Of a stretch of 36,303 nt of DNA, positions 1 through 36,303 are shown one piece after another; within the stretch, counting starts at the first letter, position 1, and the number at the start of each line of letters is the position of its first letter. Source of the stretch: Opitutia bacterium (GTDB taxonomy: Bacteria; Verrucomicrobiota; Verrucomicrobiia; Opitutales; Seribacteraceae); contig JABGWZ010000125.1 of NCBI GenBank assembly GCA_018675995.1, forward strand, positions 1 to 36,303, given 5' to 3'. The translations under genes were made by a program, and so were the position numbers. The notes under the pieces were generated by a model. The model had not been told where the DNA came from and did not search any database. It was given only the letters and a program-made list of their open reading frames with translations.

Positions 1-1975
1 AATCGATTTTGGCAGGATCATCCGTTGAGGAGGGGATGTATGTGCGCCATCCCCCTACACCATTTCCATGTACGGTGTGAGCATCACTTACTGCGATTCC
101 CCATGTCTTGAGCCCCCGGTTCAGCATTTGTAACCAGATGAATTCACGTACTATATTCACCCGTTCCCGACTTGCGAGACGGGTAATTTTGTAAGGGGCA
201 GGATGCAGTATTTCAGATGCACGGTAGTTTTCTGTTTCAATTGCATCGATGAGAGACAAAATTCCCCTGTATCCTCCATCCGGCTTTCCGTCTTTGTTAC
301 GATCGATAAAATTTTCTATCATGTCCGGGTGATTTATATGAACCCAACCGCTTGGGTGATGACCGGAATGATTCATTAGGTTAAGCGCATTGATTCGGGG
401 GTCTTTATTCCAGGTGGGTGCTCCCCCGTCCTGATGGTGATTTTTCGGAACCAACGGAAAGGCATTTAAATGAGCACCTGAACCAGTCAGTTCAATTCCG
501 GGAATGGTGAAGATTTCATCTTCCAAGCCCAGTGACTTGATCGTGGGAGCCCAGTCCATGATTCGGTTGTGTTCTGTGGTCGGTGCAAATTCAATATGTT
601 CAGCAGCCAAATTGATCAGGCGGTCAGCGGTTCCGCAAACATTATCACCACTGGGGGTTGAGTGATTATGGAAATCTGTACTGACCCAACCCGGGGTTGA
701 AACTGATCGCTTGAGCACCGTGGAAATTGTTTCGATCTTTCCTGCTTTTATTTCCACGACCCGCTCGAAGTGATCATGTTCAATTCCACGAGTTACTATG
801 ACTTTGTATTTTCCAGGGAGTAGCCCGATAAAAAACTTTCCGTTTTCTGAATGATATTGATCTTTGCACCCATGTGCCCTGTCCACCGGGCCCAAGTCTG
901 GAGTAGGGGTTCCTTCAATTCCGATTATCTGGGCTTTGCAGGGAGAGGGTGAACCGTCAGCTTTAGAAACAGAAAATTGCAACCCAGACAATGGACCGAA
1001 GGAAATTGAATGTTCTATTTTATTTTCTTTGGTTATCACAAAAGTGTATTCTTTCGATTTCCTTCCATTGTCCTTCGCTACAATTTTCCACTCGCCTAGG
1101 GAGAGAGAGAGATTGAGTATACCCTTATCATTTGGATAGCCAGGAATGGATTTTCCTTCCCGAATAAATTCGATTCGGGCAGTTGATATTGGCTTTCCTT
1201 CTGGGTTATTTAGCCTTAAGGAAAATTCTCCCACTTTACCAAGTTTTCGCATGACCCTGCCGTAAGCTTGAACCGGAGAGTTGCCGACACAGAGATAACG
1301 TTTAACAATAACCTCTGTTCCTGAAGAAAAGGTTTTACTTTTTGGAGGGAGATTCCCTTTTTCATCAGGAAGCCAAGCGTATGCGTAGCCACATTTATCA
1401 GATGGGTCAACCGAGTCAGCCCATTCGACTTGTCCGAGTTTGCCCGATTCGCGAAACTTCGTCCAGCTGTCATTGATGGGGCCAGAGATTTTTTCTTTCG
1501 TTTCATTAATCAGGGTTGAGCTGATTGTAATTCCATAATCATTTTCCTCCAAAGAATAAACATGGTCTTTGGTTAAACCACCTGACACTGCCGGTGAGAT
1601 GTGTGTAATCATAGACTTCATATCAGGTCCAGGTTGAACATAAGAAACCTTCCCCTGTTGTTTATTAGGCGAGAAAATAGTTAACTGGTCGTTGTTACTT
1701 CCGCGTATACATAAGTCGTAGAGACATCCTGGAGTTATTCCATTAGGCCCCCAAAATGAACCCATGTTCGCTTTTCTAGTCGAAGCAGAACCAGCGATAA
1801 CGCATTCAATAAGGTCATTTCTCAGAACAAAATCTCCAATAATCCCATCCGCTTCTTTGCCGCCGGGCAAAAGGTCTGTGTTTGATGGAGAAATCTCAAT
1901 GATTTCAACTTTTGCAAAACAAGAAATTGCCGAGATTAAAAAAGCTATAAAGGAAATATTTTTAATGGAATTCAT
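1..1975 (-). CDS. Exported CehA/McbA-type metallohydrolase (PHP-like), C-terminus cut by window edge
   Basis: The frame is open without interruption from an ATG at 1975 to the left edge, giving 658 codons and no stop, so the C-terminus is missing. The first ~22 residues (hydrophobic, ending near SCFAKVE) look like a signal peptide. Residues up to ~420 read as beta-rich carboxypeptidase-regulatory-like material (for example GKFFIGLLPGKYKVIV). The catalytic part carries FHNHS (H436, H438), TTEHNR (E468, H469), INHPD (H549) and SDAH (D631, H633), the set of metal ligands expected in CehA/McbA family metallohydrolases of the PHP superfamily. The natural substrate is unknown; family members cleave esters, carbamates or phosphoesters. 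It is transcribed divergently from the histidine phosphatase gene. The family call is good; an exported location is inferred from the leader. Confidence 0.8.
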   Translation of the reverse strand, partial: MNSIKNISFIAFLISAISCFAKVEIIEISPSNTDLLPGGKEADGIIGDFVLRNDLIECVIAGSASTRKANMGSFWGPNGITPGCLYDLCIRGSNNDQLTIFSPNKQQGKVSYVQPGPDMKSMITHISPAVSGGLTKDHVYSLEENDYGITISSTLINETKEKISGPINDSWTKFRESGKLGQVEWADSVDPSDKCGYAYAWLPDEKGNLPPKSKTFSSGTEVIVKRYLCVGNSPVQAYGRVMRKLGKVGEFSLRLNNPEGKPISTARIEFIREGKSIPGYPNDKGILNLSLSLGEWKIVAKDNGRKSKEYTFVITKENKIEHSISFGPLSGLQFSVSKADGSPSPCKAQIIGIEGTPTPDLGPVDRAHGCKDQYHSENGKFFIGLLPGKYKVIVTRGIEHDHFERVVEIKAGKIETISTVLKRSVSTPGWVSTDFHNHSTPSGDNVCGTADRLINLAAEHIEFAPTTEHNRIMDWAPTIKSLGLEDEIFTIPGIELTGSGAHLNAFPLVPKNHHQDGGAPTWNKDPRINALNLMNHSGHHPSGWVHINHPDMIENFIDRNKDGKPDGGYRGILSLIDAIETENYRASEILHPAPYKITRLASRERVNIVREFIWLQMLNRGLKTWGIAVSDAHTVHGNGVGGWRTYIPSSTDDPAKID

Positions 1976-2109
1976 AATAGGTTCAGATTAATGTAAGTAT
2001 TAGAATTCACTTTTTACAACTCCTGAAATTACATTTTGGTATAAAATTTGTAGGAGTATTTTTCAAGATTGATGCTGACCCGATTGAATTTCAGGTTTAG
2101 TTATCTTGG

Positions 2110-2748
2110 ATGGATCAAAACACCATTATAACACTTATTAGACATGGCGAGACCGAATGGAATCTGTCAGGTCGCTGGCAGGGGCATGCGGATTCTCCAT
2201 TAAGTTCCAGGGGGGTCGAGCAGGCCAAGGCTTTGGGAGAAAGAATAAAAAGCGAGAAATTTGATTTTTATTATTCGAGTGATTTAGGCCGTGCATTGAA
2301 CACTTCAAAACTGGTCGGTGAACCTTCCGGTATGGTTGCCCAACCTTATTCAGGCCTGCGCGAACGTGACCTTGGTGTTTTAGAGGGATTGAATACCAAT
2401 GAGATGGAGGAAGCACATCCTGAAGTTTATACTTCCTTCCGTAATGACGGCCCAGATTTCCAAGTGCCTGGGGGAGAAAGTTTTCGCCAGTTTTATGAAC
2501 GTTGCTTAACGGCAATTGAAGAACTCGCCTCTATGCACAAAGGTTCCAAAATAGCTGTCGTTACTCATGGGGGAGTGCTTGGTGCAATCTTTCGTTATGT
2601 TTTAAAGTTATCACTGGAAGCGGATCGTAATTTTGTTCTCTTAAACTGTTCGCTTAATCGAATTGAGCATAAGAGCGATGGGTGGAATTTAATCAGTTGG
2701 GGAGATGTTGCCCATTTGAAACAACTTGATTCACTTGACGATGCGTAA
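2110..2748 (+). CDS. Histidine phosphatase superfamily protein (phosphoglycerate mutase-like)
   Basis: This 212-residue protein has the branch-1 histidine phosphatase signature LIRHGETEWN at residues 9-18, with R11 and the phospho-accepting H12, R61 in SSDLGRA, acidic residue E85 in LRERDLG, and the second catalytic H153 in VVTHGG. Length and motif spacing fit small GpmB/CobC-like phosphatases rather than the ~250-residue dPGM glycolytic mutases, so the substrate could be a phosphosugar, alpha-ribazole phosphate or a nucleotide. The ATG at 2110 lacks a clear Shine-Dalgarno sequence but begins just ahead of the catalytic motif, as usual in the family. It is cytoplasmic, with no signal peptide. 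Neighbours give no pathway hint: a metallohydrolase diverges upstream and an isomerase-like gene converges downstream. Family assignment is firm, exact substrate is open. Confidence 0.93.
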   Translation: MDQNTIITLIRHGETEWNLSGRWQGHADSPLSSRGVEQAKALGERIKSEKFDFYYSSDLGRALNTSKLVGEPSGMVAQPYSGLRERDLGVLEGLNTNEMEEAHPEVYTSFRNDGPDFQVPGGESFRQFYERCLTAIEELASMHKGSKIAVVTHGGVLGAIFRYVLKLSLEADRNFVLLNCSLNRIEHKSDGWNLISWGDVAHLKQLDSLDDA

Positions 2749-2789
2749 GTACGAAAAAGTACTATGTTTCTTTTTTATGTTTGAAACTT

Positions 2790-3887
2790 TTAGCTGATAC
2801 CTAACCCCAAAACTTGCTTACAGTATTTTAAACTTTTTTCGAGTTCTGAAAGTTGGTAATGTTGTTGAGCTTTTTTTCGGTCTAGGTTTTTAGAAGAAGA
2901 AAACGGTGGGATCTCTTTTCCTCTTCGAGAAAGCATAAGAAAGCGAGAGAAATCTCTTGCGGAAACTTTTGAATAAGGTGGCCAAAATTCTTCCTCAAGG
3001 ATGGAGAATTCTTTGGCAAATCCTGAAATTGTTTCCAGTTGCATCGGTAGTTTAGGGCACAGTCTTTGCCATTCTGAGGTAAAGGTCTTTAAATCGGTAC
3101 ATCCTTCTCCCATAGCAGTCCATTGTACTTTAACTCCCCGTTCGCTTTGCCAAACCATGGAATCCCGAATTCCACTAGATACTGCGTATGGAGCGAGGTT
3201 TCTTAAAGTGTCCAACGGGTTTTCTAGTGTCCATGTCGCGTTTCCCGAGTCAATGGTAGCGCCTACATATTCTGTTCCTGCTCGCTCAATGAGTTCAATC
3301 AATTCTCGGCTATGCAGATCCCCAGCATGGTTTTCTAGAGCGATAGTAACACCTGCATCAAGGGCATCCTTTTCAACTTTTTTAAGGACTTGCACAGTTT
3401 GATTCACATGTTGTTGAATTCCTCCCTTTGATAAGCGGTCCTTCATGCTGCCAAGGTAGCACCTTGCGACATTGGATCCAATATCTTTTGCAACACGAAT
3501 AAGTAATTTAAGGTGTTCAACTGCAGAACCGTGCTTGGGCTTGAAGCTTTTGGATGAGGGGCAAATACCTCCAGTTCCCGCTTGGATTACAATCCCTAAT
3601 TTGCTTGCCTCTTTACTAAGATCTGTAAGGTAGTTTTTCTCAAGCGAATCATATACATCCAGGTCAGAAAATAAAATACTGTCTACCTTTTGGTTTCCTG
3701 CATATTCCAATAATCTTTGAGCATTCCATCCCAGTGCTCTAATCGAAAAATTGTCAAATCCAAGAGGGATAGAGGTTTTTTTAGGGGTTTTACCCGAAGT
3801 TTTTTGTGTTACAAAAGCCGATCCGACTAGGGACGCTGTACTTACGCAAAATGCTCGCCTAGGAAGAAACGAATGTGAATTTTCCAT
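2790..3887 (-). CDS. Sugar phosphate isomerase/epimerase-like TIM-barrel protein with Tat-like leader
   Basis: From the ATG at 3887 the product is 365 residues; an in-frame TTG at 3923 would add 12 residues but would bury the leader. The N-terminus (MENSHSFLPRRAFCVSTAS) has a twin arginine followed by a hydrophobic stretch, resembling a Tat signal. The rest reads as an AP-endonuclease-2-fold (xylose isomerase-like) barrel: ALENHAG, VGATIDSGNAT, and a strand ending in QLETISG provide the expected acidic/His metal-site residues. Proteins of this type are abundant in planctomycetes and verrucomicrobia, where they are often annotated as sugar phosphate isomerases/epimerases and may act on exported or periplasmic sugars. 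It stands as a single gene convergent with the histidine phosphatase. The fold is likely; substrate and true enzyme activity are unknown. Confidence 0.8.
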   Translation of the reverse strand: MENSHSFLPRRAFCVSTASLVGSAFVTQKTSGKTPKKTSIPLGFDNFSIRALGWNAQRLLEYAGNQKVDSILFSDLDVYDSLEKNYLTDLSKEASKLGIVIQAGTGGICPSSKSFKPKHGSAVEHLKLLIRVAKDIGSNVARCYLGSMKDRLSKGGIQQHVNQTVQVLKKVEKDALDAGVTIALENHAGDLHSRELIELIERAGTEYVGATIDSGNATWTLENPLDTLRNLAPYAVSSGIRDSMVWQSERGVKVQWTAMGEGCTDLKTFTSEWQRLCPKLPMQLETISGFAKEFSILEEEFWPPYSKVSARDFSRFLMLSRRGKEIPPFSSSKNLDRKKAQQHYQLSELEKSLKYCKQVLGLGIS

Positions 3888-3950
3888 GCTGGTATGAGGA
3901 AAGCAAAAATCTATTGGTAGCAAGATTGAAAAAGGAAAATAGAGAAAATA

Positions 3951-4328
3951 TTATTCTCCGTGATCGTGGGTCGAAGTGATGTATGTCTTTTGTTTATTAT
4001 CGAGAACGATTTTACCACATGGTGCCCAAACTGCTGCGGCTTCAAAATTGATAGGTTCATCAATAATTTGAGCAAATTCAATCGATGCCCATGGAATGGC
4101 TCTTTCGCAGATAGCTTCTGTCGATAACCCGGATGATTCGCTGACTTTTTGTCCAGTAACTGAACCATTTGAGAGAATTTTTCGAAAGTGGAAAGAACGA
4201 GCAAACAAAATAAGGCAACTGGGCGTCTCTGATATTACTTTTCCGATATAAACATGTTTGAATTGTCCGTCAAAAAACCGACGCATTCTTACCCTAACAT
4301 ATTTTTGTGAAAACGAATAATGCTGCAT
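3951..4328 (-). CDS. Hypothetical protein, 125 residues, beta-rich
   Basis: An ATG at 4328 opens a 125-codon frame that ends 63 bases before the isomerase start, in the same direction, so the two may be co-transcribed. I do not recognise the family. The N-terminal half (VRMRRFFDGQFKHVYIGKVI, then PSCLILFARSFHFRK) alternates hydrophobic and polar residues like a small beta barrel. The C-terminal half contains AIPWASIEFAQII and AAAVWAPCGKIVLDN and ends in a His/Asp-containing tail (HDHGE). There is no signal peptide or membrane segment. A competing overlapping frame at 3911-4204 is less protein-like. Coding status is probable because the composition is sensible and the space is otherwise empty, but function cannot be stated. 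Confidence 0.55.
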   Translation of the reverse strand: MQHYSFSQKYVRVRMRRFFDGQFKHVYIGKVISETPSCLILFARSFHFRKILSNGSVTGQKVSESSGLSTEAICERAIPWASIEFAQIIDEPINFEAAAVWAPCGKIVLDNKQKTYITSTHDHGE

Positions 4329-4460
4329 TCAAGATGTACTACACCAATGAGCTAAATTAGCAATGCTAGCTTTAAATTAAATGAGTTGGCTTAAAATTAA
4401 ATTTTATTAATAGGTGCAATAAAATTTGCTTATTTATTTAGTCTGTACTTGTGTGTCTTT

Positions 4461-4694
4461 ATGAAAGATGAAAGCGAAGCAGAACCAGAAGAGTATAAGA
4501 TCGTTTATTCACTCGATGGGTCGAGTGATTTGTTCACAAAGTATTTCATGGCCAATGATCCGGAAGGTGCGAGAGGAATGTTTGCATTTGTATGTAAAAA
4601 AAATGATCTGGTTGCATCGGTTGACAGTGTTGAAAAGTGGAATCGCTGGAGTTCAAAGTGGGAAGTTCAAGAAAAATTGGATTCCTCTGTTTAG
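4461..4694 (+). CDS. Small protein of unknown family, paralog of the next gene
   Basis: An ATG at 4461 gives 77 residues; a TTG 12 bases upstream is possible but the ATG start aligns with that of the neighbouring paralog. The protein is acidic at the N-terminus (KDESEAEPEE) and shares with the product of 4808-5044 the pattern F-x-KYFMA, then A-x-x-MF, a conserved Cys, L, a conserved Asp and the exact string VEKWNRW followed by W. This similarity across two independent frames is strong evidence that both are real. No signal peptide or transmembrane segment is visible, so it is a soluble cytoplasmic protein of mixed alpha/beta type, reminiscent in size of small single-domain regulators, but I recognise no family. 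An overlapping +1 frame (4468-4740) is rejected. Confidence 0.75.
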   Translation: MKDESEAEPEEYKIVYSLDGSSDLFTKYFMANDPEGARGMFAFVCKKNDLVASVDSVEKWNRWSSKWEVQEKLDSSV

Positions 4695-4724
4695 ATTTCT
4701 TTTCTTTTTATCGCTTCATTTAGT

Positions 4725-4746
4725 AACCACCAAGGGGTAGGTGGTT
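4725..4746 (+). terminator. Hairpin between the two small paralog genes
   Basis: AACCACC (4725-4731) pairs perfectly with GGTGGTT (4740-4746) around an eight-base loop. It lies 30 bases after the stop codon of the first small gene. The run of T after the stem is short, so it is a weak intrinsic terminator or an attenuating/stabilising hairpin that would separate expression of the two paralogs. Confidence 0.45.
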
Positions 4747-4807
4747 TATCGGTTGAAAAGTAGTGAAATTATTTGAGAATTCCTACATTTTGAGCTAGTA
4801 TAGGGAT

Positions 4808-5044
4808 ATGAAAAGAAAGCGAGATCCAGATTTAAAAGAATTCAGATTTCACTACCATTATGATGATTCACTCGGCTTTTCAGATAAGTACTTCATGGCT
4901 CAGAATTTCGATAAAGCCAAGGAAATGTTTGAGTATGCTTGCTGTAAAAGACATTTGCATCCACACCTAGATAAGGTGGAAAAATGGAACCGTTGGAAGG
5001 CGAGTTGGGAAAAAGTTTCTAATTCCCACAATCATTTGAACTGA
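4808..5044 (+). CDS. Small protein of unknown family, second copy of the tandem pair
   Basis: An ATG at 4808 opens 78 codons. The basic N-terminus (MKRKRDPD) contrasts with the acidic one of its paralog, while the core aligns without gaps over about 60 residues: FSDKYFMAQ, AKEMFEYACC, then VEKWNRWKASWE. Identity in the core is concentrated on aromatic residues (F, Y, W) and the conserved Cys, suggesting a small fold built around these. It ends five bases before the convergent phosphoesterase stop. The opposite charge of the two N-termini could mean the pair forms a heteromer or that the copies diverged to different partners; this is inference. No known family is recognised and no function is assigned. 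Confidence 0.75.
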   Translation: MKRKRDPDLKEFRFHYHYDDSLGFSDKYFMAQNFDKAKEMFEYACCKRHLHPHLDKVEKWNRWKASWEKVSNSHNHLN

Positions 5045-5049
5045 ATTTT

Positions 5050-5895
5050 TTATTTTTTTACACCTACAAGTGAGGATGTAGTAATTTTTGTACCAGTAAA
5101 ATGGTATGCCCAAAGGGTTTTATCACAAGTTACGCATCCATCGACACAGACCAAATTTCCATAAATTTTTGGTTCGCTGTTAGGCAGGCAATAATGCCCA
5201 AAAAATACTGGTTTATGTGAGCGTGGATAATTTACTGTGGAAAGTTCCGCGTATGCATCAAATTTTTTTTTCTCCAAATCTTCATTATAGGGAAGAAAAT
5301 CCTTACCGCAGAATTTTAATTTATTTTTTTCCCACCACCGAATTCTGGCTTTTTTTCTTCTTATGCCGAAGCGGTCAAAATATCTCAAATCAGGAGGCAC
5401 AGGTATTTTAATTCCCTGTAAAATAGCTCGCACTGCTTTCTGCAAAGTCGAGTTTTTTTCCATTGTAGATTTAATAAATAATTCGTCATCGGCAGTTTTA
5501 GACTTCAATATTTCAATAGACGGAAAGTGACAAGCTGCATGTACAACTCTCAGTTCGGGCAAATCCAAAAATAAAGGAAGCGATTTAATCCATGGGACGA
5601 ATCCGGTGATTCTTGAATCGATAGCGTCAGGATCCAGTAGATAATTCTGTATCATTCTAAATTCATGATTACCTAAAACCGCTTTTGCGTGTCTGTTTAA
5701 AACCATTTTTTTTACTATCTCTAAAACTAAAGGTGTATCTGGTCCCCGATTGATTAAATCCCCAACAAATAATGCTTGGTGGTTCATCGGGTGGTGAAAA
5801 CCATTCTCGTTTTCTCGATAACCAAGTAATTTTAAAAGTTTCTTTAATTCCTGTGCATGCCCATGAATATCACCAATTATGTTATACTTCTGCAT
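5050..5895 (-). CDS. Calcineurin-like metallophosphoesterase (PrpE/ApaH-like)
   Basis: The 281-residue product begins directly with the family signature: GDIHG (residues 8-12), GDLINRG (45-51) and GNHE (75-78), followed by a downstream His in VVHAACH and another in FFGHY. These supply the two-metal site of the PPP-type phosphoesterases. The combination and length match bacterial Ser/Thr phosphatase-like and diadenosine tetraphosphatase-like proteins (PrpE, ApaH branch), which hydrolyse Ap4A-type dinucleotides or phosphoproteins, or decap RNA. The start at 5895 is fixed because the first motif begins at residue 8. It converges on the small paralog gene with a five-base gap and diverges from tgt across a 240-base spacer. 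Family is certain, substrate is not. Confidence 0.95.
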   Translation of the reverse strand: MQKYNIIGDIHGHAQELKKLLKLLGYRENENGFHHPMNHQALFVGDLINRGPDTPLVLEIVKKMVLNRHAKAVLGNHEFRMIQNYLLDPDAIDSRITGFVPWIKSLPLFLDLPELRVVHAACHFPSIEILKSKTADDELFIKSTMEKNSTLQKAVRAILQGIKIPVPPDLRYFDRFGIRRKKARIRWWEKNKLKFCGKDFLPYNEDLEKKKFDAYAELSTVNYPRSHKPVFFGHYCLPNSEPKIYGNLVCVDGCVTCDKTLWAYHFTGTKITTSSLVGVKK

Positions 5896-5944
5896 CCGTT
5901 GAATTTATAAATGGTTATAAATTTTTTTTCGGTATAGAATCTCG

Positions 5945-5982
5945 AAGAAAACTTTCATTTCACCATATTGAAAGATTTTCTT
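5945..5982. repeat. Imperfect inverted repeat in the spacer between phosphoesterase and tgt
   Basis: AAGAAAACTTTCA (5945-5957) pairs with TGAAAGATTTTCTT (5969-5982) with a single bulged base and an 11-base spacer. It sits in an AT-rich divergent intergenic region of about 240 bases (5896-6134) upstream of both genes, so it could be an operator or an RNA hairpin in a leader. No known binding site is recognised. Confidence 0.5.
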
Positions 5983-6134
5983 AAAAATGTGGAACTAAAT
6001 ATGACTGTGAATAAAATCTAATCTGGATAAAAATATTACATGAGAATTTCGTGCCTCTATTTCCATATTACGGATTATAATTCCCGTTTTTGATTGAATT
6101 TGCAAGGGGTGATATCTTTTATCTGAACCATTTT

Positions 6135-7283
6135 ATGGAAAACTCTGCCAATTCGACTAACTATCCAATGGAAAATGCTCGACTGACGAATGTCGAACTT
6201 GCCTCTGGCAATATAACCACACCAGTATTTATGCCAGTGGGTACCCAGGCGACGGTAAAGGGCATTCTGCCCCGCGACCTTTCTGATGTGATTAAGGCGA
6301 GTATTATTTTAGGAAACACATATCACTTAAATTTACGACCTGGTATAGAGGTAATTCGGGAAGCAGGTGGATTATCACGATTTATGAATTGGGATGGACC
6401 TGTATTGACAGATAGTGGAGGTTTCCAGGTTTTCAGCTTAGCAAAACTTAGGAAGTTAAACGATGAAGGAGTTTGCTTTCATTCTCATATCGATGGTAAA
6501 GAGATTTTTTTGGGCCCAAATGAGGCAATAGAAATTCAAGACGCATTAAAGTCTGATATAGCCATGTGCTTAGATGAATGTCCTCCCGCTAATGCAACAG
6601 TGCAAGAAGTCGCTCAGGCAGTTGATCGCTCCACTCGTTGGGCAAAAGTTTGCATGGATGCCTGGGGAAACACCAATGCGTTGGATGAAGGTCGAAAGCT
6701 TTTTGGGATCGTCCAAGGGGGGCGATTTTTACAGTTGAGAAAACAGTCTGCTGAAGAATTACAGGAAATTGGCTTTCCAGGATACGCAATCGGCGGAGTT
6801 AGTGTGGGAGAACCTGAGCACGAAATGCTTGAACAGGTTGTAAATACCGTAAAGTTCCTGCCTCAACATTTACCTCGTTATGTCATGGGTGTGGGCACCC
6901 CGACACAGCTTTTAAAAATGATTGGATACGGAGTGGATATGTTCGATTGCGTCCTTCCAAGTCGCGCAGCACGACATGGCACGGCATATACATCCAAAGG
7001 GAGTATTAATATTCGTAATGAAAAATTCCGATTGGATTTTAGCCCTTTAGATGAAGAGACTGACTGCTTTGCATCACAACAGTTCAGTCGATCGTATATT
7101 CGTCATCTTTTCATGTCAAAAGAGTCTTTGGGCGGAGTCCTTCTCACACTTCATAATCTAAGGTTTTTTGTGAAATTAATGGAGGATGCTCGTGTTCAAA
7201 TTGGTGCTGGAAATTATGCAAACTGGGCTTTGGAATGGATCAAGCGATATAATGAAGGCTCCATGCACAAAAAAGCCGGGTGA
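6135..7283 (+). CDS. tgt: tRNA-guanine transglycosylase, queuosine pathway, with degenerate zinc site
   Basis: Tgt exchanges G34 for preQ1 in tRNAs with GUN anticodons. From the ATG at 6135 the protein has 382 residues, close to the usual ~375; an in-frame TTG at 6090 would add a 15-residue tail not typical of the family. Catalytic features are intact: TDSGGFQ with proton acceptor D93, LDECPP (146-151), GIVQGG, GGVSVGEP, and MFDCVLPSR with nucleophile D271. The C-terminal structural zinc site is not: where bacterial Tgt has CxCxxC, this protein has T309-D-C311-F-A-S314, keeping only one cysteine plus H340 in TLHNLRF. The gene ends inside a terminator stem-loop. The identification is certain; the altered metal site is a direct observation whose consequence is unknown. 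Confidence 0.97.
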   Translation: MENSANSTNYPMENARLTNVELASGNITTPVFMPVGTQATVKGILPRDLSDVIKASIILGNTYHLNLRPGIEVIREAGGLSRFMNWDGPVLTDSGGFQVFSLAKLRKLNDEGVCFHSHIDGKEIFLGPNEAIEIQDALKSDIAMCLDECPPANATVQEVAQAVDRSTRWAKVCMDAWGNTNALDEGRKLFGIVQGGRFLQLRKQSAEELQEIGFPGYAIGGVSVGEPEHEMLEQVVNTVKFLPQHLPRYVMGVGTPTQLLKMIGYGVDMFDCVLPSRAARHGTAYTSKGSINIRNEKFRLDFSPLDEETDCFASQQFSRSYIRHLFMSKESLGGVLLTLHNLRFFVKLMEDARVQIGAGNYANWALEWIKRYNEGSMHKKAG

Positions 7284-7297
7284 ATTTCCCGGCTTTT
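7271..7297. terminator. Bidirectional intrinsic terminator containing the tgt stop codon in its loop
   Basis: AAAAGCCGGG (7271-7280) and CCCGGCTTTT (7288-7297) form a perfect 10-bp stem with a seven-base loop, TGAATTT, whose first three bases are the tgt stop codon. A-rich and T-rich flanks make it usable from both strands, serving tgt and the convergent lectin gene, which ends at 7312. Confidence 0.85.
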
Positions 7298-7311
7298 CTG
7301 CATTGTAAAAA

Positions 7312-7830
7312 TTATTTATTTGCCGGTGGCTTTAAGTCTTTGTCTTTGGGCCCGGCATTTTTAGGAGCCGAGCCTTTCCACTCACAGATATATCCCTTTA
7401 CTTTGCCTGAGAAATCTGTGGTGTCAGCCCACTTGCCTGATTTTCCATCTAAGACAAGGAAATTAAAACCATTACTTCCGGCAGGTTGTCCCTTCCCCCA
7501 ATGTTTAAATTTGAAAGGCTCACCATTATCCCAGGTCCATTTTCCTTCTTCAAATTCATCGGTGCCCCCAAGCCATACCAAATGATCTTTTGTAAGTCTT
7601 CGTACAAATTCGTTCTCCTGAACGCTCGATATTACAACGAGTTCACCTCCAATATCGTCACAGGCAAATTTAGCTTCCCACCATGTGCTGTTGGTATCAA
7701 GAAAAGCTTTGTAATGGCTACCGCGAAAAGGCACAGCGTCTTTGGGCGGCTCCACCTTGTCTGCAAAAAGAGAGCCGGTTATAAAGGAGAGGAGAAGTGA
7801 GATGAATGTAGTTTTGAATATTGTTTTCAT
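7312..7830 (-). CDS. Secreted C-type lectin-like domain protein
   Basis: The 172-residue product starts with a clear signal peptide (KTIFKTTFISLLLSFITGSLFA) and then one C-type lectin domain: HYKAFLDTNSTWWEAKFACD, GGELVVISSVQENEFV, WLGGTDE, WTWDNGEPF, and a final GYICEW. The first and last conserved cysteines (in FACDD and YICEW) are present. The calcium/sugar selectivity motif EPN or QPD reads QPA here, and WND reads WAD, so classical calcium-dependent mannose or galactose binding is doubtful. The C-terminal tail is short, lysine/proline-rich. Such single-domain exported lectins occur in marine verrucomicrobia and planctomycetes, possibly binding polysaccharide or protein. It shares a terminator with tgt. 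The fold is confident; the ligand is unknown. Confidence 0.9.
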   Translation of the reverse strand: MKTIFKTTFISLLLSFITGSLFADKVEPPKDAVPFRGSHYKAFLDTNSTWWEAKFACDDIGGELVVISSVQENEFVRRLTKDHLVWLGGTDEFEEGKWTWDNGEPFKFKHWGKGQPAGSNGFNFLVLDGKSGKWADTTDFSGKVKGYICEWKGSAPKNAGPKDKDLKPPANK

Positions 7831-7986
7831 GAGTAATAATTACTCAATAGAGGTTGATAGGTATAGTGCAACAAATTTTAAGCCTTTTTAGCAAAAAAAT
7901 CGTTTGTTGTTTGAGCCCGTTTGTCTTGACTCAGTATTCAGTTTAAACCAATCTTTTCGTTCTGCTATCGCAGATATTACTATAGT

Positions 7987-8063
7987 CGGGACGTGGCGCA
8001 GTCTGGTAGCGCACTACGCTGGGGGTGTAGGGGTCGCAGGTTCAAATCCTGTCGTCCCGACCA
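7987..8063 (+). tRNA. tRNA-Pro(GGG)
   Basis: A full cloverleaf folds: acceptor CGGGACG/CGTCCCG, D arm GCGCAGTCTGGTAGCGC, anticodon stem CTACG/TGTAG with loop CTGGGGG (anticodon GGG), T arm GCAGG-TTCAAAT-CCTGT, discriminator A at 8060 and an encoded CCA (8061-8063). Flanking bases 7979-7986 and 8060-8067 can extend the acceptor helix with one mismatch. Confidence 0.97.
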
Positions 8064-8101
8064 TAGTTATTTACTTTTTAGAACCCCCAAAAAGATTTTA
8101 G

Positions 8102-8998
8102 ATGAAGATTAAACCTGAGGTAGGATGGATAGGTCTTGGTGTTATGGGTGCCTCAATGGCTGGGCATCTAGTCAAGCAAGGATGTTCGCTACTCGTTCAT
8201 TCCCGAACGCGGTCTAAAGCAGCCCAACTCATACAAATGGGTACCGAGTGGATCGATAGTCCATCCGAAGTCGCGGGCAATGTGGACTATCTTTTTACGA
8301 TGCTCGGCTATCCGGAAGATGTGGAAGAAGTTTATTTTGGGCGTGCTGGTATTTTTTCCAATCTTTCCAGGGGTACAACTTTAATTGATATGACCACATC
8401 AACTCCGGAATTGTCCCAAAAGATTTCGGTTTATGCTTCTGAGCGTGGTTGTTTTTCGCTCGATGCTCCGGTAAGTGGTGGAGATATTGGTGCCAGAGAA
8501 GCGAGATTGGCGATAATGTGTGGGGGGAACCAACAGGCGTACGATAAAACTTTACCATTGTTCCAAATTATGGGTAAAACCATTAATTACTTCGGCGAAT
8601 CTGGTTCAGGTCAGCGTACAAAAATGAGTAACCAAATTTTGATTGCATCTACGATGATTGGCACTGTGGAATCATTACTCTATGCGGAAAAAGCAAACCT
8701 GGATCTTAACCAAGTAATCGAGATGATTGGCCAGGGGGCTGCTGGTTGCTGGTCTTTAAATCATCTTGGTCCGAGAATGTTAAACCAGGACTGGGAACCT
8801 GGTTTTTATGTGAAGCATTTTGTGAAGGACATGGGGATTGCCCTCAATGATGCCAAAAAAATGGGGATACGCCTTCAAGGGTTGGAATTAGCTCACCAAT
8901 TTTACAAAAAAGTTTCTCAGTCCGGTTACGAAGAAAAAGGAACTCAGGTTTTATTAAAAGTTTTAAAGGATTTAAATAATGAATCACTCCATGCATAA
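8102..8998 (+). CDS. NAD(P)-dependent beta-hydroxyacid dehydrogenase (HIBADH/GSR family)
   Basis: This 298-residue cytoplasmic enzyme has the N-terminal dinucleotide motif GWIGLGVMGASMAGHL (residues 9-24), the substrate-binding DAPVSGG, and the catalytic lysine segment GSGQRTKMSNQ of the 3-hydroxyisobutyrate dehydrogenase superfamily. The arginine after the nucleotide strand (VHSRTRSKA) suggests NADPH preference, as in glyoxylate/succinic semialdehyde or tartronate semialdehyde reductases. The exact hydroxyacid is undetermined. The ATG at 8102 comes 38 bases after tRNA-Pro, so readthrough transcription from the tRNA promoter is possible. The UDP-glucuronate decarboxylase gene follows after 57 bases on the same strand. 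Family is firm. Confidence 0.93.
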   Translation: MKIKPEVGWIGLGVMGASMAGHLVKQGCSLLVHSRTRSKAAQLIQMGTEWIDSPSEVAGNVDYLFTMLGYPEDVEEVYFGRAGIFSNLSRGTTLIDMTTSTPELSQKISVYASERGCFSLDAPVSGGDIGAREARLAIMCGGNQQAYDKTLPLFQIMGKTINYFGESGSGQRTKMSNQILIASTMIGTVESLLYAEKANLDLNQVIEMIGQGAAGCWSLNHLGPRMLNQDWEPGFYVKHFVKDMGIALNDAKKMGIRLQGLELAHQFYKKVSQSGYEEKGTQVLLKVLKDLNNESLHA

Positions 8999-9055
8999 TA
9001 AAAGAGTGTTTCCAAATTCGCAGGAATCGATAGAGTAAGTTTAAATAATTTAAAT

Positions 9056-9988
9056 ATGGTTATTCTTGTTACAGGGGGGGCTGGTTTTCTTGGCAGTCAT
9101 TTATGTGAACGTTTGCTCAATCAGGGCCACGAGGTTTTGTGCTTGGATAATTTCTTCACAGGTCGTCGTAAGAATGTGGCACATTTAGCCGACAATCCCA
9201 ATTTTGAACTTATACGTCACGATGTAGTTGATCCTTTTAAGTTTGAAGTGGATCGGATTTACAATTTAGCCTGTCCTGCTTCTCCGATTCATTATCAGTA
9301 TAACCCGATCAAGACTATTAAAACTTCTGTTATGGGAGCAATCAATTGCCTAGGTTTGGCTAAGCGGGTAGGGGCAAGGATTTTGCAGGCTTCCACATCC
9401 GAGGTTTACGGTGACCCTGAGGTTCACCCTCAACCTGAGAGCTATCGTGGTAATGTAAACCCAATTGGGCTAAGAGCGTGTTATGATGAGGGAAAACGCT
9501 GTGCTGAAACTTTATTTTTTGACTACCATCGCGAAAATAAAGTTGATATACGGGTCGTTCGAATTTTTAACACCTATGGTCCACGGATGTTGCCGGATGA
9601 TGGTCGTGTGGTCTCCAATTTTATTGTGCAGGCACTGAAGGGTGAAGATTTGACTATTTATGGGGATGGATCTCAAACCCGTTCTTTTTGTTACATGGAT
9701 GATTTATTGGAGGCGATGATTAGAACGATGGAGCAGGATGATATAGTTGGTCCGATTAACATTGGGAATCCTAATGAATTTACCATTCGTGAACTTGCCG
9801 AAACTGTTCTTGAAAAAGTTCAATCTTCATCAAAACTGGTTGAGTCGCCTCTGCCGTCAGATGACCCTACTCAAAGAAAGCCGGATATTTCTTTAGCTCA
9901 AAAAGTTCTTCAATGGGAGCCGGAAATTCAACTTGATCAGGGTTTAGGCAAAACAATTCCTTATTTTAAAGAACTTTTAGGAGTTTAA
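9056..9988 (+). CDS. uxs: UDP-glucuronate decarboxylase (UDP-xylose synthase), SDR family
   Basis: Predicted to convert UDP-glucuronate to UDP-xylose with NAD retained. The 310-residue protein has [11 protein letters not shown] (residues 6-16) for NAD, the catalytic Y144-xxx-K148 in [23 protein letters not shown], and [10 protein letters not shown], all hallmark strings of extended SDR UXS enzymes rather than of GalE or dTDP-glucose dehydratases. Length matches the soluble bacterial UXS (about 310-315). The product would feed polysaccharide, glycoprotein or lipopolysaccharide decoration. It lies 57 bases after the dehydrogenase gene and 12 bases before secA, so the three may form one transcript. 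An AGGAG sequence near its 3' end could serve the secA start. Identification is confident. Confidence 0.93.
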
Positions 9989-10000
9989 TCTTTCCGAACT

Positions 10001-13000
10001 ATGAACCCACTTGCTCCTTTTAAATCAGTATTAAAAAGCCTAAAGGGCCGAAACCATCGTAAGTACATAAAAAAATGTGCTCCAGTAGTACGTGAAATCA
10101 ACAGGTTTGAAGAAGAATACCAAAAATTATCTGACGAGCAGTTGAAAGCTAAAACTCCTGAGATGATGGACCGTTATCAAAAAGGAGAAACTTTGGAGGA
10201 TTTGTTGCCTGAAGCATTTGCAGTAGTCAAGAATGCCGCAAGAAGGTTATCAGGAACAACAATTGATGTCTGTGATCAGCCGATAAAATGGGAGATGGTG
10301 CATTATGATGTTCAGTTAATTGGAGGTATGGCATTGCATGACCGCCATATTGCTGAAATGGCTACGGGAGAGGGTAAAACTCTTGTATCTACCTGTCCTT
10401 TATACCTGAATGCTCTTTCTGGCAAAAATTGTCAGTTGGTTACGGTGAATGATTATCTTGCCCGACGTGATTCCAATTGGATGGGTGCTTTGTTTGAATT
10501 TCTTGGGTTATCAGTTGGTTGTATTCAAAATAATATGCCTTCGGCTGAAAGGCGAGAGATGTACCTAAGAAATATCACATATGGAACCGCTTCAGAATTT
10601 GGATTTGATTATTTGCGCGATAATGGAATGGCGACATGTAAGGATGACCAGGTTCAGAAAGATCATTTCTTTTGTATTATTGATGAAGCTGATTCCATCC
10701 TGATTGATGAGGCGAGAACACCTTTGATTATCTCTGGTCCAATGCGAGAAGATCACCCCCTTCCTTTTGGTGAAATGAAGCCCTTGGTGATGAAACTTTT
10801 TGATTCACAGCTCAAGCAATGTAATCGCTTAGCAGAAGAAGCGAAGAAACTTTTTGCAAAAGAAGATCCTTCAGAGGAGGAAATGGATGATGCAACAGGA
10901 AGGCTTTATCAGGTTAAAAGAGGTATGCCTACTCATCGTCAATTCATGCGAATGATGGAAGATGCTCAAATCAGGAAGAGATTCGAAAAGTTCGACCTGG
11001 AAATGAACTCAGATTATAACAAAGACAGGGCACATAATCTAAAGGAAGATCTGCATTATGTCATTGATGAGAAAAACCAGCAAGCCGACCTTACCGAGAT
11101 TGGGAGATCATTAATAAGTCCAAAAGACCCAGACGGTTTTGTAATTCCAGATTTGGCTAGTTTGTATGTTGAAATTGATCGCGATACATCTGCAGGTGAT
11201 GATGAGAAGCGCGAGAGAAAAGAGGCTGCTGAAAATGAGTTCCAGGTCCGAAGCGAGCGAATCCATACGGTTTCTCAATTATTGCGTGCATATGGTCTTT
11301 ACGAAAAGGATAAGCAGTATGTTGTGCAAGGTGGCCGAGTAATGATCGTTGATGAAAATACGGGACGTTTAATGCCCGGCCGACGATGGAGTAATGGTTT
11401 ACATCAGGCAGTCGAGGCGAAGGAAGGTGTGGCGATTGAGAAAGAAACAAAAACTTATGCCACAATTACCATACAGAATTATTTCCGTATGTATGATAAA
11501 CTTGCTGGAATGACAGGGACCGCAGAAACTGAGGCTGGTGAATTTCACGATATTTACAGGCTGGGTGTTATGGTTATTCCTACCCACAGGGATTGCGTGA
11601 GAAAAGATTTGAACGATTTAATGTTCAAGGGGCGTCGTCAGAAATTTAATCAGGTTTTAGAGGATTTAACTGAGGCTCACAAAAACGGACAACCTGTTTT
11701 AATCGGAACTGCTTCCGTGGAATCATCAGAAGTTTTCAGTCGTATGCTCAAACGGGCAAATATCAGGCACACCGTTCTGAATGCGAAATTTCACGAGAAA
11801 GAAGCTGAGATTGTCGCTGAAGCTGGTCAGCGAGGAGCGGTTACGATCGCCACAAATATGGCAGGTCGTGGTACTGATATAAAATTGGGTGAGGGTGTGA
11901 AAGAACTTGGGGGTTTATTGGTTCTTGGTACCGAGAGGCACGAGTCCCGAAGGATTGACCGTCAACTACGCGGGCGTTGTGCCCGACAGGGTGATCCTGG
12001 TGCATCTCGTTTCTATGTTTCCCTTGAAGATGATCTTATGCGCCTGTTTGCAAATCAGGGGGCACTTTCCAAAATGCTGGAGAAATCGTTTGGAGATGAC
12101 GAAGTTTTGGAGCACGGCACATTGGATTGGTCTATACAAAATGCTCAGAAAAAAGTGGAACAGCAAAACTACTCGATTCGTAAAAGGCTCCTTCAATATG
12201 ACGATGTTCTGAATCGTCAGCGTGAAATAGTATATTCTATTCGCAATGATGTTTTACTAGAGGAAGATCCAGGGAAAATACTGCTTGAATTAGTGGAGGA
12301 GGAATTAGACGCGAGGCTCGGTGCCATAGCTCTCACTGAGTTTAAGGCAACTCGGAAAGAAGAAATGTCCGAGATTGAATCGTTGGTAGCAAGCTGGGTT
12401 AATGTAACATTCCCTCTAAGCGTTCGCCTGGATGAATTGGTAGGGAAAAGCGAGGAGGATGTGAAGTCTATTTTATTTGATAAAATCAAGGGTGCATACG
12501 AGGCAAAGAGAAATCTTGAAACTCCTGATCAATTACAAAGTCTGGAAAGATATGTGGTCGTCAACGCAGTTGATATTCATTGGCAGGATCATCTTACTGA
12601 AATGGACGAACTACGACGTAGTGTAGGATTACGCGGTTACGGTCAAAAAGACCCTCTGAGCGAGTACAAGAACGAAGCTTTTCGGGCTTTTGAAGAGATG
12701 ATGGTTTCAATGAGGTCTGATGTTTGTAGCGGAATGTTTCGTTCATCCACTAACCTTGCTGCGTTCGAGAATATGCTTTCCAATTTGAGCGATGTTGCCC
12801 GATCAAGTGGTCCGGACACTGCAGTCAGCGGTGGGTTTGACCGTTTTTCGGGTGGCGGATCGCCTCAGGCTGCTAATACTCAGGGAGAAGCCCCTGAGAT
12901 TCCTAAAATTGCTGCTCCTGTTGTTAGGGATACTCCAAAAGTCGGAAGGAATGACCTTTGCCCATGCGGTAGTGGCAAAAAATATAAGAAATGCTGTGGA

Positions 13001-13018
13001 GCAATCGTAACAGCTTAA
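10001..13018 (+). CDS. secA: Preprotein translocase ATPase SecA
   Basis: The 1005-residue SecA drives Sec-dependent export through SecYEG. Visible features: Walker A region MATGEGKTL (residues 120-128), DEAD motif [52 protein letters not shown], and the C-terminal zinc finger [16 protein letters not shown]. Between the DEAD segment and the YVVQGG strand there are about 190 residues, versus roughly 100 in E. coli, indicating an insertion of about 85 residues in the preprotein cross-linking domain (charged, with [12 protein letters not shown] and [14 protein letters not shown]). Insertions here are known in Chlamydiae and Bacteroidetes relatives. The stop overlaps that of convergent rsmA. No second secA is visible. 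Confidence 0.99.
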
Positions 13019-13851
13019 CTCTCCTTTATCGACAATTCTCGCCAAGCATCCGCTTTAATTTGTTCGGGCCTAAAGTTACTAGGCAGGTTCATATCATCCA
13101 ACCATTTCAGCATGATTTCCCGAACTGAAGTATTTTCTTTTTTTGCAAGTGCACCAATTTGCTTTCTGCGCTGAGTGAAAATTTTGCGTATAAGTACCCG
13201 GTCATCTTTGGAAAAGAGAAAAGGATTTTTCAACCTGTCCAACCTTACAAGCATTGAATCAATCCCTGGCACTGGATGAAAGCACTGCCTTGGCACTGGA
13301 TGTGTCTGTGTTTGTTTAAAAGCAGACCGCAGGAAAATTGTCAGGGCATTGTAATGCTTGGTTCCATGAGATGCATTCATCCGGTCAACCGCTTCTTTTT
13401 GTAACATAAGAACCATTCGATTGGGTATTTTATTGGAGTTCAATAAGGACTCCATCCACGGGGATGAAATCGCATAAGGAAGATTTGCAACCACTGCAAA
13501 TTCATTCACTTCATCGGGTAAACTTCCAACTGGGTTTTTGACTGCATCGCCATTGATTAAGTTGAGTTTGCCTTGCTCGATAAAACTTGAGAATTCATCC
13601 TTTAAATTAGCAAATAAGTTGGTATCGATTTCAACTGCAAAAACAGGGTGATTTTGATCAAGTAGTTGCTTGGTTAATGTGCCCAAGCCCGGACCAATCT
13701 CAACTACTGGGATCCTATATGGCAGATCAGCCATAATTAAAGATTTTCGGACAATGTTACCGTCGATTAAAAAATTTTGCCCAAGTTTTTTTTTGGGTCT
13801 GTGGTTTATTGAATCGAGAAGACGGGTAGTTTCAGATGGTGATAAAGGCAT
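13015..13851 (-). CDS. rsmA: 16S rRNA (adenine1518/1519-N6)-dimethyltransferase RsmA/KsgA
   Basis: This enzyme dimethylates A1518 and A1519 in helix 45 of 16S rRNA during late 30S assembly. The 278-residue product shows [10 protein letters not shown] (residues 21-30), SAM motif [11 protein letters not shown] (51-60), the acidic AVEID, NGDAV, and the catalytic NLPYAISSP (123-131), which mark RsmA. The C-terminal helical domain (FFTQRRKQ-like [12 protein letters not shown]) is present. The ATG at 13851 is followed by a usual N-terminal lead of 20 residues. The gene follows trpC by 22 bases in the same direction, so the two probably share a transcript. Its stop codon overlaps that of secA in the sequence TTAA. 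Identification is certain. Confidence 0.98.
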
Positions 13852-13873
13852 GGGCGTAATCTGAGCGAGAGTG

Positions 13874-14671
13874 CTAACCCCTTGCTTTCATGTCATGAAC
13901 TAATCCTTCAACATCTTCCGAACGCATTAGAGCTTCGCCGCACAATACGGCATCCGCACCAGTTTCTTTGGCAAACCATGCATCTTCAGGCTCGAAAATC
14001 CCACTCTCGCTTACTTTAACGATCGAGTCAGGGATTTGAGGAATTAGTTCTTCCGAGATTTTCAAATCGGTAACGAACCGGGTAAGGTCTCGATTGTTTA
14101 CTCCTAAAATTTTTGGATCATGCTGAAGTGCTTTTTCTAATTCCTCCTCCTCATGAATTTCATAGAGACAATCCAAGCCACTCTCGTCAGCAGCTTCACG
14201 AAGAATTTTCAACTCATCATCATTTAATGCACGTACAATTAAAAGAATTGCTTGGGCTCCCGCCTCGAGTGCTTCCAACACTTGAATTGGGTGAACCATG
14301 AAGTCTTTGCGCAGGGTGGGTATTTTTCTTTGATGGTTTCGAATGAAATCGTTAACTTCCCAGAGATCCTCGAGTTCACCACCAAAGTATTTTTTGTCTG
14401 TTAATACGGAAAGTGCATCCGCGTCCGCATTAATGTATGTCCTTGCTTGCTCAGTGGCAGAGATACCTTCGGCAATATCTCCTGCAGAAGGAGATTTCCT
14501 TTTTATCTCAGCGATGATTGAAAGTTCATCTTGTTTTGCTAAAGCATCCCGAAAGGAAAGGTCAGTTTTCAATCGCTGACCTAGATTTGCGAGATCTTGC
14601 ATTTTTACCGGCCGAATACGTGTGGATATTTCCTTACGTTTCCAGTCCATAATTTCTATGAGTTTGTCCAT
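13874..14671 (-). CDS. trpC: Indole-3-glycerol phosphate synthase
   Basis: TrpC closes the indole ring from CdRP in tryptophan synthesis. Starting from the ATG at 14671 (266 residues; a longer frame to 14761 would add an unrelated 30-residue tail and overlap the mazG start), the sequence shows AEIKRKSPS (54-62) with the catalytic Lys and Glu, DALSVLTDKKYFGG, TLRKDFMVHP, LYEIHEEEEL, GVNNRDLTRF and VSESGI, in the right order of the TIM barrel. It is monofunctional and not fused to TrpF. No other trp genes are adjacent, so the pathway genes are dispersed. It is the upstream gene of a probable trpC-rsmA pair and is divergent from mazG across only ~40 bases. Confidence 0.98.
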   Translation of the reverse strand: MDKLIEIMDWKRKEISTRIRPVKMQDLANLGQRLKTDLSFRDALAKQDELSIIAEIKRKSPSAGDIAEGISATEQARTYINADADALSVLTDKKYFGGELEDLWEVNDFIRNHQRKIPTLRKDFMVHPIQVLEALEAGAQAILLIVRALNDDELKILREAADESGLDCLYEIHEEEELEKALQHDPKILGVNNRDLTRFVTDLKISEELIPQIPDSIVKVSESGIFEPEDAWFAKETGADAVLCGEALMRSEDVEGLVHDMKARG

Positions 14672-14710
14672 GTGGTTAAATGAGTTTTTATTCTTTGCGA
14701 TCAGATTGAT

Positions 14711-15406
14711 TTGCCAAGAAAGAAATCTAATACAGAATGCGCGAGTGTGAGCGAAATTCAACGACTAAGAAATATTGTTGCGAAATTGCGGGCTCCAGAT
14801 GGCTGTCCTTGGGATCGTGAGCAAACTCATCATTCTCTCGTTCAGTGTCTTGTGGAAGAAGTATCTGAAGTAATAGAGGCCATTGATAATCAGGATAGTA
14901 CAGCAATGGAGGAAGAGTTGGGCGATCTTTTGTTACAGGTTGTAATGCATGCTCGTTTAGCTGAAGAGGAAGGCAAGTTTGACTTGGAAGCTGTTGCTTG
15001 TGGAATTGCGGACAAGCTGATTCGTCGACACCCCCATGTATTCGGCGATAATGAAACAAAGATTGATTCACCTGATGAAGTGCTCGACCGCTGGGAATTG
15101 ATCAAAGAACAGGAAAAGAAAAATGCAGGACTTTCTCAGGAAAGGAATCCTGTTTTTAAAGACCTTCCACCTAAGTTACCTGCTTTGCTGTATGCACGCG
15201 ATGTGTACAAGAGAGCATCCAAGCATGGTTTGGCTGATAAGGGTGAATGGTCGGAAGCAGGAGTAGATAAAGCAATGGAGAGCCTAGATGAAAATCTTGC
15301 TGGGCAAGCTTTGTTTGAACTTGTGGCTTCTTGTCGAAAGAAAGGAATTGATCCTGAATCCGCTCTTCGACGTTTCGCATCCAAGCAAGTAAAGATTCTA
15401 AAGTAA
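14711..15406 (+). CDS. mazG: Nucleoside triphosphate pyrophosphohydrolase MazG
   Basis: MazG hydrolyses (d)NTPs to NMP and pyrophosphate, cleaning nucleotide pools. The 231-residue frame starts at TTG 14711; the only other plausible start is GTG 14747, as no ATG precedes the domain. The first domain is intact: LRAPDGCPWDREQTHHSL, EEVSEVIEAID, and MEEELGDLLLQVVMHARLAEE provide the EExxE and ExxD metal ligands, followed by RRHPHVFG. The second half is recognisable (ARDVYKRASKHG, IDPESALRRF) but its ELGD-type ligand segment reads ENLAGQALFEL, so only one active site is likely. It is shorter than the 263-residue E. coli enzyme. It is followed after 23 bases by the YgjP-like peptidase gene, probably in one operon. 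Confidence 0.93.
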   Translation: MPRKKSNTECASVSEIQRLRNIVAKLRAPDGCPWDREQTHHSLVQCLVEEVSEVIEAIDNQDSTAMEEELGDLLLQVVMHARLAEEEGKFDLEAVACGIADKLIRRHPHVFGDNETKIDSPDEVLDRWELIKEQEKKNAGLSQERNPVFKDLPPKLPALLYARDVYKRASKHGLADKGEWSEAGVDKAMESLDENLAGQALFELVASCRKKGIDPESALRRFASKQVKILK

Positions 15407-15429
15407 ACTTTTCAAAATCTTTTGCTTGT

Positions 15430-16167
15430 ATGGCAGATCGGTCGGAAAAAATTTCATTAGGAAATAAAGGATCAGATCGTGATGTATTGTGTTATATTAG
15501 GAAATCAAACCGAGCCCGTCGAATTAGCTTAAGGATTGAATCCAGTGAAAAAATAATTTTGACATTACCTCGCTGGGCAACCCTTCAGCAAGGTCGTGCT
15601 TTTTTATTGCAGCAAAGAAAATGGCTCGAGAAAAGAATCGAAAATTCACCTCCCGTTATAGATCTCATAACTCATTTACAGACTGGTGGGCAGATTTGGC
15701 TTTCTTCTCATCCACGGACACTTAATTTGATAGATGTAAACAAAATGGCTAAGTTTAGTCATCAAATTTGCTATGACCAAATTACTTTAAATATTCCTAA
15801 AAATTCTTTGGGTGCTGATGGAGAGGTGTTTTCTTTTTTACAGACTCTTGCAAAGGAAAACTTAACAAACAGAGTCTTTATACTTTCAAAAAAGTTTGGG
15901 TTTAAGGTGAAAAAAGTGAGAGTTGGTAATCAAAAGAGTCGTTGGGGTTCCTGTTCAAGTAAGGGCACAATTTCCCTGAACTGGCGTCTTCTTCTCTTGA
16001 ATTACTCTCTTGGGCAATATGTTATTTTACATGAACTTGCACATTTAAAACACATGAACCATTCGTTAGCTTTTTGGCAGTACCTTGAATTTATCTGCCC
16101 GGGTGCCCGTGTTCAGGATCGAGAACTGAGGGATGAAGGTAAGAAAATAATCAATCTGGGCAGGTAA
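15430..16167 (+). CDS. YgjP/M48-type zinc metallopeptidase (DUF45)
   Basis: The 245-residue protein carries the zinc motif HELAH in VILHELAHLKHMNHS near the C-terminus, preceded by VRVGNQKSRWGSCSSKGTIS, the most conserved string of the YgjP-like/DUF45 metallopeptidases (SprT- and WSS1-like fold). The N-terminal part (RKSNRARRISLRIE, LLQQRKWLEKRI) also matches this family. Family members are cytoplasmic; some relatives act on DNA-protein crosslinks, and the bacterial ones are often found near restriction or housekeeping genes, so the target here is unknown. There is no signal peptide. It follows mazG closely and ends 17 bases before the convergent ankyrin gene. Family is confident, function open. 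Confidence 0.93.
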   Translation: MADRSEKISLGNKGSDRDVLCYIRKSNRARRISLRIESSEKIILTLPRWATLQQGRAFLLQQRKWLEKRIENSPPVIDLITHLQTGGQIWLSSHPRTLNLIDVNKMAKFSHQICYDQITLNIPKNSLGADGEVFSFLQTLAKENLTNRVFILSKKFGFKVKKVRVGNQKSRWGSCSSKGTISLNWRLLLLNYSLGQYVILHELAHLKHMNHSLAFWQYLEFICPGARVQDRELRDEGKKIINLGR

Positions 16168-16184
16168 GAGGGAGATCAGCTAGG

Positions 16185-18647
16185 TTATTCCTTCCGGAAT
16201 ATTCTACCCAACTCCCATGCTGTTTTTCCACCTAGAGCTCTGAGAAAAGGAAGTGCATCCCCATTTTCTTCGGCAACATCTACCGGGGTAATTCCATCTG
16301 GTCCGTATCGGGAATTTATATCCAAGTCATAAGACAGGGCTTTTCTAACCAAACTCTTCTTACCAGAAAAAGCTGCACCGTGCATAATGGTATATCCGTC
16401 CTTAGCCTCGAGTAGAGGATTTGCGTTTTGTGAAAGGAGGAAGTCAACCACTTCCTCTTTACCTGCGACCATAGCGATTAATAGCGGAGTTGCACCAAAG
16501 GTATCCCTTTCATTTACGGAGTGACCGTTATTGAGAAGTCTTTTGATTTTATTTAGGTCGCCCAAACCAGCGGCAACATGGAGGGGATTCTTATTGGATA
16601 CGCCGATTTGCTGGAGAAGCTCAACGATAGATTTGTGTCCACCTGCGGCAGCAAGGTCGACAAGATTTGTGCCATGAATATCAGTCGCATGAGGGTCAGC
16701 AGAAAGGGCAAACAGAATTTCAAGTATGTCTTTTTCGCCCCGCAGAGCAGCAGTCATCCCTGGGGTCTCTCCTTCATCAGTTCGGGCATCCACCTCCGCC
16801 CCATCTTCTAGAAGTAATTCAAGAACTTGAATACTTCTTCCCCAGGCCGCACTGTGCAGCGGGGTGGAGTCGTGCCTTCCGCGAATATTTGGATCTCCTC
16901 CATTATTGAGTAGATAGTCTACAATTCGTGGGTTTCCTTTGTAAGCCGCATAGTGCATGGGGCTATGTCCAAAACGGTCGGTGGCATTAATCAGCGCTCC
17001 ACCTTGTACGGATTGAATAACCGAGTTGAGATTGTTTTGGGATATTGCCTGAAAGATCGGGCCGTTTATTTGATCGATTAGAGTTTGTCCAATATGATCC
17101 GCCAAAACATTCCATCCTGAGCGTTTTTTATTATTTAATTTTATATCTGTGACGAGAGCCCCCTCATTAATGTGCATAGATAGTATATGAAAGTCATCGG
17201 CTATATTTAGAAGTTTGAACTGATCAAAAGTAAGGGAAGAACTTTTGCGAATGCCTTGGTTGGCGTGGTTAATATTTAATTCTAGAGCAAAGTTATTTGC
17301 GTTAAGAAAATTTAAGCGGGATTTTGACAGTCGTCTAAGCGGCCTTTCTTCTCTGATCTCGCGAAGATAATCAATACTTGATAACCATAATTTTTTTCTC
17401 TGTTCGGTAATATGCAAATCATGAATGTCTAAAATTGAGCGCAGTGAATTTGCGGTATTTAACCCTGCGAGTAGCTGTTTAAGGGCAAACTTTTTTTCAA
17501 TTCCTATACCGAGTACAAATGTTGGGTGCAAGGAAACCGTAACCTGTCCATTTTTTTGATAGTTGTTTCTTTCGTGAAAAAGTCCACTCGCCAAAACGAA
17601 GTTTCCATTTGGTGAGGATAAAAGTTCTGTTGCTGTAGCATCAAATCCCGGCAATTTTGAATTCTTATTGATTTGATCATTACTTATAGCTCGAAGGATT
17701 TGATCAATTCCTTCTGTCATGGATTGTCTAAGTTCCTGAGCTGGCAAACTGAGTCGGGCAACGAGGGGCGAGTCACCAGGGATGGAGTTGAGCAGGTCCA
17801 ATTCTTTAGCAGGTGCTTGTATCTTTTTCTTGCCAGTAATATACTCTCTTGAAGTAATTTTGATTGAGCCAATATTAGAAAGCAGGTGGACCCCAAATTG
17901 TCTCGAAAATATTGGATCCATTAATGGCAAGAGTTTTTTCCATCGATCATCCGGCCAACTTTTTTCCAACAGGTTGGCAAAACCACTTCCGTCCAAGTAT
18001 AACCCAATATCAGATTTGGTTGTGAAAAACTGCTTCATTGAACTGGGGAACTTTTTGTCAACAGCTTGTGATGGAATGGCCTTGTATAGTTTTTCAAGAG
18101 ACAGTGCGTTACTAGCAACATCTTTCACAATAGGGCCTAAACCAATTATATATAAAAATCTTCCTTTTCGACCAAACTCGATAGGTATTCCTTTTTTCTG
18201 AAAACGAATCGCTTTTCCGTCTAAAGAAGTAAAACCAAGTGACTCCGCAAGGTTGCAAATGGTTTGATCCATTTTTTGAATATTATTCGCCAGTCCGATC
18301 ATTCCAACAGACAAGGGAACCTGGTCAGAGCTATTTGTCCTGATAAAAAAATGCATTGGGTTTTTAGTATTTATTCCCTTCTCGTTTAAGTTGGAAAGGA
18401 AACTGTAAACCTCCGGGTTGGAAATATTCCACGAATCAAATAAAGGTTTCCAAATCCGGCTTGTTGAAATGTTTGATTTATTTATCAATGCCTCAGCATT
18501 AACAGAAAGGACTAAGAAGGAATCAGCAGGGACTCTGGTTGCAGACTGGGGAATTGGCTTGGATGAAAGAGAGTGACTAATAATGTTTCCAAAGGAAATT
18601 ATAGCCAAGATGGAATTTTTTAAGAAAATGGAAATTGTCTTTGTCAT
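16185..18647 (-). CDS. Large exported ankyrin-repeat protein with an N-terminal DUF3352/DUF4836-like region
   Basis: The 820-residue protein begins with a hydrophobic signal-like stretch (residues 8-25). Residues ~30-530 form one region starting with RVPADSFLVLSVNAEALI, which resembles the openings of DUF3352- or DUF4836-type exported proteins; this match is by eye only. Residues 538-805 contain about eight ankyrin repeats, with clear units such as FGHSPMHYAAYKGNPRIVDY, DSTPLHSAAWGRSIQVLELL, KNPLHVAAGLGDLNKIKRLL and FGATPLLIAMVAGKEEVVDF; one or two units are irregular. Ankyrin repeats mediate protein binding, here probably outside the cytoplasm. It is a single gene convergent with the YgjP-like gene and divergent from ribE across 88 bases. 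The domain layout is clear, the role is not. Confidence 0.85.
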   Translation of the reverse strand: MTKTISIFLKNSILAIISFGNIISHSLSSKPIPQSATRVPADSFLVLSVNAEALINKSNISTSRIWKPLFDSWNISNPEVYSFLSNLNEKGINTKNPMHFFIRTNSSDQVPLSVGMIGLANNIQKMDQTICNLAESLGFTSLDGKAIRFQKKGIPIEFGRKGRFLYIIGLGPIVKDVASNALSLEKLYKAIPSQAVDKKFPSSMKQFFTTKSDIGLYLDGSGFANLLEKSWPDDRWKKLLPLMDPIFSRQFGVHLLSNIGSIKITSREYITGKKKIQAPAKELDLLNSIPGDSPLVARLSLPAQELRQSMTEGIDQILRAISNDQINKNSKLPGFDATATELLSSPNGNFVLASGLFHERNNYQKNGQVTVSLHPTFVLGIGIEKKFALKQLLAGLNTANSLRSILDIHDLHITEQRKKLWLSSIDYLREIREERPLRRLSKSRLNFLNANNFALELNINHANQGIRKSSSLTFDQFKLLNIADDFHILSMHINEGALVTDIKLNNKKRSGWNVLADHIGQTLIDQINGPIFQAISQNNLNSVIQSVQGGALINATDRFGHSPMHYAAYKGNPRIVDYLLNNGGDPNIRGRHDSTPLHSAAWGRSIQVLELLLEDGAEVDARTDEGETPGMTAALRGEKDILEILFALSADPHATDIHGTNLVDLAAAGGHKSIVELLQQIGVSNKNPLHVAAGLGDLNKIKRLLNNGHSVNERDTFGATPLLIAMVAGKEEVVDFLLSQNANPLLEAKDGYTIMHGAAFSGKKSLVRKALSYDLDINSRYGPDGITPVDVAEENGDALPFLRALGGKTAWELGRIFRKE

Positions 18648-18735
18648 AGGTTCAAAGTACTTTGCGATACAGAAGGGTCAAATTATCTTTCCTTTTTTTC
18701 CATTCTGCTTTCGAATTACATAATACAATAAACCA

Positions 18736-19341
18736 ATGTTTACAGGAATCGTAGAAAATGTCGGCCGAGTCGTTTCTTTGATTGAAAAGACAGAGTCTTG
18801 GGCTCTTGAATTAGATTTACCCTTTAAGGATAAGGATGGAATGGAGGCTGGTTCAAGCTTGGCTGTTAATGGTTGCTGTTTAACCTTTAAGGAGGATGCC
18901 AATCAACTGGCTCGTTTTGATTTACTCGAGGAAACATTGGAGAAAACGAACTTAGGTGATCTGAAACAAGGGCATTTTGTTAACCTTGAAAGGTCATTAC
19001 CGGCAAATGGAAGGCTTGGGGGGCATTTTGTAACCGGTCATATTGATGCATGCGGTCAAATTGAAGTTTTTGAGGAGAGAGGTAAAAATTTATACTTACA
19101 GGTCAAGGTACCTAAATCATTTCAGCAATATTTAGTTGATAAGGGATGCATCGCAGTTGATGGCTGTTCGCTTACGGTTTGTGATGTAAGCGGATGTTCT
19201 TTTGCAGTTTGGCTTATTCCACATACCTTGGGCAAAACCAATTTGATGAGTAGACAAGTGGGAGATTCTTTAAATTTGGAATTTGATCTTTTGGCAAAGT
19301 ATGTCGAAAAGCTAGCCTTGTCCACTTTGGACAGTAAATAA
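18736..19341 (+). CDS. ribE: Riboflavin synthase alpha chain
   Basis: This enzyme dismutates two 6,7-dimethyl-8-ribityllumazine molecules into riboflavin. The 201 residues form the expected two lumazine-binding repeats: MFTGIVENVGRVV with VNGCCLTF and LEETLEKT in the first, and GGHFVTGHID with VDGCSLTV and IPHTLGKTNL in the second. VNLERSL links them. Length is normal. No FMN riboswitch was recognised in the 88 bases upstream. It is the first gene of a tight set: the UDG-like gene starts two bases after its stop, then thiN, then an unknown gene, ending at a strong terminator. Other rib genes are not in the window. Identification is certain. Confidence 0.98.
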   Translation: MFTGIVENVGRVVSLIEKTESWALELDLPFKDKDGMEAGSSLAVNGCCLTFKEDANQLARFDLLEETLEKTNLGDLKQGHFVNLERSLPANGRLGGHFVTGHIDACGQIEVFEERGKNLYLQVKVPKSFQQYLVDKGCIAVDGCSLTVCDVSGCSFAVWLIPHTLGKTNLMSRQVGDSLNLEFDLLAKYVEKLALSTLDSK

Positions 19342-19343
19342 GA

Positions 19344-20282
19344 ATGAATACTGAAGAAGCTAGCCTTGCTCTTCTTGAGGAGCTCAAGAGACTAAGAGGA
19401 GAAGGCCTTCGTGAGGTTTATTTGGAGGAAGACACTTTACTTGGCTTAGAAAAAGCCCTTGGAGTTACTTCAGTCACTAAAGTTGAAGGTATTAGCACTG
19501 TTTCTCCAGAACAATCAATGGTCAAGAAACAGCCGGCACCTGTTGCTCTAACTCCTTCTTCGGATAATAAGGAAACGAAATCGATTCAGGTGGAGGGATT
19601 AAATAATAGCCCTGTAAATATTGAGAAGTTTCAGTCCATTCCTGAGATAGCTTTACCAGAGGGAGATAAACATACTCAGTGGGAATGGCTTAAAGGTGAA
19701 GTTGAGAATTGTACAGTCGCTAACAGTGAACTCAATGATGATTCAAAAATCCTTTTTGGGCGTGGAAGTTTAGATGCAGAGCTGTTTTTTTGCGGGGAAG
19801 CTCCAAGCGAGGAGGACGATCTGACTGGGGCAGTTTTCGGGGGGCAGGTTGGATCGCTTTTGACTAAAATTATTGAAGCTATGGGTTATTCGGATTCCAC
19901 TGTATATTACTCTAATATTCTTCATTGGCGTCCAAAGCATGAAATGTCCTATGGGCACCGACCTCCAACCGAAGCAGAGATGAAATTTGCTCTTCCTTAT
20001 CTTTTAGCCCAGGTCGATATTATTAAGCCAAAAGTTATTATAGCTTTGGGTAAAAACGCCACGGATGGATTTTTAGGTTCTGACCCAAAGCGTAGGCTAG
20101 GGGATGTACGAGGGAATTGGAAAGACTTTTCGGGTGTGCCCCTTATGATTACTTATCACCCTTCATACTTGCTCCATAACCCCAGTAAGTCGAGTAAGAG
20201 GAAAGTTTGGGAGGACATGCTCAAGGTGATGGAGAGGGTAGGGTTAAAAATTACTGAAAAGCAGAAGGGTTTTTTCCTTTAA
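19344..20282 (+). CDS. Uracil-DNA glycosylase superfamily protein (family 4/5-like) lacking most Fe-S cysteines
   Basis: Predicted to excise uracil or another damaged base. The 312-residue protein has an N-terminal extension of ~110 residues (helix, then a low-complexity Pro/Ser/Thr linker), then the UDG domain: ILFGRG, motif A FFCGEAPSEEDDLTG (149-162), the strand YYSNILHWRP, PKVIIALGKNA and motif HPSYLLHNP (272-280). Families 4 and 5 bind a [4Fe-4S] cluster with four cysteines. Here only C123 is retained; the other aligned positions read A126, W195 and A216. Motif A has S instead of G in GEAPG. It lies two bases after ribE, so it is translationally linked to the cofactor operon. The superfamily is confident; activity without a cluster is an open question. 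Confidence 0.88.
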   Translation: MNTEEASLALLEELKRLRGEGLREVYLEEDTLLGLEKALGVTSVTKVEGISTVSPEQSMVKKQPAPVALTPSSDNKETKSIQVEGLNNSPVNIEKFQSIPEIALPEGDKHTQWEWLKGEVENCTVANSELNDDSKILFGRGSLDAELFFCGEAPSEEDDLTGAVFGGQVGSLLTKIIEAMGYSDSTVYYSNILHWRPKHEMSYGHRPPTEAEMKFALPYLLAQVDIIKPKVIIALGKNATDGFLGSDPKRRLGDVRGNWKDFSGVPLMITYHPSYLLHNPSKSSKRKVWEDMLKVMERVGLKITEKQKGFFL

Positions 20283-20307
20283 GTGAAAAGTGCGTTAAGC
20301 TCGAATA

Positions 20308-20949
20308 ATGTCCGTTGAGAAAATACTACTCGTTTTAGGCGGCGAACCACCAGACGAGGATTTATTGCATTGGCGTTTTGAGGATTGTGACCTTACCGTA
20401 GCAGTGGATTCGGGGTGGTTGGCTTGTCGCAGTGCCGGGTTGCTACCAGATATTCTTATTGGTGACATGGATAGTTGCGGAGAGACAGATTTACAAAACG
20501 GCATTCCGACATCGGTCCGAGTTATTATAGATTCTGATCAAAATATAACTGATTTTCAAAAGGCTCTTAATCTTATTAACTCTGATTATTCTCCCCTCGA
20601 GATTGTAATTCTTGGTGGATTTGGAAAAAGAACGGATCATTTGTTAAATAATCTTTCCATTGTGAGCGGTATTCAGGATGATATTATTGTGGTATTGGAT
20701 TCAGGTGACGAATGGATCAGAAGGGTGACTCCATCAACTTCGGCTGAAGTAAGAGGGATGGAGGGGGCAACAATCAGTTTGATTCCGCAAAGAATAAATA
20801 CAGTCGTTCATTCGTCTGGGTTGAAATGGGAGTTGGAGAATGAAGTACTTAGCTGGAGTTACCAATTTAGCCAAAGTAATGAGTTCGTATCTGATTTTTC
20901 AAAAATATCTGTTCTTTCTGGTGCACTGTTAATTATATTACAAAAATAA
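20308..20949 (+). CDS. thiN: Thiamine pyrophosphokinase
   Basis: The enzyme transfers pyrophosphate from ATP to thiamine, giving thiamine diphosphate. The 213 residues contain VAVDSG (32-37), IGDMDS (51-56), the acidic DSDQNITDFQKAL segment and ILGGFGKRTDHLLNN (101-115), all of the diagnostic TPK metal and ATP-binding strings. The C-terminal TPK B1-binding part is more diverged. Length agrees with bacterial TPK (about 210-220). It follows the UDG-like gene by 25 bases. Pairing TPK with riboflavin synthase suggests a vitamin cofactor operon in which thiamine is salvaged and then activated, since no de novo thi genes are seen here. No TPP riboswitch was recognised. Confidence 0.93.
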   Translation: MSVEKILLVLGGEPPDEDLLHWRFEDCDLTVAVDSGWLACRSAGLLPDILIGDMDSCGETDLQNGIPTSVRVIIDSDQNITDFQKALNLINSDYSPLEIVILGGFGKRTDHLLNNLSIVSGIQDDIIVVLDSGDEWIRRVTPSTSAEVRGMEGATISLIPQRINTVVHSSGLKWELENEVLSWSYQFSQSNEFVSDFSKISVLSGALLIILQK

Positions 20950-20984
20950 TTTGATATAAATATACATTTAGTTTAAGTATGTAG

Positions 20985-21551
20985 ATGAACTTTTTTCGTG
21001 GTCCGTCTGTTTTATTAAAATTAAATATTAAGGCTCTTAAGCGAGTCGTTAAAAATCGTTTTCTGGTTAAGAAATTGATTTTATTTAATAAGAAATCTCA
21101 CCCGGTTCATTCCATTCATAGGGTCTGTGCCTTTGGAGATGATCCGAACAGTAAGTTCTTGCCTAAAGATATAGAAGATTTTCTTTTACGGTTAACCTGT
21201 AAGGAAATTGTTAATCAGTCAAAGGGTACAAATCCCCTTTTTTGGAAAGCAGTATTGGCAATGGATGATACTCCCTTGGTAACGGTTTACCCAGGAGCAA
21301 AGAATTGTTATGTTTACGAACAAGTTCAGAATTCTAGATTAAATGATCCGAAAAAAATAATTAGAAAGCTTGAATTAGTTTCAAACGAATACCTAAAAGT
21401 TTCCAGCAACGGTTTGGATTTGTTAATTCATCGCTTATTTCCCGATCAACCTGAGTTTCGACTAAATAACGATAATTGGATTGCATACAATGGATTGGAT
21501 GCTGCCCATAAAATCTTACAATCCCGTAAAAGAAGAAGGATTCCTTATTAA
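20985..21551 (+). CDS. Hypothetical protein, last gene of the riboflavin/thiamine operon
   Basis: An ATG at 20985 gives 188 residues. I do not recognise the family. The N-terminus is strongly basic (RGPSVLLKLNIKALKRVVKN), with no signal peptide, and the C-terminus ends in a basic tail (SRKRRRIPY). The middle contains VCAFGDDP, LPKDIEDFLLRL, and NPLFWKAVLAMDDTPLVTVYPGAKN, compatible with a small alpha/beta domain. Basic ends could mean nucleic acid or ribosome contact, which is only a guess. It lies 35 bases behind thiN on the same strand and its stop is immediately followed by the operon terminator, so it belongs to this transcript. Coding status is well supported by length and position. Confidence 0.75.
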   Translation: MNFFRGPSVLLKLNIKALKRVVKNRFLVKKLILFNKKSHPVHSIHRVCAFGDDPNSKFLPKDIEDFLLRLTCKEIVNQSKGTNPLFWKAVLAMDDTPLVTVYPGAKNCYVYEQVQNSRLNDPKKIIRKLELVSNEYLKVSSNGLDLLIHRLFPDQPEFRLNNDNWIAYNGLDAAHKILQSRKRRRIPY

Positions 21552-21554
21552 ATC

Positions 21555-21592
21555 AAAAAAAAACCTTCCCTTGGAGGGGAAGGCTTTTTTTT
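21555..21592 (+). terminator. Strong intrinsic terminator of the ribE operon
   Basis: CCTTCCC (21564-21570) pairs with GGGAAGG (21577-21583) around a six-base loop, preceded by a run of nine A (21555-21563) and followed by C and eight T. The A and T flanks extend the helix and make it usable on both strands, so it also terminates the convergent YHS-like gene that ends at 21611. Confidence 0.9.
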
Positions 21593-21610
21593 GCTAAAGA
21601 ATGAAAGCGG

Positions 21611-22060
21611 CTATTTGAACTGGGGTAGATTTCCTTCTTTCATTGCAGCTGCAAAATATTTATCGGGATCTTTTTTCCATCGTCGCTCTGCACTTGAAGA
21701 CCAAAAGTAAACTTTCTTTCCTTTGTATTCCTGGGTTTTAGAATTTGGATTGACCACCCGCTCTGGGTAAATAGGACAAACTCTTTGATCCATCAGTTTA
21801 ACTTTATCGACACCTAATTTTTTCTGTTCAGCAGCAGAGAACTTTTTAGAAAGGGCTGGTATTGCTTTAATGTAATAGGCTTGATTTCCGTCGAATGCTT
21901 TAACGCAGGAACCACAGCAAAAATAGATTTTTTTACCGAGGATTTCGGAAAATTCTTCAGGATCGATCTCATCACCAATCATAATTGCACATGTTTCATC
22001 CTCTGAGAACAATGCATTACTAAGAAAGAGAGTTAAAAGTAGAGAAGTAATATATTTCAT
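21611..22060 (-). CDS. Secreted protein with two YHS/TRASH-like metal-binding modules, the second degenerate
   Basis: The 149-residue product has a signal peptide (residues 1-19). The first module (ETCAIMIGDEIDPEEF, GKKIYFCCGSCVKAF) matches the YHS/heavy-metal-associated pattern with C24, C48, C49 and C52, likely binding copper or another soft metal. A second module (VCPIYPERVVNP, YKGKKVYFWSSSAERRW, DPDKYFAAA) has the same outline but the CCxxC cysteines are replaced by W-S-S-S-A, leaving C95 alone. DPDKY at its end is the usual YHS closing motif. It could be a periplasmic metal chaperone or sensor. It is a single gene convergent with the ribE operon. The family is likely; metal identity is unknown. 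Confidence 0.82.
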   Translation of the reverse strand: MKYITSLLLTLFLSNALFSEDETCAIMIGDEIDPEEFSEILGKKIYFCCGSCVKAFDGNQAYYIKAIPALSKKFSAAEQKKLGVDKVKLMDQRVCPIYPERVVNPNSKTQEYKGKKVYFWSSSAERRWKKDPDKYFAAAMKEGNLPQFK

Positions 22061-22189
22061 GTTATAATATATGATTCAAATCTGATGACTTATCAAGCCT
22101 ATCAATCAGTTTTTTAAAATTAATTTAGGGAACCTCACAAGTGTTTTTTGAAAGCTTTAAGATCATTCTAGTGCATAAATTCTTATTCT

Positions 22190-22519
22190 ATGAACCAGGA
22201 AACTCATAATCAATACGAGAAAAAACTTTTAATCCTGCGATCTGAGATTGAGGACTACCTTCGGAAGAGTGAAGACTCAGCTGCCGCAGTTGAACCGGAT
22301 AACGGACTGGGGAGATTATCTCGTATGGAAGCTATGCAGGATCAGCAAATGGTGTTGGAACTGCGCAGGCGCAAGAAAAGGCAATTGTCGGATGTGGTAA
22401 ATGCCTTAAAGCGAATTGAACAGGGCAATTACGGAGTCTGTATTTTCTGTGGGAAAGAAATTTCATCCGAAAGACTGGACGCCTTCCCTGAGGTACAAAC
22501 TTGCGTTGTTTGCGCTTAA
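22190..22519 (+). CDS. DksA/TraR-type C4 zinc-finger protein
   Basis: The 109-residue protein has an N-terminal helical segment (residues 5-75, with a charged LELRRRKKRQL stretch) and a C-terminal zinc finger: YGVCIFCGKEISSERLDAFP, then TCVVCA, giving C84, C87, C105, C108. This is the DksA/TraR layout in which the coiled coil enters the RNA polymerase secondary channel. It is shorter than DksA (151 in E. coli) and lacks obvious tip residues (DxxDxA), so it may be a regulator, an RNA polymerase binder of unknown output or a general zinc protein. It is monocistronic between two minus-strand genes. Family assignment is firm, activity is not. Confidence 0.92.
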   Translation: MNQETHNQYEKKLLILRSEIEDYLRKSEDSAAAVEPDNGLGRLSRMEAMQDQQMVLELRRRKKRQLSDVVNALKRIEQGNYGVCIFCGKEISSERLDAFPEVQTCVVCA

Positions 22520-22545
22520 TTTTAAAGGTTATTAGGATTTAGATT

Positions 22546-22562
22546 AAGCCTCATAGGCTTTT
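22546..22562 (+). terminator. Short hairpin between DksA-like and alcohol dehydrogenase genes
   Basis: AAGCCT (22546-22551) and AGGCTT (22555-22560) form a six-base-pair stem with a three-base loop, followed by TT. It lies 27 bases past the DksA-like stop and overlaps the stop codon of the convergent alcohol dehydrogenase. It is a weak terminator candidate. Confidence 0.4.
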
Positions 22563-23594
22563 CATATCAATTACAAATCGATATTTCACATCGCTTTTAA
22601 CCAATCTTTCAAAGGCATGATTGATCTCATTTATTTGAATCATTTCCACATCTGAAACAATTTCTTTTTCCCCGCAGAAGTCTAACATTTCCTGAGTTTC
22701 TTTAATTCCACCAATTAACGAGCCGACAAGTGTCTTTCTTCCAAAAATGAGTTGAGCTGCATTTACTTTCTCCAAAGGTTCGACGGCTCCAACCACGCAC
22801 ATTGTTCCATCCACTTTGAGTAAATCCAGGTATGGGTCGATGGCATGATTGACTGGAATAGTGTTCAGAATAAAATCAAATTGTCCCATTTCTTTGGCCA
22901 TGGCATCAGAATCAGTTGATAACAAAACTTCATCTGCACCTAAGCTTTGTGCATTTTCTCCTTTTTCCGGAGAGGTGGTAATCATGACAGTATGTGCACC
23001 CAGTGCATGGGCAAACTTTACCCCCATATGCCCCAATCCCCCAAGTCCAACTACACCTACTTTCATGCCTGGTCCCGCATTCCAGTGTTTCATGGGAGAG
23101 TAAGTGGTAATTCCTGCACAAAGCAACGGAGCAGTTGCTTTTAAGTCTAGGTTATCTGGCATACTTAATACAAAGCTTTCATCAGCTACAATTGATTTTG
23201 AGTATCCACCATATGTAAAAGATCCAGGATCTTCGGTCGGGCTATTGTAAGTGGCAGTGAAACCATTAAGACAATATTGCTCCTGTCCTTTTTTACATGA
23301 CTCACATTCTCCACATGCTTTAACCATGCAGCCGACAGCAGCTGAATCGCCCACTTTGAATTTAGTCACTTCTGCTCCGATTGCTGAAACCCTACCCACA
23401 ATTTCATGACCGGGAACAATCGGATATTCAGACATGCCCCAGTCGTTGTTTACAAAATGTAGATCAGTATGACAGACTCCGCAGTAATCAATCTCAATCT
23501 GAATATCGGTAGCTCCTACAGGTCTGCGTTCAATTAAAAATGATTCCAAGGGGGATCTTGCGGTCTTGGCTGCGTAAGCTGAAGTTTGTTTCAT
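22551..23594 (-). CDS. Zinc-dependent alcohol dehydrogenase (YahK/CAD-like)
   Basis: NADP-linked reduction of aldehydes or oxidation of alcohols is expected. From the ATG at 23594 the product has 347 residues, like YahK (349); a TTG further upstream would add 15 unneeded residues. Catalytic zinc ligands lie in CGVCHTDLH (C38) and PGHEIVG (H63, E64), and the structural zinc site has C94, C97, C100 and C108. The nucleotide motif VVGLGGLGHMG follows, and LIGGIKETQEMLDFC matches the cinnamyl/broad-range ADH branch. The substrate is not set by sequence. It is a single gene convergent with the DksA-like gene. Identification of the family is confident. Confidence 0.95.
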   Translation of the reverse strand: MKQTSAYAAKTARSPLESFLIERRPVGATDIQIEIDYCGVCHTDLHFVNNDWGMSEYPIVPGHEIVGRVSAIGAEVTKFKVGDSAAVGCMVKACGECESCKKGQEQYCLNGFTATYNSPTEDPGSFTYGGYSKSIVADESFVLSMPDNLDLKATAPLLCAGITTYSPMKHWNAGPGMKVGVVGLGGLGHMGVKFAHALGAHTVMITTSPEKGENAQSLGADEVLLSTDSDAMAKEMGQFDFILNTIPVNHAIDPYLDLLKVDGTMCVVGAVEPLEKVNAAQLIFGRKTLVGSLIGGIKETQEMLDFCGEKEIVSDVEMIQINEINHAFERLVKSDVKYRFVIDMKSL

Positions 23595-23736
23595 ATAATT
23601 TCGGATTTTTATGACCTTTTCATTTTTTTTGTCAATCAATTACATCCGGAATTGATTCAATTTACCCGAAATCTATTTTCATCAATGTGATTTCCAGTAC
23701 TTGACCTTCATCCTTTGACTCTTTCATAATAAAAAG

Positions 23737-24486
23737 ATGAGAAATTTATCTGTTTTTGTATGTTTATTCTTACTGTTGGTTGGATGTGGGAACGACGAGA
23801 TGGCTCCTCCTTCTTTCCCGGAAATTGATAACCCTTTGAATGAGATTGATTTTTTACAAAGGGCGTTGAAAGAAGCGACAGAACTATCCGAACTGATAGT
23901 CACCCAGGAAGGAGATCTTCAGACATACAGGACTCAGGATGGATCATTTTATAATGGATGGGTAAAAAATAACTATGTCAGTGGAAAAGTTGGATTTCTT
24001 TTTCGTTGTGAAAACGGGAAGCAGGATGGATTGCACACTGCTTGGTACGAGAATGGAAAGAAAATGGTAGAGCGTGTGTGGAAAAGCGGCATGAGGGAAG
24101 GCCCTTTCAAAACCTGGACAGCCGCAGGGGTTTTAGAATCGAGAGGTTACAATAAAAATAATGTAAGAAACGGTCTGTTTGAAGAGTTTTATTCAGGCGG
24201 TGAAAAGAAATCAGAGGTAATGTATGCAGCAGGAAAAATGCAAACTTTTTCAAGATGGAAACCAGATGGCATGAAATGTCCACATACTTCGTTACAAGAC
24301 GGAACGGGTATTGTTGTTCATTACGGAATGGATGGAACGATTGAGTCAAATGAATCTTTTTATATGGGAGACATTGATTATGGAAGACCCAGTGAATTGA
24401 ACGAATCGAATACTTTTGAAACAATAAATATCGTAGAATCTTTGGAAAATAACTCATCCTCCGATTCAACGATTATAGAAAAATAG
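23737..24486 (+). CDS. Lipoprotein with YwqK/MORN-like repeats
   Basis: The 249-residue protein begins with a lipoprotein signal ending in LVGC (C17). Residues ~65-160 contain short repeats of the YwqK/MORN-like type: DGSFYNGWVKNNYVSGK, ENGKQDGLHTAWYENGKK, GMREGPFKTWTAAGVLES, NVRNGLFEEFYSGGEKK. These are followed by a module starting WKPDGMKCPHTS and ending GTGIVVHYGMDGT. YwqK-family proteins are sometimes called antitoxins on the basis of context, but no toxin gene is adjacent and function is unproven. Here it is an anchored envelope protein. The same C-terminal module occurs in the 26641-27468 product, which lies on the other side of the Kef antiporter gene. The repeat call is firm, the role is unknown. 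Confidence 0.88.
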   Translation: MRNLSVFVCLFLLLVGCGNDEMAPPSFPEIDNPLNEIDFLQRALKEATELSELIVTQEGDLQTYRTQDGSFYNGWVKNNYVSGKVGFLFRCENGKQDGLHTAWYENGKKMVERVWKSGMREGPFKTWTAAGVLESRGYNKNNVRNGLFEEFYSGGEKKSEVMYAAGKMQTFSRWKPDGMKCPHTSLQDGTGIVVHYGMDGTIESNESFYMGDIDYGRPSELNESNTFETINIVESLENNSSSDSTIIEK

Positions 24487-24501
24487 TTTGATCCAGTTCT
24501 A

Positions 24502-26502
24502 TTAAACTTCTTTTTTTTCCAAAGCGGGATCAAACCAATCTATTACAAAGCTTAAGTCTGTTTTTCTACCAATACAATAAACGATGTCGCCAGCTTCCAA
24601 AACGGTCTCAGCGAGTCGATGCAAAAGCAGTTTTTCCCCTCTTCCAATTGCAATAACAAGTACGCCCGTTTTTTCGGCTAATTGGAGTTGCTTAGGAGAT
24701 TTTCCAATGGTTTTGGCTCCCTTGACGACAAGAATATTTTCGACCGTTAATTTCTTTAGTTCCTGGTGCGCATGCAGGGGGAGGGGCTCTTCCTTAAACT
24801 CACGGTCGGATTGCATCGTTTGGGAACGGGCATGATCGATTTCACGGATGATTAAATTTCTTGGGATTTCTAATTTACGTAAAACCCTGGAGAGAACCTC
24901 CAGTCCACCCTCAACTTCGCATGCGACTACCCCCGCCGGTTTGAATTTATCAAAATCTTCCACGCCATTCATGTATTGAGTTCGCACAAAAATTGGAACA
25001 TTTACCTTCAACCTTTCTATTGTTGCAAGTACACGTTCCGTTGCAGAATGGTCATTAATCATAACCACCACCGCACGGGAAGATTCGAGGTGTGCGTGAC
25101 CCAACGCCTCTTCACTGGTTGCATCTGCGTAGTAAACCGGATCACCCCGTTCACGCCCTATGCTTACATTATCTGAGTTCATTTCAAGAACAACGGTTTC
25201 AATGGATAAAGAACGTAAACTTGATGTCAGGAGTTGGCCTGATATGCCATATCCAATGATGATTACATGATCATTATGTCCAACCGTTTTTTGCTCCAGA
25301 TCTTCCGCACTTTTAGCCCGTAGTAGTTTAGCCAGTGGGTCAAGCGCCCGTTCGCCTGCAGTAAAATGTGGAGCCTTGTAAACGATTAAGGGAGTTAAGA
25401 ACATGCTTAATATCCCTGCATTTAAAAGAGGTGCAATGGCTTCGTTGGTAACCACATTTTCTTTTGTGGCTAATTGTAGCAGGACAAATCCAAACTCGCC
25501 AAATTGAGCCAAGCCCACACCTGCCAACCAGGCGGCACGGGGAGGGAATCGCATAAACATAGCGGCAATAGATGCGATAAGCCCTTTGCCAAATAGGAAT
25601 GCCAATAACAAAAGAATAACAGTGCCAGTTTGATTTACGAGAACTTGAAAATTAAAAAACATTCCGAGAGATACAAAAAAGAAGCTTACAAAAACATCTT
25701 TAAGGGGCAATATATCACCCATTGCCCGATGCCTGAAATCAGTGTCAGCCACAATCATGCCGGCAAGAAAGGCTCCAAGTGCTAAGGATAAACCAGTGAG
25801 AGAAGTTAGGTATGCGGTTCCAATGCAAAGGCAAAGAACGGTTAGAATAAAAACCTCGCTGCTACGACTGGCGTCAACCCATTTAAAGAGAAGAGGGACC
25901 AATTTTCGGGAACATACAAAAAGGCCAATCACCATTAGTCCGGCTTGGCCCATCGCGAGTCCAACCTCTTTCCACACAGATAAATTTTCTAATCCCTGGG
26001 AAAGTAAAGGAATAATTAAAACCATGGGAACGATACAGAGATCTTGAAAAATGAGCGTTCCAACAATGAACCTGCCGTGTGGTGCATCCAGTTCGTTTCG
26101 TTCATTCAGAGTTCGTAGTACAAGTGCTGTGCTCGAGAGTGCAAAAACAAATCCATAAACAATAGATTCGGGTAAAGGGCGGTTGAGCCACAGGGCAATT
26201 CCGGTGGCAATTGCAGCTGTGCATCCAACCTGGATCAGCCCACCCAATGCCACCTGCTTAAAAATGTGTTTAAGTCGACCGAGGGAAAACTCCAAACCAA
26301 TTGTGAAGAGCAGGAAGACCACACCAACCTCCGCAATGACTTCAATTACTTCTGCATCTTTTGCAAGTGAGAAACCGTGTGGTCCAACGAGAGCGCCGGA
26401 AAGGATTAATCCTGCAACAACCGGCAGTTTAAAGCGCCCAAGTACGAGAGTTACTAATACGCTAACAATAGCAATAAGTGTTATCTCTTCCAGGAAATGC
26501 AT
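24502..26502 (-). CDS. Kef-type monovalent cation:proton antiporter with RCK domain (CPA2 family)
   Basis: The 666-residue membrane protein has about 12 transmembrane segments in residues 1-380, with GLEFSLGRLK, GTLIFQDLCIVPMVL and LSLALGAFLAGMIVAD typical of CPA2 exchangers. The C-terminus has a TrkA-N/RCK domain (VIIIGYGISGQLLTSSL, then VVLEMNSD) and a TrkA-C domain (TIGKSPKQLQL, EAGDIVYCIG), so it is likely gated by nucleotide or ligand binding. It would exchange K+ or Na+ for protons for pH or osmotic balance. The size and layout are like YbaL and KefB/KefC. It starts at ATG 26502 and lies between two YwqK-like genes on the other strand. The family call is firm, ion selectivity is unknown. 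Confidence 0.95.
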   Translation of the reverse strand: MHFLEEITLIAIVSVLVTLVLGRFKLPVVAGLILSGALVGPHGFSLAKDAEVIEVIAEVGVVFLLFTIGLEFSLGRLKHIFKQVALGGLIQVGCTAAIATGIALWLNRPLPESIVYGFVFALSSTALVLRTLNERNELDAPHGRFIVGTLIFQDLCIVPMVLIIPLLSQGLENLSVWKEVGLAMGQAGLMVIGLFVCSRKLVPLLFKWVDASRSSEVFILTVLCLCIGTAYLTSLTGLSLALGAFLAGMIVADTDFRHRAMGDILPLKDVFVSFFFVSLGMFFNFQVLVNQTGTVILLLLAFLFGKGLIASIAAMFMRFPPRAAWLAGVGLAQFGEFGFVLLQLATKENVVTNEAIAPLLNAGILSMFLTPLIVYKAPHFTAGERALDPLAKLLRAKSAEDLEQKTVGHNDHVIIIGYGISGQLLTSSLRSLSIETVVLEMNSDNVSIGRERGDPVYYADATSEEALGHAHLESSRAVVVMINDHSATERVLATIERLKVNVPIFVRTQYMNGVEDFDKFKPAGVVACEVEGGLEVLSRVLRKLEIPRNLIIREIDHARSQTMQSDREFKEEPLPLHAHQELKKLTVENILVVKGAKTIGKSPKQLQLAEKTGVLVIAIGRGEKLLLHRLAETVLEAGDIVYCIGRKTDLSFVIDWFDPALEKKEV

Positions 26503-26640
26503 ATTTAGTTTTATATATGTTTTATAATGATTCGATCATGAGTATTAGTGCCCATTTTTTTGAAATGGCTCAACCAATATTGAATTTTTATTTCGTCAGT
26601 TAGATTGACTATTTCTCTTTTCAGCAACTAGTTTAAGTAT

Positions 26641-27468
26641 GTGAATATAATTCCCCTTTTATTTCTGGTTCCAATTTTTACTTTTTTTCTAAACGGTGAG
26701 TACAAAACCAGTCATCCAGATTTTGATAATCGCTTGGAGGTTGCTGAAATAGTTTCTGGTTCGGTGGTTGGGCGTTGGGATGAATTTACAAATAAATCTT
26801 TGCCCTATGATGAGTTTAAGCAGAAAAAAGGACTTCAGTATACAAGAACGGGAGAATACCCATATACTGGATATTATGTTCAACTGGATGAAAGGAAAAG
26901 AATCCGGAGCCTTCGTTATTTTATCGACGGTCTTTTATACGGTCCCGTAGTAAGTTGGCGAGGAAACGGAAAAAAGTTCTTACTTGGATATTACAGGAAG
27001 AACGAAAAACATGGTGTGTGGACAACCTGGACCGAACAAAACTTAAAAAGTTTGGAGCAAAACTATGTGGCTGGGAAACTGGATGGGTTATCAACCCGCT
27101 GGTATAGGAACGGACAAAAAAGTTCTGAGCAGACTTTTGGAAACGGCAAGATTATTTCCGCAATCGGTTGGAAGCCAGATGGCGGGCGCTGTCCTTCAAC
27201 AAGAGTAACTGGTGGAGTAGGTGTATTGGTTGTCTACGACGATTATGGCAGAGAGACCAAAAGGAAAGAATTGGAAGTGATAATAGGAGATCGTACTGTT
27301 GAACGATATGAAAATGGAAATGTGCGGGAAGAGGGGAAATATGAAAATGGAAAAAAGAACGGTCTTTGGATATACTATCGGCCTAATGGGAACGAACATT
27401 TTCGTATTACTTACCGCAATGGAGAGACCGTGAACACCGCATTTTCTGCATCTTTAGACGGTCGATAG
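26641..27468 (+). CDS. Exported YwqK/MORN-like repeat protein
   Basis: A GTG at 26641 starts a 275-residue frame; the overlapping ATG at 26639 is in another frame and stops at once. The first ~18 residues are hydrophobic and act as a signal peptide or anchor. Repeats include YTGYYVQLDERKRIRSLRYF, GLLYGPVVSWRGNGKKFLLG, EKHGVWTTWTEQNLKSL, LDGLSTRWYRNGQKSSEQ and a C-terminal VRYENGNVREEGKYENGKKN-type unit. Between them lies WKPDGGRCPSTRVTGGVGVL, the same module as in the lipoprotein at 23737-24486, so the two are paralogs. No toxin or enzyme domain is fused. It may sit in the periplasm or cell surface; function is unknown. Confidence 0.85.
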   Translation: MNIIPLLFLVPIFTFFLNGEYKTSHPDFDNRLEVAEIVSGSVVGRWDEFTNKSLPYDEFKQKKGLQYTRTGEYPYTGYYVQLDERKRIRSLRYFIDGLLYGPVVSWRGNGKKFLLGYYRKNEKHGVWTTWTEQNLKSLEQNYVAGKLDGLSTRWYRNGQKSSEQTFGNGKIISAIGWKPDGGRCPSTRVTGGVGVLVVYDDYGRETKRKELEVIIGDRTVERYENGNVREEGKYENGKKNGLWIYYRPNGNEHFRITYRNGETVNTAFSASLDGR

Positions 27469-27668
27469 TTTTTTCTTTCAAGCAGTCGTGGCTTTTCTTG
27501 TCCATCTTAATTATTTAATTCGATGTTGGGGGGATGTCTTTAAGCAAAGGCTGAAAGCTCTCTTTGGTAAATGAAATGCACTTTTTTCACAGGGAAATTA
27601 TAATTAAAAGAGTATCTTTTCCTCTACTGTTGACTGAGTAATAATTTCAACTAATGTGAGTGGAATTT

Positions 27669-28592
27669 ATGATGTTTTGGATACTAACACTTGTATTAAC
27701 TTTATTATGGGGATGTGACGACAGTTCTGATTTTGAGAATCAGAAAGTCAAAGATGTAATTTTAACATCTGCAAGCGGTGAATCTTGCCAAGGCTCTTGT
27801 GACTCATTACCCGGTAAAGATAAAAAGTGCGACAAATGTCAGCCGTCTAGAGAAAGCGTGGAAATTGTTAAAAATAAGGAAATTTCTAAGAAAGAAGAAA
27901 TGGACAAACTCTACTGGCAGTATACCAAGAATGTGCATGACAAATTCGGGGATCTTTATGTTGTGCCGAATATCGGACTTGAGATGTTGTGGGTACAACC
28001 CGGTTCCTTTGAGCTTGAAAAAAAGCAGGAAAAGCATATCCACCTCGGTTTTTACTTAGGGAAGTATGAAGTCTCACAAGTCCAATGGGAATCTGTAATG
28101 GGCCAGAACCCTAGCCTTTTTAAAGGACCTAACCGACCGGTTGAGCAAATATCCTGGGTGGATGCAGTTAAGTTCTGCGAAAAACTTACACAGGTTGAAA
28201 TCTTTGCTGGTCGACTTCCGCACGGTGTTTCTTATCAGTTACCTAACAATATCGAATGGGAGTATGCCTGCCGTGCGGGAACATCTTCTTTATTTTCATG
28301 GGGTGATTCTTCTGCAACCAAATTTGCTAATTATGATGATGGCGATCCTTCGGGTGAGACAAGAAAGGTAAACAGTTATTCACCAAATCCTTGGGGTTTC
28401 TTCAATATGCATGGTAATTGTTGGGAGTTTTGTTCTGACATTTCTGATGCTAATTCACTTTTTCGCTTTGCACGGGGAGGTTCTTGGTCTGACGGAAGTG
28501 ACTTCATGAGGTCCGCCTATCGATATCAAATCCAGAGAGATTCCAATTACAACAACCTTGGTATTAGGCTCGCCTTAAAAGTCTCGAAGTAA
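27669..28592 (+). CDS. SUMF1/FGE-fold lipoprotein, probably non-catalytic
   Basis: Starting at ATG 27669 (a GTG lies nine bases upstream), the 307-residue protein has a lipoprotein signal ending in LLWGC (C16). A Cys-rich spacer follows with CQGSC and CDKC. Residues from ~100 onward are a SUMF1 (formylglycine-generating enzyme) fold: FYLGKYEVSQVQWESVMGQN, PVEQISWVDAVKFCEKL, LPNNIEWEYACRAGT, PWGFFNMHGNCWEF, FARGGSWSDG and NLGIRLAL. The catalytic cysteine pair of true FGE, in the segment before R-x-Y, is missing (FMRSAYRYQ), so it is likely a binding or structural module, as in many lipoproteins of this fold. It is a single gene. The fold is firm, the role is not. Confidence 0.93.
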   Translation: MMFWILTLVLTLLWGCDDSSDFENQKVKDVILTSASGESCQGSCDSLPGKDKKCDKCQPSRESVEIVKNKEISKKEEMDKLYWQYTKNVHDKFGDLYVVPNIGLEMLWVQPGSFELEKKQEKHIHLGFYLGKYEVSQVQWESVMGQNPSLFKGPNRPVEQISWVDAVKFCEKLTQVEIFAGRLPHGVSYQLPNNIEWEYACRAGTSSLFSWGDSSATKFANYDDGDPSGETRKVNSYSPNPWGFFNMHGNCWEFCSDISDANSLFRFARGGSWSDGSDFMRSAYRYQIQRDSNYNNLGIRLALKVSK

Positions 28593-28679
28593 CAGACCTC
28601 ACTTTTTGAAACTTAAAATTAATAAAATTCAATTTTTAGGATTTCGCTTTAGTATCCTCAATATAAAAGCCTGATGAAG

Positions 28680-30014
28680 TCAGTTTGAAAGGGCAGGGTA
28701 GGACCTAGTAATTAAACCATCTATGGGAATAAATTTTGGGATGTTGTAACTCATACAATGTAACTGACCACGAAGGGCGACCAGTTTGTCACAATTTATT
28801 CTTTTTACCACCCAGTCAGCAGGTAGGGAAGATTTGTAAACCTGTTCAGCACGGTCCTCGATAGATGGATCAATATCGCTGAAGGATGGCATAAGTAATA
28901 CACCATTTGCCATAATAATATTTGTATAGGATCGCCATTCATTTCCGGATCTTGGTGGCATGGGAATTCTTTTTACCTGTATCGGACCATTGGATGTTGT
29001 AATTGAGGATACAATTCTAGCAGACTCGTTCAATACCTCACTGTTTTCGGAATCTATTGCCGGATCAATCTCAGCAATGATTGCAAGGTTATTATTAAGC
29101 ATGGTCATAAACATGTCAATGTGTCCGTTTGGTTCATCAATCAAATGATTCACAGCATAGACCCCATTAACACCAAGAAAGTCATTGAACATACTGATTA
29201 ATTGCTTGTGGGTATATTCTCCTTCTTTATTCACACTAATTGTTTTTGCAGATGTCAGAAGTAATCCGTCACCGTTGCTGATAAAATTCCCACCTTCCAG
29301 AATCAATGGGATTGAACGGACGGGGAGTTCGAGCATCCTGGCCAGTTCAAAACACATAAAATCATCCTGCCTACGACTCTCCCTCATTAAACGGGTATGA
29401 TATTTTGCATCCACCATGAATGCATTATCCTGATCGTATCTAAGAATGAAGGGTGCATAATCCCGTATCCAGATTGAATTTGTTGGAATAACCAAAAATC
29501 GCATAGCGGACTCGGGAAGTCCCAAATTTTTGATCATTTGTATTCCACTTTTTGCCTGCACTTCATTTGAAACCACTCCAAACAGGGCAACTTTTCCATT
29601 TACTGCCTTGGCAATTTCTCCGTACAGTTCAGGGATTAAATTAATTTGATTATGACAGCCAAGAAGAATGGCTCCTTGTCTTTTAAACTCAGCAACCGGA
29701 AAATAATCTTCAGGCTGTGGCGGCGGTTTAATTTTTCTAAATGCTTGCACGGATTGCGAGGAATTAACATCAGTGGAGGATTGCGAACTCGGCCAAAATT
29801 TTACACCGCTGTACATACCCACAATAAATATAAGAATGGCAAAAATAGAATATCCATACCTGGCATATAGATGACTGCCTGAGTTTCCCGTATCTATGGA
29901 TGCACGGCCTGTACCAACAGACTCAGGTTCGGAATCGTAACCCTCTCTCTTAGTTTTTGGCGGTTGCTTGTGTGCAACCGTTTTTTTTATCTTTTTCCTG
30001 TTCAATAAAACCAC
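28680..30014 (-). CDS. Membrane-anchored agmatine/peptidyl-arginine deiminase family protein (PAD_porph)
   Basis: The 444-residue product starts at GTG 30014; no ATG lies before the domain, and a TTG at 30005 is an alternative. A basic, Pro/Ser-rich head (residues 1-50) precedes one transmembrane segment (about 55-73) and a linker. The enzyme domain keeps the guanidino-modifying signatures: WIRDYAPF with D185, LEGGNF (239-244), GHIDMF with H298, and LHCMSYNIP with the nucleophile C420. The family converts agmatine to N-carbamoylputrescine or peptidyl-arginine to citrulline. Positive-inside topology would put the enzyme outside the cytoplasm, unlike usual agmatine deiminases and closer to secreted PPAD. 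The 400-base spacer upstream holds no gene. Family is firm, substrate inferred. Confidence 0.9.
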   Translation of the reverse strand: MVLLNRKKIKKTVAHKQPPKTKREGYDSEPESVGTGRASIDTGNSGSHLYARYGYSIFAILIFIVGMYSGVKFWPSSQSSTDVNSSQSVQAFRKIKPPPQPEDYFPVAEFKRQGAILLGCHNQINLIPELYGEIAKAVNGKVALFGVVSNEVQAKSGIQMIKNLGLPESAMRFLVIPTNSIWIRDYAPFILRYDQDNAFMVDAKYHTRLMRESRRQDDFMCFELARMLELPVRSIPLILEGGNFISNGDGLLLTSAKTISVNKEGEYTHKQLISMFNDFLGVNGVYAVNHLIDEPNGHIDMFMTMLNNNLAIIAEIDPAIDSENSEVLNESARIVSSITTSNGPIQVKRIPMPPRSGNEWRSYTNIIMANGVLLMPSFSDIDPSIEDRAEQVYKSSLPADWVVKRINCDKLVALRGQLHCMSYNIPKFIPIDGLITRSYPALSN

Positions 30015-30390
30015 CCAGTTACAGGAGCATCCGAGGAAGCGGAGTGGGCGTTTATAAAAACTGGAAAAGTCTTATTTTTGAGACCGGGCAAGTTGTTCGA
30101 TAAAAGATTAGTAATCACAAGATAATGAGTTGTGTCCAATAAGTGGACGGGTGAATAAGCACAAAACTGTGATATCACCAAGCCAATCTTTATATGATAT
30201 CAGCAAACAATAGTATATTTTGATTTATTTAAGACAAATATTTTTGATAAAAATTTTATGGTCTATATTTATTTAAAACTAGATGGCTAGTTATGGGTAC
30301 CATTAGAATGAATATACTTTAAAAGTGCTTAATAAGCGTCCATGCATATTCTTGTAACATTAGACTAGAGCATGAAGATTTACTTAAATC

Positions 30391-30411
<21 letters not shown>
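30015..30411. other. 397-base AT-rich intergenic region
   Basis: No convincing reading frame is visible on either strand. It contains a short hairpin GTCCA-ATAAG-TGGAC near 30133-30148, and two copies of the palindrome TGATATCA (30170-30177 and 30195-30202, 25 bases apart); the first is embedded in a 10-base palindrome, GTGATATCAC. The right-hand end (30391-30411) is one arm of the inverted repeat around tRNA-Phe. Function is unknown; the palindromes could be regulator sites or chance in AT-rich sequence. Confidence 0.5.
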
Positions 30412-30506
<95 letters not shown>

Positions 30507-30511
30507 GTGGA

Positions 30512-30540
30512 TTTAAAACAAAGGTTTGCCTTTGGGTCAA
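30512..30540 (-). promoter_or_regulatory. Sigma70-type promoter for tRNA-Phe
   Basis: On the minus strand, TTGACC (30540-30535) and TTTAAA (30517-30512) are separated by 17 bases, an optimal spacing. The spacer is itself an inverted repeat (CAAAGG, four bases, CCTTTG). The expected transcription start is near 30505, about 18 bases before the tRNA 5' end and right at the outer arm of the inverted repeat. Confidence 0.65.
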
Positions 30541-30580
30541 TCGAGAAAGAATACCTTTGAATGTTTTCCTCTTCGAAATC

Positions 30581-31171
30581 TTATGTTTCGAGGTAATCCT
30601 TTAGGTGATTAGCCAGTGGAGTAAGTGTTCGGTGGTGGATTATCTGTTCAGAATACCCATAAAAGATTAAGGCAACCACCCGTTCATTTTGGACGGATGT
30701 CAGACCGATTGCTTTGGCGAAATCTTTGTGCTTCCAGACGGGGCCAGTACTCCACTTACTTGATATACCTGCTTGTTCAAAAAGCAGAAGCAGGTTTTGG
30801 CAAATACAGCAACAGGTGGCGTAGTTTTCCTCAATGACTGCAGGTTTTTTTTGAACCAGCTCTGAATTTTGGTCAGTATGGCAGGTTACGATAAGCAAGC
30901 CTGGGGCGTTTCCCCATTCGGTTTTTTTCTTTTCTCCCCGTTTGGGATCCGAGCAATTTCCTGCAACGGTTTCTCCAAATAGTTGCCCAACTTTTTGGAT
31001 TCGTGCCTGATCAAGTAAATAAAATCGGGCTGGTTCTGTACGGTGGTGGTTGGGGGCGTGTCTGGCAATGTCTATTAATTCACGAATAAGAGACGGGTCG
31101 GGTTTGCGATTTGAAAAAGTGGCAGGTTTTGTGGTTCTTCTGCCCCGTATGACATCTACTAGTTTGGACAC
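30581..31171 (-). CDS. Nitroreductase family protein
   Basis: The 196-residue product matches FMN-dependent nitroreductases: IRGRRTTKPATFSNRKPDPS at the N-terminus with the RR-type FMN-phosphate contact, IDIARHAPNHHRTEPARFYL, and the NLLLLFEQAGISSKWSTGP segment, with VVALIFYGY at the C-terminal part. It resembles the small YdjA-like branch (about 180-200 residues). These reduce nitroaromatics, quinones or unknown natural substrates with NAD(P)H. ENYATCCCICQ contains a run of cysteines that is unusual. It starts 21 bases after the ketoacyl synthase stop, in the same direction, so the pair is probably one operon. The family is confident; substrate is not. Confidence 0.9.
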   Translation of the reverse strand: MSKLVDVIRGRRTTKPATFSNRKPDPSLIRELIDIARHAPNHHRTEPARFYLLDQARIQKVGQLFGETVAGNCSDPKRGEKKKTEWGNAPGLLIVTCHTDQNSELVQKKPAVIEENYATCCCICQNLLLLFEQAGISSKWSTGPVWKHKDFAKAIGLTSVQNERVVALIFYGYSEQIIHHRTLTPLANHLKDYLET

Positions 31172-31192
31172 TGTCTTTGAATTGGAAATTAA

Positions 31193-32449
31193 TTAGGTTT
31201 TTTCAAAAACTACGCTTACATTTGCCCCACCAAAGCCACTGCTGTTACTCATAATTCGGTTCACCGCTTGATCTTTGCTTTCCTGAATAAGACTCAGATG
31301 ACCAAGTTCTGGATCAGGTGTACTCACATGTGCTGAACCGGGGAGAAATTGATCTTTTAAAGAAATACAGCAAAATGCAGCTTCCATGATACTGGAAAGA
31401 GACAGGCCATGACCGGTCAAGGGTTTGGTACTGGATACCTTGATTTCCTGGGGAAGAGGAAAGATTGACTTGAGGGCTTTCATTTCGGAAGCATCACCAA
31501 TAGATGTTGAGGGTGCATGGGCGTTGACATAATCAATGTCGGTAGCGGTGAGCTTGGCATCTTTGAGGGCGTTATTCATCGCGGATTTTAGTCCCCGACC
31601 TTCAGGGTGGGAAATGGCGACATTGTGCCCGTCTGAACCCTGTCCCCAGCCGACAAACTTTGCATAGGATTCGGCATTCCTCCTTTTTGCCTCGGACTCT
31701 GTTTCCAAAACGAGGCAGACAGAACCACCTGTTCCCACAAATCCGTTCCGTGAAACATCAAAGGAGCGGGATGCCGTATCAGGATCAGTATCCAGGGAAA
31801 GTGCACGCATTCCGCAAAAGGGAACGATACTTTCAAAATTACAATCCTCAGCCCCGATTACCAGCATTCTCTTCTGTCGCCCAAGTCTGATTTCGTCTAA
31901 GGCCATGCCGAGGGCATGGCCGGAAGATGCACAGGCTGAAACAAGGCCGGTTGAGGATCCCCGAACACCGATTGCAGCAACAAGATTAAAAGAGAGAGTA
32001 CCAGCAATAGAAGCAACAATTGCAAGCGGATTACATGCCATGACTCCCCGTGCATCCATTTTTTCAAAGTGTTTGTGGATGGACCGCATTGATCCTCCTG
32101 AGGATGTGTACATACCAGCTTCTGGATCTTTAATTTCTTCCTCCGAAAGTCCGGCATCTTTGATAGCTTGCTGAAGTGCACACCATGCATAAAGGACATG
32201 TGGCGAGAAACTTCTGAGAGTGGCACGGGGAACGCGATACTGGTTTGGGTATGTCCAGTCTTCTGGATCTGAGGATTCCACATCAAAATCTTTAACCGTC
32301 CCTGCCAATTTTACGGGTGAGTCATCGCCCTGCAGTTCAGGGTGGCGCTCGATTCCATGCTTCATTTCACGGAGACTGTTAGTAACGGCATTACGATCGT
32401 TACCAATACTTGTTATTAAACCCATGCCGGTTATGTGAACTGATTCCAT
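31193..32449 (-). CDS. Beta-ketoacyl-[ACP] synthase, FabB/FabF-like
   Basis: The 418-residue thiolase-fold protein keeps the decarboxylating KAS triad: nucleophile C173 in VSACASSGHA, H311 in NAHAPSTSIGD and H347 in TKPLTGHGLS, with K342. SACASSGHA, GGANVSVVFEK and MESVHITGMGLITSIG are standard elongating-KAS segments. The usual NAHGTST reads NAHAPST, a minor change. It should extend acyl-ACP chains in fatty acid synthesis (FabB-like), or act in a special fatty acid or polyketide pathway, as no other fab genes or ACP are nearby. The nitroreductase gene follows within 21 bases. The family is certain, physiological role less so. Confidence 0.95.
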   Translation of the reverse strand: MESVHITGMGLITSIGNDRNAVTNSLREMKHGIERHPELQGDDSPVKLAGTVKDFDVESSDPEDWTYPNQYRVPRATLRSFSPHVLYAWCALQQAIKDAGLSEEEIKDPEAGMYTSSGGSMRSIHKHFEKMDARGVMACNPLAIVASIAGTLSFNLVAAIGVRGSSTGLVSACASSGHALGMALDEIRLGRQKRMLVIGAEDCNFESIVPFCGMRALSLDTDPDTASRSFDVSRNGFVGTGGSVCLVLETESEAKRRNAESYAKFVGWGQGSDGHNVAISHPEGRGLKSAMNNALKDAKLTATDIDYVNAHAPSTSIGDASEMKALKSIFPLPQEIKVSSTKPLTGHGLSLSSIMEAAFCCISLKDQFLPGSAHVSTPDPELGHLSLIQESKDQAVNRIMSNSSGFGGANVSVVFEKT

Positions 32450-32524
32450 ATATGATAGTTTTTTTACGAGATTATGCTTATCGGCAAGGGAAAAACAATT
32501 TTTTCGAACGGATTAAATCGTTGT

Positions 32525-33103
32525 TTATTGTTGCCCTTTTTTTTCATGGTCAACTTCTTCTAAAAGTTGGCCAAGGTTATTCCATGTTCTCCATTTTCCA
32601 GCTGGCTTTCCTTGCAGGTGGTGCTGTTCCTTCCACTTGGTTCCGTTTAAATGCCACATTATCGAGAGACCGTCTTTTTTACCCTCTTTGTAACTGCCTT
32701 CCATTTTCTTTTTGCCATCCGGATACCACATGGTGAAAGGCCCGTGACTTAGTCCCTCTTTTTTAACACCCTTCCATCTTGGACGGCCATCGGGAAAAAA
32801 AGTAATCCACAAGCCGTCTTGTTTCCCATTTTTCATTTTTCCCTCAAAGGAAACTTTTCCTTCTTTGGTCAGTCCAATCGTCTTTGATTGATTGGTATCG
32901 CTTTCCTTCTTTGTGAACTGAAGTCCATCGGCAGAACGGGTCAATTCGGTTTTCGAATTAATTTCTTGATTGGAAATAGACTCGTTTTTTTCGAAAATTT
33001 CGACAGCCTGTTCCTGTAGATCAGGGTCTGAGCAGGATGGAAGTATTAGGCAGAAAACAAGGTAGAATCTCCATAATCTCAAACTCGAGATTAAAATTGT
33101 CAC
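32525..33103 (-). CDS. Lipoprotein with YwqK/MORN-like repeats (third copy)
   Basis: The frame starts at GTG 33103 and gives 192 residues with a hydrophobic stretch ending at a lipobox-like LPSC (C24). A charged linker follows, then four short repeats: KVSFEGKMKNGKQDGLWITF, GRPRWKGVKKEGLSHGPFTM, GKKKMEGSYKEGKKDGLSIM and GTKWKEQHHLQGKPAGKWRT. It lacks the WKPDG-CP module found in the two larger copies at 23737 and 26641, so it is a more distant family member. The start lies 14 bases behind the 3' end of tRNA-Ala on the same strand, and no separate promoter is obvious, so it may be transcribed as part of the tRNA transcript. Repeats are firm, the role is unknown. Confidence 0.85.
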   Translation of the reverse strand: MTILISSLRLWRFYLVFCLILPSCSDPDLQEQAVEIFEKNESISNQEINSKTELTRSADGLQFTKKESDTNQSKTIGLTKEGKVSFEGKMKNGKQDGLWITFFPDGRPRWKGVKKEGLSHGPFTMWYPDGKKKMEGSYKEGKKDGLSIMWHLNGTKWKEQHHLQGKPAGKWRTWNNLGQLLEEVDHEKKGQQ

Positions 33104-33116
33104 AGTTTACAAATAT

Positions 33117-33192
33117 TGGTGGAGCCGATCGGGTTCGAACCGACGACCTCCACAATGCCATTGTGGCGCTCTTCCAACGGAGCTACGGCCCC
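33117..33192 (-). tRNA. tRNA-Ala(GGC)
   Basis: On the minus strand a full cloverleaf forms: acceptor GGGGCCG/CGGCTCC (one G-T pair), D arm GCTCCGTTGGAAGAGC, anticodon stem CCACA/TGTGG with loop ATGGCAT (anticodon GGC), T arm GTCGG-TTCGAAC-CCGAT with one mismatch, discriminator A at 33120 and encoded CCA (33117-33119). The gene is followed by the YwqK-like lipoprotein gene. Confidence 0.97.
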
Positions 33193-33202
33193 CAATAAAA
33201 GA

Positions 33203-33208
33203 ATTATA
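33203..33208 (-). promoter_or_regulatory. Promoter -10 element for tRNA-Ala
   Basis: A perfect TATAAT on the minus strand (33208-33203) lies 10 bases before the tRNA 5' end. A consensus -35 is not visible at normal spacing; TCGACA about 20 bases further is the best match. The leader would be only a few bases. Confidence 0.55.
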
Positions 33209-33254
33209 ATGATAAAGAGTCCGTGAATTGTCGAACTCAAATAACAGAGAAAAT

Positions 33255-34775
33255 CTATTGTGACGGTGGTGGTTTACCTCCCATAGGCGGGCGGGTAATC
33301 TTTAACCCTGAGGTTTTCGACTTGGGTTTGAGGGAAAGACTTGGTTTACCTTTTTTACCAAGTCCCAACTTTGGCTTAAATGTTGGTTTGAGCCCTCCCG
33401 ATGGTGGACGAGTTAAGCCTAGTTTGCCTGGTCCAGATGGTTTTGCCTGAGCCGGTGCTGGCACTGAAGGTGGTTCTTCCGGCATGGCCGGTGAAACATC
33501 AGGAATGGGGGGGGCGGGTGGTTCTTCGGCAACAGGTTCGGGTGCCGGTTCCTCGGGTGCAGATGGAGGAAGGTCAGGTAAAGGAGGTGTGTCAAAAACA
33601 GGTACCGCTGGTGCAGGCGGTGGAAGGTCAGGTTCAGGAGGAGCCAAATCTGATAGAGTTGGAGGCGGTGGAGGGGCGTCCTCTACATCGTCCCCAAAAG
33701 ATGGAAGTGGTGGCAGGTCCTGATTATCCACAGGTTCATCAGCGACCGGTGGAGGTGTATCAAAAACAGGTTCTGGGATTTCCGGTGCTTGGGGTAGGGT
33801 TTCTTCGGATGAAGGTGTATCATCACCGAGGGGTGGTGGAGTCGGTAAATCCGGAGCAGGCGGTGGTGCTAAGTCGACTGGTGGAAGAGCAGGTTCGGAT
33901 GAATCATCATCTCCAAATGAAGGAGGAGGGGGAAGGTCTTCCGTGTCTGTTTGGGATGTGCTTTCCTCTGGCTCGGGAGGAGGAAGGGGAGCGAATGATG
34001 GAAGGGGAGGCACAGAAGATTCGCCTTTAGAGTCTTCTGCTTCAGCTGATTCCTCAATGACAGCGGGCTCGGGAGCAGGGAGCGGTGCTAAATCAACCGG
34101 TGCAGGTGGGGGTAAATCAGTAGCAGCATCATCACCAAAAGATGGTGAAGGTAAGGGGGCAATCTCGGGCTCGGGATCTGAGTCAAAGTTAAAGGGGGGA
34201 AGTTCCGGTTTCTCAGGTGCTATATCCTCAATAACGGGTGGTGGAAGAGGGCTTTCCTCTTTCAGCTCTTCTTTTTCCTCTTCAATGGAAGGTGTTTTGG
34301 TAGATAATGACGGTTGTGGTGCTAGAGGGGAAGTTGGCTTTTCGGAAGAAGCATTTCCGCCAAACTTCTTATCAAATCCACCGTCAGCAATTTTACGAAC
34401 CTGTACTACGCTGATACCAGATTTCCGGGCAATCGCTGCCTTGTTTGGGTTTGGCTCGCTCAATAATTTTTTAACTTCGTCATAAATTTCCTTACTCATG
34501 GAAACGGTTTGGCGCCGACCACTGGCGGTTGTTCCGGAAAGTTTCTCTCGAAGTGAAGGAGCTGCAAATGGAGTAAGTGCTTTAATTAAATCGCTGACAC
34601 TTTTGTAATCGGTACCAATTTTTTCATTAACAGTTTCATGCAATTTAGAAAGAAACGCAGCATTTCTTTCTTTGTTTTCGCGTTTTTCAACTTCGGCTTT
34701 TGCACGTTCTTGAATTTCTTGGAGAATTTTTTCAGGATCTTTACTGAAATCTACATCGAAGGATATTTTGGTCAT
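33255..34775 (-). CDS. Putative DNA-binding protein with long proline-rich repeats
   Basis: The 506-residue protein has three parts. Residues 1-140 are charged and helical and end with NPNKAAIARKSGISVVQVRK (109-128), a likely helix-turn-helix of resolvase/AsnC type. Residues ~148-445 are Pro/Asp/Glu-rich repeats built around PLPSFGDD and related units (SPSFGDD, PPSFGDDD, PPLGDD, LPSFGDD) plus VDLAP and PVFDTPPP. The last ~60 residues are basic and Gly/Pro/Lys-rich, with the near repeat LGLTRPPSGG and LKITRPPMGG. The acidic middle and basic tail suggest a disordered polymer-like scaffold, perhaps nucleoid-associated or phase-separating; this is inference. It lies alone between tRNA-Ala and hisA. 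Coding is certain, function unknown. Confidence 0.6.
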   Translation of the reverse strand: MTKISFDVDFSKDPEKILQEIQERAKAEVEKRENKERNAAFLSKLHETVNEKIGTDYKSVSDLIKALTPFAAPSLREKLSGTTASGRRQTVSMSKEIYDEVKKLLSEPNPNKAAIARKSGISVVQVRKIADGGFDKKFGGNASSEKPTSPLAPQPSLSTKTPSIEEEKEELKEESPLPPPVIEDIAPEKPELPPFNFDSDPEPEIAPLPSPSFGDDAATDLPPPAPVDLAPLPAPEPAVIEESAEAEDSKGESSVPPLPSFAPLPPPEPEESTSQTDTEDLPPPPSFGDDDSSEPALPPVDLAPPPAPDLPTPPPLGDDTPSSEETLPQAPEIPEPVFDTPPPVADEPVDNQDLPPLPSFGDDVEDAPPPPPTLSDLAPPEPDLPPPAPAVPVFDTPPLPDLPPSAPEEPAPEPVAEEPPAPPIPDVSPAMPEEPPSVPAPAQAKPSGPGKLGLTRPPSGGLKPTFKPKLGLGKKGKPSLSLKPKSKTSGLKITRPPMGGKPPPSQ

Positions 34776-34904
34776 GATATATAGGGTGAATAAATTGTGT
34801 TATAATAGGGTTAAAAGAGTCAAAAGCGGAGAATCGTACTTTGCAAGTTCAATTTGAACATCATCGAATTTGATACGGGCAATTTGTATATTAGTTCGTG
34901 AAAT

Positions 34905-35642
34905 TTAAACGCATAAATTTTTCAGAGACACGGTGCCTTCGTAAAGTGCTTTGCCTACAATTACACCTTCCATATTGGGAAACTGTTGTGCGAGATTATT
35001 TAAATCGTCGATATCGCTCTCACGGGTAACTCCACCGGATGCAATTACCTGACATTGAGGAACCGCCTCCGCCATTTGTTTCTGAGCGGTGAGGTTTGGA
35101 CCTTTCATCGCACCGTCAGTGGCAACATCCGTGTGGATAATCCAGCGCACGCCAAGGCTTTCGAGTTGCTGTGCTAATTCAATTGCCTCGGTCTGGGAAG
35201 TTTCCACCCATCCCTTGGTTGCGACCATTCCGTCTTTTGCATCAATTCCGACCACTATTTTTTCGGCACCAAATTTTTGAATCAATCCACCGACCCATTC
35301 CGGTTCGGAGCATGCACGGGTTCCGATAATAACTCGGTTGAGGCCGAGCGAAAGAGCACTTTCAATTGCTTCCTCACTTCGCATTCCTCCTCCGAGTTGC
35401 ACTTTAAGTCCTTTTACCTGTAAAATTGAACGGACCGCATCGAGGTTAGCGGAAGAGCCATCGAATGCACCATCCAAATCAACCACATGTAAATGAGATG
35501 CACCCGCCTCAAGCCAACTCTTTGCTGGTTCTGCTGGATTTTCAAAGTAGACTGTTTCCTGGTCTGCTTTCCCTTGAAAAAGTCGAACGCAACGGCCCTT
35601 CCGTAAATCGATGGCTGGATAAATTGTCATGCTTTGTTCCAT
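34905..35642 (-). CDS. hisA: Phosphoribosylformimino-5-aminoimidazole carboxamide ribotide isomerase
   Basis: HisA isomerises ProFAR to PRFAR in histidine synthesis. The 245 residues include YPAIDLRKGRCVRLFQG with catalytic D12, LHVVDLDGAFDG, LGGGMRSEE, VGIDAKDG and HTDVATDGAMKGPN with the second catalytic Asp, followed by IASGGV and VIVGKALYEG. The alternative ATG at 35630 would shorten it by four residues and is as plausible, since HisA proteins usually open right before the YPAIDL strand. No other his genes are adjacent. It is divergent from the M42 aminopeptidase gene. Identification is certain. Confidence 0.98.
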   Translation of the reverse strand: MEQSMTIYPAIDLRKGRCVRLFQGKADQETVYFENPAEPAKSWLEAGASHLHVVDLDGAFDGSSANLDAVRSILQVKGLKVQLGGGMRSEEAIESALSLGLNRVIIGTRACSEPEWVGGLIQKFGAEKIVVGIDAKDGMVATKGWVETSQTEAIELAQQLESLGVRWIIHTDVATDGAMKGPNLTAQKQMAEAVPQCQVIASGGVTRESDIDDLNNLAQQFPNMEGVIVGKALYEGTVSLKNLCV

Positions 35643-35748
35643 AAAACTTTTTTGGATGATCGCGATTCTAAAATTAAAAGTTCTTTTTTGGAAGACTTGC
35701 CAAACCGTTACTCAGCGGCTAGAAAATTAATTCTTAATATATTTAAAA

Positions 35749-36303
35749 ATGCCTAAATCTTCCAAACCAAAACCTGCTCCACGTAATCCCGTGGCACCCC
35801 CTTTTTTAAAAGAGCTTTTACAAGCACGATCTCCTTCGGGATACGAGGATGAGGCACGCGATGTGGTCCGAAAAAGAATGGCTTCTGTGGCGGATTCTTT
35901 TACAATTGATGCTTTAGGCAGTTGCCATGCAACTTTGGGTCAAAAGGGTTCGCCAACCCTTATGCTTGCCGGACATATCGATGAACTTGGCTTAATCATA
36001 AAGCATGTCAGTGAAAAGGGTTTTTTATATTTTGATGCGATTGGTGGTCATGATCGTGCTATGATTTCGGGTAGGCGGGTTGATATTATGACCCGAAAAG
36101 GAATCATCCGTGGAGTGACCGGTAAGCGGGCCATTCATTTAATGACACCCGAGGATCGTAGGAAAGTTCCTGAAATGCATCAAATGTGGATTGATATAGG
36201 AGCCAAGGACAAAAAAGAGGCTCTCTCCCGTGTTACGATTGGAGATCCGGCGGTCTATGTGCATGGATTTGAAAAGCTACATGGACCTTTGGCTGTTTCC
36301 CGT
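35749..36303 (+). CDS. M42 family aminopeptidase/glucanase, truncated at the window edge
   Basis: The frame starts at ATG 35749 and is open to the right edge: 185 codons, C-terminal part missing. ARSPSGYEDEARDVV and LMLAGHIDELGLII, with the first zinc-ligand His and Asp, followed by VSEKGFLYFDAIGGHD, are diagnostic of M42 (tetrahedral aminopeptidase, FrvX/YsdC-like). It is likely a cytosolic dodecameric aminopeptidase completing peptide breakdown. A short Lys/Pro-rich N-terminus (SSKPKPAPRNP) precedes the domain. Divergent from hisA. Family is confident. Confidence 0.93.
   Translation, partial: MPKSSKPKPAPRNPVAPPFLKELLQARSPSGYEDEARDVVRKRMASVADSFTIDALGSCHATLGQKGSPTLMLAGHIDELGLIIKHVSEKGFLYFDAIGGHDRAMISGRRVDIMTRKGIIRGVTGKRAIHLMTPEDRRKVPEMHQMWIDIGAKDKKEALSRVTIGDPAVYVHGFEKLHGPLAVSR

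Follow-up and report, generated by a model that had tools for sequence, protein, structure and literature searches.

The window (the whole stretch of DNA that was analysed, 36,303 nucleotides) comes from an assembly of 2.6 Mb in 293 contigs that is 91.9% complete, and the nearest named relatives carry the labels Opitutales, Opitutia or Verrucomicrobia. At 19344..20282 on the forward strand it holds an intact open reading frame for a 312-residue protein that belongs to the uracil-DNA glycosylase (UDG) superfamily by its match to Pfam PF03167 (E 2.3e-30) and that is probably a cluster-free protein derived from family 4. The gene lies directly between ribE (riboflavin synthase; 18736..19341, +) and a gene for a thiN-like thiamine diphosphokinase (20308..20949, +), both recognized from their reading frames and family matches. 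With ribE ending at 19341 and the ATG of the UDG gene at 19344, the translational coupling proposed in the initial annotation is plausible, but the same arrangement occurs in cysteine-rich relatives. Using the window's own proteins as queries, and with some loci too short to tell, ribE was found at most 600 bases upstream on the same strand in 39 of 149 homologous loci and the thiN-like gene at most 300 bases downstream on the same strand in 29; both neighbors are present at all eight loci of the subclade to which the window protein belongs (see below). Because the gene order is common to cysteine-rich relatives it does not explain the loss of the cluster, and operon function can be ruled out as the cause of that loss, ribE adjoining cysteine-rich homologues too. 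Elsewhere in the window, an 820-residue protein (16185-18647, -) has ankyrin repeats in its carboxyl-terminal half and an amino-terminal part that is weakly DUF4836-like, below that family's cut-off; a 188-residue open reading frame after thiN (20985-21551, +) has no Pfam or NCBIfam match, and a relative of it was seen, among the loci scanned, only in subclade member L010 and its duplicate L039.

The protein begins with a two-helix module (residues 3-38; 19350..19457, +), identified from the alignment and from AlphaFold2, in which L14 and G21 are nearly invariant (40-row alignment) and helices are predicted at residues 3-19 and 29-38 (predicted local distance difference test [pLDDT] of those ten-residue blocks 79-89). 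A disordered linker follows (residues 44-85; 19473..19598, +; pLDDT below 50 at 44-66 and 68-85). The low-complexity extension of about 110 residues that had been described for this protein is thus only partly of that nature, with disorder at about residues 44-85 and the two predicted helices before it; a similar extension of helices plus linker is present in relatives that keep more cysteines. At the other end is a conserved tail, KQKGFFL (residues 306-312; 20259..20279, +; alignment), which appears in relatives as ISEKQRG[FY]F, is conserved in most members of the class, including four-cysteine proteins, and is not conserved in 30 loci of other classes (L092-L121). The tail resembles a beta-clamp-binding motif and is a candidate for one.

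Among proteins of known structure, the best matches by sequence are Thermus thermophilus UDGa (Tth UDGa) and Thermotoga maritima TM0511. The window protein scores 118.4 bits against the NCBIfam model for family 4 (TIGR00758), below its cut-off of 125.3, and 98.6 bits against the model for UdgX (TIGR03914), far below its cut-off of 189.95. A single-sequence AlphaFold2 model was discarded (pLDDT 35.7); with the 40-row alignment the mean pLDDT was 85.7, and between residues 101 and 300 all but one of the twenty ten-residue blocks reach 94-98, the exception being the block that holds H205 (201-210), at 87. In structural comparison (VIA-align 2) the modeled fold comes closest to family 4 (1vk2, Z 26.6, root mean square deviation [rmsd] 1.7 over 187 residues; 1ui0, Z 24.9, rmsd 1.9 over 183), with UdgX at about the same level (6ajo, Z 25.2, rmsd 2.0 over 192; the listed UdgX entries span Z 23.6 to 25.2). 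Family 5 UDGb (2d3y, Z 19.1) and BdiUNG (5gn2, Z 14.3) share the superfamily fold but are structurally more distant than 1vk2. In both trees described below, which are made up of family 4-like rows with one UdgX row (in the 147-row tree only) and no family 5 or BdiUNG row, the window protein nests among family 4 proteins and not in a known cluster-free family, the check that the initial annotation had proposed.

Alignment to 1ui0 and to TM0511 (1l9g/1vk2) shows that the four columns that hold the ligands of the iron-sulfur cluster read C123, A126, W195 and A216 in the window protein, bearing out the earlier claim that three of the four cluster cysteines are replaced. C123 (19710..19712, +) is the only ligand left; A126 (19719..19721, +) replaces ligand 2, W195 replaces ligand 3 (Tth C84; codons of H194 and W195 at 19923..19928, +) and A216 (19989..19991, +) replaces ligand 4. 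The protein has two cysteines in all, C123 and C150, and a four-cysteine cluster is therefore impossible in the monomer; an alternative set of four conserved cysteines, named beforehand as a refutation, is excluded by the same count. C150 (19791-19793) stands just before motif A in a column that is cysteine in 60 of 147 rows and valine or isoleucine elsewhere. Seven close relatives from separate genomes (L004-L010) likewise lack these three ligands, which rules out chance or assembly error as the origin of the loss, and the proteins of two of these relatives are also found in records not titled as metagenome-assembled genomes (L033 and L036). Judged from these residues, it is very unlikely that members of the window subclade, which keep a single ligand, still bind a cluster.

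We placed this loss in a wider set of homologues. A protein search gave matches in 50 of 57 genomes, its own included, with 59 loci in the contig database, and 20 further regions were taken from the matches in these 50 genomes; the family 4 model gave matches in 182 of the phylum's 193 genomes, and 30 loci plus another 20 regions were taken from these. The final set consisted of 149 non-identical homologues and two Protein Data Bank (PDB) references (151 rows), the homologues being stop-to-stop reading frames that may include residues before the true start. All but one of the homologues (L090, Bacillota) are from Verrucomicrobiota, and the non-Verrucomicrobiota sequences compared (1ui0, TM0511, 4zbx and L090) have four cysteines each. 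Four fragments (L072, L086, L139 and L140) were left out of the 147-row tree, in which L141 and L138 form long branches of unsure placement; a more careful tree of 90 rows, without the UdgX row L160, reached a bootstrap correlation of 0.989 and is not fully settled. Over the 151 rows all four cysteines are kept in 42 (40 homologues and the two references), 39 read Cys-Cys-Trp-Cys (L160 counted in, although its column 195 is Trp in the multiple alignment but His by profile alignment of UdgX), 15 read Trp-Ala-Phe-Cys, nine read Asp-Cys-Trp-Cys, eight are of the window type (Cys-Ala/Ser-Trp-Ala/Ser) and 38 are of other kinds.

Rows without Cys195, except L160, form a single clade of 104 rows in the 147-row tree (SH-aLRT 92), and in the 90-row tree a single branch separates the 67 such rows from the others (UFBoot 99, SH-aLRT 94), so that the loss of Cys195 needs one change there. 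Within the 104-row clade, which makes up 63% of the tree length, residue 195 is W, F or Y in 102 rows (L in L082, Q in L084); outside it, all four cysteines are kept in 42 of 43 rows. The fewest changes needed on the 147-row tree are 12 for ligand 1, nine for ligand 2, six for ligand 4 and two for ligand 3, one of the two being L160, because all other rows without Cys195 form one clade. Ligand 3 thus seems, as reconstructed on these trees, to have been the first to go: it seems to have become aromatic once, the other ligands then decaying repeatedly and almost only inside that clade. The sequence evidence agrees with the suggestion of a cluster-free UDG subfamily, but the window protein is not alone in its loss, ligand 3 being gone in 104 of 147 rows.

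The window subclade is, as far as the alignments indicate, one of several end points of ligand loss. A second group (L081, L082, L084 and L085) lacks all four cysteines and also has His in place of N80; these proteins are of Verrucomicrobiaceae type and lie on another branch than the window protein. C216 outlasts ligands 1 to 3 in many rows, for example the 15 Trp-Ala-Phe-Cys rows, and its persistence is not explained by a simple decay model. Another 18 family 4 matches from the phylum are weak or incomplete; of these, 12 have all four cysteines and three are partial. In the other three, L204, L205 and L208 (the last a very weak match), which belong to one family (f48) and are off the trees, a ligand column deviates, and with these three in view ligand loss may extend beyond the aromatic clade. 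The opposite case was seen in family f37 (L198-L203), where all four cluster cysteines are kept and motif A is lost (for example, VVNGAQLPGDD in L199).

The window subclade itself comprises eight rows (the window protein and L004-L010; SH-aLRT 100 in the 147-row tree, and 100/100 for the seven members present in the 90-row tree) on a long stem branch of 0.37 changes per column. Its changes were scored against the remaining 61 rows of the Opitutales-type clade, a count that excludes the long-branch L141, and are given with Tth UDGa numbering (E41, G42, E47, F54, N80, N89 and H155 as in PMC5387724, K83 as in PMC10776899; G44 and V55 were assigned by counting from the published positions). Several uracil-pocket and catalytic residues are kept: F165 (Tth F54, uracil pocket), N191 (Tth N80, which reads uracil; 19914..19916, +) and the catalytic H272 (Tth H155) in all eight members, and E152 (Tth E41) in seven, with D in L010. 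H272 opens motif B, the HPSYLL motif already recognized in the initial annotation, at residues 272-277 (20157..20174, +; alignment). The active-site changes listed here, above all the Asn to His change at residue 205, were not part of that annotation. Motif A reads GEAPSEEDD (residues 151-159; 19794..19820, +; alignment), with S155 for G44 and D158 for E47; across the subclade the G44 column has become N in six members, S in one and Y in one, and E47 has become D in all eight. Next to F165, V55 is replaced by G166 in all eight (codons of F165 and G166 at 19836..19841, +; alignment). In the K83 column N194 has become H in all eight members; this residue is K in all 42 four-cysteine rows. Finally, H205 (19956..19958, +) stands in the column of Tth N89 and, gap-free to ligand 4 in a HMMER alignment with the UdgX H109S mutant, of UdgX residue 109 (roles as described in PMC5387724 and PMC10359453). 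N205 has become H in seven of the eight members and D in L010. Over the 147 rows residue 205 is Asn in 132 and His in eight (the seven subclade members and L160); the remaining seven rows have D in L010 and L089 and S, S, E, K and P elsewhere.

In PMC5387724, N89 of Tth UDGa is proposed to position the water that attacks, a role that PMC10359453 assigns to H109 in UdgX. PMC5387724 also describes a drop in k2 of about two orders of magnitude for E47A and of almost 6-fold for N89A; given the changes in motif A and motif 3, activity in the subclade may therefore be low or altered. Compared with family 4 UDGa (1ui0, TM0511), the window protein is alike in fold, phylogenetic place, motif B and the residues equivalent to E41, F54, N80 and H155; it differs in keeping one of four cluster ligands, in a motif A of GEAPS rather than GE(A/G)PG, in D for E47, H for K83 and H for N89, and in a longer motif 3 loop. 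Because it departs from family 4 in its cluster ligands, its motif A and its Asn89, the protein does not belong to family 4 in the strict sense; it is derived from family 4 and most likely works like it.

Purifying selection on the core of the subclade is strong. By the Nei-Gojobori method, dN/dS for residues 112-300 was 0.017, 0.031, 0.042 and 0.058 in those four subclade pairs, out of 28, whose dS was at most 1.1; in the other 24 pairs dS was above 1.2 or undefined, and dN/dS was 0.034-0.100 where defined. For comparison, four of eight chosen cysteine-rich pairs, with dS below 1, gave 0.057-0.082. PF03167 matches were found in 23 of 27 genomes of the genus, and six of the eight genomes of the subclade have the cluster-free protein as their sole such match, among them two that are 95% (G009) and 93% (G004) complete. 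The other two, G000 and G017, have two matches each, the second one in G000 being SMUG-like by its GMNPG motif (motif as given in PMC10359453), and the window-type protein may thus not be the only UDG there.

SufB is present in the host genome and the cluster motif of MutY is intact and canonical, which rules out a general loss of iron-sulfur proteins. Endonuclease III, whose cluster motif is C-x6-C-x2-C-x5-C, was also inspected: in the host genome (L187, C271:6539-7102) and in relatives (L209-L237, with L220 not found) this motif occurs in none of 29 reading frames, 27 of which have, by eye, C-x4-C-x4-C-x2-C instead, so that Endonuclease III is a second repair enzyme here with an altered cluster motif.

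We favor, with a probability of roughly 0.6, the reading that the window protein is a family 4-derived UDG that is active in the absence of a [4Fe-4S] cluster. That it is probably an active glycosylase follows from the low dN/dS and from its being the sole PF03167 match in six subclade genomes. The cluster would then have had a purely structural part, fixing the loop that joins ligands 3 and 4; the aromatic residue that replaced ligand 3 may, by homology, pack at the former cluster site, and the remaining cysteines would have been free to decay after this replacement. Uracil would be excised in the manner of Tth UDGa: N191 and F165 would hold the base, H272 would stabilize it as it leaves, and H205 would replace Asn89 in positioning the attacking water. 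A cluster-free enzyme is plausible because in the family 4 UDGs of Pyrococcus furiosus and Archaeoglobus fulgidus a Cys to Ser change is described as costing only about 40% of activity (PMC5295032). The loss of Cys195 is, taken singly, no proof of cluster loss in the cysteine-rich relatives, because UdgX, described as a 4Fe-4S protein (PMC10359453), has His and not Cys in the ligand 3 column by profile alignment; by this analogy, proteins that lack only Cys195 may still bind a cluster.

The residue at position 205 may also allow a different chemistry, that of an independently evolved UdgX-like enzyme in which H205 would attack C1' after uracil leaves and become covalently linked to the abasic site, with E152 as its dyad partner; we consider this unlikely. 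Among the 147 rows His is confined at this position to the window subclade and the UdgX row, and E152 is the equivalent of UdgX E52, which is described as the dyad partner of H109; in the same account complex formation by UdgX was not detectably affected when Q53 was changed to A (PMC10359453), hence A153 is no bar. The window protein shares with UdgX (M. smegmatis; 6ajo, 6ail) its fold, the motif A Glu, the His in the H109 column and the lack of Cys in the ligand 3 column, but motif A (GEAPS) is not GEQPG, R107 and the KRRIH loop are absent (the loop reads RPKHEMSYGH), ligands 2 and 4 are also lost, and the UdgX model score is about half its cut-off. The loop before residue 205 is five residues longer than in Tth UDGa, as it is in relatives with Asn there, but four residues shorter than in M. 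smegmatis UdgX. Outside the subclade, Asn205 has been lost without His in six rows (S, S, D, E, K and P), and hence the column tolerates change, whereas the D205 of L010 is not plainly a counter-example, since the PDB title of 6l6s describes UdgX H109E crosslinked to DNA. A family 4 Asn to His variant, searched for as N89H, has no occurrence in PMC5387724. Were this unlikely reading to hold, the subclade would be a second, independent origin of self-crosslinking UDGs, in a cluster-free family 4 branch by change of Asn89 to His and with no R-loop, GEQPG or cluster, a proposal that we hold in equal doubt.

Catalysis might instead have been changed or lost, with the protein binding DNA or acting on another base and uracil excision not its task. 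The altered G44, E47, V55, K83 and N89 columns, the long stem branch and the additional PF03167 matches in G000 and G017 are consistent with such a shift, but F165, N191 and H272 are invariant in all eight members, dN/dS is low, and the sole PF03167 match in most subclade genomes, two of them 93-95% complete, is the protein itself; we find this account improbable. Retention of metal through other ligands, either as a cluster between two chains or as a single metal on C123 and His 194, 199 and 205, seems very improbable: C123 is kept in all eight members, and His 194 and (in seven of eight) His 205 were gained where Cys 126 and 216 were lost, but conserved cysteines are limited to C123 and C150, L010 lacks both H199 and H205, and the K83 column, to which residue 194 belongs, is described as contacting N80 and not the cluster (PMC10776899).

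The favored reading, a cluster-free enzyme at work, has a precedent in the 'clusterless' MutY proteins, another lineage of DNA glycosylases in which the four cluster cysteines are missing (PMC11078426), although these have an unrelated HhH fold and are a precedent for cluster loss only. No description of cluster-free family 4 UDGs was found in the open-access literature, subscription papers being outside the scope of that search. The window subclade is a real, selected and probably cluster-free branch of family 4 UDGs in which the active site has been rebuilt. The role of iron-sulfur clusters in DNA-repair enzymes is an open question, and this family is a natural experiment on it: the clade forms an evolutionary series from four ligands to three and then to one or none, in which the catalytic fold persists and the change of ligand 3 to an aromatic residue apparently came first, and comparing its members would reveal directly what goes with the cluster. 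The Asn to His change, in turn, bears on whether one substitution in a family 4 enzyme suffices to start UdgX-like crosslinking, which matters for uracil mapping in genomes.
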